Made by a program: the position numbers and the translations under genes. Under the pieces are notes generated by a model. It saw nothing but the letters and a program-made list of their open reading frames with translations. It was not told the DNA's origin and did no database searches. From Runella slithyformis DSM 19594 (lineage in GTDB: Bacteria > Bacteroidota > Bacteroidia > Cytophagales > Spirosomataceae), in contig NC_015703.1 in assembly GCF_000218895.1 (NCBI RefSeq), positions 805,501 to 869,500 of the forward strand: 64,000 nucleotides of DNA, in the 5' to 3' direction. This document shows positions 1 through 64,000 of this stretch, in pieces. How positions within the stretch are numbered: position 1 is the stretch's first letter; every line of letters begins with the position of its first letter.

Positions 1-352
1 ATTCCTCGTGACTCATCTTGAGTTTATTGTTGAAGTTCATATCCGCCATGCTGTTGAGCGGAATCAGATGCACGTGGGCATGAGGCACTTCCAGTCCTAC
101 CACTGCCACACCGATGCGCTTGCAGGGAATGGCTTTTTCGATGACGGCAGCCACCTGTTTTGAAAATTTCATCAATCCTTCGTACAGGCTGTCTTCCAGA
201 TCGAAGATATAATCCACTTCCTGCTTGGGAATCACGAGGGTGTGTCCGGGGGCGCAGGGAAAAACGTCCAGAAACGCCAGAAAGTCATTGGTTTCGGCGA
301 CCTTGTGGCAAGGAATCTCGCCATTAACAATACGTGTGAATAGAGAAGGCAT
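1..352 (-). CDS. HIT family nucleotide-binding protein (HinT-like), 3' end outside window
   Basis: The first 117 residues are visible, beginning MPSLFTRIVNGEIPCHKV. This is the usual start of HinT-type histidine triad hydrolases, which cleave nucleoside phosphoramidates and act as cytosolic homodimers. The histidine triad HAHVHL sits near residue 96, and a conserved segment reading APGHTLVIPK lies near residues 35-44. The window edge cuts the gene a few residues before the expected C-terminus (family length about 130). The ATG at 352 is the only sensible start. The family call is firm; the physiological substrate is not known from sequence. Confidence 0.93.
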   Translation of the reverse strand, partial: MPSLFTRIVNGEIPCHKVAETNDFLAFLDVFPCAPGHTLVIPKQEVDYIFDLEDSLYEGLMKFSKQVAAVIEKAIPCKRIGVAVVGLEVPHAHVHLIPLNSMADMNFNNKLKMSHEE

Positions 353-426
353 AATAAGCGGTGGTTAAATAAAAGAACCAAAATTGTTGGCAAGTATAAC
401 AACAAAACCGCACAACTAAACGTCTT

Positions 427-1191
427 TCAACGCCATTTCCGTCGTATGTTTCGCTGCTTAAGCCCGAGTCGGTACGTACCGGTAAGGCTGAGCAGTTGAT
501 AGGCATCATTTCGATTGGGATTCCCGGCCCTGCTGATGCCGTCGAGATAGTCGCTGGCAGCAATACGAAAAGAGGCTTCCATCCCTAAATTGATACTGGG
601 CGACAGATCAAATTTCATTCCACCTCCAAAGGCAAAGGCCAAATGCCAATGGGCGTACCGAGCATTCCTATCGTGCTCAATGCCCTCCAGGATGCTTGTA
701 TAGGGCGAATAGGTCAGGTCAAAATTGGGACGGGGATTGGTATAGACCACGGCCGGGCCGGCAAAAAAATACGGCGTATAAACCGGTTGATAGCCGTAAT
801 ATTGACGATAATAAATAGGATTGATATCGAAATAGTCCCATTCGATCAAAAAAGCATTTTCAAAAAATCGGGTATCAATGCTGAGGTTTCGGGAAGCACG
901 GTTGGGGTAATGACTGTCACGGCCGCTGAACTTCCCGAATTGAAGATTATACCGCAGGGCAAAATTGCCGGTTCCCAAGTATTTACGAATAAAGCCATGG
1001 TAGCTGAAATTAAACTCTTTAGACAGCATATCCCGTTGATTCAAATCCCCGAGGTACCCCACACCTCCCGCCCCGCCGCCGGCTTCCCAACGACTTTCAG
1101 CCTGCCCGTAGGCCGTTTGTTCATTTGACAATAACAATGCCAACATCCATACAACCCTTTTTAAAGAGTATAAAAAGCCGCGCAATTTCAT
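427..1191 (-). CDS. Outer-membrane beta-barrel protein (DUF6089-like)
   Basis: A 254-residue protein with an N-terminal signal peptide (MKLRGFLYSLKR then a hydrophobic stretch ending near YGQ). The mature part is rich in Gly, Tyr, Phe and alternating hydrophobic residues, typical of a small outer-membrane barrel. The opening GGGAGGVGYLGDLN followed by a YHGFIRKYL segment resembles the Bacteroidota DUF6089/PorT-like barrels, some of which are linked to gliding or type IX secretion. I cannot assign that role here. An upstream TTG/ATG-type start at 1218 would add nine residues before the signal peptide, so the ATG at 1191 is preferred. It is transcribed divergently from fusA. Confidence 0.75.
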   Translation of the reverse strand: MKLRGFLYSLKRVVWMLALLLSNEQTAYGQAESRWEAGGGAGGVGYLGDLNQRDMLSKEFNFSYHGFIRKYLGTGNFALRYNLQFGKFSGRDSHYPNRASRNLSIDTRFFENAFLIEWDYFDINPIYYRQYYGYQPVYTPYFFAGPAVVYTNPRPNFDLTYSPYTSILEGIEHDRNARYAHWHLAFAFGGGMKFDLSPSINLGMEASFRIAASDYLDGISRAGNPNRNDAYQLLSLTGTYRLGLKQRNIRRKWR

Positions 1192-1287
1192 TAATTCAGT
1201 AAAATCAGGAGTACACAATCGTTATTATAGAGTATCTATACAAAAATAGTACCAAAGCCGCACCGGCATATTTTATTAAAACCTTCA

Positions 1288-1319
1288 TTTGCTTTTCCCA
1301 AGCAAAACATCTAATTTTG
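1288..1319 (+). promoter_or_regulatory. Putative Bacteroidota-type promoter of fusA
   Basis: TTTG at 1288-1291 and TAATTTTG at 1312-1319, separated by 20 bases, match the -33 TTG / -7 TAnnTTTG consensus of the Bacteroidota primary sigma factor. It lies about 130 bases upstream of the fusA ATG, giving a leader of about 120 bases. Assignment is by pattern only. Confidence 0.5.
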
Positions 1320-1448
1320 CGCTCTGATTTTCAGAATGGTACCATAAGTTTGTACGTATATGCCTAGTATTGAGGCAAAAAGCGTCCTTCCTATCATTAC
1401 AAATCAAGGAATTTAGACTTAACAGATTTAATATCAATCACAAAAACC

Positions 1449-3557
1449 ATGGCACGTGATTTAAAATTCACAAGAAACATTGGGATTGCTGCTCACATTG
1501 ATGCTGGGAAAACCACCACAACGGAGCGTATTCTTTATTATGCGGGCGTTAGCCACAAAATTGGAGAGGTACACGACGGTGCCGCAACAATGGACTGGAT
1601 GGCTCAAGAGCAGGAGCGCGGTATTACCATTACTTCTGCCGCTACTACTGTAGATTGGACCTATAGAAACGACAAATACCACATCAACATTATTGATACC
1701 CCGGGTCACGTGGACTTTACGGTAGAGGTAAACCGTTCGTTGCGCGTATTGGATGGGCTTGTGTTTTTGTTCAGTGCCGTAGATGGTGTTGAACCTCAAT
1801 CTGAAACCAACTGGCGTTTGGCCAACAATTATAACGTAGCTCGTTTAGGCTTCGTCAATAAAATGGACCGTTCGGGAGCTGACTTTTTGAACGTGTGCAA
1901 GCAGGTAAAGGAAATGCTGGGAAGCTACGCAGTGCCTTTGCAATTGCCGATCGGAGCCGAGGAGAACTTCAAAGGTGTGGTTGATTTGGTGAATTTCCGT
2001 GGAATGGTATGGAATGAGCACGACAAAGGAATGACTTTCCAGGAAGTGCCTATCCCTGATGATATGTTGGAAGAAGCAACCGAATGGCGTGAAAAACTCC
2101 TCGAAGCCGTTGCCGAATTTGACGATACCCTGATGGAGAAATACTTCGAGGATCCTACTTCGATTACTGAAGCCGAGATTTTGGCCGCTTTGCGTGAAGC
2201 CGTTATTGCGATGAAAGTCGTCCCGATGCTTTGCGGTTCATCTTTCAAGAACAAAGGCGTACAAACCATGCTTGATTATGTGATGGCTTTATTGCCTTCA
2301 CCGTTGGATAAAGAAAGCATCAAAGGAACCAATCCCAATACAGGAGAAGAAATTGCCCGTAAACCCAGCGTGACCGAGCCTTTCTCTGCCTTAGCGTTTA
2401 AAATTGCCACTGACCCTTACGTGGGTCGTTTGTGTTTTATCCGTGCGTATTCAGGCGTATTGGAAGCCGGTTCTTATGTATTGAACAACCGCTCGGAAAA
2501 CAAAGAGCGTATCTCCCGTATCTTCCAAATGCACGCCAACAAGCAAAACGCTATCGAGCGTTTGGAAGCGGGTGACATCGGTGCAGTAGTAGGTTTTAAA
2601 GACATCAAAACAGGTGATACTCTTTCTGATGAGAAAAACCCGATCATTCTGGAATCCATGGTATTCCCCGAGCCTGTGATCGGATATGCCATCGAGCCTA
2701 AGAAAACAGCCGATCAGGATAACTTCTCGAAAGCCATCGGTAAACTCATCGAAGAAGATCCTACCCTTCAGGTGGAATCAAACGAAGAGACCGGCCAAAC
2801 CATTATCAAAGGAATGGGCGAGCTTCACCTGGAGATCATCATCGACCGTATGCGTCGTGAGTTCAAGGTAGAAGTAAACCAGGGTGCACCGCAGGTAGCT
2901 TACAAAGAAGCCATCACGAAGAACGTTGAACACCGCGAGGTTTACAAAAAACAAACGGGTGGTCGCGGTAAATTTGCCGATATCGTATTTGAACTCGGGC
3001 CACGTGACGATCACGAGCCGGGTCAGGAAGTGAAAAAAGGATTGCAGTTTGTCAATGAAGTCGTAGGGGGAGCAATTCCGCGCGAATTCATCCAACCGGT
3101 TCAAAAAGGATTTGAAGCAGCGATGGTCAACGGACCGTTGGCAGGCTACCAATTGGAAAGCATGAAAGTGCGTCTTTTCCACGGTTCCTACCACGATGTT
3201 GACTCCGATTCACTCTCGTTTGAATTGGCCGCTAAAATGGGCTTCAAAGAAGCCGCTCGTATGGCCGGTCCGAAATTGCTTGAACCAATCATGGCAGTGG
3301 AAGTATTGACGCCTGAAGAATACACCGGCCCTATCACAGGTGACTTAAACCGTCGTCGCGGTATCATGAAAGGCATGGACTCACGCGCCGGTTCACAGGT
3401 AATCAAGGCGGATGTACCTTTGTCGGAATTGTTCGGTTACGTAACAGACCTTCGCACCATGTCGTCGGGTCGTGCTACTGCCAACCTGACCTTCTCGCAC
3501 TACGAGTTCCTGCCAAACAACTTGGCCGAGACCGTTATTGCAAAGTCTAAAGGATAG
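1449..3557 (+). CDS. fusA: Elongation factor G
   Basis: A 702-residue translational GTPase that drives tRNA-mRNA translocation and, with RRF, ribosome recycling. All GTPase motifs are present: G1 AHIDAGKT at 15-22, RGIT in switch I at 57-60, DTPGH at 83-87 and NKMD at 137-140. The later domains ([26 protein letters not shown], and the C-terminal [12 protein letters not shown] region) are intact and full length. The ATG follows an A-rich leader, as usual in this phylum. It is followed 140 bases later by rpsJ. Upstream is an unrelated divergent membrane-protein gene rather than rpsL/rpsG, so the usual str-operon context is broken. Confidence 0.98.
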
Positions 3558-3564
3558 TAAGTCA

Positions 3565-3638
3565 GTTGGCAGTAAACAGTTTACAGTCAGCAGTTTTGAA
3601 TATTTTCTGTTTACTGCCAACCTAAAAATATTTTCTGT
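3565..3638 (+). repeat. Inverted plus direct repeat in the fusA-rpsJ spacer
   Basis: GTTGGCAGTAAACAG at 3565-3579 is the perfect reverse complement of 3607-3621, giving a 15-bp stem with a 27-base loop. In addition AATATTTTCTGT occurs twice (3599-3610 and 3627-3638). The sequence looks like an intergenic palindromic repeat. No T-run follows it, so it is not a classic terminator. In the transcript it would fold between fusA and rpsJ. Confidence 0.7.
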
Positions 3639-3697
3639 CGGAGTTAATGGCTCTTTCGGCAGGATCTTCAAAAAACAAACCGAGCCACCTTATTACA

Positions 3698-4003
3698 ATG
3701 AATCAAAAAATTCGTATCAAACTGAAGTCATTTGACCACAACTTGGTGGACAAATCGGCTGACCGTATCGTGAAAGCGGTGAAATCAACGGGTGCTGTGG
3801 TTAGCGGCCCGATTCCATTGCCTACTGAAAAGCAGATCTACACGGTACTTCGCTCGCCCCACGTGAACAAAAAGTCACGTGAGCAGTTCCAACTTTGCAC
3901 CTACAAGCGCCTGATCGACATTCACTCGTCAAGCGCCAAAACCGTAGATGCGTTGATGAAACTCGAATTGCCAAGTGGTGTTGATGTCGAAATTAAAGTT
4001 TAA
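3698..4003 (+). CDS. rpsJ: 30S ribosomal protein S10
   Basis: A 101-residue protein starting [20 protein letters not shown]. It carries the S10 signature region [21 protein letters not shown] and the C-terminal [14 protein letters not shown]10 is a small-subunit head protein and, as NusE, a partner of NusB and NusG in transcription antitermination. The longer open frame from 3647 would add 17 unconserved residues, so the ATG at 3698 is used. A strong terminator follows directly, so rplC and the rest of the S10 operon are not co-transcribed here, which is unusual. Confidence 0.97.
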
Positions 4004-4023
4004 TGACTAAGGTTTCCCATAAC

Positions 4024-4056
4024 AAAGCCGACTTCGAAAGAGGTCGGCTTTTGTTT
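4024..4056 (+). terminator. Rho-independent terminator after rpsJ
   Basis: AAAGCCGAC at 4024-4032 pairs with GTCGGCTTT (4043-4051), and a T-rich tract follows. It lies 20 bases past the rpsJ stop and closes the fusA-rpsJ transcript. Confidence 0.88.
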
Positions 4057-4207
4057 TGTATCTACATGCCGTTTCAGTCAATGTTTTACTTCTCCGACTG
4101 TGGCGTAACATATATATGCCTTATCCCGATTTGAGGCAATAAATCCCCACTCCTTGACCTATAACTTCTTAAAAATGAGCAGAGTGTAGAATATATTACC
4201 CGCTTAT

Positions 4208-4443
4208 TTGCTGTTAAGATATAATGATCAAATCCTTTATACTTCCACCTCACCGGCCTCCGCATTAGGGGTGCAGTTTACGGCTTTATCTTCAGGTACG
4301 AGTGAAAGCAGTACCGCTTCAGGCAGTGAAACCACGGCAAAATCAGCGAAAAAAAGTTTCTTCAACCATTTCAAAAACTCGACCCGCGCCATGAAACTCA
4401 AAAGGCGGCATTTAAGCCTAATAAATTTAGTGGAAGTAAGTAA
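4208..4443 (+). pseudogene. Probable decayed gene fragment, frameshifted
   Basis: No family is recognised. One frame from about 4208 reads a Ser/Thr/Ala-rich stretch (ALSSGTSESSTASGSETTAK), then loses protein-like character. Another frame picks up near 4340 and reads KKFLQPFQKLDPRHETQK and onward to a TAA at 4441-4443. That stop is 20 bases before a terminator hairpin. A gene end in one frame, a plausible body in another and a correctly placed terminator suggest the remains of a gene with a frameshift. The longer open frame to 4618 runs through the terminator and is unlikely to be coding. Confidence 0.3.
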
Positions 4444-4462
4444 CGTATTGACTCTTTTTATA

Positions 4463-4497
4463 AAGCCGAGGGGTTATTTGCCTCCCGGCTTTTTTTC
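4463..4497 (+). terminator. Rho-independent terminator
   Basis: AGCCG with a partly paired G/C stretch (4464-4473) folds against CCTCCCGGCT at 4481-4490, followed by six or more Ts. It would end transcription from the decayed gene upstream. From here to the microsatellite at 4726 I see no gene or other structure. Confidence 0.7.
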
Positions 4498-4725
4498 TCC
4501 TTTCTCTTTCATTTTCTCCCGATTTGGGTTGGTAACGGGATGCGTTAAATGCCCAATACCATTCGATAACTCCTCAAAAATTAATTTGCTTTTTTCAATC
4601 GACTCAGTATATATTTGACGCAATGTACGCGCAAGCGTATCATTTTCTGCCCTACTTTCTGATAAACAATAATGACAGCCATTGCCAAAAAATCGGATTG
4701 CCGAAGCAGCTGTTTGTCAGAATTT

Positions 4726-4778
4726 TATCCTATCCTATCCTATCCTATCCTATCCTATCCTATCCTATCCTATCCTAT
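4726..4778 (+). repeat. Pentanucleotide microsatellite (TATCC)10
   Basis: Ten perfect TATCC units (4726-4775) and a partial TAT lie 66 bases upstream of the LuxR-type gene at 4844. An in-frame TAA directly precedes that gene's ATG, so the array is not translated with it. Slippage would alter promoter or operator spacing in 5-bp steps (half a helical turn). That is the classic layout of transcriptional phase variation, but this role is inferred. Confidence 0.95.
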
Positions 4779-4843
4779 GGAAGGAAAGATAAAATTGGCT
4801 GATGAACGTTTGTTTTGGTGTTTAAAAGAACGTTCAGTAACTA

Positions 4844-5146
4844 ATGATTAACTGCATGACAGCCAAACAAAACTCAGATTATTTAGAAAAATTGAACCGC
4901 TTGGATCAATCCCTCCTCCGTGAAAACGTAGAACTTACCCGGCAAGAGCTAAAGGTGCTTTATTGGGCGATAGAAGGGAAAACAAATGAAGAAATAGCCG
5001 AAGAACTTGACCGACATCTTTGTACGATCAAGACCCACAAAAACAACCTTATTGCAAAGCTAAATCTAAAAGGAAGAATAGAATTTCAAAAATATGTGCT
5101 GAAAATGATGAAATCTCATACTTTGGGTGGAGAAAAATCCATCTAA
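4844..5146 (+). CDS. Stand-alone LuxR/GerE-type HTH transcriptional regulator
   Basis: A 100-residue protein. The helix-turn-helix spans about residues 31-85, starting LTRQELKVLYWAIEG and followed by TNEEIAEEL and the recognition segment TIKTHKNNLIAKL, the GerE/LuxR_C pattern. No receiver or ligand-binding domain is present; the first 30 residues could form a short helix. It would bind DNA, probably as a dimer. An alternative ATG at 4856 would drop four residues. It is followed by its own terminator and then by a lipoprotein gene on the same strand. The upstream pentanucleotide array suggests switchable expression. Confidence 0.88.
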   Translation: MINCMTAKQNSDYLEKLNRLDQSLLRENVELTRQELKVLYWAIEGKTNEEIAEELDRHLCTIKTHKNNLIAKLNLKGRIEFQKYVLKMMKSHTLGGEKSI

Positions 5147-5217
5147 AGTATGAGAAGCTATAAAAATCTTTTTCAGAGATTTGCCCCTGACTATTGCGCA
5201 ATAGTGAGTTCAAAAAG

Positions 5218-5258
5218 AAAAAGCCCCGCATCAGTTTGGCGACAGAACGGGACTTTTT
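5218..5258 (+). terminator. Terminator after the LuxR-type gene
   Basis: AAAAAGCCCCG at 5218-5228 pairs with CGGGACTTTTT at 5248-5258 with one mismatch, ending in five Ts. It separates the regulator from the lipoprotein gene that follows. Confidence 0.75.
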
Positions 5259-5319
5259 CAGGCGGTACGCCACCGCGACAGTTCAAACAAATTTTAATCA
5301 TTTAAACCAGTACAAAAGT

Positions 5320-6141
5320 ATGAAAAAAATCGTTCTATCAACGATGGGCGCGTTCTTTTTGACCGCCGTAATGATTAGTTGTAATCAGCCCAAAGAAACG
5401 GAAGTTTCGCCGACCACCGCAAAAGCAGGTGAAGAACCCAAAAGTGTCATTGACTTGATGGAGAAAGAAAGAGGTAAGAAATATTTCAAGAAAGATCTGC
5501 TGTTAAAAAGTGAAGATGGCAAAAGTGAAATGCTGATGCGAGTTGCCTCAGAAACACAGGAAAATCTTGAAACTTATCTTTCTATGCATGAATTTAAGTT
5601 CACCTCTATGCTTGAGAAACCCGAACCTATCAATAAAAATTTAGTTCCCGATAAGGTCGATAAAAATTTGAAGATTACTGACGAAAGCCCCGATTTATCT
5701 AATGCTATCCACGTGATTAGAGAAATTTTAAACGTAAAATTGTCTGATGGCTCAATTGGATATAGCTTAAACGTACGTAATCTGCCAATTAATAGTAGCA
5801 AAAATGCAAAAGTAAATTCAGGTAATTACTACTATGACGAAGAGATTAGCGATCCTAACCGACCCGATGGGATTGAATTTACAGTGAATTCTGATGATAT
5901 CTGGTTAGCAATGGACTATCGTGAAGACTGGTATAACCCTAATTGGTTCAAATATTACTTTGGTTATCCAAATACTTGGACTCAAATTTTTGCAGGCAAA
6001 AATTATTTATGGAATGGTAGTTATATATGGATACCTACTATTCAAACTTATCCTTTCGGAGATGTGTGGAAAGTAAAAACCAAGATTCACTATTATCAAA
6101 ATTTTGGCGGTCGAAATTATACTCGCCGTTGGTTGACATAA
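5320..6141 (+). CDS. Putative lipoprotein with Trp/Tyr-rich C-terminus
   Basis: A 273-residue protein with a lipoprotein signal (MKKIVLSTMGAFFLTAVMISC, lipidated Cys21). The body is polar and charged to about residue 190. The last 80 residues are rich in Trp, Tyr and Asn (DWYNPNWFKYYFGYP; YLWNGSYIWIP), suggesting a carbohydrate- or surface-binding beta domain. No family is recognised. An upstream frame from 5194 runs across the previous terminator and lacks a signal peptide, so the ATG at 5320 is used. The gene is AT-rich relative to the surrounding core genes. It sits between two terminators and so is probably monocistronic. Confidence 0.8.
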   Translation: MKKIVLSTMGAFFLTAVMISCNQPKETEVSPTTAKAGEEPKSVIDLMEKERGKKYFKKDLLLKSEDGKSEMLMRVASETQENLETYLSMHEFKFTSMLEKPEPINKNLVPDKVDKNLKITDESPDLSNAIHVIREILNVKLSDGSIGYSLNVRNLPINSSKNAKVNSGNYYYDEEISDPNRPDGIEFTVNSDDIWLAMDYREDWYNPNWFKYYFGYPNTWTQIFAGKNYLWNGSYIWIPTIQTYPFGDVWKVKTKIHYYQNFGGRNYTRRWLT

Positions 6142-6155
6142 ATTTTAATGATTTT

Positions 6156-6200
6156 AGGTAAACCTTCTTATAAACCTAAGAAGGTTTACCTTTTTATTTT
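6156..6200 (+). terminator. Strong terminator, 15-bp perfect stem
   Basis: AGGTAAACCTTCTTA at 6156-6170 is perfectly complementary to 6177-6191 with a 6-base loop, followed by a T-rich tract. It ends the upstream lipoprotein transcript. Confidence 0.9.
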
Positions 6201-6219
6201 TTCATAAAAAACAAAAATC

Positions 6220-6738
6220 ATGAATGCTAGGCTTCTGTTTTCAATTATCGTTTTGCTTTTAATGTTCTCATGCCAAAATGAGCAAAATAAATTTGTTCAA
6301 GCTGAATTTGATAAAGCGCAGGGCAGTTGGACTATTGAAAAAGTGACTCTTCCCGCAACTGCGCCGGAATCCTTAAAAGTGTACGTTCGAAGTGCGGCTT
6401 TTTTGCTTAGCCAATGCAAGTATAATGCTAAAGACTTTGCCCAAAATAGCGGTACGTGCGGCGGTGATTTTGAAGTGAATGGTCAAATTTTGAGATTGAA
6501 CTACAATTATTTGTACGATAAAAAGCTGTTTCAATGGTCGCTTGCTATTATTGAGCAAACACGCACCCCTGCTACTATAAATGCTTACCTCAGTGCCTCG
6601 CAGATTTTTGACGGCAACTGGGAAATCGTTATTACAGATAACAAAATGACCGCAAAAAGGGTAGGAGTAGATAAGCCTTATCAGCCGCAGGAAACCGTAT
6701 ATAAAGGAGAAATTATTTTTACGGCCACCCGCAAATAG
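6220..6738 (+). CDS. Putative lipoprotein, lipocalin-like size and pattern
   Basis: A 172-residue protein with a lipoprotein signal (MNARLLFSIIVLLLMFSC, Cys18). The sequence after the signal (AQGSWTIEKVTLPA) begins with a GxW motif reminiscent of lipocalin-like secreted proteins of Bacteroidota. Four Cys, including CKYNA and the CGG of GTCGGDF, may form disulfides. The C-terminal part (DGNWEIVITDNKMTAKRV) also fits a small beta-barrel. No function is assigned. It lies 72 bases before a TonB receptor gene with no terminator between them, so co-transcription is possible. Confidence 0.75.
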   Translation: MNARLLFSIIVLLLMFSCQNEQNKFVQAEFDKAQGSWTIEKVTLPATAPESLKVYVRSAAFLLSQCKYNAKDFAQNSGTCGGDFEVNGQILRLNYNYLYDKKLFQWSLAIIEQTRTPATINAYLSASQIFDGNWEIVITDNKMTAKRVGVDKPYQPQETVYKGEIIFTATRK

Positions 6739-6810
6739 CCGATTGAAAGTACTATAATCTCTCATCGTATTCCCAATCGTTAAAGTTAAGCAGAGTGCCT
6801 TTTTTCAGCT

Positions 6811-9138
6811 ATGAAACAGTGTTTGTTATTGATTTTAGTGAGTTTCGGTTTACAGGCTCAAACCATTAGCCTAAGTGGCTACGTCCGAGAAAAAGGCAGC
6901 CGGGAAAACCTTATCGGAGTGAGCGTTGGAGTGGTGGGGAGTTCTAACGGCACTACTACCAATGCTTACGGATTTTATTCACTTCGCCTTCCTGCCAATC
7001 AGGCCGTCAGTGTTCGTTTTTCTGCGTTAGGTTACGCTGCCGAAGAAAAAACGTTTACGCTTTCGCAATCTCTTCAACAGGATATACTGCTATCACCCAA
7101 AGCACAGGAATTGGAAGAGGTAACGGTAAGCGGTCAAATAGACGCCAACCAAACACCTCAGATGAGTGTAGTGCGCTTACCGGTATCCCAAATCAAGCAA
7201 ATTCCTGCGCTTCTGGGAGAGAAAGATGTCATCAAAGCCTTACAACTTTTGCCGGGCGTACAAAAAGGTACGGAAGGCAGCACGGCTTTGTACGTGCGGG
7301 GTGGCGGTCCTGACCAAAACCTCATTCTGCTGGACGAAGCCCAAGTCTATAACGCCAATCATTTGTTTGGTTTTTTCTCCGTATTCAACGGAGACGCTAT
7401 CAAAAACGTGGACTTTTGGAAAGGCGGCTTTCCCGCTCGCTACGGAGGGCGGTTGTCGTCGGTCATTGATCTACAGATGAAAGAGGGCGGCAAAGATCAC
7501 CTGCGAGGCGAAGGGGGAATTGGGCTGCTATCCAGTCGCCTAACCCTTGATGGGCCATTGAAAAAAGGAAAATCTTCGTTTTTGGTGTCGGGAAGACGTA
7601 CTTACCTTGATTTGCTTACGATGCCGTTGATGTCAAAAGAACTGAAAACCGGCTACAGTTTTTATGATTTGAATGCCAAACTGAATTTTGATTTGGGCAC
7701 GAAAGACAAGCTTTACGTAAGTGGCTATTTTGGTAATGATGCCCTGCGCATCAAAGAGCAGGTAGAACGCACTTCTTCCACCATTCATACCAACTCGGGA
7801 CTGGGCTGGGGCAATGCCACGGGGACACTGCGCTGGAATCACTTATTCAATCAAAAACTCTTTCTGAATACAACGGTGGCCGTGACTGATTTTCGCTTCC
7901 GATTGTTTGATGATTTTGAACGGATCCGCACCGATGGCGGAGCGAATAGAAGTACTTTTACGGAGTTTACCTCTTCCATTCGAGATTATACCCTCAAAGC
8001 TGATTTCGACTATTTTCCCAACAATTCGCATCAGTTCAAATTTGGAGCGTTAGTTACCAATCACCGTTTTAAGCCGCGTGCCTACACCAAGGAAAATCGA
8101 GAAAGTAATATTGGGGAAAGTGACAACCAACTCTTTACAAATCAGGAATTTGGGGCCTACATTGAAGATACTTATACCCATCAAAAATTTTCAGTCAATG
8201 CAGGGATTCGACTGAGTGGTATGACTACCCATGCTCGTACGTATCTTTTTGCCGAACCTCGCCTAACAGCGAGCTACGCTTTGCCCCAACATTGGGTACT
8301 GAAAGCGTCTTATTCTCGTACCAATCAATTTGTCCATTTATTGACCAATACCGGCACGGGACTTTCCACCGATTTGTGGGTACCGGCTACCGAGCGTGTC
8401 CCTCCCCAACAAGCCGACCAATTGGCCATAGGGCTTACCAAAGCCTTTCCCAAGGCAGGGTTAAATTTAACAATTGAAAGTTATCGCAAATGGATGCGCG
8501 GTATCGTAGCTTACAAAGAAGGAGCTACTTTTTTGTCCTTTGATGAGGGGGCAAAACCATTGCAATGGGAAAACAACGTAACCACCGGACGCGGATGGGC
8601 GTATGGAACAGAGGTTTTACTCCAAAAAAATAAAGGCCGATTGACGGGTTGGATAGGTTACACGCTCTCGTGGACGGTGCATCAATTTGATTCCCTCAAT
8701 AACGGCAAACGATTCTATCCGCGCTATGATCGCCGGCACGATTTTTCGTTGGTGGCTTCGTATAAATTATCGCCCAAAATCACCCTCTCTGCCAACTGGG
8801 TCTATGCCACCGGCAACGCCCTAACTGTACCGCAGGGTTTTTATTTTACACAGGCAGGTTTAGGGCAAACTTTCCCTGAACGCTCTGATTATCTGGGCAG
8901 TCGCAATAGTTTCCGGGCAGAAGCCTACCACCGACTCGACGTAGCGGTGCAGTTTCATAAGAAAAAGCGCTGGGGTGAACGTACCTGGGAAGTGGGGCTT
9001 TACAACGCGTACAGTCGCCAAAATCCGCTTTATTATTACCTGAAAACCGAAAATTCACCTCAAGGGCAACGAACTACGTTGGCAAAAAGGTCTTTATTCC
9101 CGGTCATCCCTTCGGTGACTTATAACTTCAAATTCTGA
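6811..9138 (+). CDS. TonB-dependent receptor with carboxypeptidase-like N-domain
   Basis: A 775-residue outer-membrane receptor. A signal peptide ends near AQ16. The CarboxypepD_reg-like domain (about 20-95) contains LIGVSVGVVGSSNGTTTNAYGFYSL. The plug follows (about 120-230) with LLPGVQKGTEGSTALYVRGG and LDEAQVYNANHLFGFFSVFN. A 22-strand-type barrel ends with an aromatic residue (TYNFKF), as needed for Bam recognition. This subfamily occurs next to DUF4249 lipoproteins, as here. The stop codon overlaps the start of the DUF4249 gene by one base (TGATG). The substrate is unknown, and no SusD homologue is present. Confidence 0.93.
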   Translation: MKQCLLLILVSFGLQAQTISLSGYVREKGSRENLIGVSVGVVGSSNGTTTNAYGFYSLRLPANQAVSVRFSALGYAAEEKTFTLSQSLQQDILLSPKAQELEEVTVSGQIDANQTPQMSVVRLPVSQIKQIPALLGEKDVIKALQLLPGVQKGTEGSTALYVRGGGPDQNLILLDEAQVYNANHLFGFFSVFNGDAIKNVDFWKGGFPARYGGRLSSVIDLQMKEGGKDHLRGEGGIGLLSSRLTLDGPLKKGKSSFLVSGRRTYLDLLTMPLMSKELKTGYSFYDLNAKLNFDLGTKDKLYVSGYFGNDALRIKEQVERTSSTIHTNSGLGWGNATGTLRWNHLFNQKLFLNTTVAVTDFRFRLFDDFERIRTDGGANRSTFTEFTSSIRDYTLKADFDYFPNNSHQFKFGALVTNHRFKPRAYTKENRESNIGESDNQLFTNQEFGAYIEDTYTHQKFSVNAGIRLSGMTTHARTYLFAEPRLTASYALPQHWVLKASYSRTNQFVHLLTNTGTGLSTDLWVPATERVPPQQADQLAIGLTKAFPKAGLNLTIESYRKWMRGIVAYKEGATFLSFDEGAKPLQWENNVTTGRGWAYGTEVLLQKNKGRLTGWIGYTLSWTVHQFDSLNNGKRFYPRYDRRHDFSLVASYKLSPKITLSANWVYATGNALTVPQGFYFTQAGLGQTFPERSDYLGSRNSFRAEAYHRLDVAVQFHKKKRWGERTWEVGLYNAYSRQNPLYYYLKTENSPQGQRTTLAKRSLFPVIPSVTYNFKF

Positions 9139-9983
9139 TGAAACAACTTCAGTATTTCTTTGGATTAATGGCAAGTCTTTGGTTTGCTTCCTGCGATAGC
9201 GGGGTAGAAACAGAAAGGATTTCACCTGACAATTTAGTCGCCGTCAGCTCGCTTATATCCCCCCAAGATTCGGTAGTGCGGGTATATGTCTATCAGGGCA
9301 AAGCATTAGACGAATTGGCACGCTCTGATGCAGCAATCATCTCCGATGCCCAAGTGACTATTGAAGAGGGTGGTATACTTCACAGCTTAGTTTTTGATGC
9401 CAAAACAAACAGTTATTCAATCAGTAATCAGGAAATAAAAATTGCGGCCTCGAAACGATACAACCTTCAGGTTACTACAAAACCGGGCCTTGTTTTAAAG
9501 GCAGCCTGTATTGTCCCGCCAAACCCTGACATGCTACTAATCAAGGGTTGGCAGGAAGGAAATGACTATGTTTTTAATCTTGATTGGCCAACCCTTGATA
9601 AAGTTACTTTTTTTACTTTTCGTTTTGAATTAACCGATGTCATTTTTAAGCCACAATTAGGTGCCTCCTCCGGCCCTTCCTTAGGTTTTATTACAGGCAG
9701 TAATCTTTTTAATAATAAAGATCGTCCCAATAAACTGTTTGAAAGTAAAATATCTAATGCATTCAGGGCAGAAAAAGTAGCTCTCAAAACCACCTTTTAC
9801 TCTCTGGAAAGCAATGCTTTTAACTATTTAAAGACTAAAGATGATGCTTATAGCTGGAGTGCCAATACAAGTGGGCTTATCCCAAATCTACGTGAACCAC
9901 AGCCCGTATTCTCCAATATCCAAGGGGGTGTGGGAATATTCGGCGCTTATAATCAAGCTATTACCGTTACTTCAATAAAGTGA
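9138..9983 (+). CDS. DUF4249 family lipoprotein, partner of the TonB receptor
   Basis: A 281-residue lipoprotein with a signal peptide ending at Cys19 (MASLWFASC). It has the DUF4249 layout: an early beta domain starting VSSLISPQDSVVRVYV, an ISDAQVTIEEGG strand, a YNLQVTTKPG strand, and a terminal GGVGIFGAYN motif. The start is translationally coupled to the preceding receptor. DUF4249 proteins are thought to be surface or periplasmic accessories of that receptor class. No biochemical function is established. It converges on the sulfatase gene at 10005 with only 21 bases between. Confidence 0.9.
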   Translation: MKQLQYFFGLMASLWFASCDSGVETERISPDNLVAVSSLISPQDSVVRVYVYQGKALDELARSDAAIISDAQVTIEEGGILHSLVFDAKTNSYSISNQEIKIAASKRYNLQVTTKPGLVLKAACIVPPNPDMLLIKGWQEGNDYVFNLDWPTLDKVTFFTFRFELTDVIFKPQLGASSGPSLGFITGSNLFNNKDRPNKLFESKISNAFRAEKVALKTTFYSLESNAFNYLKTKDDAYSWSANTSGLIPNLREPQPVFSNIQGGVGIFGAYNQAITVTSIK

Positions 9984-10004
9984 TATTCTCCCTTTTAACG
10001 CTTA

Positions 10005-11519
10005 CTACCTCCTTCCCTCCTTCACCTCCTTCAAAAACGCCTGCAACTCCTTCACTTTCTCTAAATTAGCCTCCGCCAGATTAATTTTTTCGCCAACGTC
10101 CTTGGCTAAATTATACAATTGCGGCTGCGGGTCATTGCCCAATTCGGTATTGGTTTCAATGCTTTTCTTTGCTCTTTGGCTCGGTTCAATGTATTTCCAG
10201 TCTCCTTTGATGATGGAAAAAGTACCGGCGTGTTCTATCAAATAATCACGCCCTTTTTTGTCTTTACCCAAAAAAGCCGACAGATAATCTTTGGTGTCGG
10301 GGGCGGTGGTGGCATCAAAGGTTTGGTGGGTTAATGCGGCAAAGGAAGCCAGTAAATCAATTTGGCTTACCAACGCGTTGGAAACGCCCGCTTTTACCTG
10401 TCCGGGCCAACGCACAATGAACGGCACGCGCGTACCGGCATCAAAGGCGCTGTACTTGCCTCCGCGCAGCGCACCCGCAGGCGTGTGACCGTTGAGGAGT
10501 TCTACGGCTTGGTCTTGGTAGCCATCATCCACCACGGGGCCGTTGTCACTGGAGAAAATGACGAGGGTATTTTTGGCTAGGTTCAGGCGATCAAGGGTTT
10601 GCATGACTTGGCCTACCGTCCAGTCCAGTTGCAGAATGACATCGCCGCGCGGGCCCATGCCGCTTTTTCCCGCAAAACGCTCATGCGGTACGCGCGGCAC
10701 GTGAATATCCTGCGTAGAGAAATACAGAAAGAAGGGCTCAGCTTGGTGTTTTTCGATGAACGAAACGGCTTTTTCGGTAAAAATATCGGCCATGTCTTCG
10801 TCTTTCCACCGCGCTGATTTTCCGCCGGTCATGTAGCCAATGCGACCTATTCCGTTGATGATCGTAAAATCATGCCCGTGTGAATGCTTCATTTTGAGCC
10901 GCTCGGGATTGGCCCGTCCCGTGGGTTCATTGCCGATGGGTTCTTTAAAACTCACCTTGATGGGGTCAGCGGGGTCGAGGTTCACTACGCGACGGTTTTC
11001 CACATACACGCAAGGCACCCGGTCGCCGGTGGCTGCCATGATAAATGACTCATCAAAACCAATATCCAACGGACTCGGCTTGATCTCGCCGTTCCAGTCG
11101 GGGCCTCCCTGCGGACCGAGGCCTAAGTGCCATTTGCCAACGACGCCCGTTTTGTACCCGGCATTTTGAAAAACCAAGGGCAATGTACTGCGCCCGGGCA
11201 GGATCAACGCTGCTGCATCGCCGGTCGCTACGCCGGTACCCGGTTTGCGCCAGGCGTATTCACCCGTCAGCATCGAGTAGCGCGACGGCGTGCAGGTCGC
11301 GGAAGTGGTGTGGGCATTCGTAAAACGCATTCCCGCTTTGGCCAATCGGTCAATGTTGGGCGTGGCTACTTTTTTGGCTCCGTAGCAACTTACATCGCCA
11401 TAGCCCAAATCATCGGCATAAATGATGACCACATTGGGCCGGGAGGTTTGCGAAAAGGCCGATGGCAGACAAAAAATAATTCCGCACAAAAGATAAACAA
11501 CCGAACGTGTTTTAATCAT
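10005..11519 (-). CDS. Secreted arylsulfatase-type sulfatase (family S1)
   Basis: A 504-residue sulfatase with a signal peptide ending about residue 24. Metal ligands lie in ADDLGYGD (Asp36, Asp37). The formylglycine site is CTPSR (Cys76 to Arg80), a Cys-type site needing oxidation to formylglycine. Later motifs KWHLG, DIHVP and SSDNGP are intact. It hydrolyses sulfate esters, most likely on a polysaccharide or glycan, in the periplasm or outside the cell. It is divergent from the coiled-coil gene at 11721 and convergent with the DUF4249 gene. The substrate cannot be read from sequence. Confidence 0.93.
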   Translation of the reverse strand: MIKTRSVVYLLCGIIFCLPSAFSQTSRPNVVIIYADDLGYGDVSCYGAKKVATPNIDRLAKAGMRFTNAHTTSATCTPSRYSMLTGEYAWRKPGTGVATGDAAALILPGRSTLPLVFQNAGYKTGVVGKWHLGLGPQGGPDWNGEIKPSPLDIGFDESFIMAATGDRVPCVYVENRRVVNLDPADPIKVSFKEPIGNEPTGRANPERLKMKHSHGHDFTIINGIGRIGYMTGGKSARWKDEDMADIFTEKAVSFIEKHQAEPFFLYFSTQDIHVPRVPHERFAGKSGMGPRGDVILQLDWTVGQVMQTLDRLNLAKNTLVIFSSDNGPVVDDGYQDQAVELLNGHTPAGALRGGKYSAFDAGTRVPFIVRWPGQVKAGVSNALVSQIDLLASFAALTHQTFDATTAPDTKDYLSAFLGKDKKGRDYLIEHAGTFSIIKGDWKYIEPSQRAKKSIETNTELGNDPQPQLYNLAKDVGEKINLAEANLEKVKELQAFLKEVKEGRR

Positions 11520-11720
11520 GATTTAGAAAAGGAGCTTATAATTGACTATAAAGACAGTTCATCCCTGAATTCTCCTTGGCGGACCTCATTTTAAACCGCT
11601 CTTCTACACCTTCTTCACCGGCAAATAATTTCTTCCCTACCTTTACACACTATTTACGGGGGTTTTTATAACTTTCCGCATCACACACTCCAATTCTTAC
11701 CATTTTAAACTTCAACTACC

Positions 11721-12458
11721 GTGGCAGAAGAACCTCAAAAAAGCAAAATGAGTGGTTGGTTACGCGATTTAGCGGGCGTGTTTGTCGTTATGGACGACAC
11801 CAAAACGGACGAAAAGCCGACTCCAGCGCCTACCCCTCCGCAAACACCGTCCTTTTCGGGGAAAACTACGGCATCGACGCCCATCAATACTCCGGTGACG
11901 GCACCGCCGGCTTCAAGCGATTTTGTCGACGACCTGCGGAATCGTTTTCGTAAGATTCTGGAAGAAAAAAATCAGCCGGGGTTCGATTTCTACGAGTTTT
12001 CGCTGATGTTGCTTCGTACCAGCACCAACCCTTCCGTAGAGCATTTTAAGACCGCCTACGAAGGAGCCAAGTTATTGAATCCCAATTGCAATCAGCAGTT
12101 TTTGTTGGAGTCAGCCAATTTTTATAAAAGCGAATTACAGAAAGCTTTTGAAGCCACGGTGAGTGCCGGAGAGCAAAAAAAATCAGCCCTCAACGCCGAG
12201 AAAGACAAAGAGCAAAAACAGCTGAACAATGAAGTCGCCAACATTGAACAGCAACTGAGCAAGCTGAAACAACAGATAGCGGATCTGGAAAAAGCACAAT
12301 CGGAGAAACTGACGGCCCTGAATGGCATTGAAGGGAAGTTTAACGATAAGTTTGTGGAAATCGAACAAAAGATACAGGCTACCGTCACGGCCAAAGAAGG
12401 CGTAGCCAACGAAATAGCGCTCATAGAAAGCGGCATTAAACAGTATATTTCTTCATAA
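11721..12458 (+). CDS. Uncharacterised protein: Pro/Thr linker, helical domain, long coiled coil
   Basis: A 245-residue protein using GTG as start (no ATG fits before the conserved-looking SGWLRDLAGVF segment). It has no signal peptide. Residues 31-66 form a Pro/Thr/Ser-rich linker. Residues 67-145 form a compact helical region (DDLRNRFRKILEEKN; FYEFSLMLLRTST). Residues 146-240 are a Lys/Glu/Gln-rich heptad coiled coil. I do not recognise the family. It lies 79 bases upstream of a membrane-anchored Ppx/GppA-like gene on the same strand, with no terminator between, so the two probably form an operon and may interact. Confidence 0.8.
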   Translation: MAEEPQKSKMSGWLRDLAGVFVVMDDTKTDEKPTPAPTPPQTPSFSGKTTASTPINTPVTAPPASSDFVDDLRNRFRKILEEKNQPGFDFYEFSLMLLRTSTNPSVEHFKTAYEGAKLLNPNCNQQFLLESANFYKSELQKAFEATVSAGEQKKSALNAEKDKEQKQLNNEVANIEQQLSKLKQQIADLEKAQSEKLTALNGIEGKFNDKFVEIEQKIQATVTAKEGVANEIALIESGIKQYISS

Positions 12459-12537
12459 ATAAGTTTATACAATCGGGGAATAAAGAAAATACCTTTTTGT
12501 TGTAACTACCATAAAACCAACCACTAATTATACAATT

Positions 12538-13569
12538 ATGAATCTTACAGGAGCAGGAAAAATAGCCTTGATTCTGCTGATAGCAGGCGCGCTTGGGGCG
12601 GGGTATTATTATTTCGGACCCAACCCCCATCCGGTATTTAATGAGAAAACAATAAACACTACCGCCCCCGAAGGCGGGCCGGCCGGTGAAACGACCTCAA
12701 CTACCGCCTCCAACGACAATACCGCAGGCAGCGAGTCATCGTCGGAAGCGACGGCTTCGGAAGCGGGACCTTTTTCTTACACCGCACCGGAACCCGTTGA
12801 CGGTAAGCTGAAGGGAGTTGTCGAGTTGGGAGCGACCGGTTTCAACTCTTTTGTGGTCAACATCGACAAAGATAAAAACTGGAAACTCGAAAAAGCGGAG
12901 TTTGGCAACAGCATGGTCATCGAAAATATGGCTACGGATTATGACATCCGCGTGGGGTTGAAAAAATACATCGGCAACATGCTCGACTACGGCGTGAGCG
13001 GCAAAGACGTTCATTTTGTGGTAAGTTCGGGCGCTCAAAAAGCACCTATAACGCAAAAAATCATTAAAGTATTGAAAGACATGGGCTACATGGTCAATAC
13101 CGTCACGCCTGAGCAGGAAGGCACTTTAGGACTTAAATGTGCGCTGCCGCCATCGTACACCAACAAAGGTTTCTTTGTGGACATTGGTTCGGGAAACACC
13201 AAAATCGCGTGGACTGCCAGCGGTGAAGTGAAAAGCCTGGAAACCTACGGAGCCAAGTATTATGAAGCCGGTACCAACGCTGATGCCGTTTATGAAGAAG
13301 CCGGTGCCAAAGCCAAACAGATACCTACTTCCAAAAGAGAGATTTGTTTCATCATTGGCGGTACTCCGTTTGACTTAGCCAAAGAACACCGTAACGGTAA
13401 AGAAAGATACACCGTTCTGAAAGCCCCCGAGGCCTACAAAATGGAGAAAGCCAAAACCAAAGCGGGCGGAAATATTTACAAAGCCATTGCCGACGCTACG
13501 GGCTGTAAGCAATTTGTGTTTGACTGGGACGCCAACTTTACCATCGGATTTCTGTTAGGCCTGAAATAA
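12538..13569 (+). CDS. Membrane-anchored Ppx/GppA-like (actin-fold) protein
   Basis: A 343-residue protein. Residues 9-26 form one transmembrane segment. Residues 37-80 are a Gly/Ser/Thr/Ala-rich low-complexity linker. From about 90 on, the domain resembles exopolyphosphatase/GppA: a first phosphate-loop-like strand LGATGFNSFVVNID (97-110), PEQEGTLGL where Ppx has its SGEEEA region, and DIGSGNTKIAW (215-225) matching the DIGGGST phosphate-2 motif. The short N-terminus with one Lys predicts N-in topology, which would place the actin-fold domain in the periplasm. That is odd for an ATP- or polyphosphate-acting fold. Catalysis is unproven. It is probably co-transcribed with the coiled-coil gene and closed by the terminator at 13593. 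Confidence 0.75.
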   Translation: MNLTGAGKIALILLIAGALGAGYYYFGPNPHPVFNEKTINTTAPEGGPAGETTSTTASNDNTAGSESSSEATASEAGPFSYTAPEPVDGKLKGVVELGATGFNSFVVNIDKDKNWKLEKAEFGNSMVIENMATDYDIRVGLKKYIGNMLDYGVSGKDVHFVVSSGAQKAPITQKIIKVLKDMGYMVNTVTPEQEGTLGLKCALPPSYTNKGFFVDIGSGNTKIAWTASGEVKSLETYGAKYYEAGTNADAVYEEAGAKAKQIPTSKREICFIIGGTPFDLAKEHRNGKERYTVLKAPEAYKMEKAKTKAGGNIYKAIADATGCKQFVFDWDANFTIGFLLGLK

Positions 13570-13592
13570 TTTTTCCTACATTCTTTTCTCCG

Positions 13593-13633
13593 GCCAAGCC
13601 TTCGAAGCGGTTTTCGAAGGCTTGGCTTTTTTT
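13593..13633 (+). terminator. Strong terminator after the Ppx-like gene
   Basis: GCCAAGCCTTCGAA at 13593-13606 is perfectly complementary to 13613-13626, with a 6-base loop and seven Ts. It separates the pair from the downstream sulfatase. Confidence 0.93.
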
Positions 13634-13704
13634 AGTGCTTAGATTTAACCTTCTCTTTCCTTTTGTAGAAAAACAATCACTGTTATCTGCTTTTGCGTCC
13701 GCCC

Positions 13705-15556
13705 ATGCAACGATTCCTGTTTCTGCTTCTTATTCCTGTCTCGGCTTTAGTGAATGCCCAAAAAACCGCTGCCAAGCCCAACGTGATCTACATCTTTGCC
13801 GATGATCTGGGCTACGGTGAATTGGGTTGTTACGGACAAAAAAAGATAAAAACACCCCATCTGGACCGCCTGGCGGCGGGCGGAATGCGTTTTACCCAAC
13901 ACTACGCTTCGGCACCCGTATGCGCCCCCTCCCGCTGTGGGCTCATGACAGGCCGACATACCGGGCATACGTACATTCGGGGAAATTATGAACTGGGGGG
14001 CTTTGAAGATGACAAAGAAGGCGGCCAAATGCCGCTTCACGAAGGGGCTTTTACATTGGGACATCTCTTCCAACAGGCCGGCTACAAAACGGGAGCCGTG
14101 GGCAAATGGGGCATGGGCATGGCCAATACCACCGGCAATCCCAACCTGCAAGGCTTTGATTTCTTTTACGGCCTGCTGTGCCAGAAACAATCCCATAACT
14201 TTTATCCTACTCATTTGTGGAAAAACGGCGAGAAAGTACCGCTCAATAATCCCTTCATCCGCGTCCACCGGCCGATGCCCGAAGGCGACGAAAACTACGA
14301 CTACTACACCGGCAAGGAATACGCCATTGACAAAATGACCGAGGAAGCGACGGGTTTTATTACCGAAAATAAAAATACCCCTTTCTTTCTGTACCTGCCT
14401 TATACCCTACCCCACCTCTCGTTGCAGGCACCACCCGAAGCCGTTAAAGAATACCTCGGGCGGTTTGAGGACAAACCCTATCGGGGCCAAAATGGCTACG
14501 CTTCCACCCGTTATCAATACGCCACCTACGCGGCGATGATCTCGTATTTGGACAAACAGGTGGGTATTATTTGGGAGTTGCTGAAAAAATCAGGGCTGGA
14601 AGAAAATACTCTCATCATGTTCTCCAGCGACAACGGCGCTACTTTTGACAAAGCCGTGGATACTAAGTTCTTTGAAAGCAACGGTCCCCTGCGCGGAGTG
14701 AAGCGAGACGTGTATGAAGGCGGCATCCGAATGCCGATGATCGCGTATTGGAAGAATAAAATCAAGCCGGGACAAACCACCGACCACGTATCGGCACAAT
14801 ACGACGTCATGGCTACCTGTGCCGAATTGCTCGGAATGGGCGTTACGTCCACCCAACCCACGAACAAAAGGGCAGACGTAGGGGTGGGCTTCACGTCCAC
14901 CCAATCCACGAACAAAAGGGCAGACGTAGGGGTGGGCTTCACGTCCACCCAATCCACGAACAAAAGGGCAGACGTAGGGGTGGGCTTCACGTCCACCCAA
15001 TCCACGAACAAAAGGGCAGACGTAGGGTGGGCTTCACGTCCACCAACCCACGAACAAAAGGGCAGACGTAGGGGTGGGCGTTACGTCCACCCAACCCACG
15101 AACAAAAGGGCAGACGTAGGGGTGGGCGTTACGTCCACCCAATCCACGAACAAAAGGGCAGACGTAGGGGTGGGCGTTACGTCCACCCAACCCACGAACA
15201 AAAGGGCAGACGTAAAGCCTGCCCCTACGACCGATGGCATTTCTTTCCTGCCGACGTTGCTCAACAAGGGCACCCAAAAACAACACGATTTCCTTTATTT
15301 TGAATTTCCCGAAAACGGCGGTCAACTGGCTATCCGCATCGGAAAATGGAAAGGTGTAAAACGTAATATGAAAAACAACCCCAACGCGGTTTGGGAAGTA
15401 TACGATTTAACAACCGACCTAGGCGAGCAAAACAACCTGGCAGCACAACATCCCGAGTTTATTCCGCAGTTTGAAGCCATCGTCAAGCGCGAGCACCGCC
15501 CCTCTCACTTACAGGAGTGGGAGTTTGTCGACCCTAAATTTGAAGTAAAGAAATAA
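13705..15556 (+). pseudogene. Secreted sulfatase carrying an internal repeat array and a frameshift
   Basis: The 5' part encodes a signal peptide (to about Ala18), metal-site FADDLGYGE (Asp33, Asp34), the formylglycine motif CAPSR (Cys73 to Arg77), KWGMGMA, and FSSDNGA. After VMATCAELLG the frame enters eight 16-codon repeats of the type TSTQPTNKRADV. The fifth unit is 46 rather than 48 bases, so the starting frame is lost and runs to a stop at 15303. The true sulfatase C-terminus (TTDGISFLPTLL, then YFEFPENGGQLAIR and WEVYDLTTDLGE) continues in the other frame to 15556. Restoring two bases would give one 617-residue protein. It may be a genuine pseudogene, a switchable gene, or a sequencing error in the repeat. 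A TTG at 13693 is an alternative start. Confidence 0.85.
14837..15228 (+). repeat. Coding tandem array of 48-bp units derived from a palindromic repeat
   Basis: There are eight near-identical units ending at 14880, 14928, 14976, 15024, 15070, 15118, 15166 and 15214. Units are 48 bases, except the first (44, left-truncated) and the fifth (46, two single-base losses). Variants alternate GGGCTTCACG with GGGCGTTACG, and CAATCC with CAACCC. Each unit start (GTAGGGGTGGGC...) pairs imperfectly with the terminal GACGTAAAGCCTGCCCCTAC, about 20 of 25 positions. The terminal part differs from the reverse complement of the intergenic repeat at 56149 in two positions. So a palindromic intergenic-type repeat has entered a coding region and expanded. 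Confidence 0.95.
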
Positions 15557-15652
15557 CCTTAGCCCTTTACTGAAACGCTGATGCCCTATGGTTTTGTGAT
15601 CAAAGACCATTAACCAACATACCTTGGCAATCAGCATTCTATTTTGAATCTC

Positions 15653-17125
15653 ATGAAAAAAACAACCATCTTTGCCCTGAGCATTTTTGTTATTTCAATC
15701 ATTTCTGCTTTTCAGCTTCTGCCGTCAAAAGAACCATCTAAAGCCACTCCGCCCAATATCATTTTGATCTTCATGGACGACTTAGGCTACGGTGATCTGA
15801 GTTGTTATGGAGCCTTGCAGTACCGCACGCCCAATCTCGACCGACTGGCCGGTGAAGGGATTCGATTTACCAATTTTTTGGCGGCTCAGGCCGTGTGCAG
15901 CGCTTCACGTGCTGCGCTGCTGACGGGCTGCTACCCCAACCGCGTCGGCATTTCGGGAGCTCTATTTCCCAATGCCAAAGTAGGGTTGAATCCGGAGGAA
16001 ACGACCATTGCGGAGTTACTGAAAGATAAAGGCTACGCCACGGGGATGTTCGGCAAATGGCACCTCGGCGACCGCCCTGAATTTTTGCCTACCCGGCAGG
16101 GTTTTGACGAATACGTGGGCCTCCCCTACTCCAACGACATGTGGCCCGTTCATTATGATGGCAGCCCTATTTCCACTACTTCTGATAACCGCAAAAAGAA
16201 CTTTCCGTTTTTGCCGCTTTTGCATAATTCCGACACGTTGCAGGAAATCAAAACCCTCGATGACCAAGCCAAACTGACGGGAATTTATACCGAACGGGCC
16301 GTCAATTTCATCAACCGGCACAAAAAAAGCCCATTTTTCGTGTACCTGCCCCATTCCATGCCTCACGTGCCCATTGCGGCATCGGCAAAGTTTAAGGGTA
16401 AAAGCAAACAGGGTACCTATGGCGATGTATTGATGGAAATCGACTGGTCGGTGGGGGAGATCATGAAAGCCCTTAAAGAAAACGGATTGGATAAAAATAC
16501 GGTCGTCATTTTCACGAGCGACAACGGCCCCTGGCTCAATTACGGCAACCATGCCGGCTCCTCGGGCGGCTTACGGGAAGGCAAAGGCAACAGTTTTGAA
16601 GGCGGCCAACGCGTGCCGTGCATCGTACGCTGGAAAGGCATTACACCCGCAGGGCTCGTATGTAATAAACTCACTTCTACCATTGATCTGTTGCCCACCA
16701 TCGCCCACATCTGCGGCACCAAACTCCCGGCCCGGCCCATTGACGGAGTGGATATTTTACCGCTGCTGAAAGGCGATATGGAAGCCACACCGCGCCGATA
16801 TTTTTATTATTTTTATCGTCGCAACAACCTCGAAGCCGTCCGGCGAGACGACTGGAAACTGGTGCTCCCGCACGAAGGCCGTTCTTACGAAGGCCAAGCG
16901 CCCGGAAATGACGGCTTCCCGGGAAAAGCCCCCGAAAACATTCCCTTCCCGCTCGCGCTCTACGACCTCCGCCGCGACCCTGCCGAGCGCTACGATGTGA
17001 AAGAAACCTATCCGGAAATACTGGCCGAACTCCAAAAAGTAGCCGAAGAGGCCCGCGAGGACTTGGGAGATGATATTACCAAACGCACGGGGAAAAATGT
17101 GCGGAAAAGTGGAATGGTACAATAG
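15653..17125 (+). CDS. Secreted sulfatase (family S1)
   Basis: A 490-residue sulfatase with an N-terminal signal or anchor segment (MKKTTIFALSIFVISIISAF). Metal site MDDLGYGD (Asp42, Asp43), formylglycine motif CSASR (Cys82 to Arg86), GKWHLGD, HSMPHVP and TSDNGPW are present. The C-terminal subdomain (FYYFYRRNNLEAVRRDDWKL; LYDLRRDPAE) is intact. This one has Ala in place of the usual Pro in CxPSR, which is within the accepted C-x-P/A-x-R pattern. ATG 15653 is chosen over a TTG at 15644. It lies 96 bases after the repeat-bearing sulfatase on the same strand, so the two are probably a unit acting on one sulfated substrate. Confidence 0.93.
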   Translation: MKKTTIFALSIFVISIISAFQLLPSKEPSKATPPNIILIFMDDLGYGDLSCYGALQYRTPNLDRLAGEGIRFTNFLAAQAVCSASRAALLTGCYPNRVGISGALFPNAKVGLNPEETTIAELLKDKGYATGMFGKWHLGDRPEFLPTRQGFDEYVGLPYSNDMWPVHYDGSPISTTSDNRKKNFPFLPLLHNSDTLQEIKTLDDQAKLTGIYTERAVNFINRHKKSPFFVYLPHSMPHVPIAASAKFKGKSKQGTYGDVLMEIDWSVGEIMKALKENGLDKNTVVIFTSDNGPWLNYGNHAGSSGGLREGKGNSFEGGQRVPCIVRWKGITPAGLVCNKLTSTIDLLPTIAHICGTKLPARPIDGVDILPLLKGDMEATPRRYFYYFYRRNNLEAVRRDDWKLVLPHEGRSYEGQAPGNDGFPGKAPENIPFPLALYDLRRDPAERYDVKETYPEILAELQKVAEEAREDLGDDITKRTGKNVRKSGMVQ

Positions 17126-17180
17126 AACTCTCTGTAGGTTATTAATGTCTTCATTGGGGTAAAAATTAAAGTATAGTTAG

Positions 17181-17233
17181 AAAAAAGCTTTACTATTTTT
17201 AAAGTATACTTCAAAAATAGTAAAGCTTTTTTT
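17181..17233 (+). terminator. Strong bidirectional terminator, 20-bp perfect stem
   Basis: Positions 17181-17200 (six As, then GCTTTACTATTTTT) are perfectly complementary to 17213-17232, with a 12-base loop. A-run and T-run flank the stem, so it can act on both strands. It ends the sulfatase unit. Confidence 0.92.
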
Positions 17234-17370
17234 ACTATTCGGCCAACTCAGGGATAGCTCAAATGGCGTATTCGAAGGAATGATTTGGGGTGGATTTCTT
17301 TTTTAGCGCCTTCTTCCGCAGGGAAATTCGTAGATTTGCGCCCGGATAACTTCCATTTAACACTTTCTGA

Positions 17371-19035
17371 ATGAAAAAAAACTGGCCTTATCTTGCGCTT
17401 GGAGTGGGACTTATCGCCGTGGTAGCGGCCGCTTTGTACTACCAATTTCGTCAGAAAGAACAACCGCAGGTGGCTTTTGCACCCGATTCCAGCGTCTATT
17501 CCAAAAAGAATTATACCACTTTTATTCTGGACAGTACCGCTCTGGTATCTTTCTATCGTACGGAGCTGATCTCTGACAGCACCCAAAAAGACATCAGCGA
17601 ATTTTACCGAAGACGCGCCTATCAATACGCCTGGTTCAGTGAAAACCGCCTTACCAACGCCGCCCTCAACTTCAACGGTCAACGCGAGGCGTATATGAGT
17701 GATTTTGCCGACAGCAGCCTCTACAATGCCGACATCGACAGCCTGCTGGCTGAGGCTCAAAACCAACCCCTGCAATTCCTGAAAAATCCGCAGAATGTGC
17801 AGAAGCTGGAGCTTTTACTTACGTCGGCGTTTTTTTCTTACACCGATAAAGCCTTTACAGGCACGGTCAAAAATCCGTTGGACCTGGAATGGTTCATTCC
17901 CCGAAAAAAGAAAGACTATCAAACGTTACTCGACACGCTGGTCTCGGCCAAGGGTAATTCCATTCGAGAGCCGGTCAACCGTTATTACAGCCTGCTAAAA
18001 GAGCAATTGCGGAAGTACCGTACCATTGAAAAGCAGGGGGGGTGGACAACGGTTGAGATTGGCAAAAAAACCTTTAAAAAAGGGGATACCGATTCTTTGC
18101 TGTTGGAAGTAAAGAAAACGCTGGGCCTGCTGGGCGACCTGAAAGCCCCCGACAGTACCGCTAAGTTCACTGATTCATTGGCCATAGCCCTCAAACGTTT
18201 TCAACACCGTATGGGCCTGAAAGAAAGCGGCAAACTCGATGCGGCTACCGCTGCCGAACTTAACCGCCCGGTGAGCGTTCGCATCCGACAAATCATGCTG
18301 AATATGGAGCGCCTGCGCTGGGTACCGGCCGAGATGGAGCCTGATATGCTGCTGGTCAATATTCCGGAGTTTAAGCTGCACATATTTGAAGAAAGCCAAC
18401 AATCGTGGATGTGCAACGTAGTGGTGGGAAAAGAAGCTACCAAGACCAGTATTTTCAAGGGCAATCTGTCGTATGTTGTCCTGAATCCGTATTGGGTGGT
18501 GACCAATAATATCATCAACAACGAAATTCTGCCCCGACTGAAGCAAAACCCGGGCTACCTCGCCCGCAATCAAATGGAAGTAGTCTCGGGTAGCAAAATC
18601 ATTGACCCCTATGTCGTCAAGTGGAAATCATATACAAAAAACATTCCGTTTACGATTCGTCAGAAACCCGGCAAATCCAATTCATTGGGAAAAGTGAAGT
18701 TTCTGTTTCCCAACAACTACAGCATTTACCTGCATGATACACCTTCCAAAGGCCTGTTTGGAGAATCCACCCGCGCCTTCAGTCACGGGTGCATCCGCGT
18801 AGCGGAGCCCGAGCGGCTGGCCCTGCATGTATTGAAAAATGACCCTTCGTGGAACGAAGAAAAACTGGAAGGCGTTTGGAAAACCGAGAAGGAAAAGTGG
18901 ATCACCGTCAAGCCGTCACTGCCCGTGTATATTGTCTATTTTACGGCGTGGGTAGATCAGGCGGGGCAGTTAAATTTCCGCAATGATCTGTACGGGTTGG
19001 ATAAAACGTTAGCGAAAGAAATTTTTGGAGAATAA
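17371..19035 (+). CDS. Murein L,D-transpeptidase (YcbB/LdtD type)
   Basis: A 554-residue protein with an N-terminal transmembrane anchor (about 7-25), a long scaffold domain, a peptidoglycan-binding domain (LALKRFQHRMGLKESGKLDAA, about 270-300), and a YkuD catalytic domain ending in the motif SHGCIRV with catalytic Cys474 and His472. It forms 3-3 cross-links in periplasmic peptidoglycan or attaches proteins to it. The length matches the YcbB subfamily. It ends 10 bases before the YegD-like gene, so the two are almost surely co-transcribed. The HGCIR motif and domain order make the family call firm. Confidence 0.93.
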   Translation: MKKNWPYLALGVGLIAVVAAALYYQFRQKEQPQVAFAPDSSVYSKKNYTTFILDSTALVSFYRTELISDSTQKDISEFYRRRAYQYAWFSENRLTNAALNFNGQREAYMSDFADSSLYNADIDSLLAEAQNQPLQFLKNPQNVQKLELLLTSAFFSYTDKAFTGTVKNPLDLEWFIPRKKKDYQTLLDTLVSAKGNSIREPVNRYYSLLKEQLRKYRTIEKQGGWTTVEIGKKTFKKGDTDSLLLEVKKTLGLLGDLKAPDSTAKFTDSLAIALKRFQHRMGLKESGKLDAATAAELNRPVSVRIRQIMLNMERLRWVPAEMEPDMLLVNIPEFKLHIFEESQQSWMCNVVVGKEATKTSIFKGNLSYVVLNPYWVVTNNIINNEILPRLKQNPGYLARNQMEVVSGSKIIDPYVVKWKSYTKNIPFTIRQKPGKSNSLGKVKFLFPNNYSIYLHDTPSKGLFGESTRAFSHGCIRVAEPERLALHVLKNDPSWNEEKLEGVWKTEKEKWITVKPSLPVYIVYFTAWVDQAGQLNFRNDLYGLDKTLAKEIFGE

Positions 19036-19045
19036 CAAAGTAAGA

Positions 19046-20323
19046 ATGTCTGATATATCCTGTGGCGTAGATTTTGGAACGTCTAATTCTACCATTGCTT
19101 ATTACCGAGGCGACCGCCTTACGCTGGTACCCGTTGAAAATCATCATACCACCATTCCAAGTGCTCTCTTTTTTGAACGTATCAGCAACGCGCCTCATTA
19201 CGGGCGTGAAGCCGTTGATTTGTTTTTGGAACGTGAAAAAGGGCGTTTTATGCGCAGCTTAAAGCGGGTACTGGGCACCTCGGTGATGAAACAGGGCACG
19301 ATGGTGAATGGTGCTCCCATGAATTTCAATAAAATCATCGGACAGTTCATCAAACATCTGAAAGATAAGGCCGAAACCCACGCGCAGCAGGAAATCGAAA
19401 GCGTCATCATGGGCCGTCCCGTTCATTTTATTGATAATGACCCCGTCGGCAACCAAAATGCACAGGAAGAATTACGAGTCATTGCCCAAAATGTGGGGTT
19501 CAAAAACATTGATTTTCAATTTGAACCCATCGCAGCGGCCTTTGCCCATGAGGTGAGCGTGATGGGAGAAAAACTGGCGTTGGTGGTCGATATCGGCGGC
19601 GGAACCTCGGATTTTACGGTCATTCGGCTGTCTAAAAAATACCTGAATAAAGTTGACCGCTCAAGCGATATTTTGGCCAACACGGGCGTCCGGATCGGCG
19701 GAAATGATTTCGACAAAGACCTGAGCCTAAACGCCTTCATGCCCGAGCTGGGCTATCGCAGCACTTACGGCGACAAGAACCTGCCGGTACCGTTGAAGTT
19801 TTACTATGACTTGTCGGAATGGAGTAAGATAAACTCCCTGTATACCCCTAAAAACCTCATGCTGCTGCGTCAGTATTTGGGGCAGTCGCACGATAAAACG
19901 CGTTTTTCTAGGCTGATCAATGTATTCACGCAGGAAAGCGGACACATCCTTTTGGGCGTCGTGGAAGACACCAAAATAGCCCTTACCTCCGACGACGTAC
20001 ACCACGCTCCGCTGGATTTCATTGAAGGCGGCTTTACCATTGAAACCACAAAGGCGGTATTTGAGACCTCCATTGCGCAGGAGATAAGCAACGTAGCCAC
20101 CTCAGCCACGCAATGTGTCCGGGACGCCGGAGTAAGCCCCTCCGCCATTGATCTGATCATCCTGACGGGAGGCTCCACGGAGATTCCTGCGGTACAGAAA
20201 AAGTTCAAAGAGTTATTCCCGAATGCCCTCATATCGGACGAAAACAAACTGGACAGCGTAGGCGTTGGGCTCGCCTACGACAGCAAACGAAAATTTTTGG
20301 GAGACGTTACTTTAACTCATTGA
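19046..20323 (+). CDS. yegD: Hsp70-family chaperone-like protein, YegD type
   Basis: A 425-residue actin-fold ATPase lacking the Hsp70 substrate-binding half. Phosphate-1 loop VDFGTSNSTIAYY (residues 8-20), a second motif VVDIGGGTSDFTVI, and an adenosine motif LTGGSTEIPAVQ are intact. The insert and length match E. coli YegD, a cytosolic Hsp70 homologue of unknown client. The ATG at 19046 is preferred over a TTG at 19025 that lies inside the preceding gene. It follows the L,D-transpeptidase by 10 bases. Its 3' end overlaps the convergent TolC-like gene by 17 bases. Confidence 0.9.
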   Translation: MSDISCGVDFGTSNSTIAYYRGDRLTLVPVENHHTTIPSALFFERISNAPHYGREAVDLFLEREKGRFMRSLKRVLGTSVMKQGTMVNGAPMNFNKIIGQFIKHLKDKAETHAQQEIESVIMGRPVHFIDNDPVGNQNAQEELRVIAQNVGFKNIDFQFEPIAAAFAHEVSVMGEKLALVVDIGGGTSDFTVIRLSKKYLNKVDRSSDILANTGVRIGGNDFDKDLSLNAFMPELGYRSTYGDKNLPVPLKFYYDLSEWSKINSLYTPKNLMLLRQYLGQSHDKTRFSRLINVFTQESGHILLGVVEDTKIALTSDDVHHAPLDFIEGGFTIETTKAVFETSIAQEISNVATSATQCVRDAGVSPSAIDLIILTGGSTEIPAVQKKFKELFPNALISDENKLDSVGVGLAYDSKRKFLGDVTLTH

Positions 20324-21599
20324 TCAATCGCAGCAATTCAATTTCGGCGGCCTTTGCGGCAAAACTTAGATTGGTCATGATAAGCCCCGCATTTTCAAAA
20401 CTTTCCTGCGCTTGGCGTACTTCTACGATGGTGGCCTGACGAAGCTGAAAACGCTGAAGAGCCAGATTCAATAATTGTCGGGCCAGGTCCACGATTTTCT
20501 TCTGGTCATCCAACTGTTGCAGATTCATTGTATACGCCTGATAGGTTCTGACGGCGGCATTGCTGAAATTTCGCAGTAAGATGCTCTTTTGCAACGCTGC
20601 ATTTTTAGCATTGATACCTGCTATCTGCTCCTGCCGCTTAAAAACCCCGCCGTTATAGATGGGAATACCCAACGATAACCCGATAAAAGGACCGCTGGTC
20701 TGATTGAGCAACGTAAGCCCTGCCGCCTGTTGGTTTCGGTTATAGTTAAAGCCCGTATTGGCCCGAAGAGTAGGATATCGCAGCGCGGTTGTCTCTTTGA
20801 CCAACTGTTCTGCGATCCGTATCTGGTACTCGGCCGCCATCAGCTCGGCATTTCGGTTCAGATTTTTCATAATATCGTCCAACACAATGCCACGATCTAC
20901 AACGATGGTATCCCGGATGCTGATCATCGTATCAGGCCGTACGTTCAGCAGCAGCAGCAGGTCGGTTTTGGCCTGCTCAATAATGAGTTGCTGAGATTGC
21001 TTGGTTTGATAGAGGGTGTTCAGGTCAATCTGTGACTGAAAAAGATCAGCATTATTGGCCAAACCCACGCTTTGCTGCGCTTTGACGATGTCCAGTCGTT
21101 TTTGGGCTACGTCAATGGATTGATCAATGGTTCGGGTATAGGCCTGTTGACGAATCACATCGTAGTATCTCGTCATCACGGCCGCAATGGTATTTTGCAC
21201 CTGTGCATTCACAAATTGCAGGCTCTGCAACTCCGCTTGTTCCAATCGTTTTTTTACGGCTTTTACCCGATAGCCATTGTACAGCAACATGGTTGCGGTC
21301 ACGTTGGAGTTCAGCTGATTGGCTGCGGCGCCGTTGCGTTTGATCTCTACTCCCGTGTTCAGTTTTTGATTTACGTTCGTACTCGACTCGTTATCGGTAA
21401 TGGTCGCCGAGACTGCCGGCAAGCCGCCCGCCACGCTGATATGGTTATTGATGTCGGCGATTTGTACGTTATTTTTCAACACTTCAATATCAAGATTATT
21501 CTTCAGCGCCATACTGACCGCATCAGGCAAGGTAAGTGTCTGAGAAAAAAGCCTTTGAGTTACAAATAAAGTGAGTAGTATTAAAGTGTATTTCTTCAT
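20307..21599 (-). CDS. TolC-like outer-membrane efflux channel
   Basis: A 430-residue outer-membrane efflux protein with a signal peptide ending near SQ20. Two OEP repeats with long Gln/Ala/Asn-rich helices are visible (SVGLANNADLFQSQIDLN; FQLRQATIVEVRQAQESF). It is the exit duct of the tripartite RND pump encoded just upstream on the same strand. The 151-base gap to the RND gene contains a palindromic repeat, and no separate promoter is evident. The 3' end overlaps that of yegD. Confidence 0.92.
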   Translation of the reverse strand: MKKYTLILLTLFVTQRLFSQTLTLPDAVSMALKNNLDIEVLKNNVQIADINNHISVAGGLPAVSATITDNESSTNVNQKLNTGVEIKRNGAAANQLNSNVTATMLLYNGYRVKAVKKRLEQAELQSLQFVNAQVQNTIAAVMTRYYDVIRQQAYTRTIDQSIDVAQKRLDIVKAQQSVGLANNADLFQSQIDLNTLYQTKQSQQLIIEQAKTDLLLLLNVRPDTMISIRDTIVVDRGIVLDDIMKNLNRNAELMAAEYQIRIAEQLVKETTALRYPTLRANTGFNYNRNQQAAGLTLLNQTSGPFIGLSLGIPIYNGGVFKRQEQIAGINAKNAALQKSILLRNFSNAAVRTYQAYTMNLQQLDDQKKIVDLARQLLNLALQRFQLRQATIVEVRQAQESFENAGLIMTNLSFAAKAAEIELLRLINELK

Positions 21600-21665
21600 T
21601 TTGAAGAGCGTAATTTTACAAAAAAAGGATGTTATGTTTTTTTATAAATGGGATTCGTTTTTGGA

Positions 21666-21698
21666 AACGTCGGCAAGGTTTTGAACCCTGCCGACGTT
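21666..21698 (-). repeat. Palindromic intergenic repeat (AACGTCGGC type)
   Basis: AACGTCGGCAAGGTT at 21666-21680 pairs with AACCCTGCCGACGTT at 21684-21698 with one mismatch and a 3-base loop. No T-run follows on either strand. It lies inside the efflux operon, between the pump and channel genes, where it could affect mRNA stability. A degenerate relative lies at 28453-28499. Confidence 0.8.
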
Positions 21699-21750
21699 AG
21701 TTGCAACCCAAACTTGCCCATGTCAGTAAAGCCGAGACTCTTTATTAATG

Positions 21751-24700
21751 TTAATGCACGGGCACTTCTTCGGCTTTAGAAGTTTCTTCGGCCGGTACAT
21801 TTTTATGCTCACCTGATATGAATGTATACACAGCAGGCACTACAAACAGGGTAAGGACCAAGGAAAACAAAATTCCGCAAACGACCACGATACCTAAAGG
21901 AATACGACTTGAACCGGCAGCGCCCAAACTCAGCGCAATCGGCAGTGCCCCTAATGAAGTAGCCAGACTGGTCATTAAAATAGGACGAAGGCGTTGGGTG
22001 GCGGCATCAACCACTGCCTCCATTTTTTTGAGGCCCTGCTCTCGCCGTTTGTTGGCAAACTCCACGATCAAAATTCCATTTTTAGTCACCAGGCCAATGA
22101 GCATGATCATCCCTATCTGCGAAAAGATATTGAGGGTTTGGTCAAAAACCCACAAACTCAACAATGCCCCTGCCAGTGCCAACGGCACCGTGATCATGAT
22201 GGTGAAAGGGTCGATAAAACTTTCAAACTGAGCCGCCAACACCAAATAAATCAACACCAACGCCAGCGCAAAGGCAAAAAGGATATTGGAGGAACTTTCC
22301 GAGAAATCCCTGGAAGGGCCCGAAAGAGCTGTTTGATAGCTTTCATCCAATAATTTTGCCGCAATTTTATCCATAGCTGCCAGGCCGTCGCCGATGGTAT
22401 ACCCCTCCGACAGGGACGCGGAAATGGTTGCTGCTTTGTAGCGGTTATAGTGATAAATCGTAGTGGGGTTGGTACTTTCTTCCCATTTAATGACGGAGCT
22501 CAAAGGGATATTTTCGCCCCGAATATTGCGCACGTACAGCCGCCCGATGTCTTCGGGTTTGTTGCGGTCGTTTCTTTCTACCTGCGCAATGACCGAGTAT
22601 TGATAGCCGTTCTGAATAAAATAGGCCAAACGCCCACCGCTGAAAGCCGCCTGAATGGTCGCAATCACGTCTTGAGTAGTGAGGCCCAAATCCTTGATTT
22701 TCATTCGATCTACGGTCAGTTTTAACTCGGGACGGTTAAACTTCAGGTTGACGTCCACGTTGGCAAAGGTTTTATCAGAACGGGCGGCATCCAAAAATTG
22801 GGGAATAATGGCCCGAAGTTTATCTAAATCCTGATTTTGGAGAATAAATTGAACCGGAAGCCCACCGCGTGAGCCAAAACCCACCGAAATCGTTTGTTCC
22901 TGCACGGCAAATATCCGTGCCTGATTAAAACGGTTTAGCTTTTTCTGCAAATCATTCGTAATGTCACTCTGGCTGCGCTTACGTTCGGTAGGAGGCACTA
23001 ACGCCAAACGCGGAGCGGCACTGTTGGTACTGCCGCCACCGCCCGGCCCGCCGCCCGGGGTACGCACAAAGATAAAATCCCGCTCAGGAATAGAGTCGTA
23101 TAAAAACTTACCCAGATCGTCAGCAATTGTTGCCATAGAACTATAGCTCGTGCCTTCAGGGGCTGTTACGTTGAAACGGATGCTGCTGCGGTCTTCCAAG
23201 GGTGCGAGTTCGCTTTTCAGATTACCCATACAAAACCAGATGATTCCTCCGCAGGCCGCTACGACAAGCCAGGCAACCCAACGTACTTTAAGAAAGGCCT
23301 TGAGCATCGACTCGTATACATTTTCCATGCCTCTGAAAAACGGTTCGGTTTTTTGATAGAACCGGCCGTGCCCTGCTTTTTTTCGGGTCAGATACACATT
23401 GAGTACGGGGGTGATGGTAAGCGACACAAAGGCCGACACTAACACCGCCGAAGCAAGGGTTACGCCAAATTCTCTAAATAAACTCCCGATAAATCCTTCC
23501 AGGAATATCACGGGCAAAAACACGATCGCCAACGTGATGGAGGTTGAGATAACCGCGAAAAAGATCTCTTTACTGCCTTCTATCGCTGCTTTACGAATGG
23601 GAAATCCCTGTTCGAGCTTCTTAAAGATATTTTCCGTGACCACAATCCCGTCATCCACTACCAGACCCGTGGCCAATACAATGGCCAGCATGGTGAGGAT
23701 ATTGACCGAAAAGCCCGCCAAATACATAATGAAGAACGTGGCAACCAAAGAAATGGGAATATCGATGAGCGGTCGAATGGCAATGAGCCAATCGCGGAAA
23801 AAGAAGAAAATAACCAATACCACCAAAATAAAAGAAATAATGAGAGTTTCTTCCACTTCGGCCAATGAATTACGAATGTTCTTGGTGTTATCGCTTAATA
23901 CCTTAAGTTGAATATCGCTTTTGCTGCTTTTCTGAATTTGCTCAAGACGTTTATAGATCTCATCGGCAATCTTGATGTTGTTAGCGCCCGGCTGGGGAAT
24001 GATCGCCAAGCCCACCGCGTGCAGACCGTTGTATTTCCAGCTTTGTTCGAGTTGTTCGGGACCTAATTCCACTTTGGCAACATCACTCAAACGCACAATC
24101 CCCGTGGCATCTTCGCGGATAATCAAATCCTGAAATTGTTTTTCGGTGGTCATACGGCCCAATACCCGGATTGTCAGATCGGTATTGTTTCCATATATTT
24201 TTCCCGGGGGCAGCTCAATATTCTCGCTGTTGAGCGCACTGCGGATATCCGAGAACGCTACATTATAAGCGCTCATTTTATCAGGCTTTAGCCATATCCG
24301 CATAGCGTAGCTTTTCTGCCCGAAAATATTGATAGCGCTTACTTCATCGACGGTTTGAATCTGTTGTTGCAGTACATTTTCAGCATAGTCGCTTAGCTCC
24401 AAAAGGCTTTTACTGGCACTCTGAATAGCCACTATCATAATAAAGTCTCCATTGGCATCAGCCTTTGATACCACCGGCGGTGCATTAATATCCTGAGGAA
24501 GGCTGCGAACGGCTTGACTTACTTTATCGCGTACATCGCTGGCGGCGGCTTCCAAATCTACCCCTAGATTGAACTCTACGCTGATCTGGCTGTTGCCCTG
24601 CGAACTGGACGAGGTAATGGTACGAATCCCCTGAATACCGTTGATTTGTTTCTCCAACGGTTCAGTGATCTGGCTTTCGATGATGTCGGAATTGGCTCCT

Positions 24701-24855
24701 GTATACGACGTACTCACCGAAATCTGAGGAGGGTCAATGGCCGGATAGTCACGAACGGCCAAAAAGGTAAGACCTACTACCCCAAAAATGACAACTGCCA
24801 GGTTCATCACCGTGGCAAGCACGGGGCGATTAATGGATAATTCTGAGATATTCAT
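21751..24855 (-). CDS. RND efflux pump, inner-membrane HAE1-type permease
   Basis: A 1034-residue AcrB/MexF-like proton antiporter. It starts MNISELSINRPVLATVMNLA, the usual first transmembrane helix. The porter motif DVRDKVSQAVRSLP and the transmembrane-4 stretch LAIVLATGLVVDDGIVVTEN with its proton-relay acidic pair are present, as are LPVIFLEGFIGSLFREFG, a second porter half, and the mirrored GLVTKNGILIVEFAN in TM10. A Gly-rich loop (PGGGPGGGG) lies in the second periplasmic region. It overlaps the adaptor gene by four bases (ATGA), showing translational coupling. The substrate is not predictable. Confidence 0.95.
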   Translation of the reverse strand: MNISELSINRPVLATVMNLAVVIFGVVGLTFLAVRDYPAIDPPQISVSTSYTGANSDIIESQITEPLEKQINGIQGIRTITSSSSQGNSQISVEFNLGVDLEAAASDVRDKVSQAVRSLPQDINAPPVVSKADANGDFIMIVAIQSASKSLLELSDYAENVLQQQIQTVDEVSAINIFGQKSYAMRIWLKPDKMSAYNVAFSDIRSALNSENIELPPGKIYGNNTDLTIRVLGRMTTEKQFQDLIIREDATGIVRLSDVAKVELGPEQLEQSWKYNGLHAVGLAIIPQPGANNIKIADEIYKRLEQIQKSSKSDIQLKVLSDNTKNIRNSLAEVEETLIISFILVVLVIFFFFRDWLIAIRPLIDIPISLVATFFIMYLAGFSVNILTMLAIVLATGLVVDDGIVVTENIFKKLEQGFPIRKAAIEGSKEIFFAVISTSITLAIVFLPVIFLEGFIGSLFREFGVTLASAVLVSAFVSLTITPVLNVYLTRKKAGHGRFYQKTEPFFRGMENVYESMLKAFLKVRWVAWLVVAACGGIIWFCMGNLKSELAPLEDRSSIRFNVTAPEGTSYSSMATIADDLGKFLYDSIPERDFIFVRTPGGGPGGGGSTNSAAPRLALVPPTERKRSQSDITNDLQKKLNRFNQARIFAVQEQTISVGFGSRGGLPVQFILQNQDLDKLRAIIPQFLDAARSDKTFANVDVNLKFNRPELKLTVDRMKIKDLGLTTQDVIATIQAAFSGGRLAYFIQNGYQYSVIAQVERNDRNKPEDIGRLYVRNIRGENIPLSSVIKWEESTNPTTIYHYNRYKAATISASLSEGYTIGDGLAAMDKIAAKLLDESYQTALSGPSRDFSESSSNILFAFALALVLIYLVLAAQFESFIDPFTIMITVPLALAGALLSLWVFDQTLNIFSQIGMIMLIGLVTKNGILIVEFANKRREQGLKKMEAVVDAATQRLRPILMTSLATSLGALPIALSLGAAGSSRIPLGIVVVCGILFSLVLTLFVVPAVYTFISGEHKNVPAEETSKAEEVPVH

Positions 24856-25922
24856 CGTTTTGCTGCTTTTCGTACTTTAAGAGTGGAACCGGGTTTGGCA
24901 AATAACACTCCGGTCACTACTACCGAGTCGCCTTCACTGATTCCCTGCGTGATTTCAACATTATTGGCAGTCCGTGTTCCTGTTTGGACATTCACAAAGG
25001 TTGCCTTGCCTTCTTTTACTATAATCACTTGATTGTTTTTATCGTCGGGAATAATGGCATTGGTCGGAATCAAAATGGCTTTTTTGTTATTGCCGCTACT
25101 GATAATCACTTTGGCAAAAGCCCCCGGATTGACCCGTGCGTCATCCAGCACTGCCCGCACCATCAGATTGCGGGTCAGGCGGTTGGCCTGAGGCTCCAGC
25201 GCTATGACCGTGGCTTTTCTCATCGTAGTATCCCTGCCTTCCAGTTTTACCTTTACTACGCTTCCGATCCGTATCAGGTCGCTGTTTTCTTCGGGAAGGG
25301 TAAAGTCGATTTTCATTTTACCTAACTGCTGCATAGTGGCAAGGATACTGGCAGGAGTCACATACGCTCCCGGACTCACCTGCCGCAATCCAACGGTACC
25401 GGTAAAAGGGGCACGAACGACGGTTTTATCAATTAATGTCTGTGTATAAGCCACATCCGCTTTCAGCGTATTGACCGTATTCAAAGCGGCATCGTAATCG
25501 CTTTGATTGATCCCGTTGACATCCAAAAGCTGTTTTAGCCGCTCTTCGGTTTTAGTGGCGGTTTCCAGCTGAACTTTCGTTCGCTGTACCTGTGCTTCCA
25601 GATCCGCGCTGTTGATACGGGCCAATACCGTCCCCTGAGCCACCGATTTGCCTTCCGGAACATTTAAGTAGGTAAGCCGCCCGCTGACTTCGGGCCGCAG
25701 TTCCGTGAACTCCCCGGGAATAATGGTTCCATTGGCTTCAATGACATTGGTAATGGGTTGAGGTGCAGCTACCATTACATCTACAATGGTCGGCCTGTCC
25801 TTTTTTTCATCACCGCCTTTCGGTTTGTCTTTCTTTTCTTTACAGGCTGCGAATGTCAAACAAAACAGGATTGTGTACAAGGGGATTTTATAGGCAGAGG
25901 GAATTCTTTTAGGGCAATTCAT
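24852..25922 (-). CDS. RND efflux periplasmic adaptor (membrane-fusion protein)
   Basis: A 356-residue lipoprotein (lipidated Cys27 in LTFAAC). It has the HlyD/AcrA order: a beta-barrel start (PITNVIEANGTIIPGEFTEL), a lipoyl half (VSGRLTYLNVPEGKSVAQG), a short helical hairpin (LEAQVQRTKVQLETA), the second lipoyl half (VRAPFTGTVGLRQVSPGAYV), then the membrane-proximal domain. It bridges the pump and the TolC-like channel. It is first in the operon adaptor-pump-channel. No local regulator gene is present in the window. Confidence 0.94.
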   Translation of the reverse strand: MNCPKRIPSAYKIPLYTILFCLTFAACKEKKDKPKGGDEKKDRPTIVDVMVAAPQPITNVIEANGTIIPGEFTELRPEVSGRLTYLNVPEGKSVAQGTVLARINSADLEAQVQRTKVQLETATKTEERLKQLLDVNGINQSDYDAALNTVNTLKADVAYTQTLIDKTVVRAPFTGTVGLRQVSPGAYVTPASILATMQQLGKMKIDFTLPEENSDLIRIGSVVKVKLEGRDTTMRKATVIALEPQANRLTRNLMVRAVLDDARVNPGAFAKVIISSGNNKKAILIPTNAIIPDDKNNQVIIVKEGKATFVNVQTGTRTANNVEITQGISEGDSVVVTGVLFAKPGSTLKVRKAAKR

Positions 25923-26144
25923 TAAAATACCGGTTAATTAGTCAAAAAAAATACAATGCACTGATTAAAGTTTGGTTATTATATTATATAACTACAAATG
26001 TAAGTATTCGGCAATGAAGCCGGCTGCTATTCCTACCCAAAAGGCTTAAAAACGAGAGCAACTGCGGATAAAACGCTACGACCGCCCAAATGCTCCTCCG
26101 GCGGCAGCCTTTTCTATGCCTTACTGCTATGTCCCTGAAATGAC

Positions 26145-26194
26145 AAAGTCATTGATGAATAAGCGCTAAACGAAACTTATTCATCAATGACTTT
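26145..26194. repeat. Perfect 19-bp inverted repeat
   Basis: AAAGTCATTGATGAATAAG at 26145-26163 is exactly repeated in reverse complement at 26176-26194, around a 12-base loop. The stem ends in AAA/TTT but lacks a clear T-run, so a bidirectional terminator or a protein-binding palindrome are both possible. Confidence 0.75.
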
Positions 26195-26247
26195 ATATAT
26201 GTACAATGTCTGCCGGGATAGTCAGAGAGAGCAATTTTTCACAAAAT

Positions 26248-26343
26248 TCAGAATACATCAATCTCCATCAGCCGTTTCAGGTTTTCCTGATAGGCAATGG
26301 CGATTGTGATGCTATTGTGCGCCTCAGGCACAGCGAAGGAGAT
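26248..26343 (-). pseudogene. C-terminal gene remnant
   Basis: On the minus strand an open stretch of about 30 codons without a usable start reads SFAVPEAHNSITIAIAYQ and onward to a stop at 26248-26250. An in-frame stop lies just upstream. The residue pattern is protein-like, unlike neighbouring frames, so this looks like the tail of a lost gene. No family is recognised. Confidence 0.3.
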
Positions 26344-26464
26344 TCAAACCAACGCTGAAAAAAGGCCGTGGGTTTGTGTTTTTGGGGGATTAGGGGGAAA
26401 TAAAACGCCGGGGAGCATTCCATTGCGGGCTTGGAGCCTCGCCGACGTGATGCAAACAGAATTA

Positions 26465-26785
26465 TTATTTTTTCAGCAGTTGTTCCAAAGGTAAATTGCG
26501 GATGCGCCAAAATTCAAATTTTTTACCTTTAACATCTATCGGGGAGTACTGAATGTATTCTTCTTTGAATTTTCCTTCCTGAAATATTTGTTTTACTTCA
26601 TCAAATGTCATTCCGTAGGTTTTAGCATAGTTTGAAAACCCCAGCCATTGGTTACGGTTCTCAACAAACTGCTCCAATTGAAAGTTTGGTTGGCCCGAAG
26701 CTCTAAGTTGCCGGCAATGCTCCACAATTGCCTGCCAAGTAGCTTCTGATTCTTTAAGTATATCCTGTAATGATTCTTTATCCAT
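26465..26785 (-). CDS. Small uncharacterised cytosolic protein
   Basis: A 106-residue protein starting MDKESLQDILKESEATWQAI, with no signal or membrane segment. It is Gln/Glu/Lys-rich and mostly helical, with three Trp. The end (KFEFWRIRNLPLEQLLKK) is well formed, and the composition is clearly protein-like. No family is recognised. It lies isolated between two non-coding stretches. It might be an antitoxin-like or cargo-type small protein, but nothing in the sequence proves this. Confidence 0.65.
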   Translation of the reverse strand: MDKESLQDILKESEATWQAIVEHCRQLRASGQPNFQLEQFVENRNQWLGFSNYAKTYGMTFDEVKQIFQEGKFKEEYIQYSPIDVKGKKFEFWRIRNLPLEQLLKK

Positions 26786-27157
26786 GCTGATTTAGAAAAA
26801 GGTTTATTCATAAATAAAACAAAAATCAGCTTAAAATCATTCGTGGTATGAGTATATGTTTGAAACTACTTTGCATTAAATGGCAGTCAAAAGTTTACCC
26901 GTGGCCGACCGTCTCCGCCTTCAGCGACCCCTATGGGCAAACTCCCCCCTGAGGGGGGCGGCTTTAGCCATGGAGTTATGATTATCAACAAAGGAAGCCT
27001 GTATTTTGCTTTTGTATTTTTGGTTTGGGTTTCCTCCGGTCAAATAAATTTTTCAGTGTCATTGACCCATACTGAGAAAACTGTTGCTTTTGTTCCCAAA
27101 AACTCTTCCAATTCTACAATTTCAAACTTTATTACAAATTATACCCTATTTCATCAG
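26786..27157. other. Intergenic region with G/C-rich hairpin and a doubtful small ORF
   Basis: CTCCCCCCTGAGGGGGGC near 26942-26960 forms a compact G/C hairpin of a type common between genes in this phylum. A plus-strand open frame (start 26933, or 26979 with a signal-like MIINKGSLYFAFVFLVWVSS) encodes up to 75 residues. Its composition after the hydrophobic segment is Ser/Thr/Asn-rich and has no recognisable domain, so it is not called as a gene. Confidence 0.4.
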
Positions 27158-27193
27158 TAAAAATAAACCCGACTCAAACGCCTGAGTCGGGTT
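27158..27193 (-). terminator. Terminator of the redox cassette
   Basis: AACCCGACTCA at 27166-27176 is perfectly complementary to 27183-27193. Read on the minus strand the stem is followed by TTTATTTTT. It lies 24 bases past the DUF3570 stop and ends the minus-strand operon. Confidence 0.9.
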
Positions 27194-27216
27194 AGAAATA
27201 TGAAAATTTAAGATTT

Positions 27217-28425
27217 CTATTTCAACTTCATCGCCAGCGTCACGCTGTTGCCTACCATGCCGGTACTGCGGAGATAGTGTCCATAGCGGAGTTCAACGGC
27301 GTTCCACTGCTTGACCCCAAACAGGCCGCCCGGCGGCGCCAAGCGTACACCTGCTCCCACAAAATGGCTCGTAAAGCCCGAGATATCATAATCGCTGGTG
27401 TAATAGGTCGCTGTAGGGCTGTGCTTGCCGTAGGGTTTGAAATAACGCACGGCGGTTTGGTTACTGAACCGATAAAAAGGACTGACGGAGAAAAAGGGGG
27501 TGACTTTGTAAGTGGCTTCGAGATTAACGGTATGGGCCGTCATACCCCAATCATCGGCGTAGAAGCGGTAAAATCCGCGCAGAATTACTTTGTCACCCAT
27601 AAAGTAACTGATTCTTGCCCCGATGGGCAACTTCAAACGTGAGCCAGGCAGCTTCTCCACCGTATGCGAACCATTGGTAAAATACGCCCGGTGATACGGC
27701 GTACTTAATAACCCCTGCTGAAATGCCGGCTCAACGGTAAACAGCACCTGAAGACGCCGGTTGATGACCTGCGACAGCGTCAACGACAGATTATACGAAT
27801 TTCGGGGCTTGTACGCGACCGGGTCACGGTCGCCCTCTGCCGCCGAGCCGTAGCCGGCCGGTCGCAGCTCGGAAGGTAAAATGGCCGTCCAGGTATCAAA
27901 AAAGGCACCTGCTTTCAGGCTGACCTCTCGGTTATTATCTTTGGAAAGCTTCGAAAAGCTGACATTAAATCCATGCGATTGATAATCGTACTCCGTTGAA
28001 TACGAATAGCTAAGCCCGCGGGTAGTACGCGAAGCATCGTCCTTCATACTCCACGACAGCGACGGGTACACGTGTGTGTCACTGCGCGAAGCTGACGAAA
28101 CCGTCAGGGGGTCAATGTTATCGGAAGAGGCGGAGGTATAATGGTCAATATTGAAATCGGCATTGATGAAATGTTGACGGCTTTTACGGTCAATGAAGGA
28201 TAACTTCAAATCAATCGAGTTGGCAAAGTCACCCAACTTTTCCGTGCCTATGCCTCCCGTGACGGCAGAGTTATTGCCATCCTGCCCGTAATAACTCGAA
28301 ACCAAATTTACTTCTTCAATCTTAAGCTTACGTTTTTCGTAAGCTTCTTTGTCGACGGCAGTTTGCGCGTAAACACCTTTCAATATCCCGGCCAATAACC
28401 CGACGGTCAATACGATTTTTTTCAT
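27217..28425 (-). CDS. DUF3570 outer-membrane beta-barrel protein
   Basis: A 402-residue protein with a signal peptide (cleaved after VYAQ, residue 21) and a porin-like body of alternating strands. The DUF3570 hallmarks are the opening LKIEEVNLVSSYYGQDGNNSAVTGG, the DLKLSFIDRKSRQH segment and a terminal barrel strand. DUF3570 proteins are predicted outer-membrane barrels of unknown function that recur with DUF4266, ApbE and thioredoxin-like genes, as here. It is last in a five-gene minus-strand cluster ending at the 27158 terminator. It could be a pore or an anchoring barrel for the cassette's redox components; that is inference. Confidence 0.9.
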   Translation of the reverse strand: MKKIVLTVGLLAGILKGVYAQTAVDKEAYEKRKLKIEEVNLVSSYYGQDGNNSAVTGGIGTEKLGDFANSIDLKLSFIDRKSRQHFINADFNIDHYTSASSDNIDPLTVSSASRSDTHVYPSLSWSMKDDASRTTRGLSYSYSTEYDYQSHGFNVSFSKLSKDNNREVSLKAGAFFDTWTAILPSELRPAGYGSAAEGDRDPVAYKPRNSYNLSLTLSQVINRRLQVLFTVEPAFQQGLLSTPYHRAYFTNGSHTVEKLPGSRLKLPIGARISYFMGDKVILRGFYRFYADDWGMTAHTVNLEATYKVTPFFSVSPFYRFSNQTAVRYFKPYGKHSPTATYYTSDYDISGFTSHFVGAGVRLAPPGGLFGVKQWNAVELRYGHYLRSTGMVGNSVTLAMKLK

Positions 28426-28452
28426 TCAGGGAGTGTGTTTTACAAAATAAGA

Positions 28453-28499
28453 GGCGACGAGGTTTGGGCAACCCCATTCTAAACCTCGCCGACGTTAGG
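28453..28499 (-). repeat. Degenerate palindromic repeat (AACGTCGGC type)
   Basis: GGCGACGAGGTTT at 28453-28465 pairs with AAACCTCGCC at 28481-28490, which continues GACGTT. It is a decayed copy of the family at 21666 and sits between the DUF4266 and DUF3570 genes. Confidence 0.65.
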
Positions 28500-28501
28500 T
28501 G

Positions 28502-28723
28502 TTAATTACAGCCGCAGCCGCCACCGCTTTTGCCGCCATTGGCTCCGGAAGCTCCTTCGCGATAGAGGTAAAAACTCTGCTCAAACTTCTCGGACTTGCG
28601 GGCCGAAAGCTCCATTTCGGAGTCGTTGATACGGCTTTTTTGGTATTCCTTTACGGTCACACAGGAGGCTAAACTTGCCAACAGAGCGAGAGCAATGCCC
28701 CCTTTTCGGATGTTCTTATTCAT
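28502..28723 (-). CDS. DUF4266 small lipoprotein with Gly-Cys tail
   Basis: A 73-residue lipoprotein (lipidated Cys21 in ASLASC). The mature part is VKEYQKSRINDSEM followed by ARKSEKFEQSFYLYREGA, then a Gly-rich tail ending GGGCGCN. That tail and the length are the DUF4266 signature. The family occurs in redox-type clusters with ApbE and DUF3570. The terminal CxC could bind metal or be modified, but this is not shown. The gene lies 38 bases after apbE and 76 before the DUF3570 gene, same strand. Confidence 0.9.
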   Translation of the reverse strand: MNKNIRKGGIALALLASLASCVTVKEYQKSRINDSEMELSARKSEKFEQSFYLYREGASGANGGKSGGGCGCN

Positions 28724-28761
28724 GTTTTCGGATGGTATATACGATTGGTCTTAAACGCTTT

Positions 28762-29691
28762 TCAGCGTGATACGGCAATGTTTTTGGAAGTAAATACGCG
28801 GTCGTGATCATCAATGATGACGCAGGCCATTCCCTGCATCTGATTGATCAGATCCAGCCCTACCCGTACCCCCATGACCGTGACGGGGGTAGCCATCGCA
28901 TCGGCGATCTCAGCATTGGGTGAGAGAATGGTCACGCTCTTGATACCCGCTACGGGCAGACCCGTTTTGGGGTCGATGGTATGCGAGTACTTCTTTCCCT
29001 GAATGAGGGCATATTTCTCATAATTTCCGGACGTAGCCACGGCTACGTTGCTGATATTCAAAAAAGAGAACGGTTGACTTTGGGCATTCGGATCTGCAAT
29101 TCCAATCGTCCAGGGCTGCCCGTTGGGCTGGTTTCCCCAAGCCGTCAGATCACCGGAGGCATTGACAATACCGCTTTGTACGCCTTTTTGCTGCAATAAT
29201 CGTTTGGCCATCTCGGCGGCATAGCCTTTGCCGATACCGCCGAATCCAATCCGCATTCCTTTCTCTTTCAGAAAAACGCTTCCGTCGGCTTCATTCAGGA
29301 TGACGTTTCGATAATTGATGAGCCGCACCATTCGCCGGGCCGTTTCGGGATCGGGCAGGGAGGTCATGTGGGTATCAAAATTCCAGAGGCTTTTATCAAT
29401 GGAACCGTACGTAATATCAAACGCCCCTTGGGTAAGTTCAGAAATACGAAGCGAACGCCGTATCAACTCAAACACCTCACGATCTACCCTGACCGGCGCT
29501 ATCCCTGCCTGCGTGTTGATTTGATTGGTTTGGCTATTATCGCTGAAAGTGGTCAGCAATGCCTCTATGCGTTGAATTTCCGATACGGCATCGTCAATCC
29601 GGGCTTCTGCCCACGCTTTATCCTCAGCTACCACACTGATCTCAAAGCGGTTACCCATTAAACGAAGCACTCTTCTATGCAACTGCTCCAT
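28762..29691 (-). CDS. apbE: FAD:protein FMN transferase
   Basis: A 309-residue ApbE-family enzyme that attaches FMN from FAD to Thr/Ser of exported proteins. Motifs GGIGKGYAAEMAKRLL, VNASGDLTAWG, TSGNYEKY and HTIDPKTGLPV with ADAMATPV match the family, including the Mg-site Ala/Asp region. The ATG at 29691 is used because the longer frame from 29742 overlaps the thioredoxin gene. With this start there is no signal peptide, unlike typical periplasmic ApbE lipoproteins. No standard ApbE target motif was noticed in the neighbouring genes. It begins 10 bases after the thioredoxin-like gene. Confidence 0.93.
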   Translation of the reverse strand: MEQLHRRVLRLMGNRFEISVVAEDKAWAEARIDDAVSEIQRIEALLTTFSDNSQTNQINTQAGIAPVRVDREVFELIRRSLRISELTQGAFDITYGSIDKSLWNFDTHMTSLPDPETARRMVRLINYRNVILNEADGSVFLKEKGMRIGFGGIGKGYAAEMAKRLLQQKGVQSGIVNASGDLTAWGNQPNGQPWTIGIADPNAQSQPFSFLNISNVAVATSGNYEKYALIQGKKYSHTIDPKTGLPVAGIKSVTILSPNAEIADAMATPVTVMGVRVGLDLINQMQGMACVIIDDHDRVFTSKNIAVSR

Positions 29692-29701
29692 TACTGTGCA
29701 T

Positions 29702-30145
29702 TCACTTTGCGGCATCGGCAAGCAGGGCAATATCATGCACAAACGCCACAGTACTGAGTGTTTTGGGATAGCCCTCCCACTCTTTCAGTATTTTCCCATT
29801 AGCATCCAGCAGGAGGGTAAAGGGGAATTTTCCCTGCGGATTGTATTTTTCGGCCAATGCTTCGTTGCGGGCGGTCTGTGCGGCATCCAATTGATTTTTC
29901 TTTTGCCGGGGAAAATCGGCCCGTACCAATACTAAATGAGCGCCGGCATATTGTTCAAAATCGGCAGACTCAAAAATATCTTTTTTGAGTTTTATACAGG
30001 GCCCGCACCAATCTGACCCGCTGAAATTCAGCAGAATGTATTTATTATTTTGGGCAGCTTCAGCCTTGGCTTTCTCAACATCGCCCCCCCACTGCGGAGT
30101 CGCCGCCAAGAGGCCCGTCATTAAAATTAAAAGAATCGTTTTCAT
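29702..30145 (-). CDS. Thioredoxin-family exported protein
   Basis: A 147-residue protein with an N-terminal signal (MKTILLILMTGLLAA) and a thioredoxin fold. The active site WCGPC is at 46-50, followed by KLKKDIF, and a cis-Pro region FPFTLLLD is near residue 110. It should act as a periplasmic disulfide reductant or isomerase. It is second in the cassette, 26 bases after the Rieske gene and 10 before apbE, so tight co-expression is likely. A role in keeping the Cys tail of DUF4266 or the Rieske protein reduced is plausible but inferred. Confidence 0.93.
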   Translation of the reverse strand: MKTILLILMTGLLAATPQWGGDVEKAKAEAAQNNKYILLNFSGSDWCGPCIKLKKDIFESADFEQYAGAHLVLVRADFPRQKKNQLDAAQTARNEALAEKYNPQGKFPFTLLLDANGKILKEWEGYPKTLSTVAFVHDIALLADAAK

Positions 30146-30171
30146 CGCAGTTATTAGGTTATTTATAAATA

Positions 30172-30672
30172 TTAGCTGTAAACCACCAATGTTGTACCGC
30201 TGACCGCCACCTTATATACGGTTAAGCCCTTGCTGCCAAAGCTGTTGAGGCCTTTGCCGGTCAAGTCAAATCGGGCACCGTGATCGGTGCAGTAAAATTC
30301 GGTTTTGTTAAAAATAATTTTCTTTTTGGGTTCATGACTGCACGTTTGCGTCACGGCTGCGTAGTTACCGGCACTTGTTTGCGCTACTACAATTCCGCTG
30401 TTAGCAATGTAGCCGCCAACCGTTTTAAGGCTTGCATTGGCTACAGCGCTAAGATCAAGGGTCAGCAATGGATTTTTGATGCTGCTCACATCTGTGGTTG
30501 TGCCCGGTGCAGTGGTCACGGGAGTGGCAGTCACGGGGGTGGCAGCAGTTGCCGCAGGTGTTTCTGTCAATGCGTTAATGTACGTGTCTTCTTCTCTGAT
30601 GCACGAACTCATCACCGCCATCAGGGCCGCTCCCCGAAAACCCATTGATTTCAAAAATTGGTACCTATTCAT
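30172..30672 (-). CDS. Rieske [2Fe-2S] lipoprotein
   Basis: A 166-residue protein with a signal resembling a Tat/lipoprotein type (MNRYQFLKSMGFRGAALMA, lipidated Cys24). A Pro/Thr/Ala linker (about 38-62) follows. The C-terminal Rieske domain has ligands CSH (Cys111, His113) and CTDH (Cys128, His131). It should hold a 2Fe-2S cluster at the membrane surface or periplasm and pass electrons. It is first in the cluster Rieske-thioredoxin-ApbE-DUF4266-DUF3570. The cluster-binding motif is unambiguous; the partner is unknown. Confidence 0.93.
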   Translation of the reverse strand: MNRYQFLKSMGFRGAALMAVMSSCIREEDTYINALTETPAATAATPVTATPVTTAPGTTTDVSSIKNPLLTLDLSAVANASLKTVGGYIANSGIVVAQTSAGNYAAVTQTCSHEPKKKIIFNKTEFYCTDHGARFDLTGKGLNSFGSKGLTVYKVAVSGTTLVVYS

Positions 30673-31011
30673 ATCAGACCGATAAAATGTTTACTCGCTA
30701 TTACGTCAAATCATTGGGCGCTGTTGCAGTTAAAACGTTATGTCTTTCTATTTAGAGAATTTCAAAATAACGATTTGCCTTATTTTGATACAAAAAGCAA
30801 ACGGCAGACCAATCGCCCACCGTTTGACTTTCTCACTTTTATCTATCTACTTATTTTCTATAAATCGCTCATCACAGCGCATTTGTTTGATTGGGCGTTC
30901 AAAATTAGCGCAATCTGAACAAGTTCAGGGATGACAGGTTACATTTTAACCAAAATTTCATCGCTGCGAAATCCAACCCGCAGCAATGAAATTTCAGATG
31001 CGGGCTTACTT
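30673..31011. other. Intergenic region upstream of the redox cassette
   Basis: This 339-base stretch holds the promoter for the Rieske gene (reading left) and the end of the TonB-like gene. Only short, overlapping plus-strand frames of low quality are present and none is called. The only structure I see is the hairpin at 30953-30994. Confidence 0.4.
30953..30994 (-). terminator. Hairpin downstream of the TonB-receptor-like gene
   Basis: AAATTTCAT-C-GCTGCG (30953-30968) pairs with CGCAGC-A-ATGAAATTT (30979-30994) with one mismatch. It lies 18 bases past the stop of the minus-strand gene. The downstream T-tract is weak, so it may only stabilise the message. Confidence 0.5.
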
Positions 31012-33558
31012 TCAGTTGTTATCACCGCCTTCTTTCACGTCATCGTTTTTTACACCTTTGGCTTTCTTAGGAGCCACAAAAGTCATTTTTCCGATCTTAT
31101 AGCTAAACGTCACTTTGATGTTTTGGTTATAGATATTATTGACCATGGTTTGGTTCAACACGGGTGTCGAGGAGGTTGATTTCATTTTCATTCCGCCCAG
31201 GAAGTTGTCCGTTGCCAGGCCAATGCTCCCTTTTTTATTGTTGAGCTCCTTCTTAACCCCGAAAGAGTACATGTAAAAGCTACCCTGCACGCCTTGGAGT
31301 GTCACCTGATTTCCGCGCATTCCGCCGTGTAACTGCATGGCCCAACCTTTGTTAAGCGCCAAGCTCGACATAACACGTCCACCGATTACGATCCCTGAAT
31401 TGCTGGTATTAACAGATGTTCCATCCAAGCCCTGTACTTTTCCTTCGAGGTAATTGTAATACACATCTACGCCTCCGTTCAATGTCCATTTTGGCGTAAG
31501 ATACACGTTGGCAAATACGTTGGCTCCCACTACCTGCTGCTTACCGATGTTTTGGAACGTGGTAATAATGGCACCGGCCAAGGTATCGGAAGGAGCGCTC
31601 AAACGCATGATGCTGTTGTTGGTGGAGCGGCTGAAAACCGAGGCATTGAGGTACGTTTTCTTAATGCCGGTGCTCAGGCTCAACTCAAAGTTATTGGTCA
31701 TTTCAGGCTTCAAATTCGGATTTCCGATGTTGATATTGAACGGGTTGGCTGCATTGAAGTTGGGATTCAACTGTTGCAGGCCCGGACGTTGGATCCGACG
31801 GTTGTAGGCGGCTTTCAACGTCGTTCCCGCTTTGATGGTTTTGGATACGTTAACGCTCGGTACCAGTGTTCCATAACTTGGAATTGCGATTTTGCCGATT
31901 TGGTCTTTGGCCTCAATGGTAGTGTATTCGTACCGTGAACCTACCTTGAATGTGTATTTATTGGCCGTTGTATAAGTATAAGATAAGTATCCTGATACAA
32001 TGCTCTGGCTGTAATCCAGCAAACCTTCCGGGTTGCGGGCGTCACTTGCAAAAGCACCGGTAGGGCCGGCTACGAGGTAACTGAAATTACTGTTTACCTG
32101 ACGCATGATCGTTTTTGCCCCAAACTCAATCATTTGATTTTTCTTGATCGGCGTCTGATAATCGGTCTGAATCGTCGCTTCCTGATTAAGGTTGTCGTTC
32201 AGGTTTTTCTGGCGGCTCAACAGCGCGCTGCTTTCGTTGAGCAGATCGGCATTGAAGTTGTTGGTGAGGTTATTGCGGCTGTATTGCGTTGAGACAGACC
32301 ACTCTCTGCCCGGTACTTTAAAGGTACGGATATAATCGAGATTCATGTCTACGTTGTTAGACAGATCTTTGGTGGTCACATCGCGGTACGTGGTCGAAGA
32401 GAGCACGTTATTTCTAAATAAGTTGCTCGTCATATCCTGCGACCGAACCATATTACGGGTTCCGAAGCTTACGCCGGCGCTTAATGATTGTGTCTTACTT
32501 AATTCATAATCAAACCCAAGATTATAGCGTCCAAACAATCCGTTGTCGTATGCATCGGTCGCCTGTTTTGTCAACAGCGAAGCGCCGTTCTGAATCGTCG
32601 TTTGGTCTAAAGTAGTGGCCGCTTTGTTGTAGAATACTCGGCCGAAACCGCCAAGCGTAATCCCAAGTTTACCCTGGCGGTAGTTTCCGTTAAGGCTGAG
32701 GTTTGAGCCCCGCGCTCCCACTCCCGCATCGGCGTTGAGGGTAAGTCCCTGTAAGGTGGATTTTTTGGTAATGATATTGATGATACCCGCCGAGCCTTCC
32801 GCGTCGTATTTGGCCGAAGGGGAAGTAATTACTTCTACAGATTTGATCAGATCGGCCGGAATCATTTTCAAGGCATCGGCAATGCTGCTCGCTACGATGG
32901 TTGAGGGTTTGTTATTGATCAATACCCGAATGTTCTGACTGCCGCGCAGGGAGACGTTTCCGTCCAGATCGACCGACAGCATCGGTACTTTTTTGAGTAC
33001 GTCAGCGGCATCGCCGCCACGGGCCGTAAGGTCTTTGTCGGCATTGTACACCAATCGGTCCACTTTCTCTTCGATCAGGGATTTTTCACCCATAACAACC
33101 ACTTCGTCCAGCGTTTTGATATCCGGATTCATTTTGATAACGCCCAAATCAATTTCCTGGCCTTTGGCAATTTTTATATTATCAATCGTTTTATCTTTAA
33201 ACCCAATAAAGGAAATCATCAGTTTGTAGTCTCCAACGGCGATGCTCTTAAGCGTAAACTTTCCTTTGTCATCGGCCATACTACCGTCAACGGCCTTGCC
33301 GGTGGCTTTGCTGTAAAGAGCGATATTGGCAAATTCAACGGCTTGTGTGGCGGCTGAGTCAATGACAAAACCTGTTATTTTGGAATTGCCTTTGGGAGCG
33401 GTTCCTTCCAGGTTCAGGGTCGGCGACTGCATGTTGTTGGTATTTCTGCTGCGGCCGTTACCGTCGCCGCTTGGCATCCCGCCGGGACCGCCGGGAAATT
33501 GGGCGTGAGCCGCTGTTAAGCCCAACGCAAAAAGAACGGAAGTGATAAGTGTTTTCAT
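31012..33558 (-). CDS. TonB-dependent-receptor-like outer-membrane protein
   Basis: An 848-residue protein. A signal peptide ends near AHAQ20, then a Gly/Pro/Asn-rich segment (PGGPGGMPSGDGNG). A CarboxypepD_reg-like domain (about 58-140) contains GFVIDSAATQAVEFANIALY. A plug (about 160-265) contains VVVMGEKSLIEEKVDRLVYN and SVEVITSPSAKYDAEGSAGI. A C-terminal barrel of the OMP_b-brl_3 kind follows. It is divergent from a LytS/LytTR pair, a common arrangement in this phylum. No TonB box or SusD partner was identified, so whether it is an active transporter is unclear. The terminal 25 residues are Lys-rich rather than ending in Phe. Confidence 0.9.
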   Translation of the reverse strand: MKTLITSVLFALGLTAAHAQFPGGPGGMPSGDGNGRSRNTNNMQSPTLNLEGTAPKGNSKITGFVIDSAATQAVEFANIALYSKATGKAVDGSMADDKGKFTLKSIAVGDYKLMISFIGFKDKTIDNIKIAKGQEIDLGVIKMNPDIKTLDEVVVMGEKSLIEEKVDRLVYNADKDLTARGGDAADVLKKVPMLSVDLDGNVSLRGSQNIRVLINNKPSTIVASSIADALKMIPADLIKSVEVITSPSAKYDAEGSAGIINIITKKSTLQGLTLNADAGVGARGSNLSLNGNYRQGKLGITLGGFGRVFYNKAATTLDQTTIQNGASLLTKQATDAYDNGLFGRYNLGFDYELSKTQSLSAGVSFGTRNMVRSQDMTSNLFRNNVLSSTTYRDVTTKDLSNNVDMNLDYIRTFKVPGREWSVSTQYSRNNLTNNFNADLLNESSALLSRQKNLNDNLNQEATIQTDYQTPIKKNQMIEFGAKTIMRQVNSNFSYLVAGPTGAFASDARNPEGLLDYSQSIVSGYLSYTYTTANKYTFKVGSRYEYTTIEAKDQIGKIAIPSYGTLVPSVNVSKTIKAGTTLKAAYNRRIQRPGLQQLNPNFNAANPFNINIGNPNLKPEMTNNFELSLSTGIKKTYLNASVFSRSTNNSIMRLSAPSDTLAGAIITTFQNIGKQQVVGANVFANVYLTPKWTLNGGVDVYYNYLEGKVQGLDGTSVNTSNSGIVIGGRVMSSLALNKGWAMQLHGGMRGNQVTLQGVQGSFYMYSFGVKKELNNKKGSIGLATDNFLGGMKMKSTSSTPVLNQTMVNNIYNQNIKVTFSYKIGKMTFVAPKKAKGVKNDDVKEGGDNN

Positions 33559-33896
33559 TTGTTTTATTTATTAATCGTCACGTATTATTTTAATTAAAAT
33601 GACGAGCATGTGCGTTTTGATGCCTCAAAGGAACGGTGGCTTTCGTTCCCAAAAAAATACAATAGATAGAGGGCCCATCAAATACCGATAAGGGCCGATA
33701 TGTGACCGATGAGTTGCCTTTTAAAACCGCCGGGGGATACCACAGGTACGTTTAGAGATAAAAAATGTTCAATTATCGGTAAATAAGACCAAACCGACGA
33801 TTGGTAGAATAGGTATGAAATTGTTTTCATAGGATTGCTGTCATTTTGAAACGGTCACTTTATATTGCTTCCGGCCGACCTAAAAAAAATACAACT
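33559..33896. other. Divergent promoter region between the receptor and lytS-type genes
   Basis: This 338-base AT-rich region must drive both flanking genes. On the minus strand TTTG (33650-33653) and TTCCTTTG (33626-33633), 16 bases apart, are a weak match to the phylum's promoter. No LytTR-type paired direct repeat was found by eye. It holds no ORF. Confidence 0.35.
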
Positions 33897-35009
33897 ATGT
33901 TACTTCGCCCAAACAAGAAAAATATAACCTTAGTCATTCACCTGCTGGCCTGGGGATTACTGGCCGCCCTGGTGCTGATGCCTCCGTTTGGCGGGCGCTT
34001 CACCATGCCCGATGAATACTGGGCAAAGCAGTGGATCCTGTTAGGGCTGTTGGCGGCCACCTTTTATCTCAATGCCAAAGTACTCTTGCCCCGCTTATTA
34101 TTTAAAAATCATTCTCTTTGGTATGTGATCTCCATTACGGCATCCGTAGCCTTTATCTATTGGACGATTCAGGGAGTAGAATCATGGCTCAATCTACCCG
34201 AACTTTGGCACAAAGCAACCCGTCCGGACCGCCCTTTCAATCCAAATCGAGCCCATCGCTTTGATATGTTCACCTTTCTGTACTCATTGCTGTCCCTCGG
34301 CGTAAGTACCAGTTTAACGGTCGTTCAGAAATGGCAGAAAGACGCCCAGATCAGGGAGCAACTGGAGCGTGAAAAAGTAGTTTCGGAGCTGTCTTTTCTG
34401 AAAGCACAGATCAATCCCCACTTCTTTTTCAATACCTTGAACAACATTTATGCCCTTACAATGATGGATGTAGCATCGGCACAGGAAGCCCTGCATCGAC
34501 TGTCACGCATGATGCGCTACGTATTGTATGAAACCAAAGAAGGAACCGTACGGCTGAGTCAGGAAATTGCGTTTTTGGAAGATTATATTCAGTTGATGCA
34601 ACTTCGTTTGACCGATAAGGTCAAAGTAACTTTTGAGAAACCTGCCACTCATCAGGATGTGGCCATTGCGCCGATGTTACTTTTGCCCTTTCTGGAGAAT
34701 GCATTCAAACACGGTGTCAGCGCTACACGGTCCAGCGAAATTTTCATTGGCCTGACACAGTCCGATCAAACCCTACGGGTAGAAGTTAGAAATACCCTCT
34801 TTACAGAGAAAAGGGTTAACTTAGATGAAAGCAATGGAATAGGGTTGGTGAATACCCGTCGTCGTCTTGACCTTCTGTATCCCGGTCACTATTCCCTGAA
34901 CATTACAGAACATACCCCCAATGATGAGTATTTGGTGGAGCTTACCCTCCACACGGCTCCTCTCAAACCGCAAACTTCCACTTTAAGCCCGGCGCATTAT
35001 GACGCTTAA
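33897..35009 (+). CDS. LytS-type sensor histidine kinase (His_kinase family)
   Basis: A 370-residue membrane kinase with about four transmembrane segments in the first 145 residues (LVIHLLAWGLLAALVLMP; WILLGLLAATFYLNA). A linker helix follows, then the His_kinase block LKAQINPHFFFNTLNNIYAL containing the phosphorylated His. The ATP-binding part has APMLLLPFLENAFKHGV and SNGIGLVNTRRRLDLLYP. The ATG at 33897 is preferred to a TTG at 33846. Its end overlaps the response regulator gene by 11 bases, so the two are co-translated. The stimulus is unknown. Confidence 0.93.
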   Translation: MLLRPNKKNITLVIHLLAWGLLAALVLMPPFGGRFTMPDEYWAKQWILLGLLAATFYLNAKVLLPRLLFKNHSLWYVISITASVAFIYWTIQGVESWLNLPELWHKATRPDRPFNPNRAHRFDMFTFLYSLLSLGVSTSLTVVQKWQKDAQIREQLEREKVVSELSFLKAQINPHFFFNTLNNIYALTMMDVASAQEALHRLSRMMRYVLYETKEGTVRLSQEIAFLEDYIQLMQLRLTDKVKVTFEKPATHQDVAIAPMLLLPFLENAFKHGVSATRSSEIFIGLTQSDQTLRVEVRNTLFTEKRVNLDESNGIGLVNTRRRLDLLYPGHYSLNITEHTPNDEYLVELTLHTAPLKPQTSTLSPAHYDA

Positions 35010-35748
35010 CTGCATCGCTGTTGATGATGAACCGCTCGCCCTTGGCCTGGTGAGTGTATTTATTGAAAAGACCCCTTTTCTGCATTTAGTTGGAAAATAT
35101 TCCAGCGCCATCGAAGCCTTGCAGGCGTTGCACCATCAGCAGGTGGACATTATCTTTCTGGACATTCAAATGCCTGATCTGACGGGCATTGAACTGGCGC
35201 GGGTGTTGGGACAATCACAGCAGAACAGTACCGGTCCGCGCATTATTTTTACCACGGCCTTTAACAATTTTGCCATTGAGGGCTATAAAGTGGATGCGCT
35301 TGACTACCTGCTCAAACCCTTCAATTACGAAGAATTTTTGCGGGCAGCCTCCAAAGCAAAATCCTATTTCGAATTGCTCCATCGCTCTGCGCCGGCTGCC
35401 CCGGCCGTTGTGTCGGCAGAGCCGGAAGAAGATTCACTGTTCCTGAAGGTTGAATACCAATTGGTCCGGGTATCGTATAATGATATCCTGTACATTGAAG
35501 GTCTTAAAGATTACGTAAAGGTTCATTTGCAAAGCACCAATAAACCCATTTTATCACTGACCAGCCTCAAAGCATTGGAAGACCGGCTGCCGGCCCGGAA
35601 GTTCATGCGGGTCCACCGCTCATTTATCGTGTCATTGGATAAGATCAGTACACTGACCCGTAACAGTATTCAAATCGGTACTGTTACAATTCCCGTCAGC
35701 GATCAATACAAAGATGCTTTCACTCAATTCTTAAATAAATGGACGTAA
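34999..35748 (+). CDS. LytTR-family response regulator
   Basis: A 249-residue regulator. The receiver domain (1-125) has acidic residues DDE at 9-11, phosphorylated Asp55 in LDIQMPD and a Lys in LLKPFNYEEF. A short Ala/Pro linker follows. The C-terminal LytTR DNA-binding domain includes ILYIEGLKDYVKVHL and FMRVHRSFIVSLDKI. It overlaps the kinase gene and pairs with it. Likely targets include the divergent outer-membrane receptor gene. The terminator's left arm lies in its last codons. Confidence 0.95.
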   Translation: MTLNCIAVDDEPLALGLVSVFIEKTPFLHLVGKYSSAIEALQALHHQQVDIIFLDIQMPDLTGIELARVLGQSQQNSTGPRIIFTTAFNNFAIEGYKVDALDYLLKPFNYEEFLRAASKAKSYFELLHRSAPAAPAVVSAEPEEDSLFLKVEYQLVRVSYNDILYIEGLKDYVKVHLQSTNKPILSLTSLKALEDRLPARKFMRVHRSFIVSLDKISTLTRNSIQIGTVTIPVSDQYKDAFTQFLNKWT

Positions 35749-35783
35749 ACGAAGAGTGAAATCTTACGTTTACGTCCATTTGT
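35737..35783 (+). terminator. Bidirectional terminator overlapping the LytTR gene end
   Basis: AAATGGACGTAAACG at 35737-35751 is perfectly complementary to 35767-35781 around a 15-base loop, and Ts follow. The left arm includes the last codons and stop of the response regulator. It also faces the minus-strand gene that ends at 35833. Confidence 0.85.
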
Positions 35784-35832
35784 ATTCTTCCGTTATTCCT
35801 TACTTCGTGTTTCCGTCATTAACGCTTACCCA

Positions 35833-37044
35833 TCAATTTCTCCGTCTTCCACTGCCTTCGCCTGAACGCTCAGGGGTATTGTGTTGGCCCTCTTCCTGTA
35901 CTCTCGGTTGAGCCGACTCACGGCCTCCGCGTGACTGCGACGGCTGTTCGTACGACCGCTCCGAAGAACGGGGTTGTGGCGGCGCGTCATTGTTTCGGCG
36001 TTGTGGCAGATTTTCCCGGCTTTCGTACGAGCGTTGAGGCACCTGTTCCCGATTGGCCCGCGGCTGTTGATTCTGATTTGATCCATCGGACCACGTCCGT
36101 TGCGCATTTCCGCGTTCGGGGGCAATATACGGTCTGTCGTCTTGACGTGGCTGCTGACGATTGTCCGGACGATCGTACTGATTACGGCCTTGGTTAGAGT
36201 TGTCATACCGATCGCGCTCACTGCGCGATACCCGATTGTCGTTATCATAACGCGGAGATTGGTTTTGCCGGCCGTTATGCTCCCAATTGCGTCCGTTATA
36301 GTTAGGGCGTGAATCATACGGGCGGTTATCCCAATTCCCATTTCCACGGGCATAACTTCTTCCCCTTCCCTGACGGTACAGGTCGTCGGCCCGGTAAACG
36401 TTGATACGATTGCGCGTGATGCGCTCAATTTCATACCGCTGCGGACCGTACACATAGGCTCGGTTGTTGTACCGATAATAGTTATTAAGGTACGAGGTTC
36501 CGCCATAAATCCCGTAAATCCGGCTGCGCGGCACACAGTAGCTGTACACACGCGGGCTTCGGATGTAGATATCAGGCACAAAAACCCAGTAGTTATACGG
36601 AATATTGATGTTAAGGTCGATTCCCATGCCCGGCCCCAAAGGTGCCCAGCCATAATACCCGCCTCCTGAGCGCCACGAAACCCACGCGGGGCCCCACTCA
36701 TAATCGGGAATCCAGATCCAACCGTAATAATCATCCAACAGCCAGCGACCGTAATGGAAAGGCGCCCAGCCCCATTCATAGTCAGACACCCAAGTGTTGC
36801 CGTATTCGGTCATTTCCCAGTGCCCGTCAGTGGCATAGGGCTGAAAATCCCGCGATACGCGCGGCCGCCATACCTGTCCGTAGGCAGGGTTATCCATCCA
36901 ATCACCGTAGGGCGACAGCTCATCGTAGAAATCCTGACGTGAAATTCCTACCCCGGGTTGGGCGAGCACATTGCTCGGAACGGTCAACCCGAGGGCCAGC
37001 ACAAAGAGCAGGCAGACTGCGGGTATTTTATGGGTTGTTTTCAT
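35833..37044 (-). CDS. Secreted WxP-motif protein with Arg/Asn/Gln-rich tail (DUF6600-like)
   Basis: A 403-residue protein with a signal peptide ending near LAQ29. The N-terminal domain (about 35-170) repeats aromatic motifs: LSPYGDWMDNPAYGQVWRP, WEMTEYGNTWVSDYEWGWAP, and WIPDYEWGPAWVSWR. This is the pattern of DUF6600/YXWXP proteins found in envelope-associated loci. Residues about 215-403 are low complexity, dominated by Arg, Asn, Gln, Ser, Pro and Asp, probably disordered and cationic. It is likely periplasmic or surface-exposed; no enzyme motif is seen. An overlapping antisense-like frame on the same strand (35826-36779) is an artefact of the biased composition. Confidence 0.82.
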   Translation of the reverse strand: MKTTHKIPAVCLLFVLALGLTVPSNVLAQPGVGISRQDFYDELSPYGDWMDNPAYGQVWRPRVSRDFQPYATDGHWEMTEYGNTWVSDYEWGWAPFHYGRWLLDDYYGWIWIPDYEWGPAWVSWRSGGGYYGWAPLGPGMGIDLNINIPYNYWVFVPDIYIRSPRVYSYCVPRSRIYGIYGGTSYLNNYYRYNNRAYVYGPQRYEIERITRNRINVYRADDLYRQGRGRSYARGNGNWDNRPYDSRPNYNGRNWEHNGRQNQSPRYDNDNRVSRSERDRYDNSNQGRNQYDRPDNRQQPRQDDRPYIAPERGNAQRTWSDGSNQNQQPRANREQVPQRSYESRENLPQRRNNDAPPQPRSSERSYEQPSQSRGGRESAQPRVQEEGQHNTPERSGEGSGRRRN

Positions 37045-37321
37045 GACATTTCCTAAGAGTTAAGTGGAACTTTGGCCGATAAACAACGTAGATTTCAGGC
37101 ACAAAGCTTAGTTACAGATAAAACGAAAATTTTATCCTTTCCGGTTCACCGGGGCAGGTATAAAAGACCGGATTAACAATCGTTAACCAAACAGTTTTTG
37201 AGTTCAAAAAAATTACCCGGCACCTCACCGTCCACTTCACAGAAATTTTAGTAATATCACCCTGAAAATTAACCTTTTAAAACTAAATGATATTTTAACC
37301 CCTTTTCTTATTCATTTACCT

Positions 37322-39238
37322 ATGAAATACCCTTTAATTCTGCTGTTCAGTGTGCTTGTGCTGACGGAAGCTGCCGCTCAGAAACCTTATTACGGCGAGC
37401 AGAAATGGCCCGAACAGGACACCGCCAATAAATTTTATACCGTCAAAGGCGAACGGCACGGCGTCAGTTTTTTTAAGAAACATTATTTTAAAGAGGTACA
37501 ATACCAACCCGGCCCGAAACTGGCGTTTGACGTGTACCACTCCCCTGATGTAATGTACCACTGGTACCGCAAATGGGCCGAGCAATACCCCGACATCGTA
37601 GACCTGTACGAAGTGGCAAAAAGTTATGAAGGGCGCCCCATTCTGCAAATGACCGTTACCAACAAAAAAACCGGAAAGCATACCGATAAACCCGCCGCCT
37701 ATTTTGAAGCCGGTCGGCACAGCGGCGAGGTAACGAGCAGCGAGGCGGTTTTGTGGCTTACGCAGCATTTGCTCGAAAACTACGGCAAAGATCCGTCCAT
37801 TACTCAATTGATTGATACCAAATCCATTTACCTGCGACCCCAAAATAACCCCGACGGCTCCACCATGTATCTGTTTACGGCGCAGCGCAACCGCAGTACC
37901 GTACACCCCAAAGACGATGACCGTGACGGATTGCTGGATGAAGATCCCGAGGAAGACCTTGACGGCGATGGCGTCATTTATCAGATTCGCAAAAAAGCCG
38001 TGACCAAAGCCGAAAAAGAAAAAGCGGATTTTGTCATCGATCCCAAAGACCCTTCAGGACGTTTGATGAAACGCGTGTTGGAAGGCAAAGGTGAGTGGCT
38101 GATCTATACCGAAGGGATTGACAACGACGGCGACGGCAAATACAACGAAGACGGCATCGGAGGCCTGGACAATCACCGCAACTACCCCGAAAACTGGCGT
38201 CCGGACCAAGGAGGAGATTTGACAGGACGCGGCTACACGCAGGGCGGAGCCGGCGACTACCCGTTGAGTGAGATCGAAACCCGCTCCACGGTACTGTGGC
38301 TGTTGGGGCACCCCAATATTTCGGTGGTCAATTCCATGGATACGCGTGTACCCATGCACCTGCGCCCGCCGTCGACCTCCAAAAGTGCCGAAAGTATGTT
38401 TCCGGCCGATTTGGCCATTTATAAGCATATGGACAGTCTGGGGCTTTCCTTTACGGGTTATCCTTGGGCAGGCGATGTGTATGAAACCTACGCTACGCGC
38501 AGCAAAAATGACCGCACCACCGGCGACCCTACTAAGCCTCAGCCGCTGTTTGGCCACGGTCCCGACTTCGGTTATTTTTATTACGGCTCAGTATGGTACG
38601 GAGACGAACTTTGGAACGGCGGCGCCATGAAAGATTACGACAAAGACGGCGCCTACGACGAATACGACGGCCTGATGTGGGATGACGAAGCCAACAAAAA
38701 GAACGGCTTCAAACCCTGGACCAAGTTTACGCATCCGGTACTGGGAGAAGTCGAAATCGGCGGTTTTCATCCCAAATTCTTTGCCCAAAACGGTCCGGCG
38801 TGGCAATTGGAGAATTGGATTTCCAAACAGTCAAAATTCAATCTGGCCATGGCGAAAGAATTGCCGCAGATCGACCTGAAGAACGTAAACGTAAAAGCCC
38901 TGACCAACAACGAATACGAGATCAAGGTCACCTGGAGCAATTCAGGCAAACTGCCCGTAGCGCTGGAGCAGGCCAAATTGGTTAAAATAGTGCAGGAAGA
39001 CCGCGTCACGCTGGACGTTGACAAAGCCTTGCTCAAAGGCTACGAAGAAGCCAAAGTGACCATTACGCAGCCTGCGCTGTTTGATAAAACAATCTATACG
39101 GGTTATACCAAACCGGGAGAACAAAAAGAAGCGGTCTTTAAAGTAAAACTCAACCAAAAAGGCAGCGTCAAAGCCAAAGTGAAGCTATCTTCCACGCGAG
39201 GCGGATATAAGGAGAAAGAAATAACGATTGGAAACTAA
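37322..39238 (+). CDS. Secreted M14-family zinc carboxypeptidase with calcium-type loops
   Basis: A 638-residue exopeptidase with a signal peptide (ending AAAQ20). The catalytic zinc ligands HxxE are His133 and Glu136 in GRHSGEV, and RPQNNPDGS (172-180) is the M14 substrate-binding region. Inserted in the catalytic domain are Asp-rich loops: DDDRDGLLDED (198-208), DLDGDG (212-217), DNDGDGKYNED (267-277) and DYDKDGAYDEYDG (438-450), similar to EF-hand/thrombospondin-type calcium loops. A beta-sandwich C-terminal region (about 530-638) follows. It acts outside the cytoplasm on C-terminal residues of peptides. It is preceded by an AT-rich leader and has no operon partner. Confidence 0.92.
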   Translation: MKYPLILLFSVLVLTEAAAQKPYYGEQKWPEQDTANKFYTVKGERHGVSFFKKHYFKEVQYQPGPKLAFDVYHSPDVMYHWYRKWAEQYPDIVDLYEVAKSYEGRPILQMTVTNKKTGKHTDKPAAYFEAGRHSGEVTSSEAVLWLTQHLLENYGKDPSITQLIDTKSIYLRPQNNPDGSTMYLFTAQRNRSTVHPKDDDRDGLLDEDPEEDLDGDGVIYQIRKKAVTKAEKEKADFVIDPKDPSGRLMKRVLEGKGEWLIYTEGIDNDGDGKYNEDGIGGLDNHRNYPENWRPDQGGDLTGRGYTQGGAGDYPLSEIETRSTVLWLLGHPNISVVNSMDTRVPMHLRPPSTSKSAESMFPADLAIYKHMDSLGLSFTGYPWAGDVYETYATRSKNDRTTGDPTKPQPLFGHGPDFGYFYYGSVWYGDELWNGGAMKDYDKDGAYDEYDGLMWDDEANKKNGFKPWTKFTHPVLGEVEIGGFHPKFFAQNGPAWQLENWISKQSKFNLAMAKELPQIDLKNVNVKALTNNEYEIKVTWSNSGKLPVALEQAKLVKIVQEDRVTLDVDKALLKGYEEAKVTITQPALFDKTIYTGYTKPGEQKEAVFKVKLNQKGSVKAKVKLSSTRGGYKEKEITIGN

Positions 39239-39253
39239 GGGTATTTTTATTTT

Positions 39254-39359
39254 CCCCGCAGATAGGCGCTGATTTAAAACCGCAGCCGCGGACGGTCGCT
39301 GATTTACGCTGATTCTGCGTAAATCAGCGCTGTATTCTGATCTGCGCTTATCTGCGGGG
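39254..39359 (+). repeat. Nested palindromic repeat element
   Basis: The outer arms CCCCGCAGATA (39254-39264) and TATCTGCGGGG (39349-39359) pair perfectly. An inner hairpin CGCTGATTTACGC (39297-39309) / GCGTAAATCAGCG (39317-39329) is also perfect, with a 7-base loop. It fills the space between the convergent carboxypeptidase and MBL genes and looks like a mobile palindromic (REP/MITE-like) element. Confidence 0.85.
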
Positions 39360-39365
39360 AATATT

Positions 39366-40082
39366 TTATTTCCGTGAGTGTACCAACGCACTCGCAAAAG
39401 CTTCTTCCACTTTTTGACGCGGTTTATGAAAATACGGCATGCCATGACCCGGCAGCAAAATATCAAAATTAAGCTTTGCAAACCGCCGCAGGGAGTTTAT
39501 ATACATTTTTTGATCAAAATCAATGGCGCTGTTCCAACCGAAGTCACCGCCCGGCTGGGTGCTGATGACATCGCCGCTGATGACGATCTTCTTTTGTTCC
39601 CACATAAAAACATAGGCCGTACAGCCCGGACTGTGGCCCGGCAAGTGCATCACCTCGATTTCGACACCAAACAGATTCCGTTTCTGTTTGTCGGCAAGCA
39701 CTTGATCAACAATGACGGGATGAAAGGTCTTGTGATACAGAAAACCGCAGCAGCGCTCATCACCCGACGCAATGGCCTCCGCTGTTTCGGAAACGGCCAT
39801 GATCTTCACCCCTCTTTTTTTAAGGAGATGCGCGCCGCCGGCGTGTTCGAGGTGCGGATGGGTCAACAGGCAATACTGGATCTCTTCGGGCGCGAGGTTC
39901 CAATAGCGCATATTGTCGAAGACTTGTTCCAACGTATCACCGCAGCCGGTGTCAAAGAGGATCAACCCCTGAAGCGTTTTCAGTACATACGCATTTCCAT
40001 CATTCCATAGTGCCCCGGGCCGGTCAAACGTTATTCCATTGAAATCACCGCTTACCTGAAAAAGATTTTTTAAAAGTTGCAT
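39366..40082 (-). CDS. Metallo-beta-lactamase-fold hydrolase
   Basis: A 238-residue enzyme with the MBL metal motif HPHLEH (a variant of HxHxDH with Glu), GCGDTLEQVF upstream, the later ligands LPGHSPGC and SGDVIST, and PGHGMP near the end. It has no signal peptide, so it is cytosolic. It probably binds two metal ions and hydrolyses a thioester, lactone or phosphodiester; the substrate is unknown. The ATG at 40082 is chosen because the longer frame starts with TTG and lacks any similarity. The Glu-for-Asp change in the HxHxDH motif is a real departure and may shift metal preference. Confidence 0.88.
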   Translation of the reverse strand: MQLLKNLFQVSGDFNGITFDRPGALWNDGNAYVLKTLQGLILFDTGCGDTLEQVFDNMRYWNLAPEEIQYCLLTHPHLEHAGGAHLLKKRGVKIMAVSETAEAIASGDERCCGFLYHKTFHPVIVDQVLADKQKRNLFGVEIEVMHLPGHSPGCTAYVFMWEQKKIVISGDVISTQPGGDFGWNSAIDFDQKMYINSLRRFAKLNFDILLPGHGMPYFHKPRQKVEEAFASALVHSRK

Positions 40083-40231
40083 ATACTGCTGTTTTATCAA
40101 CAAAAGACGAAATAGGTTACGTTTTACCGCTTTACCCTTACGAGTGTACGCGTTTTCCGCTCACCCTTTCTTCTGTTTTCCGTACGTTTTCTAACCCTCA
40201 TTCTGGACTATCTTCAAAGTTCCCGGAAGTT

Positions 40232-40267
40232 TTGTTACCAATACCGCCTCTAAAACCGTAACTTTGC
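40232..40267 (+). promoter_or_regulatory. Putative promoter of purQ
   Basis: TAACTTTG at 40260-40267 fits the -7 TAnnTTTG box. TTTG at 40232-40235 lies 24 bases upstream, slightly longer than the usual spacing. The leader to the purQ ATG is about 45 bases. No riboswitch fold was recognised. Confidence 0.45.
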
Positions 40268-40311
40268 AGCAATAAGTCAATCAAACATTCGCTCAATTAC
40301 TTCCTATATCT

Positions 40312-40998
40312 ATGAAATTCGGCGTAGTAGTTTTTCCAGGTTCCAATTGCGACGATGATACTGTCTATACATTACGGGTCAATTTAGGTCAGGAAGTTGT
40401 AAAACTCTGGCACAAAGACCATGACCTTCAGGGGTGCGATTTTGTGATTCTCCCCGGCGGTTTCTCCTACGGCGATTATCTGCGCACCGGGGCCATTGCC
40501 CGTTTCTCTCCCATCATGAATGAGGTCATTGCTCACGCTCAACGCGGCGGGTATGTGATGGGCATCTGCAACGGCTTCCAGATCGTAGCCGAAGCGGGCT
40601 TAGTGCCCGGGGTATTGCTGCGCAACAGCTCACAGCGCTACATTTGCCGCAATATTTATCTGAATCCCCAAAGCAAATCCACGATTCTGACCGGCGGCTT
40701 GGACCGACCGGCCTATAAAATTCCGATCGCTCATGGCGACGGGCGGTATTTTGCCGATGAAGATACCCTCAAAAGCCTCAACGACAACGACCGGGTTCTG
40801 TTTCGGTATTGCGACGAAAACGGCCTCATCACCGAAGCCGCCAACCCCAATGGCAGCCTGGAAAACATTGCCGGCGTAACCAATGCGGGTAAAAATGTAT
40901 TCGGAATGATGCCCCACCCCGAGCGCGCCTCCGACCCCGCCTTAGGCAACGCCGACGGCCGTTTTATACTCGAGCAACTTTTGACCGTTATGGCATAA
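40312..40998 (+). CDS. purQ: Phosphoribosylformylglycinamidine synthase glutaminase subunit
   Basis: A 228-residue class I glutamine amidotransferase. Catalytic Cys86 lies in GICNGFQI, with His202 and Glu204 in MPHPERA. The N-terminus MKFGVVVFPGSNCDDD and LPGGFSYGDYLR are PurQ signatures. It supplies ammonia to PurL for the fourth step of de novo purine synthesis in the cytosol. PurL and PurS are not in the window. A bidirectional terminator follows, so purQ is monocistronic here. Confidence 0.97.
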   Translation: MKFGVVVFPGSNCDDDTVYTLRVNLGQEVVKLWHKDHDLQGCDFVILPGGFSYGDYLRTGAIARFSPIMNEVIAHAQRGGYVMGICNGFQIVAEAGLVPGVLLRNSSQRYICRNIYLNPQSKSTILTGGLDRPAYKIPIAHGDGRYFADEDTLKSLNDNDRVLFRYCDENGLITEAANPNGSLENIAGVTNAGKNVFGMMPHPERASDPALGNADGRFILEQLLTVMA

Positions 40999-41017
40999 GC
41001 ACTCAACTTTCACGCAT

Positions 41018-41057
41018 AAAAAAGCGCGAATGGGCAAACCGCATTCGCGCTTTTTTT
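41018..41057 (+). terminator. Bidirectional terminator between purQ and tamL
   Basis: AAAAAAGCGCGAATG (41018-41032) pairs with CATTCGCGCTTTTTT and further Ts (41042-41057), a perfect 15-bp stem with an A-run and T-run on the two sides. It serves both purQ and the convergent tamL. Confidence 0.93.
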
Positions 41058-41071
41058 ATCGACAAAAACAA

Positions 41072-43414
41072 TTAGAACGAATACCCGACGGCAATGTTCA
41101 GCACCAGATTTTCTTTTCGCCAAGGCTTGCTTCGCGGAGCAAATTGATTGAACACCCAGCGCTCGTTTTCGGGTAACCACGGTTTTCGAAAAGGCACCGC
41201 CAAATCAAATCGTAAAAGAACAAAGGGCGTAACGATACGCAGGCCCAAGCCTCCGCCCACCGCTATCTGCTTGTAGAATTCATTGGTAAAGACCGCATTA
41301 TCCTCAGGTGGGTAAAATGAATCATCAAAATCCCGATACATCCAGATATTGCCGGCATCGGCAAACATCGCCCCTTCAAAATATTGACTGATACGCCAGC
41401 GTAGTTCGCTGTTTGCTTCCAGACGAATATCACCAAAAGACGCATTTCCAAAAATACTGGATGTCAACGGCCCCTGTTGATAGCTTCCCGGCCCCAACGT
41501 ACGCGCCCTAAATGCCCGAATACCGTTGGTTCCCCCCGCAAAATACTGCTTAAATTGCGGCAATGACAACGAGTTGCCGTAAGGAATACCCACGCCTGTC
41601 AAGATTCGATTCGCCCAACGCAGTTTAGGGCTTATATTGCGGTAATAACGCACCTCCGCGTCAAAACGGGCATACTGTTCGTACGGAACCCCAAACACCT
41701 CTCTCACATTATCCCCTTTTTTGGAAAACAGTCCCGCTATGTTTCCCGCAATGTCAATTCCTCCCAACATCACAAAACTGTTTTTACTCAAAGGTCGCGG
41801 TGTAGGTGTATAGGTAATATTGTATTGCGCTCCCAGAATGAGTCGATTTTCCAAAATCCTGAAATACCGCTGTATGTCTTGCAGGGTAGCATTTGTGGAA
41901 AAAATACTGTCTACCAAGGCAGGACTGATGTTGCTCGGTTGAACCACATTCAGAGCAATAGGCAAAAAAGAATGTTCGATTTCCGTATTTTTCCGCCAGC
42001 TATAACCCCAGTTTAACTTAACGGACGTTTGCGTGTAGAGTCCCTGCTGGGTTAAGCGTTCAAAACCTGTGGTAAGCGTTGTCTTGGGCAATGTCTGATT
42101 CCTCTCCGGCCTGACCCGATAAAAAGGCAATACAAACCTCGGAAACGACAACTCCGCTTCAAAACTCGTTCGGTAAAAATTACTCACATTTTTATTTATA
42201 CTTCTGCCTCCCAACTGCACATCCAAGCCCACATTGGCATTTAAGCGAAGTTGTTCGGCGCTGCGAAAAAGATTTCGATTGAGCCATGTCAGACCGATTT
42301 GTGAACCCGTCAGGTTATTGGATTTTGTAACGGCGCTGATCTCGGCCCGCAGGGTTTTCTTTTTTAAAGGAGTTAAATAATAATAGACATCCAATAAAGC
42401 GGAATCGGAACGCGGCAACAGCTCGAATTGGTTTTTAACAAATTTAAAGTTTTTGAGATTTATCAAACGGGAAAGTGATACATCGTGCAATTCGCTGTTG
42501 TAAAGCGTGCCCCGACGAAACCCAATGGCATCGTAAAAAATACGGGGACGGTACGCCTGTGCCGCGTCAATAACCCGTATACTTCCCCTCCGTCCCGTAA
42601 TACCGGCCAACGTATCTTTTTTCAGCCGCCCATCATCGGAAATGACGTAGATATTCTGAATAAAATAGGTCTTCAGCGCCAACTGCGTGGTATTTGGCTT
42701 TAATTCTACGGATAGATTAGTTTGGTAATTACTAAGATTCGTGTCAGCCTTTACGATCAGATAATCAGGCCGAAAGTAGTAAAATCCGTGTTTTTTCAGG
42801 TCCCGCTCAATACGGCTCCGCTCCTCTTCGATCACCGACAAACGATAAGGTTGTCCCTCTTTCAGGAGCGTATTTTTTTGGGTCAATTTCAGGTTTTTAG
42901 AGAAGACCGAGGTGTCTTTGGTGACAAATTCAACACTCTTTATGGTATACCGTTTCCGGAGTCCGACGGTATAAATGGCTTTTGCCAACCTCTTTTTTTC
43001 CATCAGTTCTCCCGCAGCATTGGAGCGAAAATACCCTTCATTGTTTAAATAACCTGTAATCACCAAACTGTTGGTCGTGACCGTTCGCTTACTTGCAAAT
43101 ACGGGTGGCTCCCCAAACTTTTTCCGAAACCAGCCTTTAAAACTCTTTTCTTTTTTAGGTTCTCCCAAAAAATAGTACATCCACACTTTGTACGGAAACC
43201 CCAAAATGACTTTGTTTGGCTTGGGGCGCAGGATCGGCTCCAACTCAGCTTTTACGGTTTTGGCAACCTTGGCAGCGACGTTGGAATCCGGCATCATCTT
43301 TACTTCGGCTCCTATGTACAGGCTCTCATTCGCGGGCAGATACCGCGAGACCGAGCAGCCCGTCAATAGTAAAGACGAAAGAACAGGAAAGATATAGCTA
43401 ACTCTGAAAGTCAT
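41072..43414 (-). CDS. tamL: TamL: lipidated TamA/BamA-family barrel protein
   Basis: A 780-residue Omp85-superfamily protein with a lipoprotein signal (Cys20 in LLLTGC), which distinguishes the Bacteroidota TamL from proteobacterial TamA. POTRA-type segments follow (IKSVEFVTKDTSVFSKN; SVIEEERSRIERDLKKHGFYYFRPDY). The C-terminal 16-stranded barrel includes the conserved loop FAGGTNGIRAF, equivalent to the VRGF/Y motif, and ends in an aromatic residue (GYSF). It should work with TamB in outer-membrane protein or lipid transport. It overlaps tamB by four bases, with tamB first in the transcript. Confidence 0.94.
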   Translation of the reverse strand: MTFRVSYIFPVLSSLLLTGCSVSRYLPANESLYIGAEVKMMPDSNVAAKVAKTVKAELEPILRPKPNKVILGFPYKVWMYYFLGEPKKEKSFKGWFRKKFGEPPVFASKRTVTTNSLVITGYLNNEGYFRSNAAGELMEKKRLAKAIYTVGLRKRYTIKSVEFVTKDTSVFSKNLKLTQKNTLLKEGQPYRLSVIEEERSRIERDLKKHGFYYFRPDYLIVKADTNLSNYQTNLSVELKPNTTQLALKTYFIQNIYVISDDGRLKKDTLAGITGRRGSIRVIDAAQAYRPRIFYDAIGFRRGTLYNSELHDVSLSRLINLKNFKFVKNQFELLPRSDSALLDVYYYLTPLKKKTLRAEISAVTKSNNLTGSQIGLTWLNRNLFRSAEQLRLNANVGLDVQLGGRSINKNVSNFYRTSFEAELSFPRFVLPFYRVRPERNQTLPKTTLTTGFERLTQQGLYTQTSVKLNWGYSWRKNTEIEHSFLPIALNVVQPSNISPALVDSIFSTNATLQDIQRYFRILENRLILGAQYNITYTPTPRPLSKNSFVMLGGIDIAGNIAGLFSKKGDNVREVFGVPYEQYARFDAEVRYYRNISPKLRWANRILTGVGIPYGNSLSLPQFKQYFAGGTNGIRAFRARTLGPGSYQQGPLTSSIFGNASFGDIRLEANSELRWRISQYFEGAMFADAGNIWMYRDFDDSFYPPEDNAVFTNEFYKQIAVGGGLGLRIVTPFVLLRFDLAVPFRKPWLPENERWVFNQFAPRSKPWRKENLVLNIAVGYSF

Positions 43415-46400
43415 TTTTTAAACATTTCATTCAATTTGTCATAATCCAGTACCAGAGCAAAGCTTACGCCCGTCTCTACAATAAATCCTTCCAAAACAGC
43501 CTGATACTGGTTTTTGCGGTAGGCACGGAAAGCATATCGCCCATCACGGGTCAGGTTATAGTTGACATTCACATTATCAATGATCTCGGTAGAACGAGAC
43601 GCCCGTGCACCATTTTCAATCTCAAAATTACGCCCCACATTGACCGTTAAGCGGTCATCCAAAAAAGCTTTGCTGAGTCCTACATTCAAATCCGTTTGGG
43701 CGGCCGTACCGCTTGCGGTGACTACCGAAGTGGAATTAAGGTTAAAATCCAGCTTAACCCCTTTGATCAGATCAGAGGCCAGCATATTGAGCTGGTCGGT
43801 CAGGAGTTTACTTACACTTTCGCGGGCAATCAATTCGGGATTAACACTTGAGAAAAAGTCGGACGACTGTTCTCCCGAAAATTTATTCAGTACCAGCAGA
43901 GAGAACACCTGTTTGTTCATTGCCGCCTGATTTTGCTGCAGTTCGGTAAATACGCCGTCGTTCTCTATTTTCGAAACCTCGTCGGCCGAGAGTCTTGTTT
44001 TATCAGCCTGAATATCAAACGTGATCTGTGGTTTTTCCAAACTTCCCTGCATTTTGAGCAATACCTGAAGGGGAAGTTTTTTATTTTTATAATTGGTTGA
44101 ATTCGGAACCAGCGGCGTCAGTTCGGCCGTCACCGGATACACTGCCGTGATGTCTACGTCGGCCTTCATAGGGTCTCCGGTCCAGATCAGGCGGCTTCCT
44201 TTTTGAATAGAAAATCCTCTTTTCAGAATTTCAAAGGTCAGATCATACGATCCCTGTGTCAATTCATACAGTCCTAAAATAAAAACCTGTCCGCTCGGAG
44301 AAATCCCGGCGTTGAGTTGGGCGTTGCCGCGTACTTTCAGGTTATCGCCGTTGAGTTCATCGACCACGATGGTGAGTTGCGAGCGGTCATCAATTTCCAG
44401 ATTGAGCGAGATTTCAGAGGCATAATCGACCGAAGCGGCAGCGACAGTGTCTGACTCGGCCACAGTGGGTTTGTTGGGATTAATAAATTCCACAATTCCT
44501 TCCGTGGCATTTCCGCCTAAATTATCATCCGGCAAAATGATTGAAATATCACTTCCTTCTTTCAGTTTCACCGAGCCGTCAATGGCGGGCTTAGTGCCCA
44601 CGCCCACTACGTGCAGATTGGCATCTACAATTCCTTTCCCGTAGAAAAACTCATTTTCTTTACGGGTGGCGTTCAATACGGTAAAACCTTTTCCGGCAAT
44701 GTTCAGGTCATACGATACCTCCGGAATCTTGGCAATGTTGATTTTTCCGTCGATCTGCAAAGGACGGTTGGCGGTATCGCTTACCACAAATTTTTGTAAT
44801 AAAATATCTGAGCCTTTGAATTGCAGACGGCTGTTATTGATGCGGTACGTCGCGCCCAATTGGGTGACATTGAACGATACGCTGTCAAAGCCGACACTTC
44901 CGTCAATTTGGGGTTTGTCAATGGCACCCTTGATGGTGGCCTGCCCCGTGAGTGAGCCGCGCGTACGGCGCAACTGCCCGATGCTGAAGGCTTCCACGGT
45001 CTGCATTCCCATTTTTTTTATATCCAGTTTTAAATCCAGCGGGGCTTTGCTTTTCAGCAAATAATTGCCGCTTAACCGCACGTCGTTTTGCGGGCTTTTG
45101 AGCGTGGCTTCGGCTACGATGTTATCGGCGGTTTTATTATCAGCTTTAGCGATCAGGTCACCGATGAGAATATTCATGAACGTAAGCCCGCGAATGGAAA
45201 AGTCGCCCGTAAAGGCGGGGGTGGCCTGTGTATAATTTTGCAGCACCACATTGCCGGCCAATATGCCACCCACCATCATAGAGTCGGCCACAATAGCCAC
45301 TAATGGGCGCAGGTTAAGGCTGTCCATTTCGACGCGAATAGGACCGTTGGGCGTTTCCGTCAGGCTGTTCACAAAAAGTCGCTGACGGTTTTGTTCGATC
45401 TTGAATTGCTTTGCCAACAGCCCGCCCTTCCCAAACTGCACATAGCCCGTCGAGTCGGCTGTCCAGTTTTTATAATCCAGCAGGAGCCCCCGGCGGCGCA
45501 ATTGGAGGCGGTAGTTATTATCGACCGAAGCCAACATTCCTTCCAAGCCATGACGGTCTTGACCGACCGAATCTTTCAACACTAAGTTAAATCCAACGAT
45601 GTTATCAGCGATTTCACCGTCCAGATACGTGTGTTTGATTATAGCAGTACCGGAGGTGATTTGCCCTACCCGAGCCGAGTAAATCGCTTTGTTGTTGGCC
45701 CCGGCCATGAAAAAATGGGCCCGGGCCACCACCATACTGTCGTATTCCACCAATGGAGCCCGCAACTGCATCCGCATCGTGGTGTCTTGCAGGCTGTTGA
45801 GCTGCATCGAAAACTGCACGGTATCCATGCGCGTCAATGCCGGAACAAAGGCTTTCAATACGGCATGGTTAGCCACTTTGCCGTCCAGCGCAAACCGATA
45901 CGGCTCCGTGACGGGTTTATATTGAATATCGGGTAAGGCAAAGTACCGGTTGATTTCGGTCAACACGATATCCGCCAGTTGTTCGTACCGAAAAACCCCC
46001 GTGGCGCGCGCTTTCAGGAATGGCGCTTCAATGACGGCCAAGCGCTCGCCGTTTTCGTTTTGGAGGGTAGCGGATATATTTTGTAACGGAATCTCTTTCC
46101 CATCCTGAATCAACACTCCGTTTTGAATCAGCAAAGTACCACGCGGATCTTCGGGATTGGTGGATGCGAATGCGGCCGTTATTTTACCCCGAATGGCGAT
46201 GTTTTCTGTATATAAATTCAGGGGCTTTAGACGTAATTCATCAATATCGACCTCGGAAGATACAACGGGGTATTCGGGTCGCAGATCAGCCTGCACCGTG
46301 AGCCGTAAAGTAGCATTGGGGTCGGCGATGGCGGCGATAAAATTCGCCTGTTGTTGGCGATACGTGCCCGATAAGTTCAAATTTTGGTAGGTATAGCCTT

Positions 46401-48186
46401 TTACATCGGCACGCTGTACCGTTCCTTTGAGTTCAGCCTCCAGGGTTTTGGGGTCAATGCCCTTGCCGTCAACGGTGGCGGTCAATGAAAGTTTCCCAAG
46501 TTGTGCAGGCGGTTGTTTCAGCAGTTTGCCGGCGTTAAAGTCTTTGAGTACCAGCGTCCCCTGATAGCCTTGGTTTTTGCCTTTGACAAAATTTCTCAGG
46601 TTTCCGGCAAACGTCGCATCTCCCACATCAGAGGCCAGCCGCGTATTCAGTGTCAGGTTATCCAGACTGCCTTTTACGCTTCCCGTCAACCCTATTTTTG
46701 CAGGCAATTCGATGGAGGTCGGCAGGGCATCTTTGGGCGCTATGCGTTCAATATCTGCCTTGGTGGTGGAAAATTCACTCACTTTTACGTCGACCGCCAT
46801 TTTTTTCGGGTCGGGCAAGCCCGCAATCTTCCCCTCCATGCGCAGGCGTGTGCCCTGAAGGGTACGTACGTCCACGGCTTTCAGCGTTAAGTTATTCACC
46901 TTTCCCGTCACGATACCGTTCACCTTCACAATGGCCGTCGGATTGCGGTCAAACGGGGGGGTGTTTCGCAGTGACGGCATCCATGTCAGCACATCTTTAA
47001 AGCCCAGTTGGCTGTTTTGCAAATTGACATCTACGTTGACATTACCGATATTTTCAGATAATTCCTCCAATGAACGGTAACGCAAAACTGCCCGGTTGCG
47101 CAGAACGGTCTCGTTGGTTTGAATCAGCAGATTTTCGAGCGAAGTTTGCGTAGCTGAATACACGAAGTTGGTTTGCAATTGACGAAGCACAAAGCCTCTT
47201 TTTTCGACCACACTCGCTGATTTCAGCTTTCCGGCGGTGCGTGCCGGCGTGTAAACAAAATCGTCCAATCGGGTATTGAACCGACTGACATCAAACGCCT
47301 GACTGTCGGTCTTAAACCTCAAACTTGTATTTTGAACGGCCAATCTTTTGAGAGATACCGCCAAATTATTCAAATACACAAAATTACTTTCTACGTCCAA
47401 TTGACCGATCGTACCGCCGGTCTTCAACTTTTGGGTTTCATCTTCATAGGCGATATCGAAATTTTTTACCTGAAGTGTTCCCAATTTCAGATCCAATGAA
47501 TCGGATGGATTGACCGCCACCTCTACGCTGTCGGCTCCGGGTTTGTCCGGGCGGAGCGGTGCATACCTCCTCACCGACCCTTTGCCGGTATTCAACACGG
47601 TACTTGTTAAATGATAGCGATTATACGAAGGGTTGAACGCCGAGAAGTTTACATTCGATTCACTGAGCCACAGATTGGCATCGGTTCCGATAAGCGCATC
47701 TCTATAAACCAGTCGTACATTTTTGAGTTTGATGGCGTCCAAGCGCATTTCCATGGGGGTCGAAGCGGTATCCGGCAACGCATCGGGATTGGTAAATGCC
47801 TGCGTGATAAAGGCAAAATTAAACGTAGTATCAGGCAGCGTACGATGTACATTAAGGTAGATATTCTCCAATTGCACTTCGTTTATCCCCACTTTTGTCT
47901 GCAATAATCCCCAAACATCCAGATCCACGAAAATTCTCCCCCCTGCCAACAGCGTATCGCGGTGTTTATCTTCCAGATAAACATTTTTTAATTCAATCCA
48001 GTCGGGCAACTGAAAACGCACGTGCTCCACCTCCACGCGGGTCTGAAGTTTTTGGCGCAGATACGATACCACACGCCGCGTGAGCCAGTCCTGACCGGAG
48101 CCCGTTTGCAACCAAACGATGGCCGTTCCCAACACCAATAATATGCCAATAAAGACCAGAAGAACTATTTTGCCTACTTTTCTCAA
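43411..48186 (-). CDS. tamB: TamB-like AsmA-family translocation/assembly protein
   Basis: A 1591-residue protein with an N-terminal transmembrane anchor (IVLLVFIGILLVLGTAIVWLQ, residues 8-28). A very long beta-rich periplasmic region of DUF490/AsmA-like repeats follows. The conserved TamB C-terminal domain is at about 1270-1591 (PLVPNSTNYKNKKLPLQVLL; LVLNKFSGEQSSDFFSS; DLNVGLSKAFLDDRLTVNVG). It bridges the inner membrane to TamL and is thought to carry lipids or assist outer-membrane assembly. The start overlaps nothing upstream. A palindrome and the LolA-like gene precede it. Confidence 0.94.
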   Translation of the reverse strand: MRKVGKIVLLVFIGILLVLGTAIVWLQTGSGQDWLTRRVVSYLRQKLQTRVEVEHVRFQLPDWIELKNVYLEDKHRDTLLAGGRIFVDLDVWGLLQTKVGINEVQLENIYLNVHRTLPDTTFNFAFITQAFTNPDALPDTASTPMEMRLDAIKLKNVRLVYRDALIGTDANLWLSESNVNFSAFNPSYNRYHLTSTVLNTGKGSVRRYAPLRPDKPGADSVEVAVNPSDSLDLKLGTLQVKNFDIAYEDETQKLKTGGTIGQLDVESNFVYLNNLAVSLKRLAVQNTSLRFKTDSQAFDVSRFNTRLDDFVYTPARTAGKLKSASVVEKRGFVLRQLQTNFVYSATQTSLENLLIQTNETVLRNRAVLRYRSLEELSENIGNVNVDVNLQNSQLGFKDVLTWMPSLRNTPPFDRNPTAIVKVNGIVTGKVNNLTLKAVDVRTLQGTRLRMEGKIAGLPDPKKMAVDVKVSEFSTTKADIERIAPKDALPTSIELPAKIGLTGSVKGSLDNLTLNTRLASDVGDATFAGNLRNFVKGKNQGYQGTLVLKDFNAGKLLKQPPAQLGKLSLTATVDGKGIDPKTLEAELKGTVQRADVKGYTYQNLNLSGTYRQQQANFIAAIADPNATLRLTVQADLRPEYPVVSSEVDIDELRLKPLNLYTENIAIRGKITAAFASTNPEDPRGTLLIQNGVLIQDGKEIPLQNISATLQNENGERLAVIEAPFLKARATGVFRYEQLADIVLTEINRYFALPDIQYKPVTEPYRFALDGKVANHAVLKAFVPALTRMDTVQFSMQLNSLQDTTMRMQLRAPLVEYDSMVVARAHFFMAGANNKAIYSARVGQITSGTAIIKHTYLDGEIADNIVGFNLVLKDSVGQDRHGLEGMLASVDNNYRLQLRRRGLLLDYKNWTADSTGYVQFGKGGLLAKQFKIEQNRQRLFVNSLTETPNGPIRVEMDSLNLRPLVAIVADSMMVGGILAGNVVLQNYTQATPAFTGDFSIRGLTFMNILIGDLIAKADNKTADNIVAEATLKSPQNDVRLSGNYLLKSKAPLDLKLDIKKMGMQTVEAFSIGQLRRTRGSLTGQATIKGAIDKPQIDGSVGFDSVSFNVTQLGATYRINNSRLQFKGSDILLQKFVVSDTANRPLQIDGKINIAKIPEVSYDLNIAGKGFTVLNATRKENEFFYGKGIVDANLHVVGVGTKPAIDGSVKLKEGSDISIILPDDNLGGNATEGIVEFINPNKPTVAESDTVAAASVDYASEISLNLEIDDRSQLTIVVDELNGDNLKVRGNAQLNAGISPSGQVFILGLYELTQGSYDLTFEILKRGFSIQKGSRLIWTGDPMKADVDITAVYPVTAELTPLVPNSTNYKNKKLPLQVLLKMQGSLEKPQITFDIQADKTRLSADEVSKIENDGVFTELQQNQAAMNKQVFSLLVLNKFSGEQSSDFFSSVNPELIARESVSKLLTDQLNMLASDLIKGVKLDFNLNSTSVVTASGTAAQTDLNVGLSKAFLDDRLTVNVGRNFEIENGARASRSTEIIDNVNVNYNLTRDGRYAFRAYRKNQYQAVLEGFIVETGVSFALVLDYDKLNEMFKK

Positions 48187-48248
48187 AACGCTATGGCGAT
48201 GCTACCACTCAGGTGGTACGGTGGTTAATCACGTATGCTTCAGGTATC

Positions 48249-48285
48249 GTATGCATGCCACGACACTAAGCCGTGGCATGCATAC
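48249..48285. repeat. 14-bp perfect inverted repeat
   Basis: GTATGCATGCCACG at 48249-48262 is perfectly complementary to 48272-48285, with a 9-base loop. No T-run follows. It sits between the LolA-like gene and tamB, and so may be an mRNA hairpin or a repeat element. Confidence 0.7.
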
Positions 48286-48307
48286 GCAGCGTATTTCAAG
48301 AACGAAA

Positions 48308-49039
48308 CTATCTTGCAATGTCGGCGATGGCCGAATTAACTTCTAAGGTGGTAGTTACCTTTACAGGTTTCTTGTCAATACTGCTCACAAAGGTTGATTC
48401 CGACGGGTAGGAGATTCCATAAGCAGATTTGGCGTATTGCGCATGGTCGCGGGTTTGCACTTCCCGGGTCGGCAGGGTTAGTTTTTCCCGAACCATTAAA
48501 CCCGTTTCCATGTCAAAGTACAGATTATATTTTACGCCTTTTCCTTCCATTTCCACTTGATAAGCCGGTTTTCCGTTTACCTGCTCGGTACCGACTACCG
48601 TAGCGATGTATCCTTTTTGGCTGTAGTTGCTGAAAGGCGCTAAAAGGTCAACCAACTCGCGGCGCATGGTCTCGCGTTCTTTTCCGCTCAGATCACTGGT
48701 TTGAAATTGGGCCACTTTGTCGCGGCTGCCGATCGGTATTTTGATCCAACCATCATTTCCTTTGATTCCGTAAATAAAATCACGCTTCATGATGGTGCGC
48801 GTTTTAGACATCGCCTGCTGTGGCAGGGACCCCTGTATGACCAGGTCGTAGTCGTTGGCCGTTCCGGCCCGATAGGCCTGCCTGATGGTATAGGTTTGAA
48901 TACCGTCCCAGAGGGCTTTCCCGCCCGTTGCCTGATAAAATTTGGTGAAAATTGTATCAACCGTCACGGTTCCTGTTTGGGCATAAATCCCCGCCTGACC
49001 ACCTACGGCTAACAGAATAATAATTATGAATCTTTTCAT
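48308..49039 (-). CDS. LolA-like outer-membrane lipoprotein-sorting-fold protein
   Basis: A 243-residue protein with a signal peptide (ending IYAQ21). It has an early helix TIFTKFYQATGGKALWDGIQ and a curved beta-sheet body (AYQVEMEGKGVKYNLYFDMETGLMVREK), the LolA/LolB-like fold. No canonical partner lipoprotein LolB was seen, and Bacteroidota LolA homologues are divergent. It may carry lipoproteins or other hydrophobic ligands in the periplasm. It lies upstream of tamB on the same strand with 121 bases between, so a shared transcript is possible. Confidence 0.8.
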   Translation of the reverse strand: MKRFIIIILLAVGGQAGIYAQTGTVTVDTIFTKFYQATGGKALWDGIQTYTIRQAYRAGTANDYDLVIQGSLPQQAMSKTRTIMKRDFIYGIKGNDGWIKIPIGSRDKVAQFQTSDLSGKERETMRRELVDLLAPFSNYSQKGYIATVVGTEQVNGKPAYQVEMEGKGVKYNLYFDMETGLMVREKLTLPTREVQTRDHAQYAKSAYGISYPSESTFVSSIDKKPVKVTTTLEVNSAIADIAR

Positions 49040-49121
49040 TGTATAAAAATTGATTTTCGGATGAATAACTCCAAAAATAGCAGTTTTATGATAAGACTTT
49101 TACTAAAAAAATCATGCCAAA

Positions 49122-49146
49122 CAAAAAAAGCCCCTTCCGGGGCTAA
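49122..49146 (-). terminator. Terminator of the pyruvate dehydrogenase beta gene
   Basis: On the minus strand AGCCCC-GGAA-GGGGCT is followed by a run of Ts (plus-strand positions 49122-49130 are mostly As). It lies about 120 bases past the stop of the E1 beta gene. Confidence 0.8.
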
Positions 49147-49155
49147 AATTTATCG

Positions 49156-49253
49156 GTTATTCGTTAACGGTTATCTGAAGTTATTTTCAGGAGGTGAAGA
49201 GGCATGTGTCAAATGTTAATTTCCTGAAAATCAGCCCACCATTAACGAATAAC
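49156..49253. repeat. Nested inverted repeats
   Basis: GTTATTCGTTAACGG (49156-49170) pairs with 49239-49253 with one mismatch. Inside it ATTTTCAGGA (49183-49192) pairs perfectly with 49222-49231. It is a REP/MITE-like palindrome between the E1 beta gene and its terminator. Confidence 0.7.
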
Positions 49254-49267
49254 TGCTAACCAACCTA

Positions 49268-50251
49268 TCAGCTTCGGTACATGACCGCCTTCACCGCATC
49301 AATGGTACGCTTTACATTGGGTAGAGTGGCTTCTACCAATGTAGGTGCGTACGGTAATGAAACGTCCATGTTGTTGACCCGAATGACCGGCGCATCCAAA
49401 TAATCAAATGCTTTGCGCTGAATCATATAGGTCAATTCAGTGGCAATGGATGACAACGGCCAGGCCTCTTCCACCACGACGCAACGATTGGTTTTCTTTA
49501 CGGAATTGATCACGGTGTCATAATCGATCGGGCGCACGGTACGAAGGTCTACGAGTTCGGCGTTGATGCCCATTTTAGCCAATTCTTCAATGGCCGGATT
49601 GACCACCCTTGGAATCATCTTACCAAACGATACGATGGTTACGTCGGTACCTTCTTTCTTCACTTCCGCTTTTCCCAACGGAATGATGTATTCCTCTTCG
49701 GGCACTTCTCCCTTATCGCCGTACATCAACTCCGACTCCATAAAAATCACGGGGTCATTATCACGAATAGAGGCTTTTAAAAGCCCTTTGGCATCGTAGG
49801 GATTGGCCGGAACTACCACTTTTAAACCGGGAGTGTTGGCGTACCAGTTTTCAAAGTTTTGTGAGTGCTGCGCTCCCAACTGACCGGCGTTGCCGGTAGG
49901 ACCGCGAAATACGATCGGGCAGCTATACTGTCCTGCCGACATCGAAAGAATCTTGGCGGCCGAGTTGATGATCTGGTCAATGGCGACCAACGAGAAGTTG
50001 AACGTCATAAATTCAATCACGGGGCGCAGGCCGTTCATTCCGGCACCTACACCGATTCCGGCAAAACCTAATTCGGCAATGGGCGTATCAATGACCCGCT
50101 CAGGCCCGAATTCATCAAGCATTCCCTGACTTACTTTGTAGGCTCCGTTGTATTCGGCAACTTCTTCACCCATCAAAAACACACTCGCATCGCGGCGCAT
50201 TTCTTCAGACAGGGCCTCACGCAAGGCTTCACGGAAAAGTATTTGTCTCAT
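49268..50251 (-). CDS. pdhB: Pyruvate dehydrogenase E1 component, beta subunit
   Basis: A 327-residue transketolase-like subunit. MRQILFREALREALSEEM, GEEVAEYNGAYKVSQG, VIDTPIAELGFAGIGVGAGM, FRGPTGNAGQLGAQHSQ, and the C-terminal VEEAWPLSSIATEL are family signatures. With E1 alpha it decarboxylates pyruvate using thiamine diphosphate, as part of the PDH complex. The alpha subunit is not adjacent, as often happens in this phylum. The branched-chain keto acid E1 beta is an alternative, but the sequence reads closer to PDH. Confidence 0.94.
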   Translation of the reverse strand: MRQILFREALREALSEEMRRDASVFLMGEEVAEYNGAYKVSQGMLDEFGPERVIDTPIAELGFAGIGVGAGMNGLRPVIEFMTFNFSLVAIDQIINSAAKILSMSAGQYSCPIVFRGPTGNAGQLGAQHSQNFENWYANTPGLKVVVPANPYDAKGLLKASIRDNDPVIFMESELMYGDKGEVPEEEYIIPLGKAEVKKEGTDVTIVSFGKMIPRVVNPAIEELAKMGINAELVDLRTVRPIDYDTVINSVKKTNRCVVVEEAWPLSSIATELTYMIQRKAFDYLDAPVIRVNNMDVSLPYAPTLVEATLPNVKRTIDAVKAVMYRS

Positions 50252-50417
50252 TGTATGTATAAAATCAGATTTGGGTTAAAAACGGGCGTAAAAATAGGAA
50301 TTTTTTATAAAACCGGCTCATAAACCTTTACGCCTCGTCGGGAAAATCATTCAGATACTGCCATCAGCCCTGCCCGCCCCGTATGTTGTTTTTTAAACGG
50401 AGCTTTTTTACGACAAT

Positions 50418-51809
50418 TTAGGTTTGACGAAATGCTTTCACATACATTTTTAAGGACTTTTTGGGCCGGAGCGTCACCAATGGATCCGCTTCCATTGCTT
50501 TTTGGTCAATGAGCGTAAAATCCAGTCGGCGTACCCACAGGGCCAGCACGATCTGCATTTCCATCAACGCAAAATTATTCCCAACGCACATGCGGGGCCC
50601 GCCTCCGAAAGGAATGTAGGAATACGTAGGACGAGCCTTTATGTTTTCGGGCAAAAAATGATCGGGGTAAAATTCATTGGGTTTTTGCCAATACTTTGGG
50701 TCGCGGTGGAGCAGATAGATCGGCAAAAGCAGATACGTGCCGGCCGCAATGGAATACCCGCTCAATTGATCATCGCCCAGCGCCTTTCGGCCCATGACCC
50801 ACGCCGGAGGGTACAATCGCATCACTTCCTGCACCACCTGAAGGGTGTACTTCAATTCCCGGATAGTTTCAAACGTAGGCATTCCCTCCTCTCCCAGCAC
50901 CATTTTAACCTCCTCACGGAGTTTGTGAAGAACATCTCTGTGCTTTGAGAGCAGATACAGCGCCCAAGACAGCGCATTGGCGGTGGTTTCGTGCCCGGCC
51001 ATAAAGATCGTCGTTACTTCATCCCTAACCTGTTGATCCGTCATGGTCTCGCCCGTTTCTTCGTCGCGGGTATGGATGAGCATATCCAGCAGATCATTAT
51101 AGCGCACGTGGGCATTTTGTTTTATTTCTTCCCGACGTCCTTCAATGATACTGTAAATAACGGCTTCCACTTTCGCCACGGCCCGCTTAAACCGCAGATT
51201 GCGGGGGGTAGGCACCGTAAGCGGAAGCCGAATAAAACTTTTAAGGGTACTGTCGGCAAAATGCATGATCTCATTCAGTGATTCCGAAATACCGCCCAAC
51301 CGGTGTTTTACATCGGTACTGAACAGCGCCCGGGTCACAATTTTCAGGGTCAGATTCAGCATTTCTTCCGTAGTGTCAAACGCCTCTTCTCCGTTTTTCC
51401 GTTCCCAACCTTCCACTGCCGTTGCCACTTCCCGGTTCATCATTTCAACCATCAGCGCAAGCCGTTGTTTGTAAAAGGCAGGTTGCGTAAGTTTTCGCTG
51501 TCGGCGCCAGAAATCCCCTTCGCTCGTCAGCAATCCGTTACCCAAAAAGATCGCTAACACCTTATAAGCTTCACTCTTATGATAGTTACGATTGTTTTCC
51601 TGCAATACATGTTTGGTATCTTCCGGGGTCAGGACCAAAAAAAAGTCGCGGTTCACTAAGCTCAATTTTACAACACCGACGTGCCCGAACTCTTTTTGCA
51701 TTTTTTCAAGAAACCTTAGGGGGTTACGAACAAAATCGGGTGTATTTCCGAAAAAGGGATTTTTTTTGGCCTGTGGGATAGTACTAACACCAGATTTGGA
51801 GTATTTCAT
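50418..51809 (-). CDS. Cytochrome P450
   Basis: A 463-residue soluble P450. The heme-binding loop is FGGGPRMCVG with Cys about 408. The I-helix oxygen-activation motif is AGHETT, and the K-helix ExxR follows in VMRLYPP context, with a PERF-like region near YPDHFLPEN. There is no membrane anchor, so it is cytosolic and needs a ferredoxin or flavoprotein partner, none of which is nearby. The proline-rich start and WRRQRKLTQPAF resemble CYP102/fatty-acid-type P450 domains. The substrate is unknown. It is monocistronic. Confidence 0.95.
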   Translation of the reverse strand: MKYSKSGVSTIPQAKKNPFFGNTPDFVRNPLRFLEKMQKEFGHVGVVKLSLVNRDFFLVLTPEDTKHVLQENNRNYHKSEAYKVLAIFLGNGLLTSEGDFWRRQRKLTQPAFYKQRLALMVEMMNREVATAVEGWERKNGEEAFDTTEEMLNLTLKIVTRALFSTDVKHRLGGISESLNEIMHFADSTLKSFIRLPLTVPTPRNLRFKRAVAKVEAVIYSIIEGRREEIKQNAHVRYNDLLDMLIHTRDEETGETMTDQQVRDEVTTIFMAGHETTANALSWALYLLSKHRDVLHKLREEVKMVLGEEGMPTFETIRELKYTLQVVQEVMRLYPPAWVMGRKALGDDQLSGYSIAAGTYLLLPIYLLHRDPKYWQKPNEFYPDHFLPENIKARPTYSYIPFGGGPRMCVGNNFALMEMQIVLALWVRRLDFTLIDQKAMEADPLVTLRPKKSLKMYVKAFRQT

Positions 51810-51877
51810 GATATAATCTAATGGAATTCTAACGCAAAGTATATTTTATATCCTTCTGATATATCATCATACTTGCC

Positions 51878-51885
51878 TATCTTTG
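51878..51885 (+). promoter_or_regulatory. Possible -7 box for the OmpA-lipoprotein gene
   Basis: TATCTTTG at 51878-51885 matches the TAnnTTTG consensus, about 150 bases before the OmpA ATG. No good TTTG lies at the expected upstream spacing, so the call is weak. Confidence 0.3.
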
Positions 51886-52036
51886 TATCGTTTTTTTAGG
51901 ACTTTTACCCAAAAAGTCATCTTTTGACTAAAGTAAAGAAACCTGAAATAACGCTTATATACTTAATTATAAGGCGATTTAATTGCCAAATTTTCTAACC
52001 TTAATTAATAACTATTCACCTCAAACCTCATAATCA

Positions 52037-52930
52037 ATGAGAAAGATTATCTTATTTTCACTGTCTGTATTACTGTTTGCATCCTGTAACAAAAAACAAT
52101 TAGCTCAACTAACGAAAGACAAAGCGGAACTTCAGGCCCTACTTGACAAAAACAAAGCCGATTGTGACGCACTCAGCGCCAAATTGAAAAACGACATCAG
52201 CGATTTGACCAATCAGATCAAGATGAAAGATGGCGACATCACCAATGAGCGGGCCAAATTGAAAGCGATGGAAGATGAATTGGCGTACCTCAAGCGTACG
52301 AACACCAATTTATTGGATCGCCTTTCTGACTTGTCGATCGTGAGCAAAGACGGTGCCGAAAGCATCAAGAAATCATTGGATGCCCTCAATCGTCAGAGTT
52401 CATACATTCAGGACCTGAACTCAAACCTGCGTCGCAAAGACTCGCTTAACCTGGCACTGGTAATGAACCTCAAGCGTTCACTGGACAATGTCAGCGACGA
52501 AGATGTCAACGTAGAAGTAAAGAAAGGGGTGGTTTATATCTCTCTTTCCGACAAGATGTTGTTTAAATACGGCAGCTACGACATCACAACTCAAGCAGAA
52601 AACGTGTTGAGCAAAATCGCGAAAGTGGTCAATGACCGCAAAGATTTTGACATTCTGGTAGAAGGTCACACCGATAGCGTACCGTACAGCAGCGCTTCTG
52701 TGCTGGAAGACAACTGGGACCTGAGCGCCAAACGCGCTACCTCAGTGGTACGTGCCCTGCAAAAGAAATACGGTGTAGCTCCTGAGCGCATGACCGCCGG
52801 CGGCCGTGGCGAATACGTACCTAAGGTAGCCAACGACAGCAGCCAAAACCGCAGCAAAAACCGTCGTACCGAAATCGTTATTTTGCCAAAATTGGATCAG
52901 TTCTTCCAATTGTTTGACGCCGGCAAATAA
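52037..52930 (+). CDS. OmpA-family peptidoglycan-binding lipoprotein
   Basis: A 297-residue lipoprotein (Cys17 in LLFASC). A coiled coil follows at about 20-140, with heptads in KDKAELQALLDKNKADCDAL and DITNERAKLKAMEDELAYL. The C-terminal OmpA domain (about 165-285) has the diaminopimelate-binding region VEGHTDSVPY, AKRATSVVRAL and NRSKNRRTEIVI. It anchors the outer membrane to peptidoglycan. An IS4 element lies 23 bases after the stop, where its terminator might have been. Confidence 0.93.
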   Translation: MRKIILFSLSVLLFASCNKKQLAQLTKDKAELQALLDKNKADCDALSAKLKNDISDLTNQIKMKDGDITNERAKLKAMEDELAYLKRTNTNLLDRLSDLSIVSKDGAESIKKSLDALNRQSSYIQDLNSNLRRKDSLNLALVMNLKRSLDNVSDEDVNVEVKKGVVYISLSDKMLFKYGSYDITTQAENVLSKIAKVVNDRKDFDILVEGHTDSVPYSSASVLEDNWDLSAKRATSVVRALQKKYGVAPERMTAGGRGEYVPKVANDSSQNRSKNRRTEIVILPKLDQFFQLFDAGK

Positions 52931-52953
52931 GGTTTCGTACCAACTCATTTCAT

Positions 52954-54399
52954 AAACATGAGTCATCCCGAAGTTTGGCAAGCGCAACAAGCAGTGTAAA
53001 GCACGTGGGAGATGGCGAGTCTTAATCTGTAAATCGGTATCGAAGCGTTTCGGTACCGATTTCCTGTTCTATGGCACCAATGTCTGAGAAAAAGCGGAAT
53101 CCAATGGCTCCAATTTCTCAATAACATCAGCAGAAAATCATAGACTAATGCTACAATAGCAAGTAATTTGAGTCTATTTTCCCAGAACCAAAGCCTGGGT
53201 GACTCCATACCCAATTCGGCTTTACTACATCTAAAGGTTTGCTCTATATTCCAGCGATGCATATAAGAATGACACATCTCCCAAGCCAATCGAGTATTGG
53301 TAATGGCAATGGAGGTTAGCAGATACATAGGGGGCTGTAAACTTTTTTTGTCACGTACGATAATGAGCCATAGGGATTTATCTTTGAAATCAGCGTGAGT
53401 GACCTGTGTGTAAGCGATCGTGACATACTTACTGATTTTGCGTTGGTTATCACGAAGCATTTTACGCCCCACTGCTTTGAAAGAGCGAGCTAATAAATGA
53501 GTCTGTTTGGTTCCTTTTTCAGAATGGCATAATAGATGTGTTTTCTTCCAACGAACTAAAAAGTCCTGTTTAAACTCATTCATCCATTCAATCGTCCAGG
53601 CATTGGCATAACCTCGGTCTAACACATGCAGAACGCTGCTTCCAATGGTTTTATGGAGCTTTTTGAGCATCCGAAAGATAATGTTGGTCCCTACTTCCTG
53701 ATATTTACCCCTTGATGTCCACCAACTCATCTGACATACACTTGGAGTTTGTCCCAAAGCTGACAAAAGGGTAGCTGTCCAATGAAAGCCGGGCACACAA
53801 ATGCGTTGAGTAGGTGGCTTATAAAAGCCTTTTCTTATTTTGGTCAATCTTTTGCCTTTACTGCTTTCCACACTGCATAAGCCTTCCAAAAACCATGATT
53901 CACTCTTTTCAATCTTACTCTCATCCCACAGCAGTAAAGGACGTTGACCATTGGATTGTAAGGACTTAATTCGCTCACGGCTACGTTCAAAGAAAAAGTC
54001 ATCAATCAATGTGGAAGACCATTTTTTACATCGAAGTAAATTGCTGATACGCTTCGTACCCGCCGGGGCGTGCGATAATCCACAAATATACCCGCCTAAC
54101 TCGCTCAATAACAGCCCCATCCTGTTGTGACGAAACACCAATATCGCCATAAATAAGTCATAGAATGTACTCACCAAACGAGTATCAATCAGGGCATCTA
54201 AGCGAAGTTGAAGTGGGTGAAGATACCGATGCCCCCGTTCTAAAATGAAGTCTGAAGCTCTTGACTTTGAAGCGTTTTTATCCTTGTTTTGCAGTATTGT
54301 TCTGAACATAAAAAGACCTCCCTGTTTTTGAGTTTGTAGTGACTCTCAAAATTACAAGGAGGTTCTTTTTTACCCTAAACTTCGGGATGACTCATGTTT
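52954..54399. mobile_element. Insertion sequence, IS4 family, about 1.45 kb
   Basis: Perfect 23-bp terminal inverted repeats at 52954-52976 and 54377-54399 (core CATGAGTCATCCCGAAGTTT) flank one transposase gene. No target-site duplication is visible in the bases just outside the repeats. The element lies between the OmpA-lipoprotein gene and the CtpA gene and disrupts neither reading frame. The open transposase suggests it may be functional. Confidence 0.9.
52963..54309 (-). CDS. IS4-family transposase
   Basis: A 448-residue DDE transposase. The first Asp is in LLWDESKIE, the second in HVLDRGYAN. The C-terminal YREK signature is Y-x2-R-x3-E-x6-K in YMHRWNIEQTFRCSK, diagnostic of IS4. The stop codon lies inside the left terminal repeat, so the last few residues (CQTSG) are encoded by the repeat itself. 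It is not related to its chromosomal neighbours. Confidence 0.95.
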   Translation of the reverse strand: MFRTILQNKDKNASKSRASDFILERGHRYLHPLQLRLDALIDTRLVSTFYDLFMAILVFRHNRMGLLLSELGGYICGLSHAPAGTKRISNLLRCKKWSSTLIDDFFFERSRERIKSLQSNGQRPLLLWDESKIEKSESWFLEGLCSVESSKGKRLTKIRKGFYKPPTQRICVPGFHWTATLLSALGQTPSVCQMSWWTSRGKYQEVGTNIIFRMLKKLHKTIGSSVLHVLDRGYANAWTIEWMNEFKQDFLVRWKKTHLLCHSEKGTKQTHLLARSFKAVGRKMLRDNQRKISKYVTIAYTQVTHADFKDKSLWLIIVRDKKSLQPPMYLLTSIAITNTRLAWEMCHSYMHRWNIEQTFRCSKAELGMESPRLWFWENRLKLLAIVALVYDFLLMLLRNWSHWIPLFLRHWCHRTGNRYRNASIPIYRLRLAISHVLYTACCACQTSG

Positions 54400-54499
54400 T
54401 TTGGCAGAAATACATAACTTCGTTGCGGTTTTTCGTTACTTTACAACATAGGTTTCCGTTAGTTGCTGCCACAAACTTTTTAGACGATTCATCGCACCC

Positions 54500-56152
54500 A
54501 TGAAACACCTTCGCAAACTCGCCTTAGCCGCCGTTTGTATGCTTGGCATAGGATTCTTTGCCTTCCGTACCGACGAACGTTTTTTTGAAATCGCCCGTAA
54601 CCTCGACATTTACGCTACGCTGTTCAAGGAGCTGAATCGGTATTACGTAGACGAGATCAACCCCAATCGGTTGACCAAAATGAGCATTGAATCCATGCTC
54701 AAAAACCTCGACCCTTACACCAATTTTTACGCCGAAGACGAAATCGAAGATTACCGTACCATGACCACGGGCCAGTACACGGGCATCGGGGCCATCATTA
54801 CGACCAATAAAGGCAAGAACATCGTTTACTCCATTCTGGAAGGCTCTCCCGCCGAAAAAGCGGGAATCCACATCGGCGATGAGATCGTAAAGATCGACGG
54901 TGTAGACCTCACCACCCGCAAGGATGCCAATCCCGATAAACTCATGAAAGGACAGGCCAACTCAACCGTCAAGCTGGCGGTACGGCGCGTGGGCAGCCCT
55001 TCGCTCATCGAAATGAGCGTTACCCGGGAGTTTGTCAAAACGGGCAATGTGCCTTACTACGGCATGCTCACCGACGAAGTCGGCTACATCGACTTGAAAG
55101 ATTTTAACCAAACCGCCGCGCGCGAAGTCAAAACGGCCTTGGTGGAACTGAAAGGAAAAGGCATGAAAAAGCTGGTGTTGGACGTACGCGAAAACCCGGG
55201 CGGATTGCTGGATCAGGCGGTGTTGATCTGTAACCTGTTTATTCCCAAAGATGCGGAAGTGGTTTCCAACAAAGGAAAAGTGACGGAGTGGAACAAAACC
55301 TACACCGCACCCATGGCTCCCGTTGATACCGAGATTCCGTTGGTGGTATTGGTCAACGGCCGCAGTGCTTCGGCCTCCGAGATTGTTTCGGGCGTGATTC
55401 AGGATTATGACCGCGGCGTGTTGATCGGTCAGCGTACCTACGGCAAAGGATTGGTGCAAACCACGCGTGATCTGTCGTACAATACGAAACTGAAAGTAAC
55501 CGTTGCCAAATACTACATACCGAGCGGCCGCTGCATTCAGGCGATTGATTACAGCCACCGCAATGCCGACGGCAGCGTGGGCAAAATTCCCGATTCCCTC
55601 AAAGTAGCCTTTAAAACCCGCAACGGTCGCACCGTCTACGACGGCGGTGGTGTAGAGCCGGATGTTCCGACCGATCTGGTCAGTCGTACGCCTATTGTGA
55701 ACAGTCTGAATAGCAAAGGACTATTCTTTGACTATGCGCTCAAGTACCGCGCCGACCACCCCGCGATCAAACCCGCGAAAGACTTTGAACTCAGCGATGC
55801 CGATTATCAGGGTTTTGTGAATTGGCTGAAAGACAAAGAGTATGATTACACCACTCAGGTAGAAAAAGACCTCAGCGAGCTGGAGGCTTCGGCCCGAAAA
55901 GAGAAATATTTTGATGCTATTCAGGAACAGTTCAAGGCCTTGAAAACTAAGCTGACCCACAGCAAAGACACCGATTTGGTGCTGTTCAAAAAAGACATCA
56001 AACAGGTATTGGAGCGTGAGATCGTATCCCATGTGTACCTGCAAAAAGGTGAGCGCGAATTTGTGTTCCGCACCGACCCGGAAGTGAAAGCCGCTCTGGA
56101 TCTTTTCAAAGACATGCCTCGCTACGAAAAAATCCTGAAAGGCACCAAGTAG
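54500..56152 (+). CDS. C-terminal processing protease (S41, CtpA/Prc family)
   Basis: A 550-residue protease with an N-terminal signal anchor (residues 7-22), so it is periplasmic. The PDZ domain (about 90-170) has GIGAIITTNKGKNIVYSILEG. The S41 catalytic domain has the serine in RSASASE (288-294) and Lys316 in TYGKGLVQ. A helical C-terminal region follows (about 400-550). It degrades or trims proteins from exposed C-termini. The stop codon TAG is contributed by a palindromic repeat that starts at 56149. Confidence 0.95.
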   Translation: MKHLRKLALAAVCMLGIGFFAFRTDERFFEIARNLDIYATLFKELNRYYVDEINPNRLTKMSIESMLKNLDPYTNFYAEDEIEDYRTMTTGQYTGIGAIITTNKGKNIVYSILEGSPAEKAGIHIGDEIVKIDGVDLTTRKDANPDKLMKGQANSTVKLAVRRVGSPSLIEMSVTREFVKTGNVPYYGMLTDEVGYIDLKDFNQTAAREVKTALVELKGKGMKKLVLDVRENPGGLLDQAVLICNLFIPKDAEVVSNKGKVTEWNKTYTAPMAPVDTEIPLVVLVNGRSASASEIVSGVIQDYDRGVLIGQRTYGKGLVQTTRDLSYNTKLKVTVAKYYIPSGRCIQAIDYSHRNADGSVGKIPDSLKVAFKTRNGRTVYDGGGVEPDVPTDLVSRTPIVNSLNSKGLFFDYALKYRADHPAIKPAKDFELSDADYQGFVNWLKDKEYDYTTQVEKDLSELEASARKEKYFDAIQEQFKALKTKLTHSKDTDLVLFKKDIKQVLEREIVSHVYLQKGEREFVFRTDPEVKAALDLFKDMPRYEKILKGTK

Positions 56153-56277
56153 GGGCAGGCCTTGCGTCTGCCCTCGCATCACGTCGAAGCATATTTTTAG
56201 GTTTATGTAAAATGAATATTACGTAGGGGCAGGCCTTGCGTCTACCGTGGTTAGGGCAGACGCAAGGCCTGCCCTAA
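56149..56277. repeat. Three copies of the GTAGGGGCAGGC palindromic repeat
   Basis: Copy 1 is at 56149-56173, copy 2 at 56223-56246 and an inverted copy at about 56251-56277. Copies 2 and 3 form a stem. Copy 1 supplies the stop codon of the CtpA gene. The core GTAGGGGCAGGCCTTGCGTC is closely related to the array inside the sulfatase gene at 14837-15228. Confidence 0.9.
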
Positions 56278-56360
56278 CTCTTTTTTGATAAATTCGGGTG
56301 AATTTTTAAGGAATCAATATAATGATTACATCGAAAATCACCCTTCGAAAATCAACTATT

Positions 56361-57134
56361 CTACTCAGGCGTTACGTACGCCGCCTTGATACCGCCATCA
56401 ACCAAAAAGTCGGTACCTGTGACGTATGAGGATTCATCGGAAGCCAGGAAAAGCGCCGCATAGGCCATTTCTTTGGCTTCGCCGAAACGTCCCATCGGGA
56501 CGTGTACGAGCCGGCGCTGCTTTTTGGCTTCGGTATTCAAAAACTTCATCAGCAACTCCGTGCGCAACGGGCCGGGGCACAGGGCATTGACCCGAATATT
56601 TTCCCGGGCATGGATAACCGCCAGCTCACGGCTCATCGACAATACCGCCCCCTTACTGGCTGTATAGGCGATTTGCGGCGTGGCCGCTCCCAACAGTGCC
56701 ACAAAAGAAGCCGTATTGATGATGCTGCCGCCGCCCGCACGCCGTAAGGCAGGGATGGCGTATTTACAGCCGAAAAATACCCCTTTTACGTTGATATTCA
56801 TGGTTAGGTCCCACACGGATTCTTCGGTGGTTACGGCATTGTCATCGTCGCTGTGCATGATGCCGGCGTTGTTGAAGACAATGTTCAGCTGGCCGAAGGT
56901 CTGCTCGGCAAAAGCCACCATGTTTTCGCAATCGGCCGCTTTTGATACATCGGCCCGCACATAGGCGGCTTTGCCACCTTGGTCCAAAATCAGTTGGGCA
57001 GTTTCCTGCCCTGCCGTATCATTAACATCGGCTACCACGACGGCAGCCCCTTCTTGGGCAAACAAAAGTGCTGTTTCGCGACCGATGCCGCTGCTTCCGC
57101 CCGTGATAAGGGCAACTTTATTGAGAAGACGCAT
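56361..57134 (-). CDS. Short-chain dehydrogenase/reductase
   Basis: A 257-residue classical SDR. The cofactor loop TGGSSGIG is at 11-18, the NNAG motif in FNNAGIM, and catalytic Tyr and Lys in YTASK. The C-terminus has ASDESSYVTGTDFLVDGG, typical of SDRs that carry out NAD(P)H-dependent oxidoreduction of alcohols, ketones or sugars. It is cytosolic and monocistronic. The exact substrate is not predictable. Confidence 0.94.
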   Translation of the reverse strand: MRLLNKVALITGGSSGIGRETALLFAQEGAAVVVADVNDTAGQETAQLILDQGGKAAYVRADVSKAADCENMVAFAEQTFGQLNIVFNNAGIMHSDDDNAVTTEESVWDLTMNINVKGVFFGCKYAIPALRRAGGGSIINTASFVALLGAATPQIAYTASKGAVLSMSRELAVIHARENIRVNALCPGPLRTELLMKFLNTEAKKQRRLVHVPMGRFGEAKEMAYAALFLASDESSYVTGTDFLVDGGIKAAYVTPE

Positions 57135-57305
57135 ACGTAAGGTAAATTAACGGGGTGTTAGTGAATGAGGACTATTGTTAGAATGACGAGTAATGAATGA
57201 CGAAGTACGAATTTGAAAAAGTAATGCTTTGGAAATCAAAATATTATACTTTTGGTTAAATTACTGTTTTACCCAGGCTTTGTAGATGGCTTCCTGCAAA
57301 GCGGT

Positions 57306-57767
57306 TCAGAGGCGCATTTCTTTGGGTATCATTCCCATGAACGCTTTGTATACGCGTACGGCTCCTTCGGGTGCCGGGTGTTTGGCATCCCCCCATACTA
57401 CTTTATGTTCTTTTTTTCCTTTTTTATAAATGATGAAATAAGAGGTTCGGCCGGGATGCTGAAAGTTCAGGCTGTCAAATTTGACATCCTTCAGTGAGTT
57501 GAAAGCAATCTCGATATTCTTCGGACTTTGTCGACCCAATACATCAAATTCTTTCGCCGTATTCATCCGCCGATACACGCCCCCGTCTTCCAGCAAACGA
57601 TACTCTTTTTCCAAACCTCCGATCGCCTGTCCGACAATCAGTTGACGTCCTTCAAACGTGAAGGGCTGTGTAGACACCGCAAACGGCGTGGGCGATTTGA
57701 CGGGCTCGGTTTGGGCGTATACATTTCCGATACTCACGAGGAGCATAACAAGGAGCCGGCTTTTCAT
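57306..57767 (-). CDS. Small secreted protein of unknown function
   Basis: A 153-residue protein with a signal peptide (ending VYAQ near residue 19). The mature part is Pro/Thr-rich at first, then FEGRQLIVGQAIGGLEKEYRLL and SYFIIYKKGKKEHKVVW, probably a beta fold. A Lys-rich C-terminus follows. No family is recognised. The TTG at 57782 would give a non-signal start, so the ATG at 57767 is used. Confidence 0.75.
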   Translation of the reverse strand: MKSRLLVMLLVSIGNVYAQTEPVKSPTPFAVSTQPFTFEGRQLIVGQAIGGLEKEYRLLEDGGVYRRMNTAKEFDVLGRQSPKNIEIAFNSLKDVKFDSLNFQHPGRTSYFIIYKKGKKEHKVVWGDAKHPAPEGAVRVYKAFMGMIPKEMRL

Positions 57768-57815
57768 TTTTTTCAATAACAATGCAGTGATTCGATTGGG
57801 GTTTGTAAGGTTCCG

Positions 57816-59003
57816 TCATTGAATCTTCAATTCTTCCAACGCCAGCCAGGCCATCAATCCGGGGCCGATTTCCAGGGCCGCTTCGTCGATGTCAAAGGTG
57901 GGCGTATGCACTCCCGATACAATGCCACGGGCTTCGTTGCGCGTTCCGAGGCGATAAAAACAGGCATCGGTCACTTGTGAATAAAACGCAAAATCTTCAC
58001 CGGCCAGCCACAGATCCAGGTCAATGACATTTTCGGCCCCCATGTATGCTACCGCAGCAGCCTTGGTGCGGCGTGTCAGCTCAGGATGATTTTTCAGGAA
58101 AGGGTAACCCTTTCTGACTTCCACATCACAACTTCCGCCCATGGCTTCGGCGATGCCCTGCGCCATTTTGGTGATGCGTTTCCAGCCTTCTTCGCGCCAC
58201 TCTTCATCCATGCAGCGGAAGGTCCCTTCAATGTATACTTCGTTGGGAATCACGTTGGTAGCCCCGTTGGCAATGACCTTCCCAAACGACAGTACCGACG
58301 GTGCCGCAGGTTTGCGATTGCGGCTGATGACCTGCTGCAATCCCACAATGATGTGCGATGCGATCAGGATAGGATCAATGAGTGTATCGGGCATGGCTCC
58401 GTGGCCGCCTTTGCCTTTGACGGTCAGGTACAGCTCGTCGGTACTTGCCATGTACATTCCTTCGCGAAAACCGATTTTGCCAACGGGAATATTCGGCGCT
58501 ACGTGTTGACCAAGAATACTCGCCGGGGAAGGGTTTTGCAGTACGCCTTCTTTGATCATCAGCGAGGCTCCGCCGGGGATTTTTTCTTCGCCGGGTTGAA
58601 AGATAAGTTTTATTGAGCCCTCAAATTCATCCCGCAATGCATGCAGAATATACGCCGTACCCAACAGCGAAGAGGTGTGTACATCATGCCCACAGGCATG
58701 CATCACACCCAGGTTTTGTGATTTGTACGGAACGTCATTTGCTTCAATGATGGGCAAGGCATCCATATCGGCCCGTAATGCCACTACCCTGCTTTCCGGA
58801 TTTCGGCCTTCGATCAGGGCCACCACACCCGTATTGGCCACGCCCTCTTGGGGGGTTAAGCCCATTTCTTTCAATCGGTTGGCAACAAACTGCGCCGTAT
58901 TAACCTCCTGAAAGGATAATTCAGGATACATATGTAAATGCCGCCGATTGGCCACCGCATCGGCGGCACGGCCTTTGGACAAGGCTTTGATTTTTTCTAA
59001 CAT
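57816..59003 (-). CDS. M20-family amidohydrolase (N-acyl-amino-acid deacylase type)
   Basis: A 395-residue cytosolic metallo-aminoacylase. It begins MLEKIKALSKGRAADAVANR. Motifs VVALRADMDALPI, MHACGHDVHTSSLLG with metal-binding His, and QPGEEKIPGGA (catalytic/metal Glu) are intact, as is the dimerisation domain GKGGHGAMPD. It hydrolyses N-acyl-amino acids, hippurate or IAA-type conjugates; the exact substrate is unknown. No operon partner is evident. Confidence 0.93.
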   Translation of the reverse strand: MLEKIKALSKGRAADAVANRRHLHMYPELSFQEVNTAQFVANRLKEMGLTPQEGVANTGVVALIEGRNPESRVVALRADMDALPIIEANDVPYKSQNLGVMHACGHDVHTSSLLGTAYILHALRDEFEGSIKLIFQPGEEKIPGGASLMIKEGVLQNPSPASILGQHVAPNIPVGKIGFREGMYMASTDELYLTVKGKGGHGAMPDTLIDPILIASHIIVGLQQVISRNRKPAAPSVLSFGKVIANGATNVIPNEVYIEGTFRCMDEEWREEGWKRITKMAQGIAEAMGGSCDVEVRKGYPFLKNHPELTRRTKAAAVAYMGAENVIDLDLWLAGEDFAFYSQVTDACFYRLGTRNEARGIVSGVHTPTFDIDEAALEIGPGLMAWLALEELKIQ

Positions 59004-59126
59004 TGTCGTTTATTAAGTATTTTTGACGGAACAAAAATATAAAATAGAACGGGGATGACGCAGTGATTCCTGATTTTCACCCATAATAATCTATCCTTTG
59101 CGTTATTCTTTCTTTTACGGTAAAAC

Positions 59127-59699
59127 ATGAAAATAGGACTATTCTTCGGCTCATTTAACCCTATCCATATAGGTCACCTTATCATTGCCGATACCATGGC
59201 TGCCGCTACTGACCTTGAGCAGGTATGGTTTATTGTTTCGCCCCAAAATCCCTTTAAAAAAAATAAAAGTTTACTGCACGAATTTGACCGCTACGACATG
59301 GTGGAAAAAGCCATTGCCGACAACAGTAAACTGAAAGTGAACGACGTAGAGTTTTCGATGCCCAAACCAAGCTATACCATTGATACGCTGACCAAACTGC
59401 AGGAGAAATTTCCGCAGCATACCTTCAAACTGATCATCGGAGAAGATAATTTAGGGCAATTTAAAAACTGGAAAAACTACGAAGCCATTCTCCAATTTTA
59501 CGGTTTATACGTCTATCCGAGGCCCAATGCGTCCCCGCATGAGTTTTCCGATCATCCGGCGGTCAAATTCATTCCGGCTCCTCTTTTGGATATCTCAGCG
59601 ACCTATATTCGCGATTGCCTCAGAAATAATCGTTCCATTCGCTATATGGTACCCGACGTTGTGGAAGAAATGATAAAAAGGAAGAAATTTTATATTTGA
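59127..59699 (+). CDS. nadD: Nicotinate-nucleotide adenylyltransferase
   Basis: A 190-residue enzyme. GSFNPIHIGH (8-17) and the ISATYIRD motif near the C-terminus are the nucleotidyltransferase signatures. It transfers AMP from ATP to nicotinate mononucleotide, making deamido-NAD in NAD synthesis. It is cytosolic. It lies 57 bases before acpP, but the promoter at 59695 suggests acpP has its own start. Confidence 0.96.
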   Translation: MKIGLFFGSFNPIHIGHLIIADTMAAATDLEQVWFIVSPQNPFKKNKSLLHEFDRYDMVEKAIADNSKLKVNDVEFSMPKPSYTIDTLTKLQEKFPQHTFKLIIGEDNLGQFKNWKNYEAILQFYGLYVYPRPNASPHEFSDHPAVKFIPAPLLDISATYIRDCLRNNRSIRYMVPDVVEEMIKRKKFYI

Positions 59700-59726
59700 C
59701 AATCTCCTTTGAAATACATTACTTTG
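59695..59726 (+). promoter_or_regulatory. Putative promoter of acpP
   Basis: TTTG at 59695-59698 and TACTTTG at 59720-59726, 21 bases apart, resemble the Bacteroidota -33/-7 elements (the -7 box is one base short of TAnnTTTG). It would give a short leader before the acpP ATG at 59757. Confidence 0.5.
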
Positions 59727-59756
59727 CAGCGATTTTGAACCAAACTTCTCACAAAA

Positions 59757-59993
59757 ATGTCAGAGATTGCAGAAAAAGTAAAGAAAATTATCGTTGATAA
59801 ACTGGGTGTAGATGAGTCAGAAGTGACTGAAGAAGCCAGCTTCACTAATGACCTCGGTGCCGATTCACTCGATACGGTAGAATTGATCATGGAATTTGAA
59901 AAAGAATTCAATGTTTCCATTCCTGATGACCAGGCCGAGCACATCGGTACGGTAGGTCAAGCCATCAAATACCTCGAAGAAAACGTTAAGTAA
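59757..59993 (+). CDS. acpP: Acyl carrier protein
   Basis: A 78-residue acidic helical protein. The phosphopantetheine site is Ser37 in [10 protein letters not shown]. It carries growing acyl chains in fatty acid synthesis. It is followed after 30 bases by fabF, the classic acpP-fabF order. Confidence 0.98.
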
Positions 59994-60023
59994 GCATATT
60001 TTTGTAATTTACAGATCCATTTT

Positions 60024-61271
60024 ATGATTCTAAAACGAGTGGTGGTGACGGGCATGGGTGCTTTGACACCCATCGGGAACACGCTATCGGAATATAAAGA
60101 AGGGTTGTTCAGCGGTACCAGCGGAGCCGGACCGATTACCCGATTTGATGCGTCAAAATTTAAGACCCGCTTTGCCTGCGAAGTCAAAGGGCTTGATATG
60201 GCACAGTTTATTCCGCGTCAGGAAGCGCGTAAAATGGATCTCTTTACACAATTTGCTGTCGTGGTGGGCGAAGAAGCTGTCAGAGACAGCGGACTCGACC
60301 TGGAAAAAGTAAACTTAGACCGTGCGGGCATCATTTGGGGTTCAGGTATCGGTGGTTTGAAAACGTTTGAAGAAGAAGTACTTTCGTTCGGCAACGGCGA
60401 CGGCACTCCCCGTTTCAACCCCTTCTTTATCCCTAAAATGATTGCCGACAGTGCCTCAGGCATCCTTTCCATGCGTATGGGCTTTCGCGGTCCTACGTAC
60501 GTAACGGTTTCGGCCTGTGCTTCTTCCAACAACGCCATGATCGACGCGTTCAACTACATCCGGCTCGGCAAAATTGATTTTTGCCTCACGGGGGGGTCTG
60601 AAGCCGCCGTTACGCAGGCAGGAGTAGGAGGATTTAATTCGCTGAAAGCACTCTCTGAGCGCAATGATGATTACCTGACGGCCTCACGTCCTTACGACAA
60701 AGACCGCGATGGATTCGTACTTGGAGAAGGCGGTGCAGGATTGATCCTGGAAGAATACGAGCATGCGCTGGCACGCGGTGCCAGAATTTACGCCGAGGTG
60801 ATCGGTGGTGGAATGTCTTCAGACGCTTATCACATCACGGCTCCTCATCCGGATGGGATCGGTGCCTACATGTGCATGAAAAATGCGCTGGAAGATGCCG
60901 GTATTTCGCCCGAAGATATTGACTATATCAACACACACGGAACTTCAACTCCCATTGGAGATCCTCAGGAGATCAAAGCTATTGAACGACTGTTTGGTGA
61001 GCATGCCTACAAACTGAACATCAGTTCAACAAAGTCAATGATCGGACACTTATTGGGCGGTGCAGGAGCGGTAGAAGCGGTAGCCTCCATTTTGGCGATT
61101 CAACACCAACTGATTCCGCCAACGATTAATCATTTTACCGATGATCCTGAATTCAGTACTCGGTTAAATCTGACTTTCAACAAGCCTCAGTCGCGCCCGG
61201 TCAATATTGCCTTAAGTAATACTTTTGGTTTTGGCGGGCACAACACCTGTGTCATTTTTCGTAAAATGTAA
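60024..61271 (+). CDS. fabF: 3-oxoacyl-ACP synthase II
   Basis: A 415-residue condensing enzyme. The catalytic triad is Cys165 in VSACASSNN, His305 in NTHGTSTP and His342 in SMIGHLLGG. It elongates acyl-ACP with malonyl-ACP in fatty acid synthesis. It is downstream of acpP and 15 bases before rnc, a common order in many bacteria. Confidence 0.98.
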   Translation: MILKRVVVTGMGALTPIGNTLSEYKEGLFSGTSGAGPITRFDASKFKTRFACEVKGLDMAQFIPRQEARKMDLFTQFAVVVGEEAVRDSGLDLEKVNLDRAGIIWGSGIGGLKTFEEEVLSFGNGDGTPRFNPFFIPKMIADSASGILSMRMGFRGPTYVTVSACASSNNAMIDAFNYIRLGKIDFCLTGGSEAAVTQAGVGGFNSLKALSERNDDYLTASRPYDKDRDGFVLGEGGAGLILEEYEHALARGARIYAEVIGGGMSSDAYHITAPHPDGIGAYMCMKNALEDAGISPEDIDYINTHGTSTPIGDPQEIKAIERLFGEHAYKLNISSTKSMIGHLLGGAGAVEAVASILAIQHQLIPPTINHFTDDPEFSTRLNLTFNKPQSRPVNIALSNTFGFGGHNTCVIFRKM

Positions 61272-61286
61272 AACTCTTAGCTGCTT

Positions 61287-62033
61287 TTGGCTACGGTATT
61301 AAATCCCATCATTGATTTCTTTAAGCCGGGGAATATGTCCCCTGAAAAGAAATTCAGAAAGGCCGTAGAACTTATCATCGGCGAAAAACCTTCGAATATG
61401 GAGGTTTATCAGCTTGCTTTTCGCCATACGTCAGCTTCTAAGGAGACCAACATTAAGGGTTTCAGAGAATCCAATGAGCGTCTGGAATTTCTGGGCGACT
61501 CCGTATTGGGCATGGTCATTGCCGAATACCTCTTCAAAAAATTCCCCTACAAAGACGAAGGTTTTCTGACCGAGATCCGTTCACGAATTGTGAACCGTGA
61601 AACCCTCAACGGCATTGCCCGCAAAATCGGCCTCGACCGTTTGATCGAGTTCGACGGCAACCGCAAAGGCATGCCGCCCAACTCTTCCATGTACGGCGAT
61701 GCCCTCGAAGCCCTTGTGGGAGCCGTTTATTTGGACAAAGGGTTCCGCTTTACGCGGAAGTTCATTACCAAAGAACTCCTCACGCACTACGACCTCGACG
61801 CGCTCATCAACAACAACGCCAACTTCAAAAGCCGCCTCATCGAATGGGCGCAACGCGAAGGAAAAGAAGTTCGTTTTATGATCGTGGAAGAAAAAGGCAG
61901 TCGCCACTTCCGTGAATTCATTTCACAGGTTATTCTGAGTGGCGAAGTCTTTGCCCAAGGCAGTGGCTATTCCAAGAAAAAAGCGGAGCAATCGGCGGCC
62001 GAAAAAGCCTGCGAGCAGTTGGAATTGAAGTAA
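61287..62033 (+). CDS. rnc: Ribonuclease III
   Basis: A 248-residue double-strand-specific endoribonuclease. The catalytic signature NERLEFLGDSVLG and GDALEALVGAVY carry the metal ligands. The dsRNA-binding domain occupies about 178-246 (LIEWAQREGKEVRF; SGYSKKKAEQSAAEKACEQL). It starts with TTG at 61287; the first ATG (codon 17) would cut the N-terminal helix. It processes rRNA and other duplex RNAs. Its stop is immediately adjacent to the stop of the coiled-coil fragment on the other strand. Confidence 0.96.
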   Translation: MATVLNPIIDFFKPGNMSPEKKFRKAVELIIGEKPSNMEVYQLAFRHTSASKETNIKGFRESNERLEFLGDSVLGMVIAEYLFKKFPYKDEGFLTEIRSRIVNRETLNGIARKIGLDRLIEFDGNRKGMPPNSSMYGDALEALVGAVYLDKGFRFTRKFITKELLTHYDLDALINNNANFKSRLIEWAQREGKEVRFMIVEEKGSRHFREFISQVILSGEVFAQGSGYSKKKAEQSAAEKACEQLELK

Positions 62034-62125
62034 TTAAAGTTTAGTGAGTTTATTTTCCAAGGCCCCTATTTTGGCTTTCAGCTCCTTTATTTGCTTGCTG
62101 AGGCTATCTTCTTCCTGTTTAGTAG
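62034..62125 (-). pseudogene. Coiled-coil gene fragment truncated by the IS5 element
   Basis: The minus-strand frame ends KQEEDSLSKQIKELKAKIG and onward to ENKLTKL, a Lys/Glu-rich heptad coiled coil of about 29 residues. Upstream (higher coordinates) the frame runs into the terminal repeat of the insertion sequence, which supplies an unrelated N-terminus in the continuous ORF to 62219. The 5' half of the host gene is not on the far side of the element. The parent family is unknown. Confidence 0.55.
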
Positions 62126-62170
62126 GGCTTTGTTGCATAGATGCTGAAAGATAAATCATTAGTATGAAAA

Positions 62171-62250
62171 AGCACCGGAATGGCGAACTTTGTGATTGCC
62201 AAACCAACAAAATTGCCACCTGACCGGACTGTCAGGGCTAATCCGGTGCT
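62171..62250 (+). promoter_or_regulatory. Long-range hairpin before the IS5 transposase start
   Basis: AGCACCGGA (62171-62179) pairs perfectly with TCCGGTGCT (62242-62250), the last base touching the ATG at 62251. In read-in transcripts it would mask the start region. This suggests translational control of the transposase; not proven. Confidence 0.5.
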
Positions 62251-63267
62251 ATGCCAAAAATACACTTTTTTACCCAAGCCGAAAATTTACCGCCCAAGGC
62301 ACAAAGAAATCCACCAATCCCCAAAGAAAAATACCGGTTAACCAACTGGCCTGAATATAATAAGGCATTGATTAACAGAGGCTTTGTCACCCTTTGGCTG
62401 AATGAAAAGACGTTGACTCAATGGTACTATCAAGGACCTCGTACTCGCGGCGGGCTATTGCGCTATTCAGATCAATGTATCCAAGCAGCCTTGGCTCTTA
62501 AAGCGGCCTTCCGGCTGGCCTTTCGACAAACACAAGGGTTGATTCAGAGTTTATTAGCGATTATGAAGATTGACATTCAAGTACCCAGCTACAGTCAGCT
62601 TTGTAGGCGACAGGCTCACCTACAGGCCTTCCATACCCCTCAAAAACCTACTGATAACCAAGTCAAACCGATTCATCTGGTAGTGGATAGTACGGGATTA
62701 AAAGTCTATGGCGAGGGTGAGTGGAAGGTACGCAAGCATGGAGCTGATAAACGGCGTACCTGGCGTAAACTGCATTTAGTAGCCGATGAAGCTACTAATA
62801 CCATCCACGCTGTTGAGTTGACAACTCATTCCATCAGTGATGCTGAGATGATTAAGCCCTTACTGGCTGATATTGAATGGCCTATCGCTAAACTAAGGGC
62901 AGATGGAGCTTATGACCAAGTCAAAGTTTTTGACGAGTTAGAAAAGCACTGGATTCAGCCTGTGATACCGCCCCGATCCAACGCAGTCATCTGGACCAGT
63001 GAAAACGGAAATGATTTAATACACCCTCGTAATGAGGCCGTTCGTCAGATTCGTTTGGTGGGTATAGCAGCATGGAAACAGCAAATTGGCTACCATCGCC
63101 GGAGCAAAGCCGAGACGGCTATGTTTCGTTGGAAGATGATTTTCGGTGAACGGTTGTCGGCTCGATTGGTAACTAATCAACAGACCGAAGCCCAAATCAA
63201 AGCCACTTGCTTAAACCGATTCACCAGATTGGGTATGCCTAAGACAGTCAAACGGTTGCCAACATAA
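62251..63267 (+). CDS. IS5/IS903-type transposase
   Basis: A 338-residue DDE transposase. First Asp in LVVDSTGLKVYGEGEW, then RRTWRKLHLVADEATN, second Asp in LRADGAYDQVKVFDEL, and the C-terminal Glu region YHRRSKAETAMFRWK. The order matches the IS903 group of IS5. The reading frame is complete, so the element may be active. Confidence 0.95.
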   Translation: MPKIHFFTQAENLPPKAQRNPPIPKEKYRLTNWPEYNKALINRGFVTLWLNEKTLTQWYYQGPRTRGGLLRYSDQCIQAALALKAAFRLAFRQTQGLIQSLLAIMKIDIQVPSYSQLCRRQAHLQAFHTPQKPTDNQVKPIHLVVDSTGLKVYGEGEWKVRKHGADKRRTWRKLHLVADEATNTIHAVELTTHSISDAEMIKPLLADIEWPIAKLRADGAYDQVKVFDELEKHWIQPVIPPRSNAVIWTSENGNDLIHPRNEAVRQIRLVGIAAWKQQIGYHRRSKAETAMFRWKMIFGERLSARLVTNQQTEAQIKATCLNRFTRLGMPKTVKRLPT

Positions 63268-63303
63268 CTATGCAACAAAGCCTTCATTAAATTAAAATTT
63301 ATC

Positions 63304-63810
63304 ATGAAAACAATTGTTTTTTCTATCACTTTCTCATTTTTTTTTCTGTTACAAGGGCTTGCCCAAAAGAAAACAATGATAGCTTATTTCCCAAGAGAAG
63401 TATCAATTAAAGATAGTATCACCATATCATTGATAGATAATTATATTCAAAAAGTACAGGACAAAAAAGTAGTACATTTGTCGATAGCTGCTACTCAGGA
63501 TACCATTTTTTACCGTTTAGAAGCTATAGCCACAATTGAAACGATAACTGAGCATATCAAACCATTTTTCATATTTCAGTATAAAGGATACTATTTTTTA
63601 GTTGACAATGGGCTGGGACGTATGGTTCAGGGAAATGATCTATTTGCACAATATATTACAAAAAAATTAAAGAAATACTTGGTGCGCGGGGAAACCATAA
63701 AAGATGCAGGAAATGGAGTAAAGGATGTCACTTTTATAATCTATGAAGCGCCTGTAATGTTTGCAACTTACTCGCGAGGGGGAGTAAAAGTTAGATGGGA
63801 CGGTTTATGA
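63304..63810 (+). CDS. Small exported hypothetical protein
   Basis: A 168-residue protein with a signal peptide (MKTIVFSITFSFFFLLQGLAQ). The mature part has alternating strands (TMIAYFPREVSI; IFQYKGYYFLVDNG; VTFIIYEAPVMFATY) and many Lys. No family is recognised. It lies 21 bases beyond the IS5 element's right end, so its natural upstream sequence may have been replaced by the element. Confidence 0.7.
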   Translation: MKTIVFSITFSFFFLLQGLAQKKTMIAYFPREVSIKDSITISLIDNYIQKVQDKKVVHLSIAATQDTIFYRLEAIATIETITEHIKPFFIFQYKGYYFLVDNGLGRMVQGNDLFAQYITKKLKKYLVRGETIKDAGNGVKDVTFIIYEAPVMFATYSRGGVKVRWDGL

Positions 63811-63932
63811 CAAATTCGCTCAAAACATAAATTCCAGTCGTAACGCCATTCGGTTATATACCCGGTCTTCCCATTTTTCCACTTCACCCCATCCTAAGGG
63901 TTTGAAATTAAGTAGTCATAATCACTATTCTG

Positions 63933-64000
63933 ATGAAAGCCCTTACTAAATTTCTCATTTCCATCTCCGTACTGACAATAATAGGAACATTACTCATTTA
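63933..64000 (+). CDS. Start of an exported or membrane protein, cut by window end
   Basis: An ATG at 63933 opens a frame MKALTKFLISISVLTIIGTL that runs off the window after 22 codons. The hydrophobic stretch is a signal or transmembrane segment. Nothing more can be said. The 122 bases before it show no gene. Confidence 0.45.
   Translation, partial: MKALTKFLISISVLTIIGTLLI

Follow-up and report, generated by a model that had tools for sequence, protein, structure and literature searches.

How does a palindrome that is scattered between genes come to encode a repeated segment of a protein? This question is raised by a sulfatase gene of Runella that is interrupted by a tandem array of eight units, each built around a palindromic REP element. 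The gene lies in a 64,000-nucleotide stretch of DNA, hereafter called the window, that corresponds to C4:805501-869500 in a genome of 6,919,729 bases and 6 contigs. An earlier note on this DNA had proposed that an intergenic palindrome was captured by the gene and then expanded. We now find this proposal well supported by a genome-wide REP family, by empty sites in nine of ten same-genus orthologues, by a one-unit gene in a tenth (genome G010), and by three further in-frame REPs. Very probably, a REP pair was captured in a Runella ancestor and expanded to eight units in the lineage of the window.

Layout of the sulfatase locus

Tandem Repeats Finder, applied to the window, reports an array at 14837-15214 with a period of 48, 7.9 copies, and 96% matches. 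The eight near-identical 48-bp units of the earlier note are thus present as an array, but unit 5 is only 46 nt long and the first unit lacks a GTAGGG head. The distances between units, in order, are 48, 48, 48, 48, 46, 48, and 48 nt. When compared to the empty site of orthologous genes, the array is a 376-nt insert between GGAATG and AAGCCT. The features of the locus are as follows.

13705-14838, + strand: sulfatase signal peptide and catalytic body (PF00884, E = 1.6e-58; orthologues 83-90% identical; ATG at 13705 assigned by orthologue alignment)
14839-15214, + strand: 376-nt insert relative to the orthologue empty site, made of eight units, of which one has 46 nt and the others 48 nt, except that 6 nt are missing from the first
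14878-14902, + strand: first full TGG-type REP (model R1; full copies overall score 39.8-40.3 bits)
14926-14950, 14974-14998, 15068-15092, 15116-15140, and 15164-15188, + strand: further full TGG-type REP copies (model R1)
15024-15069, + strand: unit 5, 46 nt, with a G missing in the 5' arm and a C missing in the 3' arm; origin of the frame break
15022-15045, + strand: REP of unit 5 (26.2 bits)
15204-15228, - strand: terminal CAG-type REP in opposite orientation, which closes a head-to-head pair (44.1 bits)
15215-15556, + strand: native C-terminal part of the sulfatase in the original frame (KPAPTTDGISFLP...EVKK)
15301-15303, + strand: stop codon met by the upstream frame owing to the 46-nt unit

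The Pfam Sulfatase domain (PF00884) spans residues 29-382 of the ORF at 13693-15303, and the body carries a motif that we take to be the Cys-type CxPSR motif. Downstream, the ORF at 15074-15556 has a weak match to SGSH_C (20.4 bits, under the 29.3 cut-off). The array falls between the two, in agreement with its earlier placement between the catalytic body and a C-terminal subdomain. The last bases of the terminal REP overlie native K-P-A codons (K-P in the orthologues).

The 48-nt unit is open in frame 0 and reads V-G-V-G-F-T-S-T-Q-S-T-N-K-R-A-D. If unit 5 were 48 nt long, then the insert would amount to 126 codons. An in-frame gene would by calculation encode 617 residues, compared to 532 for the truncated product when counted from the ATG at 13705. 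As sequenced, the insert leaves a remainder of one when divided by three, and therefore the upstream frame departs from the native one within unit 5 and runs to a stop at 15303, leaving the native C-terminus in a different frame. The earlier claim that the units leave the frame unchanged consequently fails for the array as a whole. The native C-terminal part is intact in its original frame, with no internal stop. On folding, the hairpin of unit 5 is still paired (7 pairs) despite both losses.

A GTAG-tagged REP family in the genome and the genus

The family element is 25 nt long and consists of GTAG, an 8-bp stem, and a 5-nt loop. The GTAG tag is unpaired in the folds of both single REPs that were examined. 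It also begins all 13 REP variants that we aligned, although these were chosen among GTAGGGG matches and the tag is therefore a condition of their selection. The variants were picked by hand from 73 stretches matching GTAGGGG on both strands (unrelated ones included), long-loop forms were excluded, and one variant that folded badly (GTAGGGGCGGGGCTTGACTCTACCC) was swapped for another. Because of this selection, the following values overstate how well the whole family pairs: 97.1% of stem cells are paired, the covariation score is 0.285 (0.117 for shuffled and at most 0.170 for slid alignments), and three of the eight stem pairs show two-sided changes. Two of the five covariation measures do not exceed their controls, namely the number of stem pairs changed on both sides (reached by 64 of 500 shuffles) and the number of further pair types (by 499 of 500). 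The TGG/CCA stem of the array is a two-sided change from the commoner CAG/CTG stem.

A covariance model of the REP gave at least 122 matches at E <= 1 in the window's own genome, with 150 of 3,875 first-look candidates scored and all listed matches on chromosome C4. According to gene calls from a home-made hexamer caller, 88 of these reside between genes, 21 supply the TAG stop codon of a neighboring gene, and 13 reside in ORFs. Two of the last group were dropped, one at 2228469 in a spurious ORF of 41 residues and one at 4616389 in a signal-peptide region with a doubtful start. The genome-wide division into coding and intergenic copies, by which the earlier proposal can be judged, is thus 11 credible coding REPs and 111 taken as outside genes. 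Eight of the 11 belong to the sulfatase array, and three other genes have one each.

The array was also said to resemble other palindromic repeats of the genome, and exact matching bears this out: GTAGGGGCAGGC occurs 59 times, compared to 0 for a reversed control. Allowing up to two mismatches, the window has 14 occurrences, 7 of them in the array, versus 3.1 expected, and none of 100 shuffles reaches 14.

Of the 111 non-coding copies, 43 have the GTAG head no more than 6 nt from the 3' end of a gene, and three have the tail there. Random placement of 111 REPs, a set that includes the array copy at 820704 and omits 4616389 without changing the observed count of 43, gave a mean of 6.0 near gene 3' ends and a maximum of 13 in 1,000 trials, with the qualification that copies within one cluster are not independent. 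The window itself provides an example in the following intergenic cluster.

56149-56173, + strand: intergenic REP of the same family as the array
56223-56247, + strand: second intergenic REP, degenerate (29.3 bits)
56254-56278, - strand: third intergenic REP in opposite orientation, which closes a pair (28.9 bits)

The upstream gene terminates at the TAG at 56150-56152, inside the first of these elements; by the home-made gene calls, such use occurs here and at 20 other places (21 of the 111 non-coding copies). The two-base difference reported earlier between the end of the array and this element is confirmed, with GACGTAAAGCC in the array corresponding to GACGCAAGGCC in the reverse complement of the REP at 56149.

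Tandem repetition is common near these elements. Among 69 REP regions examined, we found 21 distinct intergenic tandem arrays that overlap a REP and one such array in a gene. The intergenic arrays have periods of 8 to 112, of which four are divisible by three, and the copy number is three or more in nine and fewer than three in 12. Fragments of a REP arm seem to expand as 8-nt arrays at two places beside a REP: C4:1256218-1256366 (GGGCGATT, 18.6 copies at 100%) and C4:1864768-1864870 (GGGCAGAC, 13.1 copies at 95%). Separately, TATCC is repeated 10.6 times without a mismatch at 4726-4778 of the window, upstream of a 100-residue ORF (4844-5146) that by eye resembles a LuxR-type HTH protein, and the spacing set by this repeat is possibly phase-variable.

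Within the taxonomic family, the exact element pattern is present in 8 of 200 genomes; seven of these are among the 13 of the genus, counting the own genome, and the eighth has a single copy. Controls gave 0. The covariance model at E <= 0.01 detects 1 to 119 copies in nine of the 13 genus genomes (own included) and none in four. A TGG-type REP hairpin followed by AA also appears once each in contigs of a Clostridiaceae MAG (L279:2947) and a Deltaproteobacteria MAG (L280:597).

Taken by its structure, the element has its tag outside the stem and a stem and loop in the ranges of GTAG-tagged REPs (5-13 bp and 2-20 nt). Its copies are dispersed and mostly extragenic, and they form head-to-head dimers, as in the sulfatase gene of G010 (L058) and a DUF255 gene of genome G004.

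We did not find an IS200/RAYT-type transposase flanked by the REP of the array in the eight Y1_Tnp regions of the own genome at the threshold used; these regions contain one weak REP match (15.7 bits), and by eye several are close to repeats or palindromes of other kinds. This REP may have had a RAYT that diverged or was lost. In one Y1_Tnp ORF (C4:1233723-1234064; L086, L205), the reading frame continues upstream across a tandem array of a different repeat (RPGKEQARQRVHASQ...), which gives a putative repeat-coded N-terminal extension.

The insertion site in related genomes

Sulfatase orthologues with 83-90% identity are encoded by 10 genomes of the same genus, from which the best matches of G008 and G012 (47% and 64% identical) were excluded. 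When these orthologues are compared for presence of the insert, nine of the ten have an empty site that reads G-x-K-P-x-x-x-T-D-G, in which the first G is N or R in G009 and G011. The tenth, from the Runella MAG G010, carries exactly one 65-nt head-to-head REP pair in frame, with a net gain of 48 nt, and its gene is open over the full length. By comparison, the eight-unit array of the window is out of frame as sequenced.

The order of the G010 pair is GGT, GTAGGGGTGGGCTTTATGTCCACCC, a 15-nt spacer, GGGCCGACGTAAAGCCTGTCCCTAC, and then GACCGATGG. Where the pair ends, it covers the codons for the conserved K-P of the protein. The first GTA of this pair and the GTA ahead of AAGCC are exactly 48 nt apart, and a GTA-to-GTA duplication gives the junction GACGTAGGGG, as is present between the units of the array. 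In G009, the native DNA at the insertion site (GTGAAACCTGCC) resembles the end of a REP, which suggests that short homology may have been involved in the insertion.

Among solved protein structures, 7ana is the closest by sequence, and its alignment crosses the insertion site with a one-residue gap. Length therefore seems to be free at this position, which is probably a surface loop. A structure model of the one-unit sulfatase was poor (mean pLDDT 56.2), with insert residues 379-402 among the lowest and most of the C-terminal part below 50. A reading based on this fold was dropped for that reason.

The frame break and its possible explanations

If the frame break had inactivated the gene long ago, then the C-terminal part should have decayed, yet no pseudogene signal was seen in a dN comparison: this part evolves no faster in the window than in relatives with an unbroken gene. 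Its dN/dS is 0.032 relative to G010 and 0.034-0.036 relative to G001, G004, and G006, with 0.018-0.027 for the body. Relative to the outgroup G009, the values are 0.084 for the C-terminal part and 0.027 for the body. The C-terminal dN to G009 amounts to 0.171 in the window, compared to 0.196-0.205 in the four relatives with an unbroken gene. To G011 the corresponding values are 0.097 and 0.074-0.098, and to G005 they are 0.219 and 0.215-0.231. Again relative to G009, the window has a ratio of C-terminal to body dN of 2.66, and the four relatives range from 3.92 to 4.28. Because the C-terminal part is undecayed, the frame shift is recent, is reversible by loss of a unit, or is a sequence error; dS is near or past saturation, which makes any timing of the shift coarse.

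Among these readings, an error in the assembly consensus is a serious candidate, although we would not call it probable. The true array would then be in frame. Two single-base losses, in a G run and a C run and one per arm of a single hairpin, occur in the middle of an array that is 96% identical, and the coding sequence on either side is undamaged and under constraint. However, the hairpin stays paired after both losses, and a real event could have left the same result.

Somewhat unlikely is that a frame-breaking expansion killed the gene and that we see a pseudogene on its way out. As sequenced, the upstream frame does end at 15303 with the C-terminal part lost, and the same genome has a paralogue (L067) whose body is 65% identical. 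Nevertheless, the lack of an internal stop, the low dN/dS, and an excess of C-terminal change that is equally found in relatives with an unbroken gene count against decay. By the dN comparison a real frame shift would be recent, to the extent that near-saturated dS permits such timing.

More doubtful still is a reversible switch, in which recombination adds or drops the 46-nt unit and thereby turns the full-length sulfatase off or on. The arithmetic permits it: without the whole 46-nt unit the insert has 330 nt and is in frame, whereas without a 48-nt unit it has 328 nt and is out of frame. Dropping the odd unit would thus restore the frame if such an event takes place, and the numbers of units across species (0, 1, and 8) are in keeping with gain and loss. 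In opposition, no second genome with a 46-nt unit was seen, and there is no known reason for switching a sulfatase.

Probable origin and expansion of the array

Comparison of empty and occupied sites indicates that a 65-nt head-to-head pair of GTAG-tagged REPs (GTAG...CTAC) entered a length-variable K-P-x-x-x-T-D-G stretch and added 48 nt in frame. This pair was then multiplied to eight units in the lineage of the window. Most likely, two GTA triplets, observed at a spacing of 48 nt, served as the sites of slippage or unequal recombination. Because the triplets are separated by this distance within the pair, both the period of the array and its frame neutrality would come from the geometry of the pair itself. 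Indeed, one short direct repeat could account for both, and also for a return to the empty site. Judging from the alignments, the protein most likely tolerates the insert without benefiting from it. As the sequence stands, unit 5 has since lost a G and a C, which places the C-terminal part out of frame. The occurrence of 0, 1, and 8 units in different species and the 21 other REP-overlapping arrays suggest that the copy number is likely unstable. On a more speculative note, REP pairs might act as self-timed generators of in-frame protein repeats, as their GTA spacing is a whole number of codons, and an odd unit of 46 nt might turn such a repeat into an on/off switch for an enzyme. We regard this broader idea as improbable.

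When the pair was acquired is a question for the trees. A four-gene tree from 5,478 sites (G004 without its DUF255 part, G008 without its sulfatase and DUF255 parts, and G012 without its sulfatase part) gives G000,(G010,(G004,(G001,G006))) with support of 100/92/99, in which G000 is the genome of the window. On this tree, one insertion before the split of G000 and one loss in the G004/G001/G006 group is the simplest history. When only the sulfatase is used, G011 also falls in that clade, with support of 84. Counting against a single ancestral insertion is that it would require this later loss and, with G011 so placed in the sulfatase tree, one more.

The pair might have been gained separately in G010 and in the lineage of the window, or passed by local gene conversion, rather than inherited from a common ancestor. 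We consider this possible but rather unlikely. G010 does group with genomes that lack the pair (G001, G004, and G006). Of 15 sites at which G010 agrees with G000 against these three, three lie about 25-28 nt before the insertion, and one more uncounted site (CTCGG versus GTCGG) lies a few bases before it. The remaining 12, however, are scattered upstream over the gene, as expected if a basal G010 keeps ancestral bases, and none of the 15 is behind the insertion. We have not adopted gene conversion into G010 as an explanation; the diagnostic sites do not decide this matter. Capture in a Runella ancestor, followed by expansion in one lineage, continues to be our preferred reading.

REP elements in other genes

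Single in-frame REPs are found in three other genes of the own genome, whose names were assigned by reading their sequences: an esterase-like gene (RADARPAPT), a DUF255/YyaL-like gene (RAEASPAPT), and an E2 acyltransferase gene, where the REP lies in the linker (AGAGLASAQ). None of the 12 other genomes has the esterase REP. At its place, the orthologues L220 (G008) and L218 (G009) have other simple repeats (CAGTTTACAGTTCGCAGT-like and CTCACTCCTCACT-like, respectively), as if this stretch collects intergenic repeats.

The DUF255 gene occurs in several states. A whole head-to-head pair is in frame in G004 (VGAGFTSAQTVGGMGASPAPT), the right half of the pair is present in the genome of the window, and an apparent degenerate left half was recognized by reading in G001, G006, and G010 (in G001, it agrees with the REP at 20 of 27 letters). 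The G004 locus (G004:C1:330591-332722; L236, L238) also shows DUF255 matches in two overlapping frames, with a break more than 200 nt beyond the in-frame pair. The E2 REP is common to G001, G004, G006, and G010, and by eye G004 and G006 seemingly have extra degenerate copies of the REP tail.

That the sulfatase repeats are a native, selected protein repeat whose likeness to REPs is convergent, as the open frame of the 48-nt unit might suggest, is almost certainly wrong and was rejected because of the REP ends and the empty sites in same-genus orthologues, and it is further contradicted by the full REP at the end of the array (44.1 bits), by paired changes in the stem, and by the like peptides RADARPAPT and RAEASPAPT that REPs encode in two unrelated proteins.

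Comparison with known systems

Several aspects of this locus have precedents. The accessible text of PMC3733652 describes GTAG-tagged REPs that form dimers, are used as stop codons, and are intragenic in several species, as well as REP clusters that encode 43-82 residues in Thauera and R. conorii. Like the Runella element, these GTAG REPs have an unpaired GTAG end and a short stem and form head-to-head dimers, and they are mostly situated beyond gene 3' ends, with TAG as a stop, and sometimes in frame within genes. By the same text, the Runella case differs in its 376-nt insert and in having empty, one-unit, and eight-unit states in one genus. Runella is absent from the main text of that paper. 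According to the accessible part of PMC12306157, ribosomes of E. coli can be stalled by REPs that lie no more than 15 nt from a stop codon.

The earlier note compared the array to Rickettsia palindromic elements. The comparison is apt in principle, in that available descriptions of those elements also place a palindrome in frame within genes of unrelated function. However, the rickettsial REPs in the accessible text of PMC3733652 (including RPE-4 and RPE-6 matches) are CGTC-tagged while the Runella element is GTAG-tagged, and it is by this tag alone that we set them apart.

BIMEs and RAYT-REP units, as presented in the accessible portion of PMC2817692, resemble the array in having oppositely oriented REPs close together and tandemly repeated. 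Unlike these, the Runella array resides in a gene, and no REP-flanked RAYT was found in its own genome. Likewise, PARCEL repeats (PMC2996958, accessible text) are tandem, in frame, and encoded by DNA with dyad symmetry. PARCEL is there a 25-residue protein motif found over distant taxa, in contrast to the Runella peptide, which looks like a by-product of a DNA element.

In the literature searched, we found no description of Runella REPs and met no series of 0, 1, and 8 units at one codon. Going by the accessible text of PMC3733652, intragenic GTAG-tagged REPs and coding REP clusters are already published; what this locus offers is an unusually clear 0/1/8 series.

Implications

In-frame REP insertions have so far been described mainly as lists of positions. 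Here, a single genus holds an empty site, a founder pair, and an eight-fold expansion at the same codons, and one position of the DUF255 gene is occupied, depending on the genome, by the complete pair, by its right half, or by what is probably its left half. The path from a mobile intergenic palindrome to a protein repeat can thus be traced in Runella, and its consequences for copy number and reading frame are testable.
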